A DNA stretch of 53,811 bases from Planctomycetota bacterium (GTDB lineage: Bacteria > Planctomycetota > Planctomycetia > Gemmatales > Gemmataceae), in assembly GCA_016191165.1 (NCBI GenBank), contig JACPPF010000159.1:1-53811 (forward strand). The letters are read 5' to 3'. The notes below the pieces were generated by a model. The model saw only the letters and a program-made list of their open reading frames with translations, did no database searches and was not told the DNA's origin. This document shows positions 1-53,811 of this stretch, piece by piece (positions within the stretch are counted from its first letter, which is position 1; the number at the start of each line of letters is the position of its first letter). A program made the translations under genes and the position numbers.

Positions 1-2
1 CC

Positions 3-101
3 AAGGGCCTGGAATATGACGATAGGGTGGTGGGCTACATTGCACGCACGCGCGGCTGGGGACACAAACCAGGCAAGCCGGACAAGACCGGCAAAGCCTG
101 A
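3..101 (+). pseudogene. C-terminal tail of an unidentified protein (cut by window edge)
   Basis: An open frame enters from the left edge and ends at a TGA at 99-101. It gives 32 residues rich in Gly, Lys and Arg, ending in a PGKPDKTGK tail. The composition resembles a protein end rather than noise, and it lies 29 bases from a truncated recombinase, so a transposase or other mobile-element protein is possible. I do not recognise the family. Whether the gene is intact to the left cannot be seen. Confidence 0.35.
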
Positions 102-129
102 AAGTCGAATTTGTGCATTATGAAAGAGG

Positions 130-621
130 TTACTTCAGGCCCAAGATCAGCCGGTCGTTGGCGTCGTTGCCATCATACACACCATCCTCGTCGGCGATGA
201 GCGTGCCGAAGATGGCGCACATCTCGAAGAACGCATGCCAGTCCTTGGAGGACCTTGCCAGTCGGCTCAGCTCCAAGCCGAGCACCAGGCCGACATGGCC
301 CATGGTCACTTCGGCGGCCAGTCGTTGAAAGCCGCTGCGACCCTCGGTCGTGCGCGCGCTCTTGCCCAAGTCTTCGTCGATGGTCAGCACTCGCTCGCGC
401 GGCCAACCGCACGCCACCGCGTCTTCGGCGAAAGCGTATTGCCGTTCGGTGGACTGCTGATTTTCCATCACCTGTTTCTGCGTCGATTGCCGCACATAAA
501 CGATCGTCAACCTTTCCAGATGGGCCGGCTGAATCTTCGGCGAACCGACTCGGCCCCAAGAGGTCGTCAGCAGCGGAGCGTTGGTTTGACCAGCGACAGG
601 GATTTTCTCAGCAGTCTTCAT
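130..621 (-). pseudogene. Serine recombinase, resolvase domain only (3'-truncated)
   Basis: The 163 residues match the N-terminal catalytic domain of serine recombinases. The motif YVRQSTQKQV carries the nucleophilic Ser that attacks DNA, followed by ERQYAF and, near the end, LELSRLARS with the arginines of the active site. Large members of this family continue for several hundred residues with a recombinase domain and a zinc ribbon. Here the frame stops at a TAA right after LILGLK, so the DNA-binding half is missing and integration activity is unlikely. The ATG at 621 overlaps the end of the small upstream reading frame. The cut end faces the unidentified tail at 3-101, which suggests a rearrangement between 101 and 130. 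Confidence 0.75.
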
Positions 622-798
622 GCGTCACCTCCTTGTCGATCGGAGGCGGCTGAATCTGCTGGGCGGCGATGCGACTGAGCGTCTGCAGCGTTCGCTGGCG
701 AATCTCCTCGGGAAGAGCTTCCCAGAGCTTGAGCAGGCTTACTTGCTGCGTCGGCGCCGGCCGCGCCGGAAAAGGGTTCCTTCTTGGCTGTGGGGCAT
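608..798 (-). pseudogene. Small recombinase-associated ORF, probably frameshifted
   Basis: A reading frame ending at a TGA at 608-610 encodes the segment VSLLKLWEALPEEIRQRTL followed by TLSRIAAQQIQPPPIDKEV. This resembles the short protein that in planctomycetes commonly precedes serine recombinases of the neighbouring type. The only good start, the ATG at 796-798 preceded by GGAGGAG, is in another frame and would terminate after about 19 codons, so an indel between about 740 and 790 is likely. The stop overlaps the recombinase ATG, which would couple their translation. The frame assignment is by eye from codon quality. Confidence 0.5.
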
Positions 799-913
799 GG
801 TTCTCCTCCTTGCGTCGTGATACGATAAGCTCGGTACCAATCCGCGAGCTTCAAAAAAGCAGAAGCGGATACTACCGGAAAGTCGGCGCCGGGTCGATAG
901 CGGTTAACTTTGC

Positions 914-1171
914 GTGCGTTACGTTTGTTCCTTCTGCAATCTTCAGAAAGGGACCAACCTCGGAGGAATTGACCCGAAGACCGGCAAGAAAGCATGGCTC
1001 TACAATCCGCGTCGGATGAAGTGGGCGCGGCACTTTCGCTGGGAGGGCCCAATTCTAATTGGCCGAACGCTCCAGGGCCGTGCGACCGTTGAAGTGCTGA
1101 AGCTCAATGATGAGGACTATGTTCAAGCACGAACTGCTCTGATTGCAGAAGGCGTCTTGCCGCCAACTTGA
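914..1171 (+). pseudogene. HNH endonuclease C-terminal fragment
   Basis: The peptide starts inside a domain. It has a Cys-x2-Cys pair (VCSFCNLQKGTNLGGIDP) followed by a planctomycete-type HNH tail (FRWEGPILIGRTLQGRATV and then LNDEDYVQARTALIAEGV). The cysteines and the following Asn belong to the distal half of the HNH fold. The His-rich first half is missing, so this is a remnant. It ends at 1171, overlapping the start of a second remnant, the MmeI-like C-terminus. Confidence 0.6.
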
Positions 1172-1330
1172 CGAAGGCCCACGCCGACCTCCACCGGGCC
1201 GTCGATGCCTGCTACCGCGGCAGGCCGTTCGACCGCGGGGGCGAACTCGGCCTGGTTGCTGTTGACGCTTTACAAAAGATTGACCGTTCCGATGATGGCG
1301 ACGTCCAAAAGGGCGAGGGCGCGGCGCTAA
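1159..1330 (+). pseudogene. Frameshifted C-terminus of an MmeI-like restriction-modification enzyme
   Basis: From 1159 the frame reads NLTKAHADLHRAVDACYR, a segment I recognise from the extreme C-terminus of large MmeI-like (type IIL) fused restriction-methylation proteins. At about 1220 the conserved continuation jumps to another frame, reading WLLLTLYKRLTVPMMATSK and then a basic tail to a TAA at 1328-1330. A frameshift and loss of everything upstream make this a relic. It is evidence that a type IIL enzyme once lay here, separate from the related locus at 42151. Confidence 0.5.
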
Positions 1331-1383
1331 GAAAAAGGACTAATCGGATTGCCAGATTTGCTTACGAGCTCAAACGGACGTTT

Positions 1384-2265
1384 TCATGGCGCCGCGCCGT
1401 AACCTGATCGCAAAATCTCCCACATCGTATTCGCCATCAACTCCTGCCCGGCTGCCGACAAATGAATCCCGTCCACGGTCGCTCCGGTCGTTGTCAACAC
1501 TCTGGCAAGGACGCGGCGTGGCATCAAGATTACCTCGTATTGGCGCGCCAGCCGGCGCTGAATCATTCCGAACCGGTTCCTCAATGGCGGCAAGGGCAAC
1601 TCCAGCATCACGACCGTTCGTCCCGGCTGGCACACATCGGCAAGGAGCTGCTCGAGCCGATCCTCGAACTGATCGGCCGAGGTCGTTCCGAGCAGGTCAT
1701 TGCCGCCGATCTCGAGCAGTACAAGACCATTCTGGTCGCCGATCAGTTGCACCTGCTTGCGTGCTGAGCCAACGGTGGCGCCCATGCGCGAGAAATCCCG
1801 CACGTCGATGCCGTGGGCACGCGCGAAAATGCCGGGCCAGGTGTGCTTGTCCACATCTGACATCCCAGCGCTGATCGAATCGCCGATGACGAACAACGTC
1901 GGATTCCCAGGGGCGGGCAGGGTCGGCACAAAATGATAGGGCAACTCCAGGACTGGCGCAAGAAGCCAAGCAGCCGCAACAACGATGCGCCCGACAAGCA
2001 CCTTGCGTCCTTCGGCGAGCCATTCCATCGGCAGCCATGCGCAGGAGGCGATTGCGAGAACAGCATAAAGCCACCACTCAAGCGGCGCTGCGGAGATCAC
2101 GACCAGTAATACGCCAATCAACACAAAAAGGTTGCGCGTCAGCTGAAGCGCTCGCCCGGCCGCGACCGGAGAAATACCCACGCCGACGAGGACGAATCCC
2201 GCGCCGACGAAAAACGCCAGGCCGCTGCCGAAGAAGTAAATCACCAGATCGAGCCAGTCGGGCAT
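1384..2265 (-). CDS. Membrane-anchored SGNH/GDSL hydrolase
   Basis: The protein is 293 aa. The first third is hydrophobic, with about three membrane segments (FFGSGLAFFVGAGFVLVGV, then LTRNLFVLIGVLLVVI, then the stretch near VVAAAWLLAPVLEL). It is followed by an SGNH hydrolase domain: block I FVIGDSISAGM with the catalytic Ser, an IGGNDLLG block with Gly and Asn, and a C-terminal DGIHLSAAG block with Asp and His. It is probably an esterase or acyl-hydrolase facing the periplasm. I chose the ATG at 2263-2265 because the 24 residues upstream are polar and basic. It follows the secreted esterase by 76 bases on the same strand, so the two may be co-transcribed. The substrate is unknown. Confidence 0.75.
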   Translation of the reverse strand: MPDWLDLVIYFFGSGLAFFVGAGFVLVGVGISPVAAGRALQLTRNLFVLIGVLLVVISAAPLEWWLYAVLAIASCAWLPMEWLAEGRKVLVGRIVVAAAWLLAPVLELPYHFVPTLPAPGNPTLFVIGDSISAGMSDVDKHTWPGIFARAHGIDVRDFSRMGATVGSARKQVQLIGDQNGLVLLEIGGNDLLGTTSADQFEDRLEQLLADVCQPGRTVVMLELPLPPLRNRFGMIQRRLARQYEVILMPRRVLARVLTTTGATVDGIHLSAAGQELMANTMWEILRSGYGAAP

Positions 2266-2341
2266 GTTCTGATCCACCGCAAGAGGCCGGCATCGCCCCA
2301 GGCGCCGATGGGCCTGGCAATCCTTTGACCGGGCCACCGTG

Positions 2342-3469
2342 TTACTTCCTCACCGGCAACGTTCTCTCGAACCAGCGCACCATTTGCTCGCGCATCTCCG
2401 GCAAATACTCGTGGCCGGTCTTTTCGTAGACGATGCTGTGAAAGTTTTTGGGTTGGTCGTAGAGCCGATAGACGGGGGCGAGCTTTTTTTCGAGCGTGAT
2501 GACGCCGTCGATGGGGGCGCCCTGGTCCTCGTCACCGGAGAGTTCGAGGTGCGCGCGCGGGGCGATGAGGGCGTGGATGGCTTCGGTGTCGAAGTGCTTC
2601 CAGACCCCGGGGACGAAGTAGTAGATGCCGTGGTTTTTGAGGTTGCCGTGGGCGAAGAGTTCGGTGTAGCGGGTAAAGCAGGCGACGCCGACGGTGGACT
2701 GGATGCGCTCGTCGAGGGCGGCGGTCCACCAGCTGGTGGTGCAGCCCATGCTCATGCCGCTGATGCCGATCTGCTTTGGGTTGACTTCAGGACGGGATTC
2801 GAGATAGTCGATCAGGCATTGCTGATCGCGAATCATCATGCCCCACAGGCAGCGGCCCATGAGGAGGTGGTATTTGAAGAGGCTGAATTCGTCGGTGGGC
2901 GGTTTGGTTTCGCGCGCCCCGGCCGGGCCTTTGCCGACGCGCTTGCCGCAAAAGTAGGAATCGATGCCAGCGACGATGTAGCCCTTGCGTGCCAAAGTGG
3001 GTCCGCCGCCCTGGCCGCCTTTTTCGTTCACCATGAGCACATCGGTGGAACCGCTATGGCCGTGCGCGAGAATAACGGCAGGACGTTTACGGTCGATGCC
3101 GTCGGGAACGAGGACGACGCCGGTGACGATCTGATCGACGCCGTTGTAGAACTCGATGGCGTGGTAGGTGTACCCGTCCTTTTTCTCGGTGGAGACGACC
3201 TTGACTCTGCGTGGATCGGGACGTTTGGGAAGATCGCCCAGGCACTTGAGAAGCGTGGCGCGAACCTTGCCGCGGTCCTTTTTCCAGGTGTCAAGGTTGG
3301 TCGGCGGCTTCCATACGGGGGGCTGGATCTTCCGGTAAAGCTCCGGCACGCCGGCCCAGGGTTCGCCGAATGTTTTCCCGCCCCTGGCCTTGGCGGGCTT
3401 GATACGCTCCTGGGCGTGGAGTGAGGTTGTGAGGGCGAGCAACAAGATCGGTACGACGGTGCGGTGCAT
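2342..3469 (-). CDS. Secreted alpha/beta-hydrolase (acetyl-xylan-esterase / dienelactone-hydrolase type)
   Basis: The protein is 375 aa. An N-terminal signal peptide ends near LHAQ. The fold shows the oxyanion region PAVILAHGHSGS, the nucleophile elbow ISGMSMGCTTSWW (GxSxG), an acidic segment LELSGDEDQGAP and the C-terminal catalytic His in KTGHEYLPEM. Such exported hydrolases are common in planctomycetes and are usually assigned to deacetylation or ester cleavage on polysaccharides. The exact substrate cannot be read here. The gene ends just upstream of the SGNH hydrolase. Its upstream side carries a palindromic repeat (3491-3550). Confidence 0.8.
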   Translation of the reverse strand: MHRTVVPILLLALTTSLHAQERIKPAKARGGKTFGEPWAGVPELYRKIQPPVWKPPTNLDTWKKDRGKVRATLLKCLGDLPKRPDPRRVKVVSTEKKDGYTYHAIEFYNGVDQIVTGVVLVPDGIDRKRPAVILAHGHSGSTDVLMVNEKGGQGGGPTLARKGYIVAGIDSYFCGKRVGKGPAGARETKPPTDEFSLFKYHLLMGRCLWGMMIRDQQCLIDYLESRPEVNPKQIGISGMSMGCTTSWWTAALDERIQSTVGVACFTRYTELFAHGNLKNHGIYYFVPGVWKHFDTEAIHALIAPRAHLELSGDEDQGAPIDGVITLEKKLAPVYRLYDQPKNFHSIVYEKTGHEYLPEMREQMVRWFERTLPVRK

Positions 3470-3490
3470 TTTGGTTCCTTATCAAGGTCT

Positions 3491-3550
3491 TCGTTTAGCG
3501 CTCGCCGGTCGTCGGCGGCGACTGGTTGTGGCGCGCGGGCGCTAAACGAA
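3491..3550. repeat. Palindromic element with GTTTAGCGC ends
   Basis: The ends TTCGTTTAGCGC and GCGCTAAACGAA are exact inverted copies around a GC-rich centre. The left part recurs at 25434, sharing GGTCTTCGTTTAGCGC. Related elements with GTTTAGCCGCTCG ends lie at 12849 and 14551. It separates the esterase start from the end of the FGE-like gene. Confidence 0.6.
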
Positions 3551-3556
3551 GGCAGG

Positions 3557-4438
3557 TTATTTGATTTCCATCACGACACGAAACCCCGTGCTGTAGTTTC
3601 TCTCGTCGGGCGCCAAACGGTGGCGCGCGGCACTGCGGCAGGTTTTCGCCGAGGACGCCCAGGCCCCGCCGCGCACGACGCGCTCGGTTCCCTTGTCAGG
3701 GCCTTGCGGGTCGCCCTTCGGACTGATCTTGTAATATTCCAGCCCGTGCCAATCGGCGCACCACTCTTGCACGTTGCCGTGCATGTCGCAGAGGTTGAAC
3801 GCGTTGGGTTTGTACTCGCCGATGGGCACGGGGTTGCGGTGGAACGGGCCGGCTTCCGCGGTGCCGTAGGAAGCGTACTTCAGGCCATTGATGTTGGCGA
3901 GGACGGACGTGAATGTCTTGCCCGAGTGGAACGGCGTTGTGGAGCCGGCCCGGCAGGCGTATTCCCACTCGGCCTCGGTGGGCAGGCGATAGGTTTTTTT
4001 CTCTTTGGTGCTGAGTTTCTTGCAGAACGCGAGGGCGTCGTTCCAGGAGACGCGCTCGACGGGATATTCCGAAGTATCCTTGCGCGCGAATCGCGCTTTG
4101 CCGCCGCCGGTCGCGGAGAAGTAGCTGGGGTTGGTGCCCATGACCAGTTCGTATTGCCGCTGCGTGACCTCGTAGGCGCCCAGCCAAAAGGGTCTAGTGA
4201 TGGCGACCTCGTGTTGGAACTCGTCCGGCATTCGCTGGGCTTCGCTCTGGGGCGAGCCCATGAGGAACTTGCCTTTGGGGATACGGACAAAGACCATATC
4301 GACGCTGTTGGTGATTTCGTCCTCGTCCTTTTTGCCGTCCTTGGGTTGCTTCGCGCCAAGCTGGCAATACAGGCCGATGCCACCGACAACCGATGCGACA
4401 AGAACGATAACACCCGTGGCAGTTAGCAGCGTTCGCAT
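3557..4438 (-). CDS. Formylglycine-generating-enzyme (FGE-sulfatase) domain protein
   Basis: The protein is 293 aa. It has an N-terminal membrane or signal segment ([19 protein letters not shown]) and then an FGE/SUMF1 domain (PF03781). The domain shows [35 protein letters not shown], the very conserved [32 protein letters not shown] and the terminal VRGGAW...GFRV. True FGEs oxidise the sulfatase active-site Cys to formylglycine, but planctomycetes use many paralogues for other roles. A Cys-type sulfatase is encoded at 29306. The ATG at 4436-4438 is preceded by AGGAGA, so the longer open frame upstream is antisense to trpE and not used. It is divergent from trpE. Confidence 0.85.
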
Positions 4439-4561
4439 CGAATCTCTCCTGGGGTCAGTGTGAAGTCTAATCGATCGTGTTTGGTTTGTCACGCACGGAA
4501 TTTCCTCCTGGGGCACTCCCCGCCGTGGGGATGGTCCGGTAAACCAGCTTGGAGGATATTC

Positions 4562-6061
4562 ATGCACCATCAACCTGACTTGCCGCAATTTTTGCAACTG
4601 GCCAAGCAGCATCGCCTGGTGCCGATTTATCGGCAACTCGTGGGCGATACACTGACGCCGGTGACGGCATTTCGCAAGATTCAGGACGGCGACTGGTCGT
4701 TTCTGTTCGAGAGCGTCATCGGCGGTGAACGGCTTGGGCGCTATAGCTTTCTGGGCAGCGGGCCTTTCTTGCGTTTTCAGGCATGGGAACGGCGCGTGCG
4801 AATTGACGGAGGTGAGGGGGTTTCGCGCGACTGCTGCCACGACGATCCGCTGAAAATGCTCGAAGAAACGCTCGCCGATTATCGCACGCCGGTCCTGGCA
4901 GGATTGCCTCGTTTCTGCGGCGGGGCGGTGGGCTACGCGGGATACGACACGGTGAGGTATGTCGAACGCCTTGATCACCCGCCCCAGGATGATCGCGGGC
5001 TGCCTGACCTTTGTTTCGCCCTGTACGACCGGATGGTAATTTTCGATCACATCAACAAGACGATTGCCGTGGTTGCGCATGCCCATGTCGATGCGAAGGA
5101 TCCGCAAGCAAGTTATGCCGAGGCATGCCGCAACGTCGATGCGCTGGTCGGGCGTTTGCAGGAAAGAGAGGCGGACCTGCCGCTCTGCGACATTGTGCCC
5201 GGTGGTCCGGTGCGGCAGTATCAATCCAACTTCGCGCCCGCCGATTTCGAAAGCGCTGTCGAGAAAGCAAAGGAATACATCCGCGCCGGCGATATTTTCC
5301 AGGTCGTGCTCAGCCAGCGTTTCGTGACCCAGACGACGGCGCCGCCCTTCGACATCTACCGCACGTTGCGAGTTGTCAACCCCAGCCCATTCATGTTCTA
5401 TCTTTCGCTCGGGCCCGAGTTGCGACTCGTTGGCAGCTCGCCGGAGATCATGGTGCGCGTCGAAGGCGACAAGGTCACAATTCGCCCCCTGGCGGGCACG
5501 CGCAAACGCGGCAGGACCGAGGAAGAGGACCAGCGCCTGGCCGAGGAGTTGATCGCCGACCCCAAGGAGCGGGCGGAACACATCATGCTTGTCGATCTCG
5601 GTCGCAACGATGTCGGCCGGGTGGCGCGTTATGGCACGGTGGAGTTGAGCGATGTCATGCAAGTGGAACGGTACAGTCACGTCATGCACATTTGCAGCAA
5701 CGTAATTGGCCGCCTGCAGCCAGGCACAAGCGCGTTTGATGCGTTGCGTTCGTGTCTGCCGGCGGGAACGTTAAGTGGCGCGCCAAAGGTTCGGGCGATG
5801 CAGATCATCGACGAACTGGAGCCTCACCGCCGCGGGCCGTATGGCGGGGCGGTCGGCTACGTCGATTTCTCCGGCAACATGGATACGTGTATTGCCCTAC
5901 GAACGATGGTAATCCAGGGCGCGACTGTGTACGTGCAGGCGGGCGCCGGCATCGTCGCGGACAGCGTGCCGGCGTCGGAACGCGAGGAAACCGAGAACAA
6001 AGCCATGGGCTTGCTGCGGGCGCTGGAGATCGCGGAGTCCCAGCTGGGTGCCAGAGCCTGA
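4562..6061 (+). CDS. trpE: Anthranilate synthase component I
   Basis: The enzyme is 499 aa. It converts chorismate plus ammonia (or glutamine via TrpG) to anthranilate, the first step of tryptophan synthesis, in the cytoplasm. Visible blocks are the N-terminal [82 protein letters not shown] and [18 protein letters not shown], all typical of the chorismate-binding domain. Length is normal. I chose the ATG at 4562 because GGAGG lies 8-12 bases upstream. No trpG or other trp gene is nearby, so the pathway is dispersed. The stop codon lies inside a perfect 17-bp inverted repeat. Confidence 0.93.
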
Positions 6062-6097
6062 AGCGTGAGCGAAGGTCCCACTTCGCTCACGCTTCAG
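6058..6097. repeat. Perfect 17-bp inverted repeat over the trpE stop codon
   Basis: CTGAAGCGTGAGCGAAG (6058-6074) is exactly inverted at 6081-6097 with a 6-base loop. The trpE TGA (6059-6061) is inside the left arm. No T-run follows, so this is not a standard intrinsic terminator. It may still stop or protect the trpE transcript before the rpmE promoter. Confidence 0.75.
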
Positions 6098-6108
6098 GGT
6101 CGGAGGGC

Positions 6109-6136
6109 TTGTTGTTTTTCAACGCATCGTTATAAT
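6109..6136 (+). promoter_or_regulatory. Putative sigma-70 promoter of rpmE
   Basis: TTGTTG (6109-6114) and a perfect TATAAT (6131-6136) are separated by 16 bases. The -10 box lies about 35 bases before the rpmE ATG. This is the best-matching promoter I see in the window. Confidence 0.6.
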
Positions 6137-6170
6137 CACCAACAACCGATTCAAAAATCTGAGCGATCCC

Positions 6171-6416
6171 ATGAAAAAAGACATCCACCCCAAGTACGAA
6201 GAGACCACGGTCAAGTGCGGCTGTGGCAATGAATTCAAGACGCGCAGCACCAAGAAGAATATCAGCGTCGAAATTTGCTCGGCGTGTCACCCGTTCTTCA
6301 CAGGTAAAATGAAATTCGTGGATACCACGGGCCGGGTTGAGAAGTTCCAGAAAAAATACAACTGGGACAAACGTAAAAAAGCCGGAGAAACCGAGGCGGC
6401 TCCGGAAGCCAAGTAG
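6171..6416 (+). CDS. rpmE: 50S ribosomal protein L31
   Basis: The protein is 81 aa and starts MKKDIHPKY, the classic L31 N-terminus. It is a large-subunit protein at the subunit bridge. Cysteines at positions 16, 18, 36 and 39 form the zinc-binding (C+) version, so this is the zinc-replete paralogue. The C-terminus has a charged Ala/Glu/Lys tail. It is followed by a strong terminator and then prfA, a common rpmE-prfA-prmC neighbourhood. Confidence 0.95.
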
Positions 6417-6433
6417 CCACTCTCCCATGCCGG

Positions 6434-6472
6434 GGCAAAAGGAGGCGTTCGCGCTTCCTTTTGCCTTTTTTT
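6434..6472 (+). terminator. Intrinsic terminator after rpmE
   Basis: A 14-bp stem (6434-6447 with 6452-6465, one G-T pair) closes on a TTCG tetraloop and is followed by seven T. It is only 18 bases after the rpmE stop, so rpmE is probably a single-gene transcript and prfA has its own start. Confidence 0.85.
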
Positions 6473-6483
6473 GTTTGCCAAAA

Positions 6484-6560
6484 CCCCTGGGCTGAGCGCA
6501 GCGAAGCCCTGGGATCGCGTTTTCCATATTCCAGAGGTTTGCTGCGCTCACCCCTGGGCT
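6484..6560. repeat. Two inverted copies of a GGGCTGAGCGCAGCGAAGCCC element
   Basis: The first copy at about 6485-6513 is itself palindromic (CCCTGGGC ... GCCCTGGG). A decayed inverted copy at about 6533-6560 runs into the prfA start. The pair fills the space between the rpmE terminator and prfA. Confidence 0.55.
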
Positions 6561-6564
6561 TGGC

Positions 6565-7665
6565 ATGATCCCTATGTGGCCCGCTTTCGAACAGGCTCTG
6601 TCGCGCCATGCCGAACTGGAGGTTTTGCTCGGCGACCCCGCCGTCATCGCCGACCGGGTGCGCTACACCAAGCTCGCCAAGGAACATGGCTCGCTGCAAA
6701 AGACCATCAAGCCCTATGTCGAATTCCTCAAGGTCTCCGAGGACATAAAACAGTCCGAAGCCATGCTCGATGGCGCCGACGCCGAGATGAAAGCCCTCGT
6801 CGACGAGGAGCTGAAATCTCTGCGCGAGCGCCAATCCGAACTGCGTTCCCGGCTCGAAGACATCCTCCTCATGGGCGGCGAGGACTTTGGCAGCGTCATC
6901 ATGGAAATCCGCGCCGGCACCGGCGGCGATGAAGCCGCCATCTTCGCAGGCGACCTGTTCCGCATGTATTCTCAATACGCCCGCGACCACGGCTGGAAAA
7001 TCGAGGAAATCTCCTTCAGTCCTGGCGAACACGGCGGCTACAAGGAAATCATCTTCAGCGTTACTGGCGACGACGCCTATCAACACCTTCAATACGAAAG
7101 CGGCGGCCATCGCGTCCAGCGCGTGCCCAAGACCGAAACCCAGGGACGCATTCACACCTCGGCCGCCACGGTCGCGATCCTCCCGGAGCCGGACGAGGTG
7201 CAGGTCGATATCAAGGATCAGGACATCGAATGGGAGCGCATGCGCGCCGGGGGCGCCGGCGGGCAGCACGTCAACAAGACCGAGAGCGCGGTCCGCATTT
7301 GGTACAAAAAAGGCACCGAGGACGAGATGGAAGTCAAGTGCCAGGACGAACGCAGCCAGTCGAAGAACTACGATCGCGCCATGCGCATCCTGCGCAGCCG
7401 GGTGTTCGAGTATCAACAGGCCAAGCTGCACAAGGCGCGGGCCGATCAACGCAAAAGCCTGATCGGCTCCGGCGACCGCGGCGAACGCATCCGCACCTAC
7501 AACTTCCCGCAAAACCGCATCACCGACCACCGCATCAACGAATCGTGGTACAAACTCGACGCCATCATCGCCGGCAACGTCGGCGAGGTGATCGACGCCC
7601 TGCGGGCGTACGACAAGAAACAGCGACTCGCGGAGAGCAACTTGCCTTCCGCTGGCGGGGCGTGA
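6565..7665 (+). CDS. prfA: Peptide chain release factor 1
   Basis: The protein is 366 aa. It recognises UAA and UAG and releases the finished peptide. The stop-codon-reading tripeptide is P188-K-T190 (PxT type, RF1 rather than RF2), and the catalytic GGQ is at 232-234 within RAGGAGGQHVNKTESAV. The Gln is the substrate for methylation by PrmC, encoded downstream at 9088. The start could be the ATG at 6565 or the one at 6574; no strong ribosome site is seen. In most genomes prmC follows directly. Here two extra genes (7692-9067) come between. Confidence 0.95.
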   Translation: MIPMWPAFEQALSRHAELEVLLGDPAVIADRVRYTKLAKEHGSLQKTIKPYVEFLKVSEDIKQSEAMLDGADAEMKALVDEELKSLRERQSELRSRLEDILLMGGEDFGSVIMEIRAGTGGDEAAIFAGDLFRMYSQYARDHGWKIEEISFSPGEHGGYKEIIFSVTGDDAYQHLQYESGGHRVQRVPKTETQGRIHTSAATVAILPEPDEVQVDIKDQDIEWERMRAGGAGGQHVNKTESAVRIWYKKGTEDEMEVKCQDERSQSKNYDRAMRILRSRVFEYQQAKLHKARADQRKSLIGSGDRGERIRTYNFPQNRITDHRINESWYKLDAIIAGNVGEVIDALRAYDKKQRLAESNLPSAGGA

Positions 7666-7691
7666 TCGAGTGCTTTCGTGGAATCGCTGAG

Positions 7692-8540
7692 ATGCTTTCC
7701 TTCTTGTTTTGGAACCTGAATGGCAACGATTCAAATGATTGCGCCGAAGCGATTCGGCTGCGCATTGGCCGTATGGCGAAACATTTTGACGTTGACATAT
7801 TCATATTTGCCGAATCGAGGTTCGAGCCCAAGGATGCGGTCGAGTTGCTCTGCGGAATGGATGTAGGGAAATACAGGCATTCGGCTAGCGAGTGTCACCG
7901 AATCCAGATTTTCTCTAGGTTGTCCGCCGAAAAACTCAAGCCGCAGCACGATTCCGTGGACGGCCGGATGACAATCCGGCAGATCGACATGCCGCCCAAC
8001 AAAATTCTGATTGCCGCCGTACACATGCCGAGTCAACTTCGGCAGGATGTGCAATCGATCAGTTTTTATTCCACGACGATGCAAAATGACATTGCGGCGG
8101 TTGAAAAAAGTCTGGATAATTATCATACTCTCGTGGTCGGGGACATGAATATGAATCCGTTTGATGACGGGATGATCGCTGCGCAAGCCTTTCACGGTGT
8201 AATGACAAAACGGATTGCGAAAACCAAGAAACGAGTCGTGTCGGGGGTTCCATATCGCTTCTTTTTCAACCCAATGTGGGGGTTTTTCGGCGATCGGACG
8301 AGAACGCCTGGAACTTACTTTTATTCGGCTGGATCCTCCATCGAATATTTTTGGCAAATGTTTGACCAAGTTCTCGTACGACCCGAGTTGATGGATCGGC
8401 TCGACGATCTGAGAATCCTTGATAGCGATGGCGAAGTCTCGTTCTTGAATCACGCCGGAAGGCCAGATCGTAACACGGCATCGGACCATCTGCCAATCCT
8501 TTTTCGGTTGCGAATTGAACCATCGGAAGTACGCAAATGA
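7692..8540 (+). CDS. Endonuclease/exonuclease/phosphatase (EEP) family protein
   Basis: The protein is 282 aa. EEP-fold signatures are visible: the N-terminal FLFWNLNGND (metal-site Asn), FIFAESRF (metal-binding Glu), TLVVGDMNMNPFDDGM (catalytic Asp and Asn) and the C-terminal ASDHLPILF (Asp-His). All key residues are present, so it is probably an active metal-dependent nuclease or phosphodiesterase. No signal peptide is evident, so it is likely cytoplasmic. Its codon use and AT content look different from prfA and prmC, suggesting recent arrival. It overlaps the next gene by 4 bases. The start is the ATG at 7692, with a weak ribosome site. Confidence 0.75.
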   Translation: MLSFLFWNLNGNDSNDCAEAIRLRIGRMAKHFDVDIFIFAESRFEPKDAVELLCGMDVGKYRHSASECHRIQIFSRLSAEKLKPQHDSVDGRMTIRQIDMPPNKILIAAVHMPSQLRQDVQSISFYSTTMQNDIAAVEKSLDNYHTLVVGDMNMNPFDDGMIAAQAFHGVMTKRIAKTKKRVVSGVPYRFFFNPMWGFFGDRTRTPGTYFYSAGSSIEYFWQMFDQVLVRPELMDRLDDLRILDSDGEVSFLNHAGRPDRNTASDHLPILFRLRIEPSEVRK

Positions 8541-9067
8541 GCACGACGAATGTAACCGACCTTTGGCCCGATGATATTCACGCGGATGTACTTAGTCCGG
8601 CCATGGTGTTGCACGCACAGGTCGAGGCTCTGGCCAAGAAATCCGGTGGAATCTTGCGGGTCGACGTGCGCACCGACATGAACCAAGAGAAAATCGAACT
8701 GTCCCTTGATCTGATTGCGCCCGCCGTGAATGATTACCGGATAACCCTGCTAAAGGTTTGGCACGATCCCGACATGGTTTATCCCGCAACCGTCAAGTCA
8801 AGAGGCCTACTTCCGGCGCAAGCGAGGCGCGAAGAGATGCCGCAAATACCGCTAATGGCTTACCCGCCTCACGAGTCCAGCATGCCGGACGAGCGAACCG
8901 CAGAAACGCAGGAAGAATTCATCAAAGTAATCAGCGATATCCTTCGCTCCGGTTGGGTGCGGTCACTGATTCAATCGTTGATTGCTAGAAGCAACGAGGC
9001 TCTCGCCGAGAAATCCAAAGCACGGACAGGCAATGGGGCGCATCCGCCCGATAAATCGCACAATTGA
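8537..9067 (+). CDS. Unknown protein coupled to the EEP gene
   Basis: The protein is 176 aa, and its ATG overlaps the EEP stop (ATGA). I do not recognise a family. The N-terminal half looks like a compact alpha/beta segment (ILRVDVRTDMNQEKIELSLD, then DYRITLLKVWHD). The C-terminal third has an amphipathic helix (FIKVISDILRSGWVRSLIQSL) and a charged tail. There are no membrane segments or Cys motifs. Strict coupling suggests it works with the EEP enzyme, for example as a specificity, inhibitor or partner subunit; that role is inference. Confidence 0.6.
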   Translation: MSTTNVTDLWPDDIHADVLSPAMVLHAQVEALAKKSGGILRVDVRTDMNQEKIELSLDLIAPAVNDYRITLLKVWHDPDMVYPATVKSRGLLPAQARREEMPQIPLMAYPPHESSMPDERTAETQEEFIKVISDILRSGWVRSLIQSLIARSNEALAEKSKARTGNGAHPPDKSHN

Positions 9068-9087
9068 TCTGCAGGGACCATATTCCC

Positions 9088-10002
9088 ATGTCCACATCCA
9101 CGGAAGCAGTCTGGACCCTCGGCAGCCTTCTTGACTGGACCGCCAAGCATCTTGCGCAGAAGCAGATCGACACTGCCCGCCTCGATGCGGAAGTCCTGCT
9201 CGCGCACGTCGTCGGCTGCAAACGCATTGATCTTTACGGCACTCGTTATGCCGAGGTCGCTCCAGGTGAAGTCAAGCAACAATACCGCGAATTGATCCGC
9301 AAACGTCTGGAAGGCTGTCCCGTCGCGTATCTGGTTGGCCGTAAGGAGTTTTACGGACTGGAGTTCAAGGTCACGCCCGCCGTGCTGATTCCGCGACCCG
9401 ATAGCGAGCACGTCGTCATCGAATGCTTGACGCTTGCCAAAGCTTTCACCCCTCGCCCCTTCGCGGGAGAGGGGTTGGGGGTGCGGGGGCCGCGCATCCT
9501 TGACATCGGCGTCGGTTCGGGCAACCTGGCGATCACGCTTGCCAAACATCATCCAACGGCGGACGTGACCGCCATCGACCAAAGCGCCGATGCGCTGAAA
9601 ATCGCGCAGGAAAACGCGGCCAAGCACGGCGTCGCCGGGCGCATACGTTTTCTGGAGGGCGACCTCTTTTCGCCGCTCGCCGCGGACGAGAAGTTCGACT
9701 TTATTGTCAGTAATCCTCCCTATATCGCGGACGAGGATATTCCGAAGCTACCCGTCGGCGTGCGCGCATTTGAACCGCTCGCGGCCTTGCAGGGCGGCCC
9801 GGGTGGTTTCGTGGTGTTCGACCGCCTGATCACGGAGGCTCGCTCGCGGCTAACGCCGGGCGGTTATTTGATCATTGAAATCGGTTCGCCCCAGGAAAAA
9901 CCGGCGCGGGAGAAACTGGCGGCCATTGCGGAGTTTGAACTGGCGCCGACGATTTACGATTCCTCCGGGCATCCGCGGGTGTTGCGCGTGAAACGCCAAT
10001 AG
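9088..10002 (+). CDS. prmC: Release-factor glutamine methyltransferase
   Basis: The enzyme is 304 aa. It N5-methylates the Gln of the GGQ motif in RF1/RF2 using S-adenosylmethionine. The N-terminal helical domain includes ARLDAEVLLAHVVG and AYLVGRKEFYGLEF. Then come the SAM motif ILDIGVGSGNLAITLA and the catalytic VSNPPYIADEDI (NPPY). I chose the ATG at 9088, which follows AGGGA. Between the two domains there are about 18 extra residues (AFTPRPFAGEGLGVRGP) encoded by a palindromic repeat of the family also found at 15541. The catalytic motifs on both sides are intact, so the insert is probably tolerated in the inter-domain linker. Confidence 0.93.
   Translation: MSTSTEAVWTLGSLLDWTAKHLAQKQIDTARLDAEVLLAHVVGCKRIDLYGTRYAEVAPGEVKQQYRELIRKRLEGCPVAYLVGRKEFYGLEFKVTPAVLIPRPDSEHVVIECLTLAKAFTPRPFAGEGLGVRGPRILDIGVGSGNLAITLAKHHPTADVTAIDQSADALKIAQENAAKHGVAGRIRFLEGDLFSPLAADEKFDFIVSNPPYIADEDIPKLPVGVRAFEPLAALQGGPGGFVVFDRLITEARSRLTPGGYLIIEIGSPQEKPAREKLAAIAEFELAPTIYDSSGHPRVLRVKRQ
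9447..9491. repeat. Palindromic repeat inside prmC (in frame)
   Basis: Read on the minus strand this stretch is GCACCCCCAACCCCTCTCCC, then GCGAAGGGGCGAGGGG. It is the same element as at 15541 but in the opposite orientation. Its reading frame is open and it adds a Gly/Arg/Pro-rich linker to PrmC. Confidence 0.6.
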
Positions 10003-10363
10003 CCGCTTGCGGCCTGGCGCCCGCAGTGGGATAATAGGCCTGTCAACCGATTACTCACGGCGATTCCAATGACATTAGCCATAGCTGAAGATTGCATCAC
10101 CTTTGAAGACCTCTGTTCCCTCCGTGGCGGCGTCAAAACCAGGCCGAGGTGGTGGTACAGTTTGTCGTAGGTCAGGCTTTCCAGCCTGACATTTCGCGGC
10201 TGTTGTCAGGCAAGAATGCCTGACCTACTTCAGACTGTACCATTACCGAGCCGGGAAAAACCTTGACAAACGCCTGGTTCTTTGCCACGATAACCTCGTA
10301 TATTCCCACCGTGATCCGTCTCGTTTCGTGCGTATTTCCAGCTGATTCTTCGAGGACCTCGCG
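10003..10363. other. Intergenic stretch between prmC and the PSD1 gene
   Basis: It holds a short open fragment (ATG at 10070, 34 codons, starting MTLAIAEDC) that stops inside the palindrome at 10154-10241. It may be the start of a lost gene. A TTGACA lies at 10263-10268, with AT-rich sequence (GATAACC, then TATATT) downstream that could form the promoter of the next gene, although the spacing is not ideal. No other gene is seen. Confidence 0.4.
10154..10241. repeat. 88-bp palindrome with GGTACAG ends and GTAGGTCAGGC arms
   Basis: The left arm (GGTACAGTTTGTCGTAGGTC and AGGC) matches the inverse of the right arm at about 20 of 24 positions. The inner GTAGGTCAGGCTTTCCAGCC motif recurs at 17586 (inside a gene) and 30985, and in weaker form at 35845. 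Confidence 0.65.
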
Positions 10364-12844
10364 ATGTATCGCGTTGCATTTTCCGCCCTGTTCGCTTTTG
10401 CCGGTGCGCTTTCGGCGCAGGAATCCAAAACCACACCCAAGAACGCAGCGATTCCTCGGGCTGAAGCCCCCAGGGCGACCCTTCAGACGCTGACGGTCTA
10501 TCCGCCCAACATCGACCTCGCCGGCCCGCGCGACGAGCAGCGCATCGGCGTCGTTGGCCATTTCGCGGATGGCCGCACCTGGGAACTGACGCGCTCGGCG
10601 AAATACTCGGTCGGCAATCCCAAGATTGCCGAGGTCGATGCGAATGGCATCGTGCGTCCCGTGGGCAATGGGCAAACGACGATCACCATCAACACGAATG
10701 GCAAGAGCCAGTCGATTCCAGTCAAGGTGACCAAGGCGACCGCCGACATTCCCGTCAGCTTCAGCCGCGAGATTTCGCCGATCTTGACGCGAGCCGGCTG
10801 CAACCAGGGCGCGTGCCACGGCTCGCAGCATGGGCGCGGCGGGTTCAAACTCAGCCTGCTCGGTTTCGATCCGGTGTTCGATCATCCGCAGATCGTGCAA
10901 AGCGCCGAGGGACGTCGCGTCGTACTGAGCGATCCGGAACGTAGCATCTTCATCATGAAACCCGCTCTCCTGATGGAACACGGCGGCGGCGAGAAGATCA
11001 AGGTCAATAGCCGGGAATATACCTACTTCAAACGCTGGCTCGAGGACGGCGCACCGGAGCCGAGCCGCAAGGATCCCGAAGTCGCATCGATCGAGGTTTG
11101 GCCGCCGCATCGCATCCTGGTTCCAGGAGAGGAACAACAAATCCTGGTCAAGGCGACGTGGAAAGACGGCAAGGTCGAGGACGTGACCGCGACTGCCCAG
11201 TTCAACTCGCTCAACGACGGCGTCGCTGTGGTGTCGCAGGGCGGGCTGGTCACCGCCAAGGGGCGCGGCGAGACGCACATCATGGTCCGATTCATGGGGC
11301 AGGCGACCGTGGCCCAGATCACACTGCCTTATTCCAAATTCGAGAATTTTCCGAAGCTTGCCAGCAACAACTTCATCGACGACAAGTTGATAGCCAAGTG
11401 GAAAGACCTTGGCCTGACACCGTCGCCGCTGGCCGCTGACGATGAGTTTTTCCGCCGCATCCACCTTGACGCCATTGGCACGCTGCCGACGCCTGCCGCG
11501 ATCAAGGCGTTCCTGGCTGACAAGTCGCTGGACAGGCGGGCCAAGGCGATTGACAAGGTGCTCGATCGGCCCGAATTCGTTGATTTCTGGGCGCTCAAGT
11601 GGGGTGATCTTCTGCGTATCAATCGCAACTCGCTCAACGAGCGCGGCATGTGGAGCTTCCACAACTGGGTCCGCGCCAACCTGCGCGATAACAAGCCGAT
11701 CGATGAAATGGTCCGCGACATCGTCACCGCCGAGGGGAGCACCTACACCGAAGGCCCCGCGAACTTCTTCATGACCGCCAACAACGCCGCCGACTGGGCC
11801 GAAACCACGTCCCAGCTTTTCCTGGGCGTGCGCATCGGCTGTGCCAAGTGCCATCATCACCCGTTCGAGAAGTGGAGCCAGGACGACTACTATAGCATGG
11901 CCGCCTTCTTCGTTCGTCTCGGAACGAAAGCCAGCCAGGAGTTCGGCATCTTCGGACGGGAGCGCGTGGTGTACCTGAAATCCGTGGGCGAGCAATCGCA
12001 TCCGCGCCGCGGCGGCCTCGTCAAGCCTCGGCCTCTCGATGGCGAAGAGATGAACGACCCGATTGACCGCCGCGTGAAGCTTGCGGAATGGCTGACGGCG
12101 CCGAAGAACCCGTTCTTCGCGAAGAACATCGTCAACCGCTTCTGGGGTTACACAATGGGCCGCGGCCTGGTCGAACCGCTCGACGACATGCGCGCGACGA
12201 ACCCGGCGAGCAATCCGGAACTGCTCGACGCGCTGGCGGCTGACTTCGTCAAGAGCAAGTACAGCCTCAAGCATTTGCTGCGCACGATCATGAATTCGCG
12301 CGCCTATCAACTCAGCTCGATCAAGATCCCGAGCAACGAGGCCGACGCGCAAAACATTCACTACACGCGCTTCACCGTCCGACGCCTCACCGCGGAGCAG
12401 ATGGCCGACGCTTTGGATTATGCAACCGGCACGCGCGAGAAATACGCCGGGTTGCCGCTGGGCACCCGCGCGATCCAGTTGCCCGATTCGGCGGTGAAAT
12501 CGTACCTGCTCGACGTGTTCGGCCGGCCCGCGCGGCAGATCACCTGCGAATGCGAACGCACCACCCAGCCCAACATCGCCCAGGCCATGCACCTGCTCAA
12601 CGGTGATGTGCTCAACAAGAAAATCGCCAATCCCACGGGCCGGATTGAGGCCGCGCTCAAGGCCAAGAGAACCAACGAGCAGATCATCGAGGAGCTTTAC
12701 CTTGTGACGCTGTCGCGCATGCCGAACCAGGACGAGATCGACCGCGCCCAGCGTTTTATTCGCGAGGCACCAACGCCGCGCGAGGGGTTGCAGGATGTCC
12801 TGTGGGCGCTGGTGAACTCGCGGGAGTATTTGTTCAATCATTGA
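10364..12844 (+). CDS. Exported Ig-like / DUF1549 (PSCyt2) / DUF1553 (PSD1) protein
   Basis: The protein is 826 aa with a signal peptide at 1-18. An Ig-like (BIG2-type) domain covers about 40-125. A cytochrome-like segment contains C146-x4-C151-H152. A second BIG2-like domain covers about 240-322, then DUF1549 (about 335-510) with C493AKC496-H497, a possible haem c site, and DUF1553 (about 570-820) with VNRFWGYTMGRGLVEPLDD and NSRAYQLSS. This architecture is a hallmark of planctomycetes and their relatives. The biochemical role is unsettled; such genes sit with sulfatases and polysaccharide-degrading genes. It heads a run of four exported proteins on the same strand. Confidence 0.85.
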   Translation: MYRVAFSALFAFAGALSAQESKTTPKNAAIPRAEAPRATLQTLTVYPPNIDLAGPRDEQRIGVVGHFADGRTWELTRSAKYSVGNPKIAEVDANGIVRPVGNGQTTITINTNGKSQSIPVKVTKATADIPVSFSREISPILTRAGCNQGACHGSQHGRGGFKLSLLGFDPVFDHPQIVQSAEGRRVVLSDPERSIFIMKPALLMEHGGGEKIKVNSREYTYFKRWLEDGAPEPSRKDPEVASIEVWPPHRILVPGEEQQILVKATWKDGKVEDVTATAQFNSLNDGVAVVSQGGLVTAKGRGETHIMVRFMGQATVAQITLPYSKFENFPKLASNNFIDDKLIAKWKDLGLTPSPLAADDEFFRRIHLDAIGTLPTPAAIKAFLADKSLDRRAKAIDKVLDRPEFVDFWALKWGDLLRINRNSLNERGMWSFHNWVRANLRDNKPIDEMVRDIVTAEGSTYTEGPANFFMTANNAADWAETTSQLFLGVRIGCAKCHHHPFEKWSQDDYYSMAAFFVRLGTKASQEFGIFGRERVVYLKSVGEQSHPRRGGLVKPRPLDGEEMNDPIDRRVKLAEWLTAPKNPFFAKNIVNRFWGYTMGRGLVEPLDDMRATNPASNPELLDALAADFVKSKYSLKHLLRTIMNSRAYQLSSIKIPSNEADAQNIHYTRFTVRRLTAEQMADALDYATGTREKYAGLPLGTRAIQLPDSAVKSYLLDVFGRPARQITCECERTTQPNIAQAMHLLNGDVLNKKIANPTGRIEAALKAKRTNEQIIEELYLVTLSRMPNQDEIDRAQRFIREAPTPREGLQDVLWALVNSREYLFNH

Positions 12845-12848
12845 TCCC

Positions 12849-12922
12849 GTTTAGCCGCTCGCCTGTGGCGAGCGCGGGTTGCATGGGATCGTCCCGCGCT
12901 CGCCAAAGACGAGCGGCTAAAC
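12849..12922. repeat. Palindromic element, GTTTAGCCGCTCGCC family, copy 1
   Basis: Arms of about 30 bases beginning GTTTAGCCGCTCGCC and ending GAGCGGCTAAAC are inverted copies around a short centre. The right end is 15 bases before the start of the cytochrome/WD40 gene. A second copy lies just after that gene. Confidence 0.75.
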
Positions 12923-12937
12923 GCAGGTGGAATCATC

Positions 12938-14551
12938 ATGCGGCATATTTTGGCGATCATGCCATTGTTGGCGATTCCGATTCCGGTTTTCGCCCAACCC
13001 GCCGACCTCACCTACTGGCAAGACATCCGCCCCGTCCTGCGCAAGCACTGCATTGTCTGCCATAGCACGCGCAAGCTGCGCGAGGTCGAGGTCTCCGGCG
13101 GACTGGCCCTTGACACGTTCGCGGCCGTCATGAAAGGCTCCAAGCATTCCGTCCTGACGCCAGGAAAAAGCGGCAAGAGCTTGCTGCACGAATTGCTGAT
13201 AACGACTGACGTCAAACGCCGGATGCCTCTTGAGAGCGATCCGCTTTCCAAGGAGAAGATCGCCCTGGTGAAGCGCTGGATCGATTCGGGCGCCAAGGAA
13301 GGCACGCCGCCTAAAGAGGTCGTGACGCTGCCGACCAGGAAGGCCATCACGCGCAAACTCGACGTGGTCCTTCCGACGACGGCCATCGTACCCGCGGGAT
13401 TCGCGGGGACCAAGGCCGCGGGCAAGCTCGATCTCGCACTCAAGGTCGGTCCGCTGGCTCCCGTGACGGCGGTTGCGTTCAGCCCCGACAATCGACTTCT
13501 GGCAGCGGGCAGCTATGGTCAGGTCGTGGTCTGGGACCTTTTGAAGGCCCAGCCCGCGAAACTTCTTACCAACGTGCTCGGCGCCGTCAATGACCTTCGC
13601 TTCAGCCCCAAGGGCGACATCCTCGCCGTCGCCGGCGGGCAGCCCAGCGCCAAGGGGGATTTGCGTTTCTACGCGACCGCGGACTGGAGGCTGCTGGGCG
13701 TTCTGCGTGGCCACGATGACGTCGTCTTCTCGGTCGCGTTCAGTCCGGACGGCAAGGAACTGGCCTCGGCAAGCTTCGATCAATCCGTGCGCCTCTGGAA
13801 CGTGCAAACCCTTGCCGTGTTCCACGAATATCGCAACCATTCCGATTTCGTCTATGCCGTCGCGTTCAGCCCCGATGGTAAGAAACTCGTCTCGGCCAGC
13901 AAGGATCGCACGGTCCAGTTTTTCGACAAGCAGACACGCAAAACGATTTTCACCTTTAGCGGCCTGAATGAAGACGTGATGGCGGTCGCCTTTCACCCCG
14001 ACGGCAAGTCGGTCATCTCCTCCGGCTTTGAGGCAGGCATCTACTGGTGGAACACCCAGACCGGCGAAAGGATCAAGACTCAGGGCGGGCACGGCGGCGC
14101 CACGCATGAACTGGCCTTCTCCAAGGACGGCAAACGCATCGTCTCCGCCGGCGCTGATCGCACCGTGCGAAGCTGGGACGGGACCACCGGCGCCCTCGTC
14201 AAGTCCTTCCCGGTCGGCTCCGTTGCCTATTCGGTCGCCATTAGCCCCAGCAAGACGCTGATCGCCTCTGGCAGTTTCGACGGCCTGGTCCGCCTCTGGG
14301 ACGAGGCGAGCGGCCGGCATCTCGCGACCCTGCTCGCCATCGCCGCGGAAGGCGACCAGCCCGACTGGCTTGCCTTGACGCCCCAAGGTTACACCGTCGG
14401 CAGCGACAAGATGACGACGCTCGGTCGCTGGCGCGTCGGGGCGAGGGAAGCGCAAGCGGCGGCGTTGTGGTCGACCGTGAGGCAACCGCCTATTGTGGCG
14501 CGGGCGTTCGCCGGCGATGCGATCCCGCCGGTCAAATTTGGGCAAAAATAG
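12938..14551 (+). CDS. Exported cytochrome-c (PSCyt1-like) / WD40 propeller protein
   Basis: The protein is 537 aa. A signal peptide ends at VFAQ. A PSCyt1-like cytochrome domain holds the haem c site C38-IV-C41-H42, followed by SGGLALDT and [11 protein letters not shown]. From about residue 165, seven or so WD40 repeats follow, with blade ends such as VVVWDL, VRLWNV, VQFFDK, VRSWDG and VRLWDE. It would form a periplasmic propeller joined to a haem domain, probably for electron transfer or protein docking. It is bracketed by two copies of one palindromic element (12849 and 14551), and the right copy starts in the stop codon. Confidence 0.85.
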
Positions 14552-14622
14552 TTTAGCCGCTCGCCTTTGGCGAGCGCTCTGATCCGCGCCGATCCTCGCT
14601 CGCCAAAGGCGAGCGGCTAAAC
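14551..14622. repeat. Palindromic element, GTTTAGCCGCTCGCC family, copy 2
   Basis: It has the same ends as the copy at 12849 (GTTTAGCCGCTCGCC ... GGCGAGCGGCTAAAC), with near-perfect arms. It begins at the last base of the TAG stop of the preceding gene, so it could act as the 3' hairpin of that transcript. Confidence 0.75.
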
Positions 14623-14648
14623 CTGGCATTAACATCGCGACAAACACC

Positions 14649-16811
14649 ATGAATCGAAACATTCTTTCCATCGTCATGGCCGTAATCTTGGCAAGCGCCG
14701 CATCGGCCCAGACCTCCTTCCCGATGATCACCCACGCCTACCCCGTCGCCGTACAGCGCGGCACGACCGTGACGGTCGATGTCGTCGGCCGCATGAACTT
14801 CGCCGGCGCCTACAAGGCACTCTTCGAGGGCAAGGGCGTCACCGCCGAGGCGACCAGTCCGCCCGCGACCGGGGCAACGATCACGAGCGTCAAGATGAAG
14901 GTCGCCGTCGCCAAGGACGCGCCGCTGGGCGTGCGCGAGTTTCGCATTGCGACTTCGCTGGGACTGTCGTCGGTCGGGCAACTGGTCATCGTCGATGATC
15001 CGGTCGTCCTCGAAAAACCCAACAACAACACGGTGCCGCAGGCGCAGACCATCAAGCTACCGTGCGTCCTGGCCGGGAAGCTTGAAGTTGTCGAGGATGT
15101 CGATTACTTCAAGTTCGACGCGAAAGCCGGCGAGGTCGTGACGTTTGAAATGTACTGCGCCCGCATCCAGGACAAGATTCACGATCTGCAAAAACACGCC
15201 AAGCCCATGCTGACGCTGCTCGACAGCGAGGGACGCGAGCTGGCCGCGAATGACCACTTCTTTTTCGCGGATCCGCTGCTCTCCTTCAAGATTGCCAAAG
15301 CGGGGACCTACCACCTGCAAGTACGTGAATCGACCTACGACGGCGATCCGCGCTGGGTCTACGCCATCGTGGCGACCAATCGGCCCTACGCCTCGCACGT
15401 TTTTCCGATGGCGGGCAACCCGGGCGCGACGATCGACGTTGAGCCGATCGGCTCCGCGCGGTTCGTCAGGCCGAAGGTGTCCTTGAAAATACCCGAAACG
15501 CTTGGCGTTCAACAGGTGCGGCTGGACATGGGAGGCTCGGCCCTCACCCCCAACCCCTCTCCCAAAGGGAGAGGGGAGAATGGGGCCAACCCCTCTCCCA
15601 AAGGGAGAGGGGAGAATGGGGCCTACCCCTCTCCCAAAGGGAGAGGGGAGCAAACCAATCCCGCGACGTTTATCGTTAGCAAATTGCCGCAATACATCGA
15701 GCAGGAGCCGAATGATGAACCCGCGAAGGCCAATCGCATCACGCTTCCCGCGGGCATCAATGGCCGCATCGGCAAGAAGCGCGACATCGATCACTACGCC
15801 TTCGAGGCCAAGAAGGGCAGGGCGGTCCGCTTCGAGCTGAAGGCGCGCCGGTTCGGCACGCTGCTCAACTCGTCGCTGCACGGGATCCTGGAAATCATGA
15901 ACGCCAAGGGGAACGTCATCGCCGCCAACGACACCACGCACGGACAGGAGGCGGCGCTCGTGTTCACCCCGGCGGTGGACGGCGACTACGTGCTGCGGGT
16001 GCGCGATCTCAACAGCAAGGGGTCGGAGTCGTCGGTCTACTACGTCGAGGCCGACTGGGCCACGCCCGACTTCACGATCCGCTGCGATCCCGACAAGACG
16101 ATGATCGGACCAGGCTCGAGCACGTCGTGGTACGTTCACGTCATCAGGCAACACGGCTTTACGGGCGCGATCGAGGTGATGGTGAAAGGACTGCCCAAGG
16201 AAATCACCGCCTGCAAGCTGACCATTCCGCCGAGCATGACCCAGGGCGTGATCGTCCTGACCGCGGCCGCCAACGCGGGCCTCACCGCGGCGCCGGTGGA
16301 AGTGATCGGCACGGCCAAGGTCAAATCGGCGGACGGCAAGGAAGAGACGCTGGTCCGCGGCGTCGCGTCCAATCAGGAAATCTACCTGCCCGGCGGCGGG
16401 CGCGGGCGCTTCGACGTCAACATGCAAACCGTTGCCGTCACCACGCCGTCGGACATCCTCAAGGTCGACGTCAGCACGACCAACATCACGCTCAAGCCAG
16501 GCGAGGAGATCAAGATCGAGGTCACCCTCACGCGCCGCGGCGATTACGACAAGGGCGTGTTTTTGGACGTGATGCTGCGCCATCTCGGCTCGATCATCGG
16601 CAATCCGCTGCCGCCCGGGGTGACGATTGTCGCGGGCAAGAGCAAGACGCTTTTGGGCAATGGCAGCAAGGGCTACATCACCCTCAAGGCCGACGCCAAG
16701 GCCGCCCCCATCGAGAACGTGCCGATCAGTGTCATCGCCAACGTGTCGATCAACTTTGTCGTGAAGGTTCACTATTCGAGCGTGCCGATTTTGATCACGA
16801 TCCGGAAATGA
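14649..16811 (+). CDS. Exported pre-peptidase C-terminal (PPC) domain protein
   Basis: The protein is 720 aa with a signal peptide ending near ASAQ. After an Ig-like N-terminal region, two PPC-type beta-sandwich domains are suggested: the first around VVEDVDYFKFDAKAGEVVTF to YHLQVRESTYDGD, the second around IGKKRDIDHYAFEAKKGRAV to GDYVLRVRDL. C-terminal Ig-like repeats follow. No catalytic domain is seen, so it is probably a binding or scaffold protein of the cell envelope. Between the two PPC domains lies a translated repeat insertion of about 37 residues (three NPSPKGRGE units, 15541-15651) that breaks the otherwise normal sequence. It is in line with the two genes before it. Confidence 0.75.
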   Translation: MNRNILSIVMAVILASAASAQTSFPMITHAYPVAVQRGTTVTVDVVGRMNFAGAYKALFEGKGVTAEATSPPATGATITSVKMKVAVAKDAPLGVREFRIATSLGLSSVGQLVIVDDPVVLEKPNNNTVPQAQTIKLPCVLAGKLEVVEDVDYFKFDAKAGEVVTFEMYCARIQDKIHDLQKHAKPMLTLLDSEGRELAANDHFFFADPLLSFKIAKAGTYHLQVRESTYDGDPRWVYAIVATNRPYASHVFPMAGNPGATIDVEPIGSARFVRPKVSLKIPETLGVQQVRLDMGGSALTPNPSPKGRGENGANPSPKGRGENGAYPSPKGRGEQTNPATFIVSKLPQYIEQEPNDEPAKANRITLPAGINGRIGKKRDIDHYAFEAKKGRAVRFELKARRFGTLLNSSLHGILEIMNAKGNVIAANDTTHGQEAALVFTPAVDGDYVLRVRDLNSKGSESSVYYVEADWATPDFTIRCDPDKTMIGPGSSTSWYVHVIRQHGFTGAIEVMVKGLPKEITACKLTIPPSMTQGVIVLTAAANAGLTAAPVEVIGTAKVKSADGKEETLVRGVASNQEIYLPGGGRGRFDVNMQTVAVTTPSDILKVDVSTTNITLKPGEEIKIEVTLTRRGDYDKGVFLDVMLRHLGSIIGNPLPPGVTIVAGKSKTLLGNGSKGYITLKADAKAAPIENVPISVIANVSINFVVKVHYSSVPILITIRK
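15541..15651. repeat. Three tandem 36-bp units inside the PPC gene
   Basis: Units start at 15552, 15588 and 15624 (the last is partial). Each contains the palindrome CCCCTCTCCCAAAGGGAGAG and encodes NPSPKGRGENGA or a near copy. The unit length is a multiple of three, so the frame is kept. The same element, reversed, sits in prmC at 9447. Confidence 0.85.
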
Positions 16812-16937
16812 CAAACCATTCTTTGCAACGCTACGTGAACGCTAAGCCGCAAGCGGCAAACGAGGCTTGCAATGTTCACCTGACCTGTGATAATGAAGGC
16901 CACAGCGGGTTTCGCCAAAGCAAAATCGGAGGCCGGC

Positions 16938-18482
16938 ATGAAAGCCAGGATTTTCTCTCTCTCCCTTGGTCTCTTGTTGTTGCTCAGCGCCCCCGGATTT
17001 GCGCAAACGCCCGCCAAGACGACGCCAGCGCGCGTCCAGGAACTTGCCCGCAAGCTTGGCAGCTCCTCCTACCTTGAACGTGCAACCGCACGCAAGCAGC
17101 TTCAGGCCATCGGCCCGGCCGCCCTGGAAACGATGCGCAAGCTGCCCAAATCCTCCGACCTGGAAACGTCCCGGCAAATTGCCGCATTGATTGACGGCTT
17201 TGAAGAACAACTCCTGACCGTGCAAATCCTGGCGCCCAAAGAAGTGCACCTGACGCTCAAGGACGCCACTGTTCAGCAGGCAATTGCGGAACTGGCGAAG
17301 ATCAGCGGCTATCCGATCCAGTTTCAGGGGGACGCGACTCGCTTTGCCGACAAGAAGCTCACGCTCGATACGGGCAAGACCTCGTTCTGGCAGGCGTTCG
17401 ATCGCCTGTGCCAGGAGGCGGGCTTGATGGAGCGAATCGACCTGACGATGGCGCCGAATCAGCCGATGCCCTTCCCCAACCGCGGCGGCATTCGCCGCAT
17501 TCAGCGCTGGCCGGTAGCGAACCAGGCTCAGGCAAGACCGTCCGGGCCGATCATCGTCACAAATCGCGGCGCCGAAAAAATCGCGGGTCAGGCTGGAAAG
17601 CCTGACCTACATAAGTCGTTTGTCAGTTACGCGGGGGCGATCAAGACCGAGCTCCGCATCAGCCGAGCGGGCAAGGAATTGGTGCTGAAGTTCATCGTCA
17701 GCAGCGAGCCTCGCCTGGACAGCGCCAGCGTCCTGGGCCGGCCCGCGCTGGAGCGTGTGTTGGATGAAAAAGGTCGAACCCTGCCCCTGGCGATTCAAGC
17801 GGTGAAGGCGCCACCAGGCATTCCCGCGGGGCCGATGGATTTGCAGTTGTGGATCGATCCAAATGCCCCCCACCAGCACGCACGGCTCGTCGAGGCTCGG
17901 ATTCAGGACGGGCCAAACGCCGTCAAGCAAATCAAGGAGCTGACGGGAAACCTTTCCTTTCAGCTCGATCTGCACCAGGAACGCCTGGCCGCGATCGCTA
18001 ACGTGCTCACCAGCGCAGGCAAATCGGCCGCGGGCAAAAACGGCGGGACCCTGCGAGTTCAATCCGTCAAGAAACGCGACGACGGCGGCGTGGAAATGCA
18101 GGTCAGCATCGAGAACCTGACCGCCAATCCCTTCGGCGGCAACATCGTCTTCAACGGCAACGGCGGCGTCATCATCCGCGGCAATAATGTTCGCATCCAG
18201 GGCATGATCATCGGCCCCAACGGCGTGCAAATCAACGGCGGCGCCGGCAACGCCAATGCCAACGAACTCCCCGTCCTCTTCGACGCCAAGGGCCAAAAAT
18301 TCCGGCTCGGACAACTCCTCAACGACAACTTCAGCTTCGGCAACGGCTCCTCCAGCCGCAACGCGACGATCGTCTTTCACCCGAACCCCGACCAGGCTGA
18401 GCCGCGCGAACTGGTTCTGTTCGGCACGCGCACGCACACGATCGCGGTGCCGTTTCGGTTTGCGGGGGTGAGGACACCATAA
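16938..18482 (+). CDS. Secreted protein of unknown function with STN-like region
   Basis: The protein is 514 aa. The ATG at 16938 follows GGAGG and begins a clear signal peptide (FSLSLGLLLLLSAPGFAQ). Residues about 25-90 form charged helices of HEAT-like type (LGSSSYLERATARKQLQAIG), as in many planctomycete exported proteins. Residues about 100-165 resemble a secretin/TonB short N-terminal fold (VQQAIAELAKISGYPIQFQG). The second half is beta-rich with a Gly/Asn-rich stretch (GNIVFNGNGGVIIRGNN). A palindromic repeat at 17586-17610 is translated as GQAGKPDL. No enzyme motif is seen. Confidence 0.65.
   Translation: MKARIFSLSLGLLLLLSAPGFAQTPAKTTPARVQELARKLGSSSYLERATARKQLQAIGPAALETMRKLPKSSDLETSRQIAALIDGFEEQLLTVQILAPKEVHLTLKDATVQQAIAELAKISGYPIQFQGDATRFADKKLTLDTGKTSFWQAFDRLCQEAGLMERIDLTMAPNQPMPFPNRGGIRRIQRWPVANQAQARPSGPIIVTNRGAEKIAGQAGKPDLHKSFVSYAGAIKTELRISRAGKELVLKFIVSSEPRLDSASVLGRPALERVLDEKGRTLPLAIQAVKAPPGIPAGPMDLQLWIDPNAPHQHARLVEARIQDGPNAVKQIKELTGNLSFQLDLHQERLAAIANVLTSAGKSAAGKNGGTLRVQSVKKRDDGGVEMQVSIENLTANPFGGNIVFNGNGGVIIRGNNVRIQGMIIGPNGVQINGGAGNANANELPVLFDAKGQKFRLGQLLNDNFSFGNGSSSRNATIVFHPNPDQAEPRELVLFGTRTHTIAVPFRFAGVRTP
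17586..17610. repeat. GGTCAGGC...GCCTGACC palindrome inside a gene
   Basis: The sequence GGTCAGGCTGGAAAGCCTGA followed by CCTAC is the intergenic element of 10154 and 30985, here read through in frame in the secreted-protein gene. Confidence 0.75.
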
Positions 18483-18493
18483 AGTTCGGGTTG

Positions 18494-18926
18494 TCACTTT
18501 CGACGAACCCAGAGCCCCGCATCTTCCTTGCCTTTGGTGAAATGAGCATAGTCGTCCAGGTATGACAACCGCCAACCCGATAGGCCTGGCGCCGGTTGAC
18601 CTTTGGCATCTCTAACCTCTTCGCCTTCTCGAACGTCATAATCCTTGAAGTTTTCTTTTTTGCGATACCGAAAACTTGGCACGAGTGTGCGCTTCGGGCC
18701 CCACGCGCTTTACCTTCAAGTTCGCCATGTCCTGCGCAAGGGCGTTGATACCAATCGGGCCACCGAATTTATGGTTACCCGGCCCCATAAGCGAAGGGGC
18801 GACCGTCACGCTGTTGTCCACGCCGGTTTTGGCAGTGTACACAATCCAGAATTCATTGACGGTAATCGTGGACGGTTGATTCCGATCCTCAAGACGTTCC
18901 ACATTCAATGACGTGAGCGGGTGCAT
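18494..18926 (-). pseudogene. Secreted VERLEDR protein, split by one frameshift
   Basis: Two minus-strand frames belong together. The first, from the ATG at 18926, reads SLNVERLEDRNQPSTITV and on to KVKRVGP. The second carries on as KRTLVPSFRYRKKENFKD to GLWVRRK and stops at 18494. They join if one G is removed from the GGGG run at about 18703-18706 (GGGGCCCGAAG). This is either a real inactivating or phase-variable slip or a sequencing error. The repaired product is about 143 aa. The N-terminal VERLEDR motif is shared with the surface protein at 31043. No domain is recognised. Confidence 0.6.
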
Positions 18927-19022
18927 GGTGAATTCCTCGATGTGCTTGGGTTTTCAAGACATGTGATTTCTCCGAAAAAAAAAATGGGTCAAGATGTAGG
19001 CAAATTCAAGTCGTTTAGGGTC

Positions 19023-19054
19023 AAAAAAAAGCCCAGGGATAGCGATCCCTGGGC
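19023..19054 (-). terminator. Intrinsic terminator after the small secreted protein gene
   Basis: A perfect 10-bp stem GCCCAGGGAT/ATCCCTGGGC with a 4-base loop is followed, on the minus strand, by eight T. It lies 20 bases past the stop at 19074. The plus side has a short T-rich run too, so it may also work for the opposite strand. Confidence 0.85.
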
Positions 19055-19073
19055 TTTCTTGCTTCAAAGGACG

Positions 19074-19565
19074 TTATTGACCTGGGTACGGCCCACCCGC
19101 CATCGGGTAGCCGCCGGGCATGCCGCCGTAGGTCGGGAAGGTCTGGAAGGCGCCGGGGGGAGGCATGCCGGGGCCGCTCGGGGCGCCGGAGAGCATCTGG
19201 TTGGGGACGGCCCATTGCATCTGCGGGCTGACGAAGACCGGGGCGAACTGGACGCGCTGAGCGCCGCCGCTGGGGCCGCAGCCGCCCATGCCGCTGTTGA
19301 TCTGGTAGCCGTGGTTCTTGTAGTAGGCGACCCAGTCGATGCGATCGAGCATGCCATAGTAGCGGCGCAGGGCGTCATAGTAATCGTGCCAGAAGCGCTG
19401 CAGGCGTTCCTCTTCGATGCTCATGTAGGGATTGCGCTTGGCGAAGATGTTCCACCAGGGTTGGTAGCCGCCGTAGTGGAGGCTGCCCCAGTCCGCGCGA
19501 GCCGAGTCGGCCGTCGCCAGCATCATTCCGGTGCAGGCAATCAGAAGACAAGCGAAACGTTTCAT
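19074..19565 (-). CDS. Small secreted protein of unknown function
   Basis: The protein is 163 aa. The ATG at 19563-19565 is preceded by AAAGGAG and starts a signal peptide (FACLLIACTGMMLATADSARA). The mature part has an aromatic-rich helix region (EEERLQRFWHDYYDALRRYY) and then a Gly/Pro/Met-rich tail (GMPGGYPMAGGPYPGQ) likely to be disordered. It is probably an envelope or extracellular structural protein. It has its own strong terminator. Confidence 0.7.
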   Translation of the reverse strand: MKRFACLLIACTGMMLATADSARADWGSLHYGGYQPWWNIFAKRNPYMSIEEERLQRFWHDYYDALRRYYGMLDRIDWVAYYKNHGYQINSGMGGCGPSGGAQRVQFAPVFVSPQMQWAVPNQMLSGAPSGPGMPPPGAFQTFPTYGGMPGGYPMAGGPYPGQ

Positions 19566-19870
19566 TGCGACTCCTTTTACAGGGTGACCCCGAAACCGTG
19601 CCGAACCCGTGATGCGCGCCCGCGGTCCTCGACGCAAAGACCAGGCAACATCGTCCGGCCTGACGGCACTTCCATGCGAGATTTCGTGTGAACCGGCGCC
19701 TGGCGACTTTGCGAAAGCGCCTCATTCAGCACAATTAGCATCGGCTGAATCACCGGCAAACTCCCGAAAAAATTCCCCTTCTCCGCAACGGTTTCCTTGC
19801 GGCTCTTCTCTCCAGGCGGCAATGTCTTGCTAGCTTGACTGGTTTGACAGGAGTGCCAGCCCGCATTGGG
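19566..19870. other. Gap between thiL and the small secreted protein gene
   Basis: About 305 bases. The only open frame is weak and lacks family resemblance. The stretch should contain the promoter of the small secreted protein gene on the minus strand, but I see no convincing -35/-10 pair. No repeat was found. Confidence 0.3.
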
Positions 19871-20785
19871 TCAAAATGGATGGCTGTACCCGCCCGGCTT
19901 GATCGAACTTCGACTTCCGCCTGTTTCCAGGAACAACCCAGCCTCGCCCAGGAATGTCGCGACGTGAAAAAGCGTCAGCCCGGGAATCGGCTGAGTCTTC
20001 ACCAGGCGAGCGCCGTCCGCGGGATCGACCGCGAACGCCAGTTCGAAATCCTCGCCGTCGCTCAACGCATGTTCCAGCGGCGTCTTGCCATCCGTCAGCG
20101 AATGCGCGGCGTCGGCAACCGGCACCTGGTCACCAAACAAAACGGCGCCACAGCCGCTCTCTTCGCAGACGTGAAGGGTGTCGGCGGCGAGTCCGTCGCT
20201 GATGTCGATCATCGCGTGAATCCGGGCATGGTCCTGGAGAGCCAGGGCTTCGCGGACGCGCGGCACGAAATCGAGGTGCTTGCCCAGGATGCTGCCGCCC
20301 AGCGGGCCCGTTACGAGCAGCCAATCGCCCGGTTTCGCGCCATTGCGGAGGATCGGCCCTTGCGGACCGGGATCGCCGAGTAGTGTCACCGAAACGACCA
20401 GGCCGCCGGCCCAGGTGTTCGTGTCGCCGCCCGCGATGGTCACGCCGAAGCCGTCGGCCAGCTCGCGCATACCGACGTACAGTTCCGCTGCGAGCTCAGC
20501 CGCACGACCGCGCGGCAGGCCGACGCTGACGAAGGCAGCGAAAGGACTGCCCCCCATGGCGGCGATGTCGCTGAGGTTGACCGCCATCGCCTTGCGGCCA
20601 ACGCGGCGCGGGCCAGCCTCTGAGAGGACGAAGTGGGTCCCGTCCAGAAGCATGTCAGTTGTCACGAGGATGGGCCGGCCAGCCAGCGCGGTGACGGCGG
20701 CGCAGTCGTCTCCGGGACCGACCGGCACGCGCGCCGCGGCCGCGGTTTGCTGCCGAATCCAGCGGATGTAGTCAAACTCGCCCAT
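19871..20785 (-). CDS. thiL: Thiamine-monophosphate kinase
   Basis: The enzyme is 304 aa. It phosphorylates thiamine phosphate to thiamine diphosphate with ATP, the last step of the cofactor's synthesis. Signatures are the start GEFDYIRWIR, VGPGDDCAAV (metal-binding Asp pair), VTTDMLLDGTHF, AVNLSDIAAMGGSPFAAFVS, TIAGGDTNTW, MIDISDGLAADTLH and the late LSDGEDFELAF. All belong to the PurM-like ThiL family and the length is normal. No other thi gene and no TPP riboswitch is seen nearby. Confidence 0.93.
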   Translation of the reverse strand: MGEFDYIRWIRQQTAAAARVPVGPGDDCAAVTALAGRPILVTTDMLLDGTHFVLSEAGPRRVGRKAMAVNLSDIAAMGGSPFAAFVSVGLPRGRAAELAAELYVGMRELADGFGVTIAGGDTNTWAGGLVVSVTLLGDPGPQGPILRNGAKPGDWLLVTGPLGGSILGKHLDFVPRVREALALQDHARIHAMIDISDGLAADTLHVCEESGCGAVLFGDQVPVADAAHSLTDGKTPLEHALSDGEDFELAFAVDPADGARLVKTQPIPGLTLFHVATFLGEAGLFLETGGSRSSIKPGGYSHPF

Positions 20786-21013
20786 CCGGGTCGTTCTTTC
20801 TGGTTATGTGGGCAAAAGGGCTTGTGGCGTTTCGTCGCGTTTTGCGTTACAATGCAATTACCAAACTGACGTTTTGCCAAGAATTCCTAAAGATTATCGC
20901 CTGAACGCCGGCGTGAACGCGAAAGTGTTGTAAAATTTACCAGGTCGCTCGCGATGTTCCGGGCGGAGGAAGCTCCGCGTTTAAAACTCATTCTATGTAC
21001 TGGTGACAAAAGC

Positions 21014-22822
21014 ATGACCATTGCCACCCTCACCCGTCCGCCAGTTACTTACGGCGAGCCGAAACTTCGCACCGATGGCGAGGTGTTGCTCGTCTCCTTC
21101 GGCAAGGAAGGCTGGCTGTATTCGGTCGAAGAGGGCGGCGTCCTGCGAAAATGGAACCCGGCCAGCGGTCAGCAGCTTGACTACCATGCCCTTAGCGACA
21201 TGGAAATGCTCTGGGCGTTCAGCGCCAATGGCCGTGTGCTGGCCTCGGCGAGCGACGACCTGGCGATCTGGGACGCGACGTCGGGCCGATTGTTGACGTC
21301 GATCCCGCAGACGGACTGGCTGTCGGCGTTGGCCTTTCACCCCGATCCGACCTACCTCGCGACCGGACATGAGGACGGCTCCATCGGCTACTGGGACGCG
21401 CCCGGGCACCACCCGGTATTCCAGAAGCCGTGGTCGTTCCACAAAAAGGCGATCAGCGCGCTCGCCATCAGTCCCGACGGCAAGAAGCTGGCTGCTGCCA
21501 GCGAAGACAAGACGGTGAGCCTCTGGGACCTGACCAGCGGCAAGTATATCGGTTGCCTGGCGGGACACACCGATCGCATTCCAGCCTTGGCCTGGCATCC
21601 GAGCAGCAAGTTTCTGGTCTCCGTCGGCTGGGACACGACGGCACGCGTCTGGGATGCCGACACGCTTCAGCCGGTGATTCTGCTCAACAGCCACGCCACG
21701 CAGGTCAACGCCGTCGCGTTCAGCCACGACGGGCACTGGCTGGCCTGCGCCGATTCGACCCACGCGATCCACGTCTGGGACTTCGATACGAAAAAAACCG
21801 TACACAAGCTCAGGGTTCCCGAGGCCGATTTTCGCACGCTCGCCTTCAGTCCCGATGGCCAATACCTGGCGTGCAACGGCGACCGCATGATCCACCTGTG
21901 GAACCCGCGCACGGGCCAGCCCTACGCCGACGTCGGTCCGCGGCCGCTCGCCAAGACCACCGTCTCGTTGTCTCCCGACGGAAGCAAACTGCTGAGCAAC
22001 GGCGGCGGCAGCACGGTGCGCATCTGGAACACCATTTCGCACCAACCGATCACCGCCCTGGATGCCGACGATACGATCCACGCCCTCGCGTTCAGCCCGG
22101 ACGGCAAGTGGATCGCCGGCTCGGTCGGCGCCCAGGTTCGGCTCTGGGATGGCGCGGGCAAGTTTGTCGCCGATTGGGAAGAAACCGACGAAACGATCAC
22201 GACGCTCGCCTTCAGCCCGGATTCAGTCCACCTTGCCACGGGCAGCAAGTTCGGTGACACGGTGTGGATCTGGCGCGTTGCCGACGGCGAACCGATCCTC
22301 CTGATTCCCGACGCGCTGGTCGGCTGCTCAATCGAGGCGCTGGCCTGGCATCCCGATAGCCGCAGCCTCGCGGTCGGCGGCATCGACCACCTGGCGACCG
22401 GAGGCTCCGACGGCGCGGTGTCGCTGTGGAACCTCGACGAGAAATGCGAATTCGCGACCTTCCTCGACGGCGCCACTGCCGTCGCCATGCATCCTGACGG
22501 CGCCCACCTGGCAGCCGCGGCGCTCGATCATTCCATCTGCCTGTGGGACCTGGACGCCAAACGCCTCGCCCACGAAATGCCAGGCCACGACGGCGCCGTC
22601 CATTGTTTGGCGTTCAGCCACGACGGCAAATGGCTTGCCAGCGGCAGTGAAGACCTGACCTTGCGAATCTGGGACGCGCAGGGCCATGAACTGGCTGTCC
22701 TCGAACTAGAAAGCCAGGCGACGAGTATCGCATTCTCGGCCGATGGAGCATTCATTTACCTCGGCCACGCCAATACGACCTGTAGCCAGTTTCCGCTCCC
22801 CGAACTGCTGCGCTCCGAGTAA
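21014..22822 (+). CDS. WD40 repeat protein (about 14 repeats)
   Basis: The protein is 602 aa and consists almost entirely of WD40 repeats. Typical blade ends are VLRKWNP, LAIWDA, IGYWDA, VSLWDL, ARVWDA, IHVWDF, IHLWNP, VRIWNT, VRLWDG, VWIWRV, VSLWNL, ICLWDL and LRIWDA. This is about two seven-bladed propellers. There is no signal peptide, so it is probably a cytoplasmic scaffold. The ATG at 21014 is preferred; an upstream ATG at 20954 would add 20 unrelated residues. A transmembrane Ser/Thr kinase begins 59 bases downstream and is likely co-transcribed, so the propeller may be its partner or substrate. Confidence 0.85.
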   Translation: MTIATLTRPPVTYGEPKLRTDGEVLLVSFGKEGWLYSVEEGGVLRKWNPASGQQLDYHALSDMEMLWAFSANGRVLASASDDLAIWDATSGRLLTSIPQTDWLSALAFHPDPTYLATGHEDGSIGYWDAPGHHPVFQKPWSFHKKAISALAISPDGKKLAAASEDKTVSLWDLTSGKYIGCLAGHTDRIPALAWHPSSKFLVSVGWDTTARVWDADTLQPVILLNSHATQVNAVAFSHDGHWLACADSTHAIHVWDFDTKKTVHKLRVPEADFRTLAFSPDGQYLACNGDRMIHLWNPRTGQPYADVGPRPLAKTTVSLSPDGSKLLSNGGGSTVRIWNTISHQPITALDADDTIHALAFSPDGKWIAGSVGAQVRLWDGAGKFVADWEETDETITTLAFSPDSVHLATGSKFGDTVWIWRVADGEPILLIPDALVGCSIEALAWHPDSRSLAVGGIDHLATGGSDGAVSLWNLDEKCEFATFLDGATAVAMHPDGAHLAAAALDHSICLWDLDAKRLAHEMPGHDGAVHCLAFSHDGKWLASGSEDLTLRIWDAQGHELAVLELESQATSIAFSADGAFIYLGHANTTCSQFPLPELLRSE

Positions 22823-22881
22823 GATAATTCAAATGCGGCCAAAGCCACGCCGCCGGCGGTTGACAAGGGAGCGAGGCCGTG

Positions 22882-24573
22882 ATGGACGACGCGATCCAAC
22901 CTGACGCTCGCCCGACCGTGGCCGACGAGGTCGATTGGACCGGGCAGGTGCTCGGCGAATTTCGCGTGTTGCATCGGCTGGGGCGAGGCGGCATGGGGCA
23001 GGTCTATCTCGCCGAGCAAACCAATCTCAAACGCAAGGTTGCTCTCAAACTCCTCCATCCCGAGATGGCCGGCAACGAGCGCTCCCTCCTGCGCTTCAAG
23101 GCCGAGGCCGAGAATGTCGCCCGCGCCACCCACGCCAACATCGTCCAAATCTACACCATCGGCCAGGCCAACGGTGTCAACTACATTGCACTCGAATATG
23201 TCGAGGGCAGGAACCTGCGCGAGTTCATCGAAAAGAAGGGGACCCCCGAACTTCCGCTCGGCCTGCACGTCATGTCCCAGGTCGCGGCTGCCTTGCAGCG
23301 GGCCAGCGAGCTCGGCATCATCCATCGCGACGTCAAGCCGGAGAACATCCTCCTGACCAAGAAGGGCGAAGTCAAGGTCGCCGACTTCGGCCTGTCGCGC
23401 TGTTTTGCCGAGGAAGCGCAACAATCGATCACGCAGAGCCAGGTCTCGATGGGCACGCCGCTTTATATGAGTCCGGAGCAGGTCGAACGCAAGACCGTCG
23501 ATACCCGGACGGACATCTATTCCTTTGGCGTGACGTGCTATCACATGTTCGCAGGCACGCCCCCTTTCCGCGGCAATTCGCCGATCGAGGTCGCCTATCA
23601 GCATGTTCACAAGGAGCCAGTGCCGCTGGAAGAGGTGCGGCCCGATTTGCCTGTCGAACTTTGCGCGATCATCAGGCGGATGATGGCCAAGAAGCCGGAG
23701 GATCGTTATCAGACCGCCCGCGAGATTCTGGGCGACATCAACGCGCTGCGCGAGGCGCTCAATTTGGGTTCGCTGGCGGCGATTTCGATTTCGTCCTCGT
23801 TCATCGGCAGCGCCTCGGACGGCCTCCGGGGCGCCGCCACCGCGCCCTGGGTCGAACCGCGCGCGCACTCGCCGCGCTCCATGCGGGGTTTGCTTCTTGG
23901 CGTCGTCGCCCTGGCTTTGCTCCTGGGTGTGGCGGTAGGGTGGTATCAAAATTATCGTGCCGCCCTCGCCGTTGAGCAACCGCACGGAAAAGGCAATCCG
24001 CGGCCCGACGACCCCGCCAGGGACAAAAAGGTGGTCAGCACGAAGGAACGGGAGAAGGAGCTTCAACAGAGGGTTCAAGAGCACTTGAACCCTGAAGACA
24101 TGCCCTTCGTTCATGCGGGTCTCAAGCATTGCATCGACCTGGGCCACTTTTATCTCAAGTTGCACCGACTCGATGATGCCGACCGCTTCTTTCGAGACAT
24201 CAGCAAACCGGAGCGCAAAATCCCGTCCTATCGACTCCTGGGCCGGCTGGGACATGCAGTCGTGCTGGCGTTCAAGGACGAGAGCGAGGGGTCCAACAAG
24301 GAATTCCTCGCCCTCTTCGCCGACATCGAAAAAATCGCGCCGCGGATCGGCCCTGTCCCCAAGGCACTCCGCCCGACCAAGAAAGAAATGGCCGCCCGCA
24401 AGGACGAGATCGAGGCCTATCGCTTGTTGTGGAAGGACAATCCGTCGATGCGTGAAATGGTCGCCAAGGCGCTGAATCACAACCACGCCAACGATCCGGC
24501 CCGTTTTCCCGCACGGCTGGATCGCTATCGCTTTCCGCCGCGCGCCAACGTAAAGGCCCTGGTTGGGCCCTGA
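22882..24573 (+). CDS. Transmembrane Ser/Thr protein kinase
   Basis: The protein is 563 aa. The Hanks-type kinase domain covers about 24-290: glycine loop LGRGGMGQVYLAEQ, VALKLL lysine, catalytic loop IIHRDVKPENILL, DFGLSR and GTPLYMSPEQ. All catalytic residues are present. A single membrane helix (GLLLGVVALALLLGVAVGWY, about 335-356) is followed by a roughly 200-residue outer domain with charged helices, of no family I recognise. The start is the ATG at 22882; a GTG three bases earlier is also possible. It follows the WD40 gene on the same strand. Confidence 0.9.
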   Translation: MDDAIQPDARPTVADEVDWTGQVLGEFRVLHRLGRGGMGQVYLAEQTNLKRKVALKLLHPEMAGNERSLLRFKAEAENVARATHANIVQIYTIGQANGVNYIALEYVEGRNLREFIEKKGTPELPLGLHVMSQVAAALQRASELGIIHRDVKPENILLTKKGEVKVADFGLSRCFAEEAQQSITQSQVSMGTPLYMSPEQVERKTVDTRTDIYSFGVTCYHMFAGTPPFRGNSPIEVAYQHVHKEPVPLEEVRPDLPVELCAIIRRMMAKKPEDRYQTAREILGDINALREALNLGSLAAISISSSFIGSASDGLRGAATAPWVEPRAHSPRSMRGLLLGVVALALLLGVAVGWYQNYRAALAVEQPHGKGNPRPDDPARDKKVVSTKEREKELQQRVQEHLNPEDMPFVHAGLKHCIDLGHFYLKLHRLDDADRFFRDISKPERKIPSYRLLGRLGHAVVLAFKDESEGSNKEFLALFADIEKIAPRIGPVPKALRPTKKEMAARKDEIEAYRLLWKDNPSMREMVAKALNHNHANDPARFPARLDRYRFPPRANVKALVGP

Positions 24574-24744
24574 GCGTCGATCACGTCGTAATCGAGTGCC
24601 GAAAAAAAACTACTCCGATCGCTCAAGAAAAAAGATTTGACCACGCCGCGCGCAACGAATAGGATCGGAGCCGCGTACTTTCGATCGTGCCCCAGACCGC
24701 GTTCCTCTGGGCCGGAACGTAACGCTTTGCATTGGAACTCTCCC

Positions 24745-25431
24745 ATGAAAAAGTGCCTTGGGTTACTGACCATTCTGGTCCTGCCCGCGTTTGCATTCGC
24801 GCAATCGGAAAACCGCGTCACCCTCAAGAAGGGCGATCGCATCCTGTTCTTCGGCGATTCGCTCACCTACTATGGCGGGATCGATGGGCCCAAGGGTAAG
24901 ATCACCAAGGGCTATGTTCGCATCGTGCAGGAAACGCTGAACAAGACGCACCCCGACCTGGGCGTCAAGGTCGATTGGGTCGCGACCGGCGGGCACACTG
25001 TGCCGCAGTTGATCGAACGCTTCGACCGCGACGTGCTGCCGAAGAAGCCGACGATCATCGTCATCCAGATCGGTTGCAACGACGCGCGCCGGCTTGACAA
25101 GAAGGTATTCAAAAAGAGCCTTGAAGACCTGATCGACCGCATCCAGAAGGAAAAGATTCAGGTCATCCAGTGTACCCTCACCAGCGTCGGCGAGAAACAC
25201 GACGGCACCAACAAGGACGACCCCAAGCTCGAAGAGTTCGCCGCGATTCAGCGCGAAATCATCAAGGAAAAGAAAGTCCCCCACAACGATCTGCGCAAGG
25301 CCTTCGTCGCCTACTGGAAAGAAAACAATCCACAAAACAAATACAGCGGCATCCTCACCTACGACGGCAATCACTGGAATGACACGGGCATGCGCTTCGT
25401 CGCGGCGCAGATGTTGAAGCGGTTCAAATAA
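24745..25431 (+). CDS. Secreted SGNH/GDSL hydrolase
   Basis: The protein is 228 aa. A signal peptide (LTILVLPAFAFAQ) is followed by the SGNH blocks: ILFFGDSLTYYGG (nucleophile Ser), a TGGHT region, VIQIGCNDARR (Asn) and YDGNHWNDTGM (Asp and His). It is similar to planctomycete GDSL lipases of the rhamnogalacturonan acetylesterase type, acting on acyl esters outside the cytoplasm. The ATG at 24745 is chosen because it begins the signal peptide. Confidence 0.85.
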   Translation: MKKCLGLLTILVLPAFAFAQSENRVTLKKGDRILFFGDSLTYYGGIDGPKGKITKGYVRIVQETLNKTHPDLGVKVDWVATGGHTVPQLIERFDRDVLPKKPTIIVIQIGCNDARRLDKKVFKKSLEDLIDRIQKEKIQVIQCTLTSVGEKHDGTNKDDPKLEEFAAIQREIIKEKKVPHNDLRKAFVAYWKENNPQNKYSGILTYDGNHWNDTGMRFVAAQMLKRFK

Positions 25432-25433
25432 AC

Positions 25434-25483
25434 CGGTCTTCGTTTAGCGCCTGCGCGAAAATGCCGGTTGCGCGGGCGTCCTC
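25434..25483. repeat. Partial palindromic element (GGTCTTCGTTTAGCGC)
   Basis: It shares GGTCTTCGTTTAGCGC and a GCGCGGGCG-rich centre with 3485-3550 but has lost the right arm. It lies between the SGNH hydrolase and the large dehydrogenase gene. Confidence 0.45.
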
Positions 25484-25503
25484 TTTTTTGCAACGGATTC
25501 CTC

Positions 25504-28500
25504 GTGAAACGCATCTTTTTGCTTTTTTCATCGGCCGTCGCTTCGGCCTTGATACTGTTCGCTTTGAATGCCGGCGACGCGCCCAAAACCGGCCCCGCCA
25601 GCGAAAAGCGCTTCCCCCCACTGAGCCTGCCGCCTGGTTTCAAGGCGGCGCTTTTTGCTTGCGATCCGCTCATCGAATATCCGTCGGTGATTGCCGCGGG
25701 ACCTCGGCCGGGCGCCATCTTTGTTGCCATCGATTACATGACCGGGCTCGGCTCCGATGGCAAAGTCAAAAGCGAGATTCGGCTCGTCGAGGACACGAAT
25801 GGCGACGGCTACGCGGACAAGGCGACCGTTGTCGCGAAGGGGTTCAACTCGATCCAGGGCCTCGCGAATCACGATGACACACTGTTTGTGATGCACGCGC
25901 CGTTTTTGACAGCCGTTCCAAAACCGGGCGCTCACGCGGCTGCGAGCGCCGAGCAAAAACATCTGCTCACCGGCCTCGGTCTTCCGCCCGAAAAAAACTC
26001 GTCGCGGCTTCACTGCGCCAACGGCGTCACGGTCGGGCACGACGGCTGGCTCTATCTCGCCCTTGGCGACAACGGGGTCAATGTGCTTCGCCTCGAAGGT
26101 GATCGGCTCATCCACAATGGAGGCGCGATCTTGCGCTGCCGGCCCGATGGTCGTGACCTCCACGTGTTCTCGACGGGGCTGCGCAATATCTACGACATCG
26201 CCCTCGACGCCGAACTCAACGTCTTCACGCGCGATAACGAGAACGATGGCGGCACCTACATGATCCGCGTTTGCCACGCCTTCCATGGCTCCGATCATGG
26301 CTACCCCTACGATTACTACGAGCGGCCCGACCACGCCATGAAGCCGATCGGCGACTTCGACCTCGGCTCTTCCGCCGGCGGCGTGTGCTATCTGGAAACG
26401 CAATTCCCCCCCGCCTATCGTGGCAACCTGTTTTTCGGCGAATGGGGCAAATCGGTCGTACGCTACGAATTGAAACGCGCCGCCAGCGGCTTTGCTCCCG
26501 TCAAGGAAATTGAGTTCGCGTCCGGCAATCCGAAGGACGCGTACCCTTTCAAGCCGACCGATGTCATCGTCCAGCGCGACGGCACCTTGATGGTTTCCGA
26601 CTACGCCGACGGCCAGCGCCCCAAGCGTGGCCGCGGCCGCATCTATCACATCGCCCACGTTGGAAAAGGTGTTCCTCCGGTCAGCAAGGATTCGACGCTT
26701 GCCTCCAAATTGAACTCAGAAAGCTATTTCGATCGATGGGAAGCCCAGAAGATCGCGGAGCACGGCGGTCGAGCAGCCCTGGCACAACTGGATAAGGCTG
26801 CCCTGGGTCAACGCGCACGCATGCATCTGATCTGGGCGCGGGCACGCACCGATGGCGCAAATGCGCTGGACGGCCTACTTCGCATGGCCAAGGAAGATCC
26901 GGACCCTGGCGTGCGCGCTCAGGCCGTGCGCGCCATCGCCGATCTTGCTGATCCGGTGCTCGTCAAGCACAAGCTAAACGCGGGACGCGGCGATGCGAAG
27001 CTTGCCGAACGGTTGGCGGCGCTTGGCGTCGGCCAGGATGCGCGCGTGCAACTTGAGATGGTAATCACTCTGGGCCGCCTGCGCTGGGCCGGCGCGCCGG
27101 AATGGCTCGGCAAGAACCTTCGGAAACCAGACGCCGCGCTGGCCCATGCCGCAATGCAAACGTTACGCCGCGCCGATAACTGGCCCGCGGTCCTGAGGTT
27201 GCTCGATCAGCCAAACGCGGCGCCCATTCGGACGATCGCCGTTCGAGCGTTGAGTGATCAATTCGATGCGACGGTCGCGGATGCCCTGATCCAACGCCTG
27301 GGCAACGAGCCGAATTCGGACCATCAGGGCGAATACGCCGAGGTGTTGGCGAGAATTCATAAAGCGCCGGGCCCCTGGAAATACTGGGGCTATCGCCCCG
27401 GCCCGCGGCCGGCGAATACGGAGCGGTGGGCACGCACGCAGGCCATCGAGGCTGCCTTGAATCGATTGCTGGCGCGAAAAGGATTCGTCAAACGCGCGGA
27501 GGTTTTGAAGGCCATGGAGCGCGAGAAAGTGCCCATTCGCCTCGAAACCCTCGTCGGGTTGTTGAAGAATGAGTTTCAACCGGAGGGTACGAAGCTCGTT
27601 CTCGCGGCGCTGGCTGGCTTTCCGCCGGCTGACACGCGTCGCATGTTCGACGAGGTCGTGCGCGATCGACGGCATAGCGCGGAGAATCGCATCGCCGCTT
27701 TGAAGACTTTGCTGAAATTGGGTGGTGACGATCCTCGGAAGCGCCTGATGGAATACGTCAAGACCCTCGAAGATGGCCTACCGCTTGCGGAAGTCCTGAA
27801 TGAATTGAGCGTGATGTCCAAACCTGAGTCCGTGGCCCTGTTCGTATCCAAGCTTAAATCGAAAGACGCGCACGTCCGCGCAGCCGCGTTGACTTTGCTT
27901 GCCGGTTATGGGGATGTGGAGGCTGTGCCGTTTGTGCTGCCGTTCCTCAAGGACTCGGATGCCGCGGTGCGGTTGGCCGCCACCCGATCCGCGGGCCGTT
28001 TGAACGTGAAGGAGGCCGCAGGCCCGTTGCTCAAGCTGGCTCCCGACCCGCGGTTTCGCGGTGCGTGTCTGGATTCCCTGCGCTTGTTGCGTGACGGTCG
28101 CGCCGTGCCGATCGCCCTGGCGTCGTTGCGCGAAGGTTTGTCCGAATTGAAGGCGCTCCATTGTCTTGCGGACCTGGGCGGACCGGAGCACGTGCGCGCC
28201 GTCGTCGATTTCGCCAAACGGCGTCCGAGCACTCCGACGTTGACGATCTGTGTGCGCGTCCTTGCCGGCTGGCGATCGCTTGTCGCCCTGACGCCAGATC
28301 AGCGAAAGGCCATGGACCGCGCCATTGCCGAAATTCATGGGGCCACCGGCATTCTCGTGCGCTGGCACGCGCGCGGGCCGTCGGACAGGCAATCGCTGCA
28401 AAAAAACCTCAAACAGTCTGCGCCCCCTGGGAAGGCGTTTCCGCCGTCCGGCTGGCGCACGCTTTTCGCGGGCGGTGCCGAAGGGCGCCTGGCGCTGGCC

Positions 28501-29250
28501 CCGCGGGTGGAACCCAAGAACCCGCTATGGCTCGCGGGCACGGAGGTTCAGGTCGCGGATGCCACGCCCATTGAGTTCCTCGCTTCTGGCCGCGGCAGCC
28601 TGGAGGTGTGGCTGAACGGCACGTCGATTTACCGCCGCGCGAAGGACAAGAATTTTCAGATCGACTCGGATCGCTTCCACGCCACCTTGTTGAAGGGTGG
28701 AAACCGCCTCCTCGTGCAGACCGGCGGCTCCAGCCCGATCGAATTCCACCTCCGCTTTCGTCGCAAAAGCGCCAAGGCTCAGCACGAAAAACTCATTCAG
28801 GCCGCACTGACGCGCACGGGCAACGCCGGGCGAGGCAGCAAGATTTTCTTCGATAAGGAAAAATCGCAATGCCTGAAATGCCATTCGTTGGCCAACCAGG
28901 GCGAGCGCATCGGGCCCGACCTGACCGGCATCGGCAAGCGTTTTTCACGCATCCACATCATCGAGTCGATCCTGGAGCCAAGCCGATCGATCGCCCCGAG
29001 CTTCGGTACGCTGATCGTGACCACAAAGAACGGCAAGACGTTCAACGGCGTGAAAGTCGCGGACGACGAGAAGGCGCTGACCCTGGCGGACAACCAGGGC
29101 GCTAAACACGTGATCGCGCGCGCGGGCATCGACGACGTCCAGGCGTCGCCCATCAGCATCATGCCGGACGGCCTGGAACAACGCCTTACCGCGGATGAAT
29201 TCGTCGATCTGATCGCGTTCCTGACGAGCCAGCAAAACGGGGCGCGGTGA
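25504..29250 (+). CDS. Giant PVC-type membrane-bound dehydrogenase / HEAT / haem c protein
   Basis: The protein is 1248 aa. GTG at 25504 begins a signal peptide (IFLLFSSAVASALILFAL). Residues about 35-400 match the PVC 'membrane-bound dehydrogenase' propeller (TIGR02604-like), with LPPGFKAALFACDPLIEYPS, DTNGDGYADKATVVAKGF and NGVTVGHDGWLYLALGDNG. The middle has HEAT-like helical repeats (VRAAALTLLAGYGDVEAVPF, VRLAATRSAGRLNVKEAA). The C-terminus is a haem-binding domain (TIGR02603-like) with CLKCH and GPDLTGIGKRFSRIHIIESI. It is probably a periplasmic PQQ/sugar-dehydrogenase-like enzyme passing electrons to haem. The substrate is unknown. Confidence 0.88.
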   Translation: MKRIFLLFSSAVASALILFALNAGDAPKTGPASEKRFPPLSLPPGFKAALFACDPLIEYPSVIAAGPRPGAIFVAIDYMTGLGSDGKVKSEIRLVEDTNGDGYADKATVVAKGFNSIQGLANHDDTLFVMHAPFLTAVPKPGAHAAASAEQKHLLTGLGLPPEKNSSRLHCANGVTVGHDGWLYLALGDNGVNVLRLEGDRLIHNGGAILRCRPDGRDLHVFSTGLRNIYDIALDAELNVFTRDNENDGGTYMIRVCHAFHGSDHGYPYDYYERPDHAMKPIGDFDLGSSAGGVCYLETQFPPAYRGNLFFGEWGKSVVRYELKRAASGFAPVKEIEFASGNPKDAYPFKPTDVIVQRDGTLMVSDYADGQRPKRGRGRIYHIAHVGKGVPPVSKDSTLASKLNSESYFDRWEAQKIAEHGGRAALAQLDKAALGQRARMHLIWARARTDGANALDGLLRMAKEDPDPGVRAQAVRAIADLADPVLVKHKLNAGRGDAKLAERLAALGVGQDARVQLEMVITLGRLRWAGAPEWLGKNLRKPDAALAHAAMQTLRRADNWPAVLRLLDQPNAAPIRTIAVRALSDQFDATVADALIQRLGNEPNSDHQGEYAEVLARIHKAPGPWKYWGYRPGPRPANTERWARTQAIEAALNRLLARKGFVKRAEVLKAMEREKVPIRLETLVGLLKNEFQPEGTKLVLAALAGFPPADTRRMFDEVVRDRRHSAENRIAALKTLLKLGGDDPRKRLMEYVKTLEDGLPLAEVLNELSVMSKPESVALFVSKLKSKDAHVRAAALTLLAGYGDVEAVPFVLPFLKDSDAAVRLAATRSAGRLNVKEAAGPLLKLAPDPRFRGACLDSLRLLRDGRAVPIALASLREGLSELKALHCLADLGGPEHVRAVVDFAKRRPSTPTLTICVRVLAGWRSLVALTPDQRKAMDRAIAEIHGATGILVRWHARGPSDRQSLQKNLKQSAPPGKAFPPSGWRTLFAGGAEGRLALAPRVEPKNPLWLAGTEVQVADATPIEFLASGRGSLEVWLNGTSIYRRAKDKNFQIDSDRFHATLLKGGNRLLVQTGGSSPIEFHLRFRRKSAKAQHEKLIQAALTRTGNAGRGSKIFFDKEKSQCLKCHSLANQGERIGPDLTGIGKRFSRIHIIESILEPSRSIAPSFGTLIVTTKNGKTFNGVKVADDEKALTLADNQGAKHVIARAGIDDVQASPISIMPDGLEQRLTADEFVDLIAFLTSQQNGAR

Positions 29251-29305
29251 GGAATTTCAATCTTAGTTTCGTCTAGGCCCAGGGGCAACCTGGCCATTGG
29301 CGAGC

Positions 29306-30859
29306 CTATTTTGCCTGCGTTTTCGGCCTGGGCATGTTGTTCACGAAACCGGCGTTGCAGCGGCGCAGCTCGTTGATCGTCAAGGTCCGCATTCGGTCCA
29401 GCGTTGGGCGGTCGGCGGGTCGCAAGGCCAGGTTGGTCAATTCATCGGGATCGGTGGAAAGGTCGTAGAGTTCCTCGATCTCGTCCTTGACGAGCGTGCG
29501 GATGTACTTGGTGTTGCCGTCGCGGGTGGCGATCCACCAGGGGACTCCTTCAATGATGTCCATCTTTGACGGATCGTCCGTGTCCTTGCCGAAGCGCCGA
29601 CCAGTGTGCGTGATGAGCATCGGGTCGGTCCATTTCATGTCAGGGTTTTTGAGAAGCGGCGTCAAATCGCGGCCGTGCATTTTCCAGGGCAGTTTGTCGA
29701 ACCCGGCGAACTTGAAGAGTGTCGGGGCGAAATCGACGCCGGACACGGGCACGGGGCACGTCTTTCCCGCGGGGATCGTACCAGGCATGGCGAAGATCAG
29801 CGGCGAGCGAATCGTGTCGTCGTAGGGTCCAAGCTTGTGGCGAAAGCCGTGGTAGCCCCAGGCGTAGCCCTGATCGGACGTGAAGATGATGAGCGTGTTT
29901 TCCAGTTGACCGCTGTCCGCCAGCGCCTGGAGCAGGCGGGCGAGTCCCTCGTCGAACGCCATCAGGCACTGGTTGTATTCGCGAACCCCTTCGGTCAGGG
30001 TGACGCCATTCCTGTTCTGGTAATCGCCCTTGCCCTTGTAGATTGGCTCGCCCTGAGGCCCCCTGGCCCAGACATTGAGCTTCTGCACATAGGCAGGCTT
30101 TCCCGTGCGGGGTCCGAAGAGGTCCTTGGGCGTATCGACCTTGATATTCGGATAGGCATTCTTGTGCCGATCCGCCGGCGTGAAGGGGCCATGAATCGCG
30201 CCATAGCAAAGCCAGAGGAGCCAGGGTTTTTCCTTATCTCGATTCTTGCCCTTGATGAAATCGACCGCCCAGTTGGTGTAGTTGTCAGTCGAGTAGCCCG
30301 GCACGAGTTGTTCCTTCTTGCCGTTGAAACTGATGAGTTGCGGCTTGTAATAGGCCGGCGCGTTGTCGGGGTGTTTAGGGCGATTCCAGACCGCCTGATA
30401 GTCCCAGTCGCGCCCGAAGCCGGCGTCGGTTCCGGTGTGCCATTTGCCAATCTGAGCGGTGAAATAGCCGAGTTGCCGAAAGATCGCGGGCCAAAATCGG
30501 CACTGGGCCGGGTCGTAGCTGGAAGATGGATACTGCCCCTTGAAGGTCATCGACTTGATGCCGAAGGGATGATGTCCGGTGAGGACCGTAGCGCGGGAAG
30601 GAGCGCACCACGATCCGTTGTAGGCCGCGTTGAAGCGGATGCCCATGCGTGCGAGTTTGTCAATGTTGGGCGTCCTGACCCAGGGATAGGCGCCGGGATA
30701 GCAACTCACGGTGCGAAACGATTGGTCGTCCGTGAAGATGAAGAGGATGTTGGGGCGTTTCTTTTTCGGTTGCTGTGCGTGAACTGCATTTGACGTGCGG
30801 AAGGAACCAGCGGCCAACAGCGCAAGGACGATCCAGCAACGAAAAGAAATGTCACGCAT
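29306..30859 (-). CDS. Secreted sulfatase (Cys type)
   Basis: The enzyme is 517 aa. The signal peptide is at about 1-28. The sulfatase start is PNILFIFTDDQSFRTV (metal-binding Asp pair), and the active-site motif is C85-A-P-S-R89 in SWCAPSRATVLTGHH. This C-x-P-x-R form needs conversion of Cys85 to formylglycine, by an enzyme of the kind encoded at 3557 or elsewhere. Later blocks include FTSDQGYAWGYHGFRHKLGP, with metal ligands and catalytic His. It would remove sulfate esters from polysaccharides in the periplasm or outside. It stands convergent to the giant dehydrogenase gene. Confidence 0.92.
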   Translation of the reverse strand: MRDISFRCWIVLALLAAGSFRTSNAVHAQQPKKKRPNILFIFTDDQSFRTVSCYPGAYPWVRTPNIDKLARMGIRFNAAYNGSWCAPSRATVLTGHHPFGIKSMTFKGQYPSSSYDPAQCRFWPAIFRQLGYFTAQIGKWHTGTDAGFGRDWDYQAVWNRPKHPDNAPAYYKPQLISFNGKKEQLVPGYSTDNYTNWAVDFIKGKNRDKEKPWLLWLCYGAIHGPFTPADRHKNAYPNIKVDTPKDLFGPRTGKPAYVQKLNVWARGPQGEPIYKGKGDYQNRNGVTLTEGVREYNQCLMAFDEGLARLLQALADSGQLENTLIIFTSDQGYAWGYHGFRHKLGPYDDTIRSPLIFAMPGTIPAGKTCPVPVSGVDFAPTLFKFAGFDKLPWKMHGRDLTPLLKNPDMKWTDPMLITHTGRRFGKDTDDPSKMDIIEGVPWWIATRDGNTKYIRTLVKDEIEELYDLSTDPDELTNLALRPADRPTLDRMRTLTINELRRCNAGFVNNMPRPKTQAK

Positions 30860-30984
30860 GAGTCGGACCTCGATGGGCGCATTGAAACGGCAGAAAGGAT
30901 ATTATCCCGCGCGCGGACAACGTGCAAACAGAAAAGCGTGCGAATTCATTTGGCCCCGGCCCTCACTCAGGGGCCGAATTCCAA

Positions 30985-31030
30985 TGTAGGTCAGGCTTTC
31001 AGCCTGACAGTCAGGCTGGAAAGCCTGACC
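30985..31030. repeat. Double GTCAGGC palindrome
   Basis: Two hairpins in a row: GGTCAGGCTTTCAGCCTGAC, then GTCAGGCTGGAAAGCCTGAC. Same family as 10154 and 17586. It lies between the sulfatase start and the end of the surface-protein gene. Confidence 0.75.
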
Positions 31031-31042
31031 AACGTCATTTCT

Positions 31043-33565
31043 TTAGGTGGTGATTTCGTTGGTCAGCCTGTCAATGACGGTGCGCGAGGCATTGGTGATA
31101 AACCAATCCAATCCGGCGTTCCCAAGAAGGGTGCTTTCGTAAATGAAGCCGCCGCGTCCCAGGCGAGGACCGACACCGCCGTTGACGCCTGGGTAGACGA
31201 AAACGGTGACGCCGACCTTGAGCCGATAGGAAGTGGGTGGCGCCTTCAAGCTGATGACGCGTTGATCGTAGGCGTATTGGCCGCTCTGCCAGAGCGAAAA
31301 GACCACCTGAAGTGTGTCATAGTTGGGCGCGGCGGGTTTGCTGTAGGTGGTGCGGCCATTGATGAGGAGGTCGTCCGCGTTTCCGCCAACCAGCGTGTTC
31401 TTGCCATAGCCGCCGATGAGGAGGCTGCGCCCGTTCCCCGCGGTAAGAAGGTTACCGCCGCCGTGGGCGACGAGGATATTGCCGAGGGCGTTGCCGGTAA
31501 GCCGATTTTTTCCAAGCTTGCTGCCGATGACGTGTTGAATCTGTTGAACGTCGGTGGTGAAGGAGGCGGCGCCGGTGGCGAGGTTGACGATGACCGGGGT
31601 GAGCTTGAGGGAGAAGTCGAGGAAGTCGCCGCCGCCGTTGCCGTTGATCGTTCCGCTGAGCTTGCCGGCATTGGTGAAGCGGAAGACGTCTTGTAGTGAG
31701 CAACCGCCCAGGTTTTCGACTGCGGCAAAGGTCGTGGTGGTGTTGAGGTTGCCGGTGTCCTTGCCGGTGATTTTCCAGAGGTTGGACCCGCTGGCCGGGC
31801 CCGCGATGAGGTTCAAGGTGTCGGCGCCATCGCCGCCGGTGAAGACGATCGACTTCGTGGTCGTGCCGCGGGTCCAGTCGAGCGAGACGCTATCGTTGCC
31901 GGCCAGGGTGTCGAAGGTAATCGTGGCGCCGGTGACCGTGGCGAACGGAATTTGGATCGTGCCGGTCGAGTCACCGGTGGCGCCGGGGATGTCCGTTGTG
32001 AGAACATGATTTGGATCGCTGATGACGAAGCGACTATTCGCCGAGTCGAACAGGAACGTGAGGGTATCGTCGGTATCGCCGCCGTTGATGTCGGCGATGA
32101 CAAGGTTGCCGGAGCCGTCCAGAGTAACCGAGGTGGTGGCCTGGAAAATCAGCTGCGTGATCTGCGTTGACCATTGGTCTGTGGCGGATACCCACTCTTG
32201 GATAGTCCAAAAGGCATGGGGATTATTCGGATCTAGCGTCGTCGCACTGTAATCGCCCCAGCGGTTGGTGCCATTGCCATCGTTGACGTGATAGGTGGCC
32301 ACACCTTGCTTAAGTAGCATGGGCGCGCCGAACGTGGTGACGCCTGAGCTGGTCGTACCGGTGACGGCGTAGGCGCTGGCGAAGCCCGTGCCGGCGGTCG
32401 CGCTTGACTGCGTGAACCCGATCACAACTTCACCCGACGCGTTGGCGGCAATTGACGGAAAGAAGAAGTCGGCGTTCGCATCGGCGATGGTACCTTGTTG
32501 CAGCACCGCGTTGGTGACTTCACTGATCTCCTCCCAGCGGATGGCGGCCCGTCCGCCGGAGTTGATGCCATGGACCGACCAAAGGCTGTCACCAACTTCA
32601 AAGACGGTCGTAGCAATGCGGGGGTCGCCGGCATCAAGGTCTTGCGTCCCGTCGGGTTGAAATGCCGCCGGTGGATCGCTCGTCGTGACCGCGATGTTCA
32701 CGGAGGCAGAAAGGGTCGCTCCAGCCGCGCCGGCGCCGAAAATGTTGGTTCGATTGAACCGATTCGCGGCGCTAGCCGTGGCGAGCAGGGCCGCTCTGCC
32801 GTCGGAGGCGCCAAAATCCACGGCTGGCTGGATGGCAAAGCCTCGCGTCGAGGCGCTTTCCTCTAGAAACGTTGTCCTGTTCGCGATGGTCGGGGTGGCC
32901 GTCAATAGGTCGCTCTTGGGGAAAGAAAAGATGCTGACGCTCTGAAAACCAGCGCCAAAATTGTTGACGGACACATAGACTCCGTCGAAATCAAGACCAA
33001 GCTGCGGAAAATCAGCAAACCATGTCGTCGTTGGATTGGCCACAAAATCAAATCCGCTCCAACCGCCGGCTGGATCGGACGACGAGGACACAGCCACAAG
33101 CAAATCATTGGCAGCGCCTCCCCCCAGTCCCCGGTCGAGGGCGGCGGCAAACCAACGGTTCGTGGCATGGTCGTAGATAATGCGCGGATCGAAGGTACCG
33201 CCAACAGGGTTTGCGCCTGCGTCCGTCCAGAATTGGTCCAGCGTCTTGCTCTGCACCACGCTGCCGTCCGTTTTGTCATAGACGCGAAACCGGCCATTGA
33301 TCAACTCGACAAAATGGCTCGGTCCCACGGCGCCGTCGGTATCGGGGGGGATGAAACCACTTTCAGAAAAGGAACTCCCAGTGAAGTTCAGGCCTACCGT
33401 GACGGCTGGGGCAAGCCGATCTTCAAGCCGTTCCACGGCAGGCCGGAATGCGGCGAGTGGCCCGTACTTGTCCTTTTGAAAGTTGAAACGAAAACACGTA
33501 CGCATCCGATGTACGGCGGCCGACCAGAACGATTTCATCTTGCAGCCTAGCCCTGAAGTCGCCAT
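31043..33565 (-). CDS. Large surface protein with VERLEDR motif and RTX-like Gly/Asn repeats
   Basis: The protein is 840 aa. The N-terminus contains VERLEDRLAPAVTVG, a motif common in secreted planctomycete proteins and probably part of a sorting signal. Residues about 60-470 form a beta-rich domain with repeated exposed aromatic and Gly motifs (GPSHFVELINGRFRVYD, RIIYDHATNRWFAAAL). The C-terminal third has GGDGADTLNLIAG, GNGGGDFLDFSL and GGYGKNTLVGGNADDLLING, calcium-binding hemolysin-type repeats. It is likely exported and cell-surface attached. The start could also be the ATG at 33538 or 33505; no clear ribosome site decides it. Confidence 0.75.
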   Translation of the reverse strand: MATSGLGCKMKSFWSAAVHRMRTCFRFNFQKDKYGPLAAFRPAVERLEDRLAPAVTVGLNFTGSSFSESGFIPPDTDGAVGPSHFVELINGRFRVYDKTDGSVVQSKTLDQFWTDAGANPVGGTFDPRIIYDHATNRWFAAALDRGLGGGAANDLLVAVSSSSDPAGGWSGFDFVANPTTTWFADFPQLGLDFDGVYVSVNNFGAGFQSVSIFSFPKSDLLTATPTIANRTTFLEESASTRGFAIQPAVDFGASDGRAALLATASAANRFNRTNIFGAGAAGATLSASVNIAVTTSDPPAAFQPDGTQDLDAGDPRIATTVFEVGDSLWSVHGINSGGRAAIRWEEISEVTNAVLQQGTIADANADFFFPSIAANASGEVVIGFTQSSATAGTGFASAYAVTGTTSSGVTTFGAPMLLKQGVATYHVNDGNGTNRWGDYSATTLDPNNPHAFWTIQEWVSATDQWSTQITQLIFQATTSVTLDGSGNLVIADINGGDTDDTLTFLFDSANSRFVISDPNHVLTTDIPGATGDSTGTIQIPFATVTGATITFDTLAGNDSVSLDWTRGTTTKSIVFTGGDGADTLNLIAGPASGSNLWKITGKDTGNLNTTTTFAAVENLGGCSLQDVFRFTNAGKLSGTINGNGGGDFLDFSLKLTPVIVNLATGAASFTTDVQQIQHVIGSKLGKNRLTGNALGNILVAHGGGNLLTAGNGRSLLIGGYGKNTLVGGNADDLLINGRTTYSKPAAPNYDTLQVVFSLWQSGQYAYDQRVISLKAPPTSYRLKVGVTVFVYPGVNGGVGPRLGRGGFIYESTLLGNAGLDWFITNASRTVIDRLTNEITT

Positions 33566-33723
33566 TTCGACAGTTCCGGCGGGACGGAATTGTTGACGGG
33601 AAAGTGGGTAGTATGGGGTAGATTATAGGCGAAAGGTGGGGGCACGCAAGTGAATTCGATGGCCCCAAGGGAAACAAGCGTGACGGTTCTATAGGAGGTG
33701 CGACCTGGCGCGAGTTTATCGCA

Positions 33724-35085
33724 TCAGTTGCAAACCACCGCCCCCGCCAGGTAGCTTCTCAACTCGCAAAAGAGTTCATTGCAGCGTTCGCGCCAGGCGG
33801 GGTCGCTGGCTTTTCGATGGGGGGAACTCATCAGAACCAGGACGTGAAGCTGGTTCGGCTGCTTGGGATTGTTCCGCTCCATACGAAGTTCCAGATCGAC
33901 GATGCCGCTCTTGCGTCCGATGCCCAGCCAGGAGAAGGCGCTCTTGTTCTTGGCGCCGTCGCCGCCGATGCGCATACGAATTTTTCCCGGCACGCTTTCA
34001 AACACCTCGCCGCCGTTGTCCTCGACGAAGCCGCGTAGCTTGTAGGTGGCGATGGTGTCCGGCATCCAGGCTTCCAGCTGGTGCATGATGACGTTGGGGT
34101 CATAGGGGGGCAGCGACGGGCCGGTGGCGACGACTTCTGTTCGCGCCGACTCGGGTGTTTCATCCGCGTTTTGCGGCAACGGGCCCGGCGTCCCGGCGTC
34201 GGGGTTCAGACGCTGTTCGGCCGCGTGCAAAGCCTTGTCGTAAAGCTCAGCCAATTCGCGGGCACTGGCGGGACGATCGTTGGGGTTCTTGGCCAGGCAG
34301 CGCATCACCACCGCCTCGATCTCCGGCGGCGTCCAGCCGTTCGAGCCGATCTCAGCAAAGCTCGGCGGGGGTTCCGTGGCGTGAGCGAAGAGCACGTCCA
34401 TCGTCTCCTCGCGGATGAAAGGCAGGCGACCTGTCAACAATTCATACAACATCACGCCCACGCCATAGATGTCACAGCGGAAGTCGGTTTCCTCGCCGCG
34501 CACCTGCTCGGGGGAAATATACCCCGGCGTACCCACGGCAAAGTCCAGGCCGGTGTTGGACTGGTGATGCATCATGCCGATACCGCCCGAGCTATCCACC
34601 AGCTTGGCCAGCCCGAAGTCCATGACTTTTATTTTTTCATAGGGCGTATCCGGATCGACCACCATGAGGTTGGCGGGCTTCAGATCGCGATGGATGATCT
34701 TTTCCGAATGGGCGGCATAAAGCGCCTCGCACAGCTGACCGAGCATCCGCCCGACCCGTGCCGCCGAGAGGCGCGTGTTGCGATGCAGCAGCGTGTCCAG
34801 GCTGATGCCACGCACGTATTCCATGACGATGCACGGCCCTTGCGGATCATTCAGAGAGGCATCGTAGAGGGCAACCACGTAGGGGTGCTGAAAGCGAGCC
34901 ATCAGCAGCATCTCGCGCTGAAAGCGTTCGCGGAATTTTGGATCGTTGGCGACGTGCTCGTGCATGACCTTGACGACGACCTGTCGGCCCAGGTCCGTCT
35001 GCTTGGCCAGGTAGACCCGTCCCATGCCCCCCTCGCCGAGGAGTTTAACGGTCTCATATCGTCCCAGGAAAGTTCGCCCAGCCAT
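33724..35085 (-). CDS. Cytoplasmic Ser/Thr protein kinase with unknown C-terminal domain
   Basis: The protein is 453 aa. The kinase domain covers about 8-285: LLGEGGMGRVYLAKQ, VVVKVM lysine, IIHRDLKPANLMVV, DFGLAKL and GTPGYISPEQVRGEE. All catalytic residues are present. There is no membrane helix. The last roughly 120 residues (after VIMHQLEAWMPDTIATYKL) form an alpha/beta domain with KIRMRIGG and LHVLVLMSSPHRK that I do not recognise. It is unlike the kinase at 22882, which has a membrane segment. Its neighbours are a surface protein and a thioredoxin-like lipoprotein, with no clear shared role. Confidence 0.88.
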   Translation of the reverse strand: MAGRTFLGRYETVKLLGEGGMGRVYLAKQTDLGRQVVVKVMHEHVANDPKFRERFQREMLLMARFQHPYVVALYDASLNDPQGPCIVMEYVRGISLDTLLHRNTRLSAARVGRMLGQLCEALYAAHSEKIIHRDLKPANLMVVDPDTPYEKIKVMDFGLAKLVDSSGGIGMMHHQSNTGLDFAVGTPGYISPEQVRGEETDFRCDIYGVGVMLYELLTGRLPFIREETMDVLFAHATEPPPSFAEIGSNGWTPPEIEAVVMRCLAKNPNDRPASARELAELYDKALHAAEQRLNPDAGTPGPLPQNADETPESARTEVVATGPSLPPYDPNVIMHQLEAWMPDTIATYKLRGFVEDNGGEVFESVPGKIRMRIGGDGAKNKSAFSWLGIGRKSGIVDLELRMERNNPKQPNQLHVLVLMSSPHRKASDPAWRERCNELFCELRSYLAGAVVCN

Positions 35086-35230
35086 GTTGCTAATCCATTG
35101 ATTGCCGCGGAACGGGGATTCCTCGTCAAACCTAGGTCACAAAATGGGTACGTGCCAGCTTTCCTGGAGCGAATGCGGGGAATATTTGATGTTTTGAGAA
35201 AATCGCGGGTTGGCGTGCGGTTCGGTGTGG

Positions 35231-35773
35231 TCACCTTGCTGGCTCTTTCAGCAAGGTTTCGATGGCATTGTCAAGATGGGCCCCGCGGACGTTCTTGTAG
35301 CGCAGAACGCCCTGGCGATCAATGACGAAGATGCTTGGCCAAAACTCGATACCCCAGCGCTTGTTGAGCGGATCGTTTTCACCCCGCGTTTTCAAGTTCG
35401 GCCAGCTGATGTTATGGGCCGCGATGACGCGGCGTGCGGCATCAGGGTTTTCGTCGTTGTTCACGCCCAGCAGGGCGAATGGTTTGCCGCGGTAACGTTC
35501 GACGAGTTCGCGTTCGTGCGGGATCATGGCCCGGCACGGCCCGCAGCCGCTGGCCCAGAAGGAGACCACGACAACCTTGCCGCGATAGTCGCTGAGTTTG
35601 AGTGGTTGCCCGGCGAAGTCCATCCCGTCGAGGTCAGGCGTCTTCTTGCCAATGCACAGGCCGGTTTCGCATTCCTGTTTCGTGTGGGCGCGCCGGAAAA
35701 GATTCCAGCGGGCGCAACCGGAGAACAGCAGCGTGAACGCCAGCAGCAATAGCAGCCCGAGCATCGAGCGCAT
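35231..35773 (-). CDS. Thioredoxin-like (TlpA/ResA) lipoprotein
   Basis: The protein is 180 aa. The ATG at 35771-35773 follows GGGAGGT. The lipobox LLFSGC marks Cys18 or so for lipid attachment, so it is a membrane-anchored periplasmic protein. The thioredoxin fold has the redox motif SGCGPCRAMIPHERELV (CGPC) and the cis-Pro loop EFWPSIFVIDRQG. TlpA-type proteins reduce disulfides in cytochrome c maturation or in exported enzymes, which fits a genome with many haem c proteins. Confidence 0.88.
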   Translation of the reverse strand: MRSMLGLLLLLAFTLLFSGCARWNLFRRAHTKQECETGLCIGKKTPDLDGMDFAGQPLKLSDYRGKVVVVSFWASGCGPCRAMIPHERELVERYRGKPFALLGVNNDENPDAARRVIAAHNISWPNLKTRGENDPLNKRWGIEFWPSIFVIDRQGVLRYKNVRGAHLDNAIETLLKEPAR

Positions 35774-35844
35774 CCGATTACCTCCCTGCGAAAGTGGCGG
35801 GAGGATAGCGTCAGGCCCAGGATCTGTCAGCGCCAATTTTTTTC

Positions 35845-35869
35845 GGGTCAGGTTTTCCCGCCTGACCCC
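35845..35869. repeat. GGGTCAGG...CCTGACCC palindrome
   Basis: A weak member of the GTCAGGC family, between mutY and the lipoprotein gene. The T-run is on the 5' side for plus and the 3' side carries A for minus, so it is not a normal terminator for either strand. Confidence 0.55.
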
Positions 35870-35923
35870 GCTTGCGTGAAATGTCTGCCAGGGCGCGAAG
35901 TTAGGCAGGTTGGAATGCGTGCC

Positions 35924-36991
35924 CTACGAATCGATCTCCAGGAGTCGCCGCGCCAGCCGACGCTGTGGCGTACTGAGCGGAAGGTCGGCTAACTCCCCGG
36001 AGCGTACCCATCTGACTTTTGTATAATCGCCTCGGCTTGTTTGTCCGCGCGCCTGGTTGATCAGAAAGCAGGTCATGGAAATGCGAAAGCGCGTGACGCT
36101 GTGGCGGATCGTCATCATTTCGGGGCCGACTTCGGCGTCCAGACCCAGTGCGGCCAGGAGCCGATAGGCTGCGGTCTGTGGTGTTTCGCCCGGGCCCAGT
36201 GGGTGATGAGGAAACTCCCACATGCGCGCCCAGCGCCCCCCGTCGGGCCGTTGGCCGATCAGCCATCGGCCACTGCGGCGGACCACGATGGCGACTTCGT
36301 TCACGTTCTCGATGGTCTCGGCCCTGGCCTTAAACGGAATCCCTTCCTGGCGATCCTGTTGGTTGGCGGTGCAGTGTCTACGAATTGGACAGGCCCCGCA
36401 TTGGGGCTTCATCGGTGTGCAGATTACCGCGCCCAGCTCCATCATCGCTTGATTGAAATTGCCAGATGACTTCAAGGGCAGCAGGCTCTCCGCGAGTTTC
36501 CAAAGGCGATTCTTCACGGCGGCGCGCGACGGATCGTCGTCGATGCCAAACAGTCGGCACAACACGCGCTGGCTGTTCGCCTCCACAATCGGCAGGCGGC
36601 GCTCATAGGCTTGCGACAGCACCGCCCCGACGGTGTATCGGCCAAATCCAGGAAGCGTGGCGACCAGGTCCGGATCGTCGGGTAGGGTCGTGTAGCCCTT
36701 TTCCCTTAACAGGCGCGCCGACTGCCAGAGCGCGCGTGCGCGCCGGTAGTACCCCAGGCCCTCCCAGAGACGCAACACGTCCTCCTCCTCCGCCTGCGCA
36801 AGATCGTGGAGTGTGGGAAAGCGTTGCATGAACCGCTCATAGAACGGGATGACCGTCGCGACCTGCGTTTGCTGCAACATGACCTCGCTGATCCAGATGC
36901 GATAGGCATCACGTTCGCGCCGCCAGGGCATGGCCCGCGCGTTTTTGCTGAACCAGGCAAGCAGCCGGCGCTGGAGGTGGTGGTGGCTCAT
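35924..36991 (-). CDS. mutY: A/G-specific adenine DNA glycosylase
   Basis: The enzyme is 355 aa. It removes adenine mispaired with 8-oxoguanine. Features are the WISEVMLQQTQVATVIPFYE helix (catalytic E36), helix-hairpin-helix LPGFGRYTVGAVLS, an iron-sulfur cluster pattern C-x6-C-x2-C-x5-C (CTPMKPQCGACPIRRHC) and a C-terminal NUDIX-like 8-oxoG-recognition domain (WLIGQRPDGGRWARMWEFP). The catalytic Asp, normally in DGN, appears as Glu137 in PIVEANSQRVL. The ATG at 36989-36991 is chosen because the 40 residues upstream come from repeat sequence. Confidence 0.9.
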   Translation of the reverse strand: MSHHHLQRRLLAWFSKNARAMPWRRERDAYRIWISEVMLQQTQVATVIPFYERFMQRFPTLHDLAQAEEEDVLRLWEGLGYYRRARALWQSARLLREKGYTTLPDDPDLVATLPGFGRYTVGAVLSQAYERRLPIVEANSQRVLCRLFGIDDDPSRAAVKNRLWKLAESLLPLKSSGNFNQAMMELGAVICTPMKPQCGACPIRRHCTANQQDRQEGIPFKARAETIENVNEVAIVVRRSGRWLIGQRPDGGRWARMWEFPHHPLGPGETPQTAAYRLLAALGLDAEVGPEMMTIRHSVTRFRISMTCFLINQARGQTSRGDYTKVRWVRSGELADLPLSTPQRRLARRLLEIDS

Positions 36992-37372
36992 TTGTGAATT
37001 CTCGAAAAATAAATTCCCGATTTCGCAGTTGCCTCTCTCGGGTCTGTCGAGCCTGTAAGGCTCGTTCCGGCAGCCCAGGCCGAAGGCCTGGGTCATGGGG
37101 CCCGAAGGCAATCGGCCCTGAAAGGGCCGTTCGTTGAACGAGCCTTTCAGGCTCGATCCGTCGATCCAATGGAATTCCCAGGCCTTCGGCCTGGGCTGAC
37201 AGAATCGGCCTTTCAGGCCGAAAGCCGGAAGCTATTTTTCGAGCATTGTTTAGAGTCTATCCGGAAAGCCGGGTTTTCGGGGTGAAAAGCCGCGAATTTC
37301 CAATGTTCTGGAGACTTCCCGGATAGACTCTTAGCCGTGGAATTCGCTCGACGTGATGGTGAGGCGTGGATT
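36992..37372. repeat. Cluster of short hairpins and an 80-bp inverted repeat
   Basis: About 380 bases without a gene. From 37049 to 37220 there are at least six small palindromes: GAGCCTGTAAGGCTC, CCCAGGCCGAAGGCCTGGG, GGCCCTGAAAGGGCC, GAGCCTTTCAGGCTC, CCCAGGCCTTCGGCCTGGG and CGGCCTTTCAGGCCG. At 37252-37331 a second element has perfect 13-bp arms AGAGTCTATCCGG/CCGGATAGACTCT. The 13-bp element could be a small non-autonomous mobile element. The mutY promoter on the minus strand should lie here too. Confidence 0.65.
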
Positions 37373-38005
37373 CTATTTGCGCTTGCCCTGTTTGAGTTTT
37401 TCCAGGATTGCGCGGGCGGCGTCCTGGGCGGCGCCTTGCGCGTGTTTCTTGGGACCATCCTTTTTCTCTTCCGGCTTCGCCTCGGGAGACTTGGCCTCAC
37501 CGGGAGAATCGCCCGGCGGGACGAATGCGGGGATGTCCATTACCGTTGAGCCGCTCAGCGCGGCGTCCTCCGCCGTCTCCTTGGTGCCCATGCTCACGTC
37601 GCCGCTTTCGTCGTCGATGGAAAGCAGCGCGGCCGCGGCGTCCTCGTCGGTTTCAGCCGCGTTTCTTGGTTTCGGTGGCGGCGTGGGTTTGGTGGGAGCT
37701 GACTTGGTTCGTTCGATGACGATCTTGAAACTGAGCGGACCCACTTTGAGGACGTCCCCATCCTTCAACAAGACTTCGCCCTTGACAGGCGTATCGTTGA
37801 GGGATGTCCCGTTCGTACTGTCAAAGTCACGCAGAAAAGCTTGCTCGCCCTTCACCAGCACGGCACAATGCCTTTTGCTTATCATGGCACTGGCCGGACG
37901 CAGATTGCATTGAGGATCGCGCCCGATAAGAAACTGAGCGTCATTCACAACGAGCGCTTTCCCGGCTGCGGAACCAGCGGAAAGGACCACCAAGCTGATT
38001 TTCAT
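37373..38005 (-). CDS. FHA-domain protein
   Basis: The protein is 210 aa. The N-terminal forkhead-associated domain (1-98) shows FLIGRDPQCNLRPASAMISK, RHCAV and STNGTSLND, the residues that bind phosphothreonine. The rest is a low-complexity Ala/Glu/Lys/Pro tail with a likely C-terminal helix (ARAILEKLKQGKRK). It is probably a cytoplasmic reader of Ser/Thr-kinase signals; two such kinases are in this window. There are no membrane segments. Confidence 0.85.
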   Translation of the reverse strand: MKISLVVLSAGSAAGKALVVNDAQFLIGRDPQCNLRPASAMISKRHCAVLVKGEQAFLRDFDSTNGTSLNDTPVKGEVLLKDGDVLKVGPLSFKIVIERTKSAPTKPTPPPKPRNAAETDEDAAAALLSIDDESGDVSMGTKETAEDAALSGSTVMDIPAFVPPGDSPGEAKSPEAKPEEKKDGPKKHAQGAAQDAARAILEKLKQGKRK

Positions 38006-38134
38006 GATTTGACCTCAACCCTCGCGAGATCTCCCTCCGGGACGGGGCTCGTCCCCTACGCTAGAGTTATTGTACGAAGGATCGGTCAGGCATTGCAACG
38101 AAAAAAAGGGCGGGGATTCTCGCATTCAAAACGG

Positions 38135-38277
38135 AATTCAGCGCGAGGCCGTTCCTCCGGACTCGGAGGCCAGGGGATCGTGCAGGCTACCAGATCACCA
38201 GGGGCAGGCGCGGCTTCACCGGTGATTTCGCGCTTGCCGTTCGAGTTGGTGTCGGAGATGACGGCGGTCCACTGACG
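38135..38277 (-). pseudogene. Possible remnant of a protein-coding end (unassigned)
   Basis: One minus-strand frame here has strong codon bias: WTAVISDTNSNGKREITGEA, then APGDLVACTIPWPPSPEE. It has no start codon and runs on without a stop to about 38089. It may be the end of a lost gene, or chance coding-like sequence. It lies directly upstream of the small lipoprotein gene. No family is recognised. Confidence 0.2.
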
Positions 38278-38502
38278 TCATTGCTGTCGCTGTTCATCAA
38301 AGTATTTCTTGTTTGCCTCTTCGAGGCTGCGCAGTTCCTTGGAAAGCGGATACGGCTCCGATGGCGGGAAGTACTGCGGGGAGTGACGCAGATAATAAGG
38401 CGACGGCAGCGTGATGCCGGCGTCCATGGGCCAGGTCTGGCAGCCGCTCAACAACGCCAGCCCCAGGCTAGCGAGCAGGAGCAATCCATTGCGAGCTTTC
38501 AT
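38278..38502 (-). CDS. Small lipoprotein of unknown function
   Basis: The protein is 74 aa. The signal peptide with lipobox LALLSGC gives a lipid-anchored product. The mature part is Pro/Tyr-rich (LPSPYYLRHSPQYFPPSEPY) and ends in a charged helix. It is probably a small envelope protein. The start is preceded by AAGGGCAACGGC, a weak ribosome site. Confidence 0.65.
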   Translation of the reverse strand: MKARNGLLLLASLGLALLSGCQTWPMDAGITLPSPYYLRHSPQYFPPSEPYPLSKELRSLEEANKKYFDEQRQQ

Positions 38503-38979
38503 GCCGTTGCCCTTTCGTCAACCCGTCGGCGCCCTGGCGCCGCCTGGAAAACTGGGTAAGGTCTGCCGGTCTTATCGGTTGTACCGGCGCAAAGAACTTA
38601 TCGGCCCGGCGTCTAGAAAAGTTGAGGTTTTTTTGATCTTTTTCCGGCCTGGTTCAAATCCATCGATTTTAGGGTAACAAACAATCAGTGAGCCGCCGGG
38701 CTTGTCCCGGCGGTGAACCAAGGCGAATCGGATTGCACCGCCGGGACAAGCGCGGCGGCTCGCTGTGACCCTCACTTGAACCAGGCCAAAATGCCCAGCC
38801 CTCAAGCCCCACTTCGGTTTTGTCCAGTCTTCGCGCCTAGGCGCGAGATCGAATGCGCCTCCGGAACCGACTTGATTCCGCGGGGTTTGTTCAATTAAAT
38901 GAACCCATGTCGTCCCCCCGGACGACCCTGCCGCGCTATCCCGCAATCCCACCTGCCCGCCCGTTCTCGGAGTTTTTCG
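38503..38979. other. Intergenic stretch with a palindromic element
   Basis: About 480 bases without a gene. It holds copy 1 of a 78-bp palindrome (38687-38764), a nearby pair GGTTCAAA (38651) / TTGAACC (38776) outside it, and a perfect 16-bp palindrome TCGCGCCTAGGCGCGA at 38831-38846 that could be an operator for the downstream PQQ-like gene (inference). No promoter was identified with confidence. Confidence 0.45.
38687..38764. repeat. 78-bp palindrome, GAGCCGCCGG family, copy 1
   Basis: GAGCCGCCGGGCTTGTCCCG ... GACAAGCGCGGCGGCTC. A near-identical copy in the same orientation lies at 40882, and resemblance continues past the element (CTTGAACCAGGCC against TTTGAACCGGGCC). The pair brackets the PQQ-propeller gene. 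Confidence 0.8.
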
Positions 38980-40338
38980 ATGCGAATGTTTTCCCAGGTA
39001 TCGCTATTTGCACTCACGCTGGCGCTGACCACGGCGTTCACCAACGCGGGCGGCCCCATCAAGACCGGTGATTGGCCGCAGTGGCGCGGGCCCAATCGCG
39101 ACGCGGTCTCCGCCGAAACCGGCCTCCTGAAGGCCTGGCCCAAGGCCGGGCCAACGCTTCTTTGGGACTCCCGTAAAGTCAACGGCGGCGCCTCGGTCGG
39201 CGCTGGGTACTCCAGTCTCGCCATCACCAAGGGCCGCATCTTTACCATGGGCGATCGTTCCGTCGCCAAATCCATTGACGTGATCAAAGGCAAAAAGAAG
39301 GGCAAGAAAACCGTCCGCGACGGCAGCGACTTTGTTTTCTGCCTTGATGCCCAGACAGGCAAGGAAATCTGGAAATCCAAGGTCGGCCCCGCTCAGGGCG
39401 ATGGCCCGCGCTGCACCCCCACGGTTGACGGCGATCGCGTCTATGCCCTCACGCGCCAGGGCATCCTCGCTTGCCTCAAGGTCGCCGACGGCGCCATCCT
39501 CTGGCAAAAGCACCTCAAGAACGATTTCAAGGGCTACATGATGTCCGGCTGGGATTACAGCGAATCCCCCACCATCGACGGCGACAAACTCATCTGTACC
39601 CCGGGCGGCAAGGAGGCGGCCATGGTCGCCCTCAACAAACTCACCGGCGATGTCTACTGGAAGTGCCAGGCCCCGACCGGCGCCGGCGCTGGCTACGCCT
39701 CCGTCGTCAAGACCGAAGTCGGCGGCGTCAAGCAATACATCACGCTCATGGGCCCACAACTCGGCGTCATCGGCGTCGATGCGGAAACCGGCAAGTTTCT
39801 CTGGAACTACAAGCGTATCGCCAATGGCACCGCCAATATCCCGACACCGATCGTCAAGGGTGAATTCGTTTTCGCCAGCACAGGCTACCGGCAGGGCGGT
39901 TCGGCCTTGTTGAAACTCGTTCCCACGGGCGACGGCGGAATCAAGGTTGAGGAGAAGTATTATTACAACAACCAGGAACTGCAAAACCATCACGGCGGCA
40001 TGGTCATGCTCGGCGACCACATCTACGGCGGGCATGGGCACAACGAGGGCTTTCCCTTCTGCCTCGAATGGAAGACCGGCAAGCTCACCTGGGGCGATCC
40101 CGATCGTGGTCCCGGTGGCGGCTCCGCAGCCGTCCTTTACGCCGACGGCCGACTTTACTTCCGTTACCAGTCCGGCGATGTCGCCCTCATCGAGGCCAAT
40201 CCCAAGGCCCTCAACGTCATCAGCCGATTTCGCCCCCAAATCGGCGGCAACGGCTGGCCGCACCCCGTCATCTACCAGGGTCGCCTGTATTTGCGTGGCA
40301 ACGATCAGATTCTCTGTTTTGACATCAAGGCGAAATAG
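38980..40338 (+). CDS. Exported PQQ-like beta-propeller protein
   Basis: The protein is 452 aa with a signal peptide (LFALTLALTTAFTNAGG). It begins DWPQWRGPNRDAVSAETG, the usual start of planctomycete 'PQQ-binding-like beta-propeller' proteins, then has repeated blades with FCLDAQTGKEIWKSKVG, YALTRQGILACLKVADG and FLWNYKRIANGTANIP. The length suits one seven- or eight-bladed propeller. True PQQ ligands cannot be confirmed by eye. It is probably periplasmic. The ATG at 38980 is preferred; another in-frame ATG lies at 38986. Confidence 0.85.
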   Translation: MRMFSQVSLFALTLALTTAFTNAGGPIKTGDWPQWRGPNRDAVSAETGLLKAWPKAGPTLLWDSRKVNGGASVGAGYSSLAITKGRIFTMGDRSVAKSIDVIKGKKKGKKTVRDGSDFVFCLDAQTGKEIWKSKVGPAQGDGPRCTPTVDGDRVYALTRQGILACLKVADGAILWQKHLKNDFKGYMMSGWDYSESPTIDGDKLICTPGGKEAAMVALNKLTGDVYWKCQAPTGAGAGYASVVKTEVGGVKQYITLMGPQLGVIGVDAETGKFLWNYKRIANGTANIPTPIVKGEFVFASTGYRQGGSALLKLVPTGDGGIKVEEKYYYNNQELQNHHGGMVMLGDHIYGGHGHNEGFPFCLEWKTGKLTWGDPDRGPGGGSAAVLYADGRLYFRYQSGDVALIEANPKALNVISRFRPQIGGNGWPHPVIYQGRLYLRGNDQILCFDIKAK

Positions 40339-40373
40339 ACCTTCTACCAGTCCGCCACCCAAGCAAGCGATTC

Positions 40374-40413
40374 GGGGCACCAACGGCAACGAAGCGGCCT
40401 CGTGCCCCTTTTT
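40374..40413 (+). terminator. Intrinsic terminator after the PQQ-like gene
   Basis: GGGGCAC (40374-40380) pairs with GTGCCCC (40402-40408), with an inner GGC/GCC stem possible, followed by five T. It is 36 bases after the stop. Confidence 0.65.
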
Positions 40414-40439
40414 CGCCCGGCATCAGAGGTCTTTCTTAC

Positions 40440-40835
40440 AATGCAAATTGTAAAATCCGACCAATCGGCAATGCCTTCCTTCCTTGCACGAGGCGCGCAC
40501 ACAAGGGAATCACCAGATCCAATTACATAACTCCTTACAAGTAAATAAGTACCGTCGAAATCTGAATTGCCGACCGGTTTCGGCCCGAAATGGCACGGCC
40601 ATTGCTATTTAATCAAAGGCAAAAGAAAAACGGCGAACGCTCCGGAACAGAGGGCCTTCCCCCAAGGCTAAGTTCGTCGCGAAGAGTTGCCAGGTTCCGC
40701 GACCCAAGGCCGGCCCCCCGTCGGCCTTGGGTTTTCAACCCCCTCGGAGCCGCCCCCTTCCAATATCCTTTCCAAACCACACCCCAAACTCCGTTCACCG
40801 CGTCTCTCCACTCCCCGGAGAGACGCTCTTTTTTT
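40440..40835 (+). ncRNA. Possible structured small RNA between two terminators
   Basis: There is no gene here. It has an AT-rich upstream part (about 40525-40565), hairpins GCCTTCCCCCAAGGC and GTCGCG/CGCGAC, then a terminator-like stem CCCAAGGCCG/CGGCCTTGGG with TTTT (40703-40735). A second terminator, CGTCTCTCC/GGAGAGACG with a T-run, lies at 40801-40835. Successive terminators without an ORF suggest a non-coding transcript of about 150-300 bases. It matches no RNA family I can recall. Confidence 0.3.
40801..40835 (+). terminator. Intrinsic terminator CGTCTCTCC/GGAGAGACG
   Basis: A perfect 9-bp stem with a 7-base loop is followed by CTC and a run of seven T. It is not next to any plus-strand gene end, which supports an unannotated transcript upstream. 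Confidence 0.75.
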
Positions 40836-40881
40836 GCGTGGAGTTGGCCAATTGACAATTGACCCTTTGCAATCGAAATTC

Positions 40882-40959
40882 CGCGAGCCGCCGGACTTGT
40901 CCCGACGGGGAACCAAGGCGGATCGGGATGCACCGCCGAGACAAGCCCGGCGGCTCGCG
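40882..40959. repeat. 78-bp palindrome, GAGCCGCCGG family, copy 2
   Basis: GAGCCGCCGGACTTGTCCCG ... GACAAGCCCGGCGGCTC, about 90% identical to 38687 and in the same orientation. The similarity continues for about 30 bases to the right, up to the decayed nuclease fragment at 41006. Confidence 0.8.
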
Positions 40960-41005
40960 GTGCCCTTCATTTGAACCGGGCCGAAAAAAAATGAGGCACG
41001 GTTCA

Positions 41006-41131
41006 GACGCCAGGTTGCGCCATCTCGTGTGGGCGCGCCGCGTCCTCATCAAAAAGAAAAAACGCAGCGAGAAGCTGCAATTGCACTACTTGCAAGTGCG
41101 CGATTACTGGATGAACCTGACCAGGGACTGC
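41006..41131 (+). pseudogene. Decayed copy of the MmeI-like nuclease core
   Basis: The frame reads LRHLVWARRVLIKKKKRSEK followed by LQLHYLQVRDYWMNL. It aligns without gaps to residues 61-95 of the MmeI-like protein at 42151 (LADLVWPKRVLIEMKKRGEK and on). Both acidic catalytic residues are replaced (Asp63 to His, Glu73 to Lys) while neighbouring residues are kept. It has no start codon of its own and sits next to the 40882 repeat. It is a relic of a duplication or earlier rearrangement of the restriction locus. Confidence 0.75.
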
Positions 41132-41195
41132 CCAAGCAGATCAGGATCGCGACGACAATTCGCGGACGCCATGTTATAATGAGGAAAATAAGGCG

Positions 41196-41612
41196 ATGAA
41201 CGCGGAGTCAAACATGCCCAGGGTGTTTCGCGTCATGAAACGAGATGAAGACGGACTCCCCACGGTGGGACCATCTTCAAGCACGTTGGGCGTTCGGCCT
41301 GGGATTGACATCGACGTCGATCCACTGCACAACGCTATTCCCAATGACAAAGGGATGTCTGTGACACCTTCCTGGAAGGACATTTCACCAAGGCGAATTC
41401 CGAAGCGTCTTGGCGGGCAGGGTTCGAGTGCTACTTCGGTGTTCGCGTTCGGATTCGGACCATTTCAGGAAGCGGTGATTGCAGCGGGATTGGAGCTCTT
41501 TCCCGACAGCACAACCCACGGCGAAATTCGGCCCACGCAGTTCGTGCCGCTGTCGCAATATCAGGCGGATCTGGCCGCTACCCGTGCCGACTGGCGAATT
41601 GACGAGACTTGA
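41196..41612 (+). CDS. Unknown protein upstream of the restriction locus
   Basis: The protein is 138 aa. ATG 41196 lies 11 bases after GAGG and 16 bases after a TATAAT (41175-41180). Short conserved-looking blocks are PRVFRVMKRDEDGLPTVGPS, LGVRPGIDIDVD, GMSVTPSWKDISPRRIPKRL and the end PLSQYQADLAATRADWRIDE. I have the impression that similar small proteins occur in other planctomycetes, but I cannot name a family. It overlaps the following reading frame by a few bases, and together the two lead into the MmeI-like gene. Confidence 0.6.
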   Translation: MNAESNMPRVFRVMKRDEDGLPTVGPSSSTLGVRPGIDIDVDPLHNAIPNDKGMSVTPSWKDISPRRIPKRLGGQGSSATSVFAFGFGPFQEAVIAAGLELFPDSTTHGEIRPTQFVPLSQYQADLAATRADWRIDET

Positions 41613-41614
41613 AC

Positions 41615-42133
41615 ATGCGCCAACCATTTTCTGAGAACGCAAACTATCGCTCGGAGATTCGCGCGATTCTGCGCTTGCATCGGCTTTGGTTGGCCGGCAA
41701 GGGCGAATCAGCGGAAGCCGACGCCTTGCGCGACGCGACCGATGGTCATTGGGAACTCTTGTCGGAATTCGAGCGCAAGCGCATCCGAGGGCTTTCCGAG
41801 GACTTGAATTCGCTCGAAAGCCAACTGCCGGACCAAGCAGCGACCGAGATCAGTGCGCAAGCCTGTAGGAAGCTCCCTGAGTCCTATGCGGCACGTCAGC
41901 TAGGCGAGTGGGATCGGGCATTGGAAATCCTGCGCATGTGCGAAAACGCTGCGCCGCTGGCCCTGATCTCCTATTTGCGAGGCTCAATCTGGCTAGAAGC
42001 CGGAGACCCTGAAGTGGCAAGCGTTTTCATCGAACACGCTACCCGTCTCGAACCGGACAGTTCTAGCTATCGCGCGCTGGTTCTGAGCACTCCAACGACC
42101 CCCGAGCAGCCAATCGGCGCAAACATTACGTAA
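41615..42133 (+). CDS. Unknown helical protein coupled to the restriction gene
   Basis: The protein is 172 aa. It is all-helical, with TPR-like character in the second half (LGEWDRALEILRMCENAAP, YLRGSIWLEAGDPEVASVFI, HATRLEPDSSSYRALV). The first half includes EIRAILRLHRLWLAGKGES. Its stop (TAA 42131-42133) overlaps a possible ATG of the MmeI-like gene, so translation could be coupled. The preferred start is ATG 41615; a TTG at 41609 is also possible. A role as partner or immunity protein is inference. Confidence 0.6.
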   Translation: MRQPFSENANYRSEIRAILRLHRLWLAGKGESAEADALRDATDGHWELLSEFERKRIRGLSEDLNSLESQLPDQAATEISAQACRKLPESYAARQLGEWDRALEILRMCENAAPLALISYLRGSIWLEAGDPEVASVFIEHATRLEPDSSSYRALVLSTPTTPEQPIGANIT

Positions 42134-42150
42134 TGAGGTTTGCTCTGCCC

Positions 42151-43167
42151 ATGCAGTCCACCACCCAGAAAATCAAGGAATTCACCGCATTTGCGGCCAC
42201 CCTCCAGGGCGACGAGAAAGGCGAATCGCAGATCTTCCTCGACCGCCTCTTTCAAGCCTTCGGCCACGCCGGCGTGATCGAAACCGGCGGCGAGTTCGAA
42301 TACCGCGTCCGCTGGAACAACACCACCAAGCTCGCCGACCTTGTTTGGCCGAAACGCGTCTTGATCGAGATGAAAAAACGCGGCGAGAAGCTGCAAAAAC
42401 ACTATCTTCAAGCGCGCGATTACTGGATGAACCTGACGATGGATCGCGCCCGCTACGTCATCCAGTGCAACTTCGACGAGTTCTGGATCTACGACTTCGA
42501 TCACCAGATGAACGAGCCGGTAGACCGCGTACCGCTGACCGATTTGGCGACGCGCTACACCGCCCTCAACTTTCTGTTCCCCGAGGCCAAGGACCCGCAG
42601 TTCAAGAACGATCTCGTCGCCGTCACGCGCAAGGCGGCCCAGAAAGTCGCGGACGCCTTCAATTTGCTGATCAAGCCGGACCGCCCCAAGCAAACGATTC
42701 CGCGCGACCGCGCCCAGCGCTTCATCCTGCAATGCGTCGTCGCCCTCTTTGCCGAGGACATCGAGCTGTTGCCGCGCGGCTTCTTCACGGAGCTTCTCAA
42801 CGATTGCAAGAAACCCGGCGGCAGCTCCTACGATCTGCTCGGCGGCCTGTTTCGGCAGATGGCGAACAAGGACCCGGCCGGCGGCGGACGCTTTCAAGAG
42901 GTGCGCTACTTCAACGGCGGCATCTTCAACGTCGTCGAGCCGGTCGATTTGACGATCTCCGAGCTGACCCTCATGGCCGAGGCCGCCGTCGAGAACTGGG
43001 CCAAGATCGATCCCGCCATCTTCGGCACCCTCTTCGTCGGCAGCATGGACCCGAAGGAACGCCATGCCCTCGGCGTTCACGTCAACAGCCAAATGGCTTG
43101 CGGAAGCTGTTGCATTTCGGATAATGACCCCTACAGGCCGGTGTGTCTTCAACAATTGTCAAGATGA
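42151..43167 (+). pseudogene. MmeI-like (type IIL) restriction-modification protein, N-terminal part only
   Basis: The product is 338 aa. It carries the MmeI-type nuclease core D63-x9-E73-M-K75 (LADLVWPKRVLIEMKKRGEK), the following YLQARDYWMNL, and the helical spacer to MDPKERHALGVHVNSQ, where the methyltransferase domain should begin. From about 43085 the sequence is unrelated (MACGSCC... to the stop at 43165-43167). The missing methyltransferase and target-recognition core is replaced by the genes at 43180 and 44119, and the family C-terminus resumes at 44840. The ATG at 42151 is preferred (GAGG upstream); 42133 is possible. The nuclease residues are intact, so the product may be stable. 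Activity without its methyltransferase is doubtful. Confidence 0.8.
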
Positions 43168-43179
43168 CGAGAAGTTATC

Positions 43180-44103
43180 ATGGCTCACCAATTTCTTTTT
43201 CCTAATGAAACCCTTATACCGGCAAATAACATTCCCCATCCGATTCCCTACCAGGGAAGCAAACGGAACCTTGCGACGGACATTCTCTCCTATTGTCCAC
43301 CTAAAATAGGTCGGCTCGTTGAGCCGTTTGCTGGATCAGCTGCAATTTCGTTGGCGGCGGCATCTTGCGACCGCGCGCAAGAATTCTGGATCAATGACGC
43401 TCACAAGCCTCTCATCGATCTCTGGCTGGAAATCATCGAACGTCCCGACCAATTGTCGGACAAATACGAATCATTGTGGAAAAATCAGCTTGGGCGGGAA
43501 CGCGAGTACTACGACGTGGTGCGTTCTAAGTTCAACAAAACGCATCAATCCGAATGTTTCCTTTACTTACTTGCTCGCTGCGTCAAGGCAGCCATCCGGT
43601 ACAACTCAAGCGGTGGGTTCAATAACAGTCCAGACAACCGCCGCAAGGGAGCGACGCCGGAAACCATGCGCCAGCGCATCACCGGGGCGTCGCAGTTGCT
43701 TCGACACCGCACCAAGGTGACTTCTCTTGATTACAAGGATGTCCTCCTTGGATGCACTCGCGACGACCTGATTTACATGGACCCTCCGTACCAAGGTGTC
43801 TGCGGCAGTCGCGACAATCGATATTTGCCGAAAATCGACCATGACGGATTTTGCGAAACGCTGCGCGGATTGAACAAAAAAGAATGCCTGTATCTTGTCA
43901 GTTACGATGGACGAACTGGCACAAAGACATTCGGGAAGCGTCTCCCGGATCATCTCGAATTGGTTCACCTTGAAATCCACGCCGGCCGATCCACGCAGGC
44001 GACTTTGCTGGGCAGGAACGATGATACTTACGAATCCCTATACCTTTCTCCGGGCCTTGTCAAATTGATGGGACTTGACCGAAAAGCAAAAAAAACACAT
44101 TAA
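43180..44103 (+). CDS. Dam-type adenine-N6 DNA methyltransferase (D12 class)
   Basis: The enzyme is 307 aa. It methylates adenine in a short DNA site using S-adenosylmethionine. The N-terminal PIPYQGSKRNLATDIL is the D12-class start, LVEPFAGSAAISLA the SAM-binding motif, and LIYMDPPYQGVCGS the catalytic DPPY (D201-Y204). The extra N-terminal 20 residues and the central NSSGGFNNSPDNRR region are usual for this class. The surrounding DNA looks more AT-rich than the flanks, so recent transfer is likely. Just downstream is an HNH endonuclease on the same strand, so the pair is probably a complete restriction-modification module. The target site cannot be read from sequence. Confidence 0.9.
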   Translation: MAHQFLFPNETLIPANNIPHPIPYQGSKRNLATDILSYCPPKIGRLVEPFAGSAAISLAAASCDRAQEFWINDAHKPLIDLWLEIIERPDQLSDKYESLWKNQLGREREYYDVVRSKFNKTHQSECFLYLLARCVKAAIRYNSSGGFNNSPDNRRKGATPETMRQRITGASQLLRHRTKVTSLDYKDVLLGCTRDDLIYMDPPYQGVCGSRDNRYLPKIDHDGFCETLRGLNKKECLYLVSYDGRTGTKTFGKRLPDHLELVHLEIHAGRSTQATLLGRNDDTYESLYLSPGLVKLMGLDRKAKKTH

Positions 44104-44118
44104 TCGAGCCGCGACGCT

Positions 44119-44838
44119 ATGGCCGAGAAGCTGCCAAAAGAGTTCTTGAAAAAACTGAGGGCCGTTACCGGAAAACGCCCCAAGACGGTCATCGACCACA
44201 TCCTTGAACACGGATTCATCACGACGGAGGAACTCAGGGATATTTACGGATACGGCCATCCTCCGCGCGCCGTCAAAGACGTGACCGACCTGGGAATTCC
44301 AATCGAGCGATTCAAGGCCAAAGGAAAAGATGGGCGGACAATTGCCGCCTATCGCTTTGGTGATCCATCCAACGTGCGAGGCCTGGGGCATGCTGGCCGC
44401 GTGATCTTTCCAAAGAAATTCAAGAGCGTGCTCATTGAGAAATACGGAAGCAAATGCGCGATTTGTTCTGGAGAATTCGCGGCGTCCTTCCTCCAGATCG
44501 ATCATCGAATCCCTTATGAGGTCGCCGGCCAAGCCGAAGGCGAGCTTAATCCCGATGACTACATGCTCGTTTGCCGCTCATGCAACTGCGCCAAGTCATG
44601 GTCGTGTGAACACTGTCCCAATGGAATGATCGACAAGAAACCAGAGGTTTGCCAAACGTGCTATTGGGCACATCCAGAAAATTATCAGCACATCGCGACA
44701 CAGCAAGTTCGTCGAATTGATCTCGTTTGGAAGGACCAGGAGGTGAAAGAGCACGATCAACTCTCGGAATTCGCCAAAAGTATGAAGGCGGAGTTGCCTG
44801 AATACGTTAAAGCAATCCTTCGCAGACATCTGAAGTGA
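44119..44838 (+). CDS. HNH endonuclease paired with the Dam-type methylase
   Basis: The protein is 239 aa. The N-terminal part (about 20-85) looks like a winged helix (VIDHILEHGFITTEELRDIY). The HNH nuclease has C113-AI-C116, IDHRIPYE with the catalytic His129, and C152-RS-C155 followed by Asn156. Further Cys pairs (C163/C166, C178/C181) suggest a second zinc site. It begins 15 bases after the methylase stop, so it is probably co-transcribed as the restriction partner of that methylase. Its stop is directly followed by the resumed C-terminus of the interrupted MmeI-like gene. Confidence 0.85.
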   Translation: MAEKLPKEFLKKLRAVTGKRPKTVIDHILEHGFITTEELRDIYGYGHPPRAVKDVTDLGIPIERFKAKGKDGRTIAAYRFGDPSNVRGLGHAGRVIFPKKFKSVLIEKYGSKCAICSGEFAASFLQIDHRIPYEVAGQAEGELNPDDYMLVCRSCNCAKSWSCEHCPNGMIDKKPEVCQTCYWAHPENYQHIATQQVRRIDLVWKDQEVKEHDQLSEFAKSMKAELPEYVKAILRRHLK

Positions 44839-44839
44839 C

Positions 44840-45250
44840 GACGATTTCCGCTACACCTCCGACACCGTCTTCGACACCTTCCCCTGGCCGCAAGCCCCAA
44901 CCTTGGCCCAGGCGAAACAAGTGGCGAAAGCGGCCGTGGCGCTGCGTGAATTGCGGCGCAAAGTGATGGCCGAGAATCGCTGGAGCCTGCGCGATCTGTA
45001 TCGCACGCTCGATTTGCCGGGCAAGAACCCGCTGCGCGACATGCAGGACGCCCTCGATGACACGGTGCGCTCCGCCTACAGTATGAAGGTGAAAGCCGAC
45101 CCGCTGGCGTTTCTGCTCGACTTGAACCATCAACTCGCCGCCGCCGAGAAAGCGGGCACGCCGATCGTCGGCCCCGGCCTGCCGCCGTGCGTGAAGGACG
45201 CGGCGGACTTCATCACGACCGATTGCGTGCAGGCGCCCCAATTGCGGTAG
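44840..45250 (+). pseudogene. C-terminal part of the interrupted MmeI-like protein
   Basis: The frame open from 44840 reads DDFRYTSDTVFDTFPWPQAP, then VAKAAVALRELRRKVMAENR, WSLRDLYRTLDLPGKNPLRD and on to a TAG at 45248-45250. TFPWPQ and the following helices are typical of the extreme C-terminus of large type II (MmeI-like) enzymes. It has no start codon of its own; a TTG at 44903 is inside the domain. With 42151-43085 it brackets the inserted methylase/HNH pair. About 1.75 kb lies between the two halves, similar to the size of the missing core, so the insertion replaced rather than only split the gene. Confidence 0.75.
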
Positions 45251-45262
45251 GACATCGCGATG

Positions 45263-45670
45263 TCAGGGTGTCTGCCGCCCGATAATCCAGCACGAATCGT
45301 GCTTCGTCATCCCAATGTGCGGATAGTACGCCACCGCTTTCGGGGCCGCCAGCAAGATCAGATTCGTGTTCAGCCCGGCGGCCTCATGGGTGCGGCGCAG
45401 CAGCTCTCGGCCGATGCCTTGCTTCTGGAATTGCTCATCGACGGCCAGGTCCGCGAGGTAGGTGCAGAAGCTGAAATCGGTGATGGCACGCGAAACCCCA
45501 ACTAGCAACCCGTCCACGCGGGCAGTGACAATCACGTCGGCGTTTTCGAGCATCAGGCGAATCGTGTCGGTTTCCGTCATGGGCCGGCGCTCGGCCAGGG
45601 TGGACCGCCGGAGCACATCCATGAACTCGTCAGCGGTCAGGTTCGGCTCGATCTGGTAGACAACGTTCAT
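45263..45670 (-). CDS. GNAT-family N-acetyltransferase
   Basis: The protein is 135 aa. The ATG at 45668-45670 follows AAAGGAGGCG, an ideal ribosome site. The acetyl-CoA loop is in [20 protein letters not shown] (Q/R-x-x-G-x-G/A), followed by the C-terminal [19 protein letters not shown]. Similar small GNAT enzymes acetylate amino groups of metabolites or proteins; the substrate is unknown. It faces away from the carrier-protein operon, with a 223-base divergent gap that should hold both promoters. Confidence 0.85.
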
Positions 45671-45893
45671 CGCGCCTCCTTTCTCTCGGCTTATCGTAGC
45701 CGACGTTCGCCGACCAACCAATACCGAGGGCGCAGATGAGCGGCTGAATTTGGTTGTCGGCCCGGTAAGGGCCAGAACGAAAATGGCGGAAACGTCGTCA
45801 AAAGCGGGAAACATGAGCTATAGTTGCAAAAACGACAGCCTTTGTTGGCCAGAACGGCGCCCATACTTCAATTGACGGAAAGCGAGTGAACCG

Positions 45894-46166
45894 ATGAACC
45901 ACCTTGCCGCCATTCGGCAGATTTTGGCGCAGCACGGGCGCCTGTCCGTGAACGTCGATACGCTGAACGACGACAGCGATCTTTACGTGGCTGGCCTGAC
46001 CTCCCTGGCAACCGTGGGCGTGATGCTGGCGTTGGAAGATCAGTTCAATATCGAGTTTCCAGAGTCGATGTTAAGCCGCCGGACCTTTGCAAGTCTGGAC
46101 GCGATCGCTGAAGCGGTCGATGAACTGGCGACTCCATCCTCCTCCAAGGTTCCGGTGGGCACATGA
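45894..46166 (+). CDS. Acyl-carrier-type protein (amino acid carrier)
   Basis: The protein is 90 aa. It has a four-helix carrier fold. The phosphopantetheine Ser is S37 in YVAGLTSLATVGVMLALED; the usual Asp before it is Thr. In operons of this type the carrier is loaded with an amino acid by the ligase two genes downstream rather than with a fatty acid. It is the first gene of six that overlap or nearly touch. Its stop overlaps the next ATG by 4 bases. No phosphopantetheinyl transferase is encoded in the window. Confidence 0.88.
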   Translation: MNHLAAIRQILAQHGRLSVNVDTLNDDSDLYVAGLTSLATVGVMLALEDQFNIEFPESMLSRRTFASLDAIAEAVDELATPSSSKVPVGT

Positions 46167-47359
46167 ACGAGTCCGAGACGCTTCCCGCGGGCGCGCCGAA
46201 GCCGATCTTCGACCGCCTGGTAAACGAGGCTCACGCGATCGGCAAGGAGGTGCTCGCCGCGAACGCCGCCGACGTGGATCGCCTTGCGCGCTTTCCCAAC
46301 GAATCAATCGACGCCCTGCGCCGGGCCAGGCTCTTGAGCGCCTATGTGCCAAAAGCATTTGGCGGCATGGGGCTCAACGTCGTTCAGATCGCCAAGGTTT
46401 GCGAAGTGTTTGGGCAATACTGCGGCTCCTCGGCGATGATCTACGCCATGCACAAGATCCAGGTCGCCTGCGTCGTGCATCACGCTCAAGGGTCGCCGTA
46501 TTTTCAGAGCTACCTGCGGCAGCTGGTGGACGAACAGCGCCTCATGGCGTCTGCAACGACCGAGATGGGCGTTGGCGGCGATCTGCGCTCCAGCATTTGC
46601 GCTGTGGAAGTCGAGGGAGATTCCTTTCGCCTGACGAAAAAGGCGCCCGTGATTTCCTACGGCGAGGCCGCGGATGACATCCTGATTACTTGCCGCAAAT
46701 CGCCAAACGCGCCTGCCAGCGAGCAGGTCCACGTGCTGGTTCGGCGGGGCGATTACACGGCCGAGCCGCTTTCGACCTGGGACACGCTGGGTTTTCGCGG
46801 CACGTGCAGCACGGGCTTCACAGTAACGTCGCACGGGAAGGCGGCGCAGATTCTGCCGACGCCGTTTGCCGACATTCTCGCCCAGACGATGCACCCGTTT
46901 TCGCACATCGTGTGGAGTTCGCTGTGGTCGGGCATCGCAATCGATGCGTTGAACCAGGCCCGCGCCTATGTGCGGACGGAGGCGCGCAAGACCCCGGGCG
47001 AGACGCCGCTCAACGCGATTCGGCTGGCCGAGGTCGATCGCGTTTTGCAAGAAATGCGCAACAATGTCGCCACTTTCACGCACGAGTATCACGACCTCCT
47101 CATGCACGCGCCGCGCGAAGCGCTGACCAGCTTTGGCTTTTCCATCCGCACGAATAATCTCAAACTTTCCGCCTCGCAGCTGATCGTCGATATCGTGGGC
47201 CGCGCGATGCTGATCTGCGGCATCTCCGGCTATCGCAACGACTCGAAGTACAGCATTGCCCGCCATCTGCGCGATGCCTACGGGGCGGCGTTAATGGTGA
47301 ACAACGACCGCATCATGAAACACAACGCGACCATGCTGCTGGTTCATAAGGAAGGATGA
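46163..47359 (+). CDS. Acyl-CoA-dehydrogenase-like flavoprotein
   Basis: The protein is 398 aa. The fold is visible from ALRRARLLSAYVPKAFGGMG, YCGSSAMIYAMHKIQVACV and SATTEMGVGGDLRSS to GFRGTCSTGFTV. The usual TEPxAGSD becomes TEMGVGGD, so the substrate pocket may differ. The C-terminal helical bundle includes LIVDIVGRAMLICGISGYRN and YSIARHLRDAYGAALMV. Relatives oxidise acyl groups on carrier proteins, as in pyrrole formation from a prolyl carrier protein. Here it could oxidise the aminoacyl carrier product. It overlaps both neighbours by 4 bases. Confidence 0.88.
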   Translation: MNESETLPAGAPKPIFDRLVNEAHAIGKEVLAANAADVDRLARFPNESIDALRRARLLSAYVPKAFGGMGLNVVQIAKVCEVFGQYCGSSAMIYAMHKIQVACVVHHAQGSPYFQSYLRQLVDEQRLMASATTEMGVGGDLRSSICAVEVEGDSFRLTKKAPVISYGEAADDILITCRKSPNAPASEQVHVLVRRGDYTAEPLSTWDTLGFRGTCSTGFTVTSHGKAAQILPTPFADILAQTMHPFSHIVWSSLWSGIAIDALNQARAYVRTEARKTPGETPLNAIRLAEVDRVLQEMRNNVATFTHEYHDLLMHAPREALTSFGFSIRTNNLKLSASQLIVDIVGRAMLICGISGYRNDSKYSIARHLRDAYGAALMVNNDRIMKHNATMLLVHKEG

Positions 47360-48291
47360 TGTCAATGACCTTGACCGAAGATCCCGTCGCTGCCGCTCAC
47401 CAGCGCTACCTCGACGAGCTGACCGCCGCGGGATTGCTTATTCCGCTCGGCGTGCCCGGCGTTTATGGCCGTAGCGGCGTGTTCGAGGGAATCGTGGAAC
47501 ACTTCGAGCGTTTCATCACGCGGATGGGCGATCACTTGAAGCCGGAGGTGATGCGTTTTCCGCCGGTGTTTGCGCGACAACATTATTGCTGCATCGACCA
47601 CGTCGAGAATTTTCCGAACCTGATGGGCTCGGTCCACACGTTCAAGGGGGGCGAGCGCGAACACCTGGCCCTGTTGAACAAAAAAGCCGAGGGAGGCGAC
47701 TGGTCGCGCAACCTGGACGCGAGCGACGTGATGCTGGTCCCGGCTGCCTGCTATCCGCTCTATCCGACCGCGACCGGAACGTTGCCGAAGAAGGGTCGCA
47801 TCGTGGATCTGGTCGGCTTCGTATTTCGGCATGAACCCTCGATCGACCCGGCCCGCATGCAGCAGTTTCGCCAGCGCGAGTACGTTTGCCTCGGCACGGC
47901 CGAGCAAGCGCTGGAACATCGCGATTATTGGCTCAAACGTGCCGAGCAGATGTTGTTGTCGGTCGGCTTGGATGTCAAGCCGGTGGTGGCGAACGACCCG
48001 TTCTTCGGCCGCGGTGGACGCATGATGGCCGCGACGCAGAAGGAACAGACGCTGAAGTTTGAATTGATGGCGCCCGTGGCCTCGACGGAAAAATGGACCG
48101 CGATCACGTCATGCAATTGCCATCTCGACCATTTCGGCCAGGTGTTTGACATCAAGACCGCGGACGGGCGGGTGGCTCACAGCGCGTGCATCGGCTTCGG
48201 CCTCGAACGCATCGCGCTGGCTCTGCTTCGCAAGCATGGCTTCGATCCCAACGCCTGGCCGGCCGACGTCAAGCGGGAACTGGCGCTATGA
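47356..48291 (+). CDS. Amino acid:[carrier protein] ligase (SerRS-like)
   Basis: The enzyme is 311 aa. It has the class II aminoacyl-tRNA-synthetase core but no tRNA-binding coiled-coil domain. Motif 2 is FVFRHEPSIDPARMQQFRQ and motif 3 is CIGFGLERIALALL. C132, E175 and C278 match the positions of the zinc ligands described for Bradyrhizobium Bll0957. Such enzymes activate glycine or alanine with ATP and pass it to the phosphopantetheine arm of a carrier protein, here encoded at 45894. The ATG at 47356 overlaps the preceding stop; 47359 and 47365 are alternative starts. Confidence 0.9.
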   Translation: MMSMTLTEDPVAAAHQRYLDELTAAGLLIPLGVPGVYGRSGVFEGIVEHFERFITRMGDHLKPEVMRFPPVFARQHYCCIDHVENFPNLMGSVHTFKGGEREHLALLNKKAEGGDWSRNLDASDVMLVPAACYPLYPTATGTLPKKGRIVDLVGFVFRHEPSIDPARMQQFRQREYVCLGTAEQALEHRDYWLKRAEQMLLSVGLDVKPVVANDPFFGRGGRMMAATQKEQTLKFELMAPVASTEKWTAITSCNCHLDHFGQVFDIKTADGRVAHSACIGFGLERIALALLRKHGFDPNAWPADVKRELAL

Positions 48292-49259
48292 TGAAACAAC
48301 TCCTCCAACTCGACCCGGCCCGGTACGAGCGGCATCCGATCCATCGTGGCGAGCGCGACTGGGCGGAGACAAACTGCTACGTCGATATCTGGATCGAACT
48401 ACTGCATGCATGGGGTTGCGAGCCGATTGCCGCGCTGCCCTTCACCTTCGGCATCGATTTCGAGGGCGACCAATGGACTTTTTTCAAATTTCCGCATGGC
48501 GACCTGTTCGATCTGTATCGTCTTGACGTTCAGGAGCTGGCGATCTGGCGTCCGCTCGCTACCCACGTCGAGGAGCAGGTCGAACTGGGCAGGCCGGTTC
48601 TGGTGGAACTGGATTCGTTCTACCTTCCCGACACGGCTGGCACAGCGTATCAGATCGCTCATGTGAAATCGACGGTTGCCATCGTCGAGATTGACACGGC
48701 AGCTCAGCACCTCGGCTACTTTCATGGGCAGGGGTACTACCGTCTGAATGGCGCCGACTTCGTCAACGTCTTGCGTGTGAACGACCGGAACCCGGCCCTG
48801 TTGCCGCCGTACGTGGAGATTGTCAAAAGGAGACGCGAAGCCCCGCCGCGCGGCGCCGACCTGGTGGCGGTATCGCTGTCCATACTACGGCGTCAACTGG
48901 AACGCCTGCCCGATGAAAACCCTTTTGAAAAGTTCAAGGCTCGCTTTCAGACGGATTTGACCTGGCTCGTGAATGAATCGCTGGAGGCTTTCCACAGCTA
49001 TTCCTTTGCAACCCTGCGGCAATTCGGCGCCTGTTTCGAACAATCAGCCACCTACTTGCGCTGGCTGCGCGAGCGAACGGACAGGCCGCTCGATCGAGCC
49101 ATCACCGCGTTTGCCGAGCTTTCGAGTGGCGCCAAGACGATGCAGTTTCACCTGGCGCGCATGATCGCACGCAAGAAGTCGCTCGAGCTGGCGCCCCTCG
49201 ACCAGATGGCGGTCAAATGGGCGACCGGGATGAATGAGTTGAAAGCGATCTACGCATGA
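48288..49259 (+). CDS. DUF1839 protein, possible papain-fold acyltransferase
   Basis: The protein is 323 aa. DUF1839 proteins are found with amino acid:[carrier protein] ligases. The N-terminal NCYVDIWIELLHAWGCEP (Cys30), GIDFEGDQWTFFKFP and YQIAHVKSTVAIVEID (His125, Asp136), followed by a GYFHGQGYY segment, recall the Cys-His-Asp layout of papain-like C39/BtrH acyltransferases. BtrH moves an aminoacyl group from a carrier protein onto an aminoglycoside. The resemblance is my reading of the sequence, not an established fact. The C-terminal half is helical. The start codon overlaps the ligase stop (ATGATG). Confidence 0.8.
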   Translation: MMKQLLQLDPARYERHPIHRGERDWAETNCYVDIWIELLHAWGCEPIAALPFTFGIDFEGDQWTFFKFPHGDLFDLYRLDVQELAIWRPLATHVEEQVELGRPVLVELDSFYLPDTAGTAYQIAHVKSTVAIVEIDTAAQHLGYFHGQGYYRLNGADFVNVLRVNDRNPALLPPYVEIVKRRREAPPRGADLVAVSLSILRRQLERLPDENPFEKFKARFQTDLTWLVNESLEAFHSYSFATLRQFGACFEQSATYLRWLRERTDRPLDRAITAFAELSSGAKTMQFHLARMIARKKSLELAPLDQMAVKWATGMNELKAIYA

Positions 49260-51781
49260 TCCCCCTGCCGGATTTCGCTGATGCTCCCGGCGCCGACATT
49301 CTGTTCGGCCCGTGGTCCTTTTGCGCCTCCTCACCCGGAGCAATCGATCATCCCGACCAAATCCGCCAGAGCGGGCTCACCTGGCAACCTGCTCTTGTGC
49401 CGGGAACCGTCGCGTCCAGTTTGCAAGCCCTTGGTCAATGGGATCTATCGCAACCTCTTGACGCCGACGCGAAAGATTGGTGGTATCGAACCGCCTTTGA
49501 TCTGAATTCCGACGAGCGTTCTGCGAATGCCGCCCTGTGCTTCGACGGCCTGGCAACCCTGGCCGAGGTTTGGCTCAACGGAACCAAAATCCTTACTACC
49601 GACAACATGTTCCGTTCTCATCGCGTCAACGTCGCTCAATACCTGCGGGACCATAACGAGCTTGCGATTGGCTTTCGTTCCTTGACGACGTTCCTCGAAA
49701 CCCGGCGCGCCCGGCCGCGCTGGAAAACCAATCTCGTCAAGCATCAACAAATGCGCTGGTGTCGAACCAGCCTTTTGGGACGAATTCCAGGATGGACGCC
49801 CCCCGTCACACCCGCTGGTCCCTGGCGCGCCATTCGGCTGGAGCGCGGGCCGATCGTGGTTTCCGATGTTCATGTCACGAGCGTTCTGGAGGGCGATGTT
49901 GGCGTCGTGAGCGTTCATGCGGTGGTCCAATCGGATACGTCGCTGGAATGCGCGAGCCTCCAGGTTGGCGAAGCGGTCGTTCCGCTTGAAATCCAAGCGG
50001 CGGATCATGGTCGGCATCTCGTCGGCGCCATGCAGGTCGCCAACCCGCCGCTCTGGTGGCCGCACACGCATGGTGCGCAGCCGCTTCTCGATGCCGTCCT
50101 GAGCATTGACACGAACGGCGCGCGGCTTCGCCATCCGTGTGGCAAGATTGGTTTTCGTCGCCTGGAGGTCGATCGCCAAATCGGGTTCGGCGTAAAAGTC
50201 AACGGCGTGCCCATCTTTTGCCGCGGCGCCTGTTGGACGGTCGCCGACATCGTGACCCTGGATGGCTCGCCCGAACAGCTGTCTCACGATTTACACCATG
50301 CGCGCGCCGCCGGCGTCAACATGCTGCGCGTTGGCGGGACCATGATCTATGAGTCAGACCATTTCTATGATCTGTGCGATCAACTGGGCATTCTCGTGTG
50401 GCAGGACTTCATGTTCGCCAACATGGACTATCCCGTCGAAGACGCTGCGTTTGCCGCCAACATCGTGGAAGAAGGCAGGCAACAGCTTCGGCGCTTGGCC
50501 AGACACCCGGCCGTTGCTGTCTATTGTGGCAACAGCGAGGTGGAACAACAGGCCTCCATGCTCGGCATGCCGCGCGAGCTTTGGCGGAATGGCTTCTTTG
50601 CCGAACGACTACCAGCCCTGTGCGCCGCCGATCACCCTGCGGCCGAGTATCTTCCTTCCACGCCCAGTGGTGGCACGTTGCCGTTCCACGTCGCCAGCGG
50701 CGTGACGCATTATTATGGCGTTGGCGCCTACCTGCGCCCGGTGAGCGACGTGCGGCGCGCGAACGTGAAATTCACGTCGGAATGCCTCGGCTTCGCCAAC
50801 GTCCCGGAACCCGAAACGGTCAACCACGTCGTCGGCGGCGGGCCGGTCATGCTGCATCACCCACGCTGGAAGCAGCGTGTGCCGCGCGACACCGGCGCGG
50901 GCTGGGATTTCGAGGATGTGCGCGACCACTACCTCAAACAACTTTTCGGCGTCGATCCCGTCCATCTTCGCTCGTTTGATCCCGATCGTTACCTGCGTCT
51001 TAGCCGGGTCGTAACCGGCGAGGTGATGGCGCAGGTTTTCGCCGAATGGCGCAGCGGTCATTCGAACAATCGAGGCGCGCTGGTGTGGTTCTTCAAGGAC
51101 CTTTGGCCCGGGGCAGGGTGGGGCATCGTCGATAGTCTCGGCATCCCCAAGGCCGCCTACTATTTCCTCAAGCGAAGTTGGCAGAGCCATCAAGTTCTGT
51201 TGACCGATGAAGGTCTCGATGGGTTGCACATTCACGTCATCAATGAATCGGCAATGGCCTGGAACGGTTTCGTCGAGATCATGCTGCTCAGGGACGATCA
51301 CGTGGTGGTCGCGCGGGCGGAAACGTCCTGCGAACTGCGGCCCCATTCGCAAATTACAGTGGAGTCGGACGCGTTGCTCGGCGGGTTTTATGATGTGTGC
51401 CACGCCTACCGCTTCGGGCCACCCAAACACGAAGTCGCAATTGCCACGCTTTATGACGCGGAAAGGCGCGTCATCAGTGAGGCGTTCCATTTCGTGCAGG
51501 CACGCGAGCCCTCGATGCTTGCGGCCGTGGAGATTCAGGCCGACGCGGAGCCTAGCGGCGAGGGCGGCTGGGAGGTCACCCTTCAGTCGAATCGCTTTCT
51601 TCGTGGGGTTGCCTTGGATGCCAAAGGCCTTTTGCCGGATGATAATTACTTCAACCTGGCTCCAATGCGACCCAGGAAAATCTCGTTGCGGGCGCTGGCC
51701 CGGGGCGCGGTGAAACTCGCGGCTTACGTGGAGGCTTTGAACTTGCGCGATCCGGTGCGGATCGCCGTGAGAAAACCCTAG
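49256..51781 (+). CDS. GH2 beta-mannosidase-like glycoside hydrolase
   Basis: The protein is 841 aa. A jelly-roll N-terminus (TWQPALVPGTVASSLQALG, WWYRTAFDLN, AEVWLNGTKI) leads into an immunoglobulin-like linker and a TIM barrel. The proposed acid/base E428 lies in CGNSEVEQ, the nucleophile E509 in VKFTSECLGFANVP, with GVNMLRVGGTMIYES before them. Both catalytic Glu are present, so it is probably active. There is no signal peptide, so it acts in the cytoplasm, unlike usual polysaccharide-degrading members. It overlaps DUF1839 by 4 bases and precedes the double hydrolase by 9. Confidence 0.85.
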   Translation: MIPLPDFADAPGADILFGPWSFCASSPGAIDHPDQIRQSGLTWQPALVPGTVASSLQALGQWDLSQPLDADAKDWWYRTAFDLNSDERSANAALCFDGLATLAEVWLNGTKILTTDNMFRSHRVNVAQYLRDHNELAIGFRSLTTFLETRRARPRWKTNLVKHQQMRWCRTSLLGRIPGWTPPVTPAGPWRAIRLERGPIVVSDVHVTSVLEGDVGVVSVHAVVQSDTSLECASLQVGEAVVPLEIQAADHGRHLVGAMQVANPPLWWPHTHGAQPLLDAVLSIDTNGARLRHPCGKIGFRRLEVDRQIGFGVKVNGVPIFCRGACWTVADIVTLDGSPEQLSHDLHHARAAGVNMLRVGGTMIYESDHFYDLCDQLGILVWQDFMFANMDYPVEDAAFAANIVEEGRQQLRRLARHPAVAVYCGNSEVEQQASMLGMPRELWRNGFFAERLPALCAADHPAAEYLPSTPSGGTLPFHVASGVTHYYGVGAYLRPVSDVRRANVKFTSECLGFANVPEPETVNHVVGGGPVMLHHPRWKQRVPRDTGAGWDFEDVRDHYLKQLFGVDPVHLRSFDPDRYLRLSRVVTGEVMAQVFAEWRSGHSNNRGALVWFFKDLWPGAGWGIVDSLGIPKAAYYFLKRSWQSHQVLLTDEGLDGLHIHVINESAMAWNGFVEIMLLRDDHVVVARAETSCELRPHSQITVESDALLGGFYDVCHAYRFGPPKHEVAIATLYDAERRVISEAFHFVQAREPSMLAAVEIQADAEPSGEGGWEVTLQSNRFLRGVALDAKGLLPDDNYFNLAPMRPRKISLRALARGAVKLAAYVEALNLRDPVRIAVRKP

Positions 51782-51790
51782 ATTCTCATC

Positions 51791-53641
51791 ATGTCCAACC
51801 TTGTGCTCAATCATGATCATGTTGTGCCCGTCGGCGTTGAGGCGTCCGACGGCCCCGTGACGCGCCTCGCGTTTTACGTGACGAGCCGGGGCCGTTCGCT
51901 GTTTGTCTGGCATCATCATGCTGCGCAAGAGCGACAACAAGATCACGCGGTGTTGATCTGTGCGCCCGCGGGCCACGAGCAGGTCCATTCTCATCGCTCG
52001 TTGCGACATCTCGCCGATCAACTTGCTGGCGTGGGTTTCCGTGTCGTCCGTTTCGATTTTCTGGGCGCCGGCGACTCCGCGGACTTCGTCGAATCGGCGT
52101 CACCGTATGCGGATTGGCTGGCGAATATCCAGGATGTGCTGGGCTGGATGAAGAGGCATTTGAAGAGCAAGCGGGTCAGCCTCATGGGCCTGCGTCTGGG
52201 CGCGACCCTGGCCATGCAGGCGGCCGCTGAGGTCGAGATCGAGAACATGGTTCTTTGGCAGCCAATCGTGCGTGGCCGAGCTTACGCGCGCGAACTCAAA
52301 GCGTTGAGCATGATCGGCGTCGCGGCGCCCCGTGCGAGCCCACCGGCCGCAGGGCTAGAAGCCGCCGGATTTGTTTATTCCAATGGGCTTCTTGACGAAC
52401 TGGGCCAGGTGGACCTATTGAAGATTTCACCGCGATGTGCTCGGGCCCTGATTCTGTCACGCGACGACGTTGCCTCGGACCTGGGCCTGTTCAATCATTT
52501 TCAAGCCAACTTGGTAGAGGTCGAGCACGGGCCGCTCCCGGGTTATGCGGACATGCTGGCGGAGCCGCATTTTACGCAAATTCCACATCAGGCAATCGCG
52601 GCCACGATGAACTGGCTGAGGCGAACGGACGGCTCCGATTCCGATCGGCTCCATCGGATCGAAGGTACGGCAGAGGATTCAAATGCCGAACCGCGTTCCG
52701 CGTTGATGGCCCCAGGCGTTTGCGAACGTGCCGTCACGATCAGCAAGACGCCAAGACTATTCGGCATCCTGAGCGAGCCGGTGCAGCACGCCGATTTGCC
52801 GGTGGTGATCCTGTCCAACGCTGGGGCGGCCTATCGGGCGGGTCCGGGCCGGCTTTACGTGATGTTGTCGAGGCGCCTGGCGACGTTGGGTTTTTGCTGC
52901 CTACGCCTGGATCTGGCCGGCCTGGGCGATAGCGTTTCCGTTGACGAGAAACGCGAGAACGACTCCTACCCCGCGACGGCGTTTCGCGACATCGACCTGG
53001 CGATCAAATTCGTCCAACACAACCTGGGCGTCAGGCGCGTCGTCGTCATGGGCTTGTGTTCCGGCGCCTATGTGGCATTTCAATCGGCTGGCCAAGTGAC
53101 CGACCCCGCGCTGATCGAGGCGATTCTCGTCAATCCGTTGACGTTTTTCTGGAAAGACGGGATGAAAATCGAGGATTCCTCATCCAAACACCATAGCGAC
53201 TTTTTGTACTACAAAAGCGCGGCCCTTCAGCCTCGGAATTGGTTGAAACTGCTTCGCGGCCAGACAAGCATTGGCATCGGCGGCGCTGTCAAATTGGTAG
53301 CGCGACAACTTGGCTTTCGAAAACCCCGTGTTGACGCGACGGGAGGAACCGACAAACCCCACGCCTTGGGCCATCCGGCTGTGGACGATCTCAACGGCGA
53401 CCTTGAGCGAGTGGAGGCGAAATCCCGCCACCTGGCGTGCTTCTTTTCACGCTCAGACCCAGGCTGGAGCCTGATGACGTATCAGGCCGGGCGAATGGTG
53501 AACAGACTTTGCGCCGCCGGTCGCTTGAGCGTGGATTTCATCGAGGACGCAGATCACACGTTTTCTCAGCAGCATGCGCGCGAGGAATTTCTGAATGCGG
53601 TGGCGAGGCACCTTACCAAACGGTACGTTGGAAGGGAATAA
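51791..53641 (+). CDS. Double alpha/beta-hydrolase, one domain without a nucleophile Ser
   Basis: The protein is 616 aa with two alpha/beta-hydrolase domains. Domain 1 (about 1-280) has the elbow MGLRLGATLAMQ, where the expected nucleophile is Arg135, so it is probably inactive. Domain 2 (about 310-616) has MGLCSGAYVAF, giving Cys423 as nucleophile, and late acidic and His residues (SRSDPGW, DADHTFSQQH). Both domains resemble the 'exosortase A system-associated' hydrolase pair, here fused. It may hydrolyse or transfer a thioester-bound product. The start at 51791 has no strong ribosome site and may be coupled to the gene before. Confidence 0.8.
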   Translation: MSNLVLNHDHVVPVGVEASDGPVTRLAFYVTSRGRSLFVWHHHAAQERQQDHAVLICAPAGHEQVHSHRSLRHLADQLAGVGFRVVRFDFLGAGDSADFVESASPYADWLANIQDVLGWMKRHLKSKRVSLMGLRLGATLAMQAAAEVEIENMVLWQPIVRGRAYARELKALSMIGVAAPRASPPAAGLEAAGFVYSNGLLDELGQVDLLKISPRCARALILSRDDVASDLGLFNHFQANLVEVEHGPLPGYADMLAEPHFTQIPHQAIAATMNWLRRTDGSDSDRLHRIEGTAEDSNAEPRSALMAPGVCERAVTISKTPRLFGILSEPVQHADLPVVILSNAGAAYRAGPGRLYVMLSRRLATLGFCCLRLDLAGLGDSVSVDEKRENDSYPATAFRDIDLAIKFVQHNLGVRRVVVMGLCSGAYVAFQSAGQVTDPALIEAILVNPLTFFWKDGMKIEDSSSKHHSDFLYYKSAALQPRNWLKLLRGQTSIGIGGAVKLVARQLGFRKPRVDATGGTDKPHALGHPAVDDLNGDLERVEAKSRHLACFFSRSDPGWSLMTYQAGRMVNRLCAAGRLSVDFIEDADHTFSQQHAREEFLNAVARHLTKRYVGRE

Positions 53642-53645
53642 GAGC

Positions 53646-53677
53646 AAAACCCCGCGGACTTGCGCCCGCGGGGTTTT
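53646..53677. terminator. Bidirectional intrinsic terminator
   Basis: A perfect 12-bp stem AAAACCCCGCGG/CCGCGGGGTTTT with an 8-base loop has T-runs on both strands. It lies 4 bases after the last stop of the operon and just beyond the 5S rRNA 3' end, so it serves both transcripts. Confidence 0.9.
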
Positions 53678-53683
53678 GAAAAA

Positions 53684-53792
53684 GCCGGCGATAACCTACT
53701 TTCGCGCTATTCGCACTATCATGGGCCCCAAGTGCTTAACGGCCGTGTTCGGAATGGGAACGGGTGTGTCCACTTGGGTATGGTCACCGGCA
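53684..53792 (-). rRNA. rrf: 5S ribosomal RNA
   Basis: Read on the minus strand it starts TGCCGGTGACCATACCCAAG and contains the conserved core CCCGTTCCCATTCCGAACAC. It ends in CGCCGGC, pairing GCCGG at the 5' end with CCGGC at the 3' end to close helix I. About 108 bases. It is the last gene of an rRNA operon whose 23S and 16S would lie beyond the right edge. Confidence 0.95.
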
Positions 53793-53811
53793 AGTCGCAT
53801 TGGGTTTTGCC

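What the first reader, a model, noticed from the sequence alone, without database searches (positions are those of the whole stretch)
45894..53641. Six-gene amino acid:[carrier protein] operon with an undefined product
Carrier protein, acyl-CoA-dehydrogenase-like protein, SerRS-like ligase, DUF1839, GH2 enzyme and a double alpha/beta-hydrolase are joined by four 4-base overlaps and one 9-base gap, which points to a single pathway. Known: SerRS-like enzymes of this kind load Gly or Ala on carrier proteins. Inference: the flavoprotein oxidises the loaded amino acid, DUF1839 transfers it to an acceptor, and the GH2 enzyme and hydrolase process a sugar-bearing product. No NRPS, PKS, exporter or regulator is present, so the product is probably a small intracellular conjugate.
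Basis: partly seen in the sequence, partly recalled or inferred. Interest (0 to 1): 0.85.

Follow-up and report, generated by a model that had tools for sequence, protein, structure and literature searches.

The report
Amino-acid carrier operon for biofilm polysaccharide
A tight six-gene set that loads an amino acid onto a small carrier protein and passes it on recurs in the same order across about ten bacterial phyla, and in Burkholderia it sits inside a biofilm-polysaccharide locus, which gives a testable role to a class of ligase whose purpose is reported as unknown.

Summary
In detail: six co-directional genes (45894-53641), four 4-base overlaps, one 9-base gap, ending in a perfect 13-bp hairpin before a 5S rRNA gene. 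The same order recurs in dozens of genomes from about ten phyla, so it is a real unit. The ligase is a bona fide amino acid:[carrier protein] ligase. Where it is missing, a stand-alone amino-acid adenylation enzyme sometimes lies nearby (3 of 7 loci). DUF1839 folds like CcbD and CtaG, enzymes that move carrier-bound acyl groups onto amines (an amino sugar for CcbD), so "transferase" is well supported. The "small intracellular conjugate" is not. In B. cenocepacia the genes lie between Crp-like and BerB-like regulators beside the bep exopolysaccharide cluster, and the hydrolase gene lies inside it. In B. pseudomallei a transposon in the likely flavoprotein gene (becG, matched by annotation) lowers biofilm. 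In Rhizobium the hydrolase is fused to a polysaccharide flippase. I propose a carrier-protein module that adds an amino-acid-derived group to an exopolysaccharide or its precursor. The amino acid, flavoprotein reaction, acceptor and GH2 role remain unknown. The published Bep structure used NaOH extraction, which would strip ester-linked groups.

The parts
45894..46166 (+). Carrier protein (90 aa), phosphopantetheine site Ser37 in GLTS
   Evidence: PF00550 E 5e-8; NF005480 110 bits, cut-off 72; Ser37 in 84 of 84 relatives
46163..47359 (+). Acyl-CoA-dehydrogenase-fold flavoprotein (398 aa), substrate unknown
   Evidence: PF02771, PF00441; solved relatives include dehydrogenases and nitrososynthase-type enzymes such as DnmZ; His248 invariant in 88 of 88, Val/Ile at the MCAD Glu376 position
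47356..48291 (+). Amino acid:[carrier protein] ligase, SerRS-like (311 aa)
   Evidence: NF005479 above cut-off; Bll0957 (3mey, 4h2w) E ~1e-73; Cys132, Glu175, Cys278 conserved
48288..49259 (+). DUF1839, papain-like acyltransferase of CcbD/CtaG fold; Cys29, Thr128, His145 (numbered from the ATG at 48291)
   Evidence: PF08893 E 5e-118; AF2 pLDDT 94.9; CcbD Z 19.4, CtaG Z 17.0; C29 92/93, T128 90/93, H145 93/93; triad type from PMC10318531
49256..51781 (+). GH2 enzyme, beta-mannosidase-like; no signal peptide seen by eye; acid/base Glu428, nucleophile Glu509
   Evidence: PF22666, PF17753; 5n6u beta-mannosidase E 2e-90 over nearly the full length; E428 69/75, E509 75/75
51791..53641 (+). Double alpha/beta-hydrolase: N-domain with Arg instead of the nucleophile (GLRLG, R135), C-domain with Cys nucleophile (GLCSG, C423; H589, D556)
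   Evidence: TIGR03101-like N half, TIGR03100-like C half, both below cut-off; R135 52/54, C423 54/54, H589 54/54, D556 51/54
53645..53678 (+). Perfect 13-bp inverted repeat with T-run (8-base loop), likely terminator of the operon
   Evidence: read directly from the sequence: CAAAACCCCGCGG ... CCGCGGGGTTTTG

Best explanation
The operon is a soluble carrier-protein-dependent acyl-transfer module for cell-surface polysaccharide. The SerRS-like ligase activates a small alpha-amino acid with ATP and loads it on the phosphopantetheine arm of the carrier (supported by homology). The flavoprotein then modifies the amino-acyl thioester (inferred; dehydrogenation or oxygenation). DUF1839 takes the group onto Cys29 and passes it to an amino or hydroxyl group of a sugar, as CcbD does with an amino sugar (fold shown, activity inferred). 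The double hydrolase, with a dead N-domain and a Cys-Asp-His C-domain, acts as a second acyltransferase or a proofreading thioesterase near the lipid-linked sugar (inferred from the flippase fusion). GH2 trims or remodels a cytoplasmic sugar intermediate (inferred, weakest). The product feeds a biofilm exopolysaccharide in Burkholderia and probably elsewhere.
For: Order conserved in about ten phyla. Ligase absent in seven loci; three of them (L021, L040, L082) have a stand-alone amino-acid adenylation enzyme 0.1-4 kb from the operon, above the TIGR01733 cut-off, with Asp at the amino-binding position. PPTase gene clustered with the module, nearly always next to the ACP, in 14 loci. DUF1839 fold: CcbD, AziU3/U2, CtaG at Z 16-19, next unrelated 8.6; CcbD moves carrier-bound proline onto an amino sugar by a Cys ping-pong route (PMC12945683). 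B. cenocepacia: two Crp-like genes, [ACP, ACAD, ligase, DUF1839, GH2], BerB-like gene, then ManC, GTs, Wzc, Wzx, GT and the double hydrolase, agreeing with berB=Bcam1342, berA=Bcam1349, Bcam1334=TIGR03100 hydrolase in the bep cluster (PMC9684580, PMC3584217). B. pseudomallei becG (acyl-CoA dehydrogenase) transposon mutant: biofilm 0.84 versus 1.25, smooth colonies (PMC5507470). Rhizobium: hydrolase fused to a flippase, GT4 genes adjacent. Initiating sugar transferase genes (PF02397) in flanks of 9 of 39 loci against 0.25 expected from the same genomes.
Against: No polysaccharide gene was recognised next to the operon in the window's own contig, and many relatives also lack one within 10 kb. 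Six of the nine PF02397 loci are related Acidimicrobiales, so the enrichment rests on about four lineages; flippase enrichment is weak (2 observed, 0.29 expected). The published Bep repeat has only sugars (PMC7084887), although NaOH extraction would remove esters. An amide on an amino sugar would survive NaOH, and Bep has no amino sugar, so an ester or a minor or terminal group is required there. The becG insertion may be polar on downstream genes, and its identity with this ACAD rests on annotation and synteny, not on a sequence compared here. DUF1839 has a swapped triad relative to CcbD.
Confidence: 0.55

Rival explanations
1. The operon makes a small diffusible or intracellular amino-acid-sugar conjugate, which only regulates or accompanies biofilm formation.
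For: All six products look soluble and cytoplasmic; the closest folds to DUF1839 are antibiotic-pathway enzymes (CcbD, CtaG, AziU3); in the window no polysaccharide genes adjoin.
Against: Hydrolase gene inside the bep cluster and fused to a flippase in Rhizobium; no small-molecule exporter or resistance gene was seen among the flank clusters that were identified.
Confidence: 0.25
2. The group is attached not to the repeat unit but to the lipid-linked starter or chain end, so that the module controls initiation, flipping or chain length rather than decorating the polymer.
For: Flippase-hydrolase fusion; initiating sugar transferase as the clearest enriched neighbour; Bep repeat without non-sugar groups.
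Against: No direct evidence on the acceptor; many loci lack an adjacent initiating transferase.
Confidence: 0.15
3. A catabolic or salvage unit: GH2 and hydrolase break down an imported aminoacylated oligosaccharide and the ligase and carrier recycle the amino acid.
For: GH2 and hydrolase are formally hydrolases with mostly intact catalytic residues.
Against: ATP-dependent loading on a carrier is biosynthetic; association with synthesis and export genes.
Confidence: 0.05

Closest known systems
Amino acid:[carrier protein] ligases (Bll0957 of Bradyrhizobium; Mocibob 2010, 2013)
   Same: Family above cut-off, presumed zinc ligands, neighbouring carrier
   Different: Their biological role is stated as unknown (PMC9437257); here the whole operon and a polysaccharide context are added
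CcbD/LmbD lincosamide condensing enzymes and CtaG of closthioamide
   Same: Whole-length fold of DUF1839, nucleophilic Cys, carrier-bound acyl donor
   Different: No detectable sequence similarity; Thr and His exchanged in the triad; context is polysaccharide, not antibiotic
Dlt D-alanylation of teichoic acids
   Same: Works like it: amino acid, ligase, small carrier, transfer to a surface polymer; DltA-like adenylating enzymes stand in for the ligase in some loci
   Different: No DltB or DltD in the operon; different ligase fold; soluble transferases; mostly Gram-negative hosts
Exosortase-A-associated ligase/ACP/hydrolase 1/hydrolase 2 set
   Same: The double hydrolase resembles TIGR03101 and TIGR03100 fused
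   Different: Scores below both cut-offs; presence of an exosortase was not searched for
bep/bec biofilm exopolysaccharide loci of Burkholderia
   Same: Contain the operon and its hydrolase
   Different: Published work names the regulators, glycosyltransferases and export genes; the carrier-protein module was not described in the passages read

Membership tests
Amino acid:[carrier protein] ligase (NF005479) | Family profile above curated cut-off | tested here: met
   441.7 bits, cut-off 357
Amino acid:[carrier protein] ligase (NF005479) | Zinc ligands Cys, Glu, Cys and no tRNA-binding domain | tested here: met
   C132 84/84, E175 81/84, C278 84/84; only 311 aa; that these are the zinc ligands is from my knowledge of Bll0957
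Amino acid:[carrier protein] ligase (NF005479) | Loads Gly or Ala on the neighbouring carrier | not testable with these tools
   needs assay
CcbD/CtaG-type carrier-dependent acyltransferase | Papain-like core plus helical domain over the whole chain | tested here: met
   Z 19.4, 280 of 322 residues, rmsd 3.5
CcbD/CtaG-type carrier-dependent acyltransferase | Cys-His-Glu/Asp triad in that order | tested here: not met
   Cys29-Thr128-His145, swapped (PMC10318531)
CcbD/CtaG-type carrier-dependent acyltransferase | Amide or ester formation with a carrier-bound donor | not testable with these tools
   needs assay
Acyl-CoA dehydrogenase | Catalytic Glu at the MCAD (376) or IVD (254) position | tested here: inconclusive
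   Val/Ile379 and Ser247/His248 there by profile alignment, so apparently absent; register not checked on a structure
GH2 beta-mannosidase | Two catalytic Glu | tested here: met
   E428 69/75, E509 75/75
Exosortase-A hydrolases 1 and 2 (TIGR03100, TIGR03101) | Score above curated cut-off | tested here: not met
   130 of 168.45 and 101 of 202.75 bits
Dlt system | DltB and DltD present with the ligase and carrier | tested here: not met
   neither is in the operon
Part of a Burkholderia bep/bec exopolysaccharide locus | Operon between Crp-like and BerB-like regulators beside the polysaccharide genes | tested here: met
   met in B. cenocepacia CMCC(B)23006; not so in the window itself

The most novel reading that the evidence does not exclude
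A widespread, previously unrecognised counterpart of teichoic-acid D-alanylation: a soluble six-protein module that attaches a carrier-bound, flavoprotein-modified amino acid to biofilm exopolysaccharide or its lipid-linked precursor, through a DUF1839 transferase with a swapped triad.
Probability: 0.35. Interest if true: 0.85.

Novelty: new variant of a known kind. Interest (0 to 1): 0.7.

Why it matters
[quoted passage not shown] Placing the ligase and its partners in a biofilm-polysaccharide locus with existing mutants makes the question directly testable. It would also mean that published polysaccharide structures made after alkaline extraction may miss a labile group that affects matrix properties. 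The module occurs in plant-associated, soil and freshwater bacteria as well as in opportunistic pathogens.

Tried and rejected
Sequence search of DUF1839 against solved structures: nothing, or only chance Ras-type hits; the fold search was needed. Phage collection: no DUF1839. Fold search of the double hydrolase gave many ordinary esterases, no lead. Flippase enrichment was weak. Literature searches found no paper on the operon as a whole; the original 2010 ligase paper is not held. Considered and rejected: prophage or defence island; a housekeeping fatty-acid role (the ligase belongs to the amino-acid, not the fatty-acyl, class).
Full report
OBSERVATION. The six genes are present exactly as described. 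The overlaps at 46163-46166, 47356-47359, 48288-48291 and 49256-49259 are all ATGA-type, and 9 bases separate GH2 from the hydrolase. A perfect 13-bp inverted repeat with a T-run (53645-53678) follows the last stop, then a 5S rRNA gene on the minus strand at 53683-53791. Families: PP-binding carrier, acyl-CoA-dehydrogenase-like flavoprotein, amino acid--[acyl-carrier-protein] ligase NF005479 above cut-off, DUF1839, GH2 with beta-mannosidase features, two alpha/beta-hydrolase domains. The genome is 7.2 Mb; DUF1839 occurs once in it and groups with Planctomycetota.

A REAL UNIT. With an eight-sequence DUF1839 profile one scan of genome contigs found 572 relatives, of which 80 were fetched. Profiles of all six proteins were mapped onto these loci. 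Thirty-seven show ACP-ACAD-ligase-DUF1839-GH2-hydrolase in this order with gaps under 700 bases; 16 more show the first five; seven lack the ligase; a Myxococcota/Gammaproteobacteria group has moved ACP and GH2. Hosts include Planctomycetota, Verrucomicrobiota, Acidobacteriota, Pseudomonadota, Myxococcota, Chloroflexota, Actinomycetota, Gemmatimonadota, Abditibacteriota and Bacillota (taxonomy as submitted, many are metagenome bins). Pairwise distances of the proteins correlate (r 0.55-0.89); with no species tree as a control this shows joint descent, not function. In 392 genomes of the window's own phylum only three have it, so it is patchy there. Annotated plasmids show the same order in Azospirillum, Mycetohabitans, Shinella (without the hydrolase) and Rhizobium.

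THE PROTEINS. Residues were counted over the relatives. Carrier Ser37 is invariant. The ligase keeps Cys132, Glu175 (Asp in 3) and Cys278, matching the zinc site of the Bll0957 family (its structures 3mey and 4h2w hit at E ~1e-73; that these are the zinc ligands is from my knowledge of that work). DUF1839 keeps Cys29, Thr128 and His145. A published survey had assigned DUF1839 to the papain-like fold with a C(T/S)H triad and guessed at cell-wall glycan work (PMC10318531). The AlphaFold model is confident (pLDDT 94.9). Its best solved matches over the whole chain are CcbD (Z 19.4, 280 residues), AziU3/U2 (Z 18.1) and CtaG (Z 17.0); the next unrelated chain has Z 8.6. CcbD takes carrier-bound proline onto its Cys and then onto the amino group of a thio-octose sugar (PMC12945683). 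DUF1839 therefore very likely works like CcbD, though its triad is swapped, so I do not file it as a member. The double hydrolase has Arg in place of the N-domain nucleophile (52 of 54) and an invariant Cys with His and Asp in the C-domain, so only the C-domain can be catalytic, and a Cys there suggests thioester chemistry (inference). GH2 keeps both Glu in most members. The flavoprotein lacks Glu at both usual dehydrogenase positions by profile alignment and has an invariant His248; its nearest solved relatives include both dehydrogenases and nitrososynthases, so its reaction is open.

AMINO ACID ON THE CARRIER. Of the seven loci without the SerRS-like ligase, L021, L040 and L082 carry a stand-alone amino-acid adenylation enzyme near the operon, above the TIGR01733 cut-off and also similar to DltA; L039 has a more ordinary acyl-ligase; the other three have none within reach. 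The three enzymes have Asp at the position that binds the alpha-amino group. An unrelated enzyme of the same chemistry close by is independent support for amino-acid loading, but the identity of the amino acid is not known, and loading of this carrier by that enzyme is not shown. A phosphopantetheinyl transferase gene lies with the module, nearly always beside the ACP, in 14 loci.

THE POLYSACCHARIDE LINK. In Burkholderia cenocepacia CMCC(B)23006 the order is two Crp-like genes, ACP, ACAD, ligase, DUF1839, GH2, a sigma-54/VpsR regulator, then ManC, GT4, GT4, Wzc, GH5, Wzx, GT4 and a 595-aa double hydrolase that aligns with the window's (26% over 589 columns, E 6e-43). This agrees with the published bep region: Bcam1334 is the TIGR03100-type hydrolase, Bcam1335 a glycosyltransferase, Bcam1336 the flippase, Bcam1337-1338 glycosyltransferases, Bcam1340 ManC, Bcam1342 BerB and Bcam1349 BerA (PMC3584217, PMC9684580). 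Six gene numbers lie between BerB and BerA, and the sequence here shows five operon genes plus a Crp-like gene. Wzc lies elsewhere in this strain than in J2315, so the match is by family and near-order. In B. pseudomallei the homologous becA-R cluster was nearly saturated by biofilm-deficient transposon mutants, among them becG, an acyl-CoA dehydrogenase (biofilm 0.84 versus 1.25, smooth colonies; PMC5507470). That becG is this ACAD is inferred from annotation and order. In Rhizobium the hydrolase is the C-terminal part of a 1103-aa protein whose N-terminal part is a polysaccharide flippase, with GT4 genes on both sides. Cupriavidus has an initiating sugar transferase, PAP2, ManC and Wzc around the operon. 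Against the genomes' own totals, initiating sugar transferases lie in the flanks of 9 of 39 loci where 0.25 are expected. Six of the nine are Acidimicrobiales, so the Poisson value must not be read as independent evidence; about four lineages remain. Flippases: 2 against 0.29, weak.

WHY IT WAS NOT SEEN. The Bep repeat is Gal-Glc-Gal-Man with no substituent, but the polymer was extracted in 0.3 M NaOH and measured in NaOD (PMC7084887). Aminoacyl and other O-esters would not be expected to survive (established chemistry). An amide would, and Bep has no amino sugar, so the model requires an ester or a minor or terminal group there.

VERDICT. A real, widely conserved and largely uncharacterised module. 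The transferase fold and the polysaccharide setting are the new points. The small-conjugate reading is possible but less likely. Shown: anatomy, conservation, fold, neighbourhood. Inferred: amino acid, flavoprotein chemistry, acceptor, GH2 and hydrolase roles, and the carry-over from Burkholderia to the likely planctomycete of the window, whose contig ends 170 bases after the operon and shows no polysaccharide gene nearby (three initiating sugar transferases lie on other contigs).

Noticed in passing
window 53683-53791: 5S rRNA gene on the minus strand directly after the operon's terminator; the contig ends there, probably at a collapsed rRNA repeat.
   Followed up: yes
window 42133-45250: A cluster that looks like a DNA adenine methylase (43180-44103), an HNH-type nuclease (44119-44838) and short ORFs just upstream, perhaps a phage or restriction island; judged from the translations only.
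   Followed up: no
L006 10003-10926 (+) and 14758-15708 (-): Cupriavidus metallidurans CH34 carries two DUF1839 genes around one operon, one of them on the other strand near ManC.
   Followed up: no
L029 585-4876: A Kangiellaceae contig has, 3 kb upstream of its operon, an adenylation domain, a distant second ACAD and hydrolase fragments, as if a related second module were decaying or alternative.
   Followed up: no
L048, L045, L068, L085: In a Myxococcota/Gammaproteobacteria group the ACP has moved behind DUF1839, close to GH2 and usually next to a PPTase.
   Followed up: partly
L005 4478-7304: The Rhizobium locus also has EF-P, EpmA (another tRNA-synthetase-like enzyme) and a lysine aminomutase-like gene directly upstream of the operon.
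   Followed up: no
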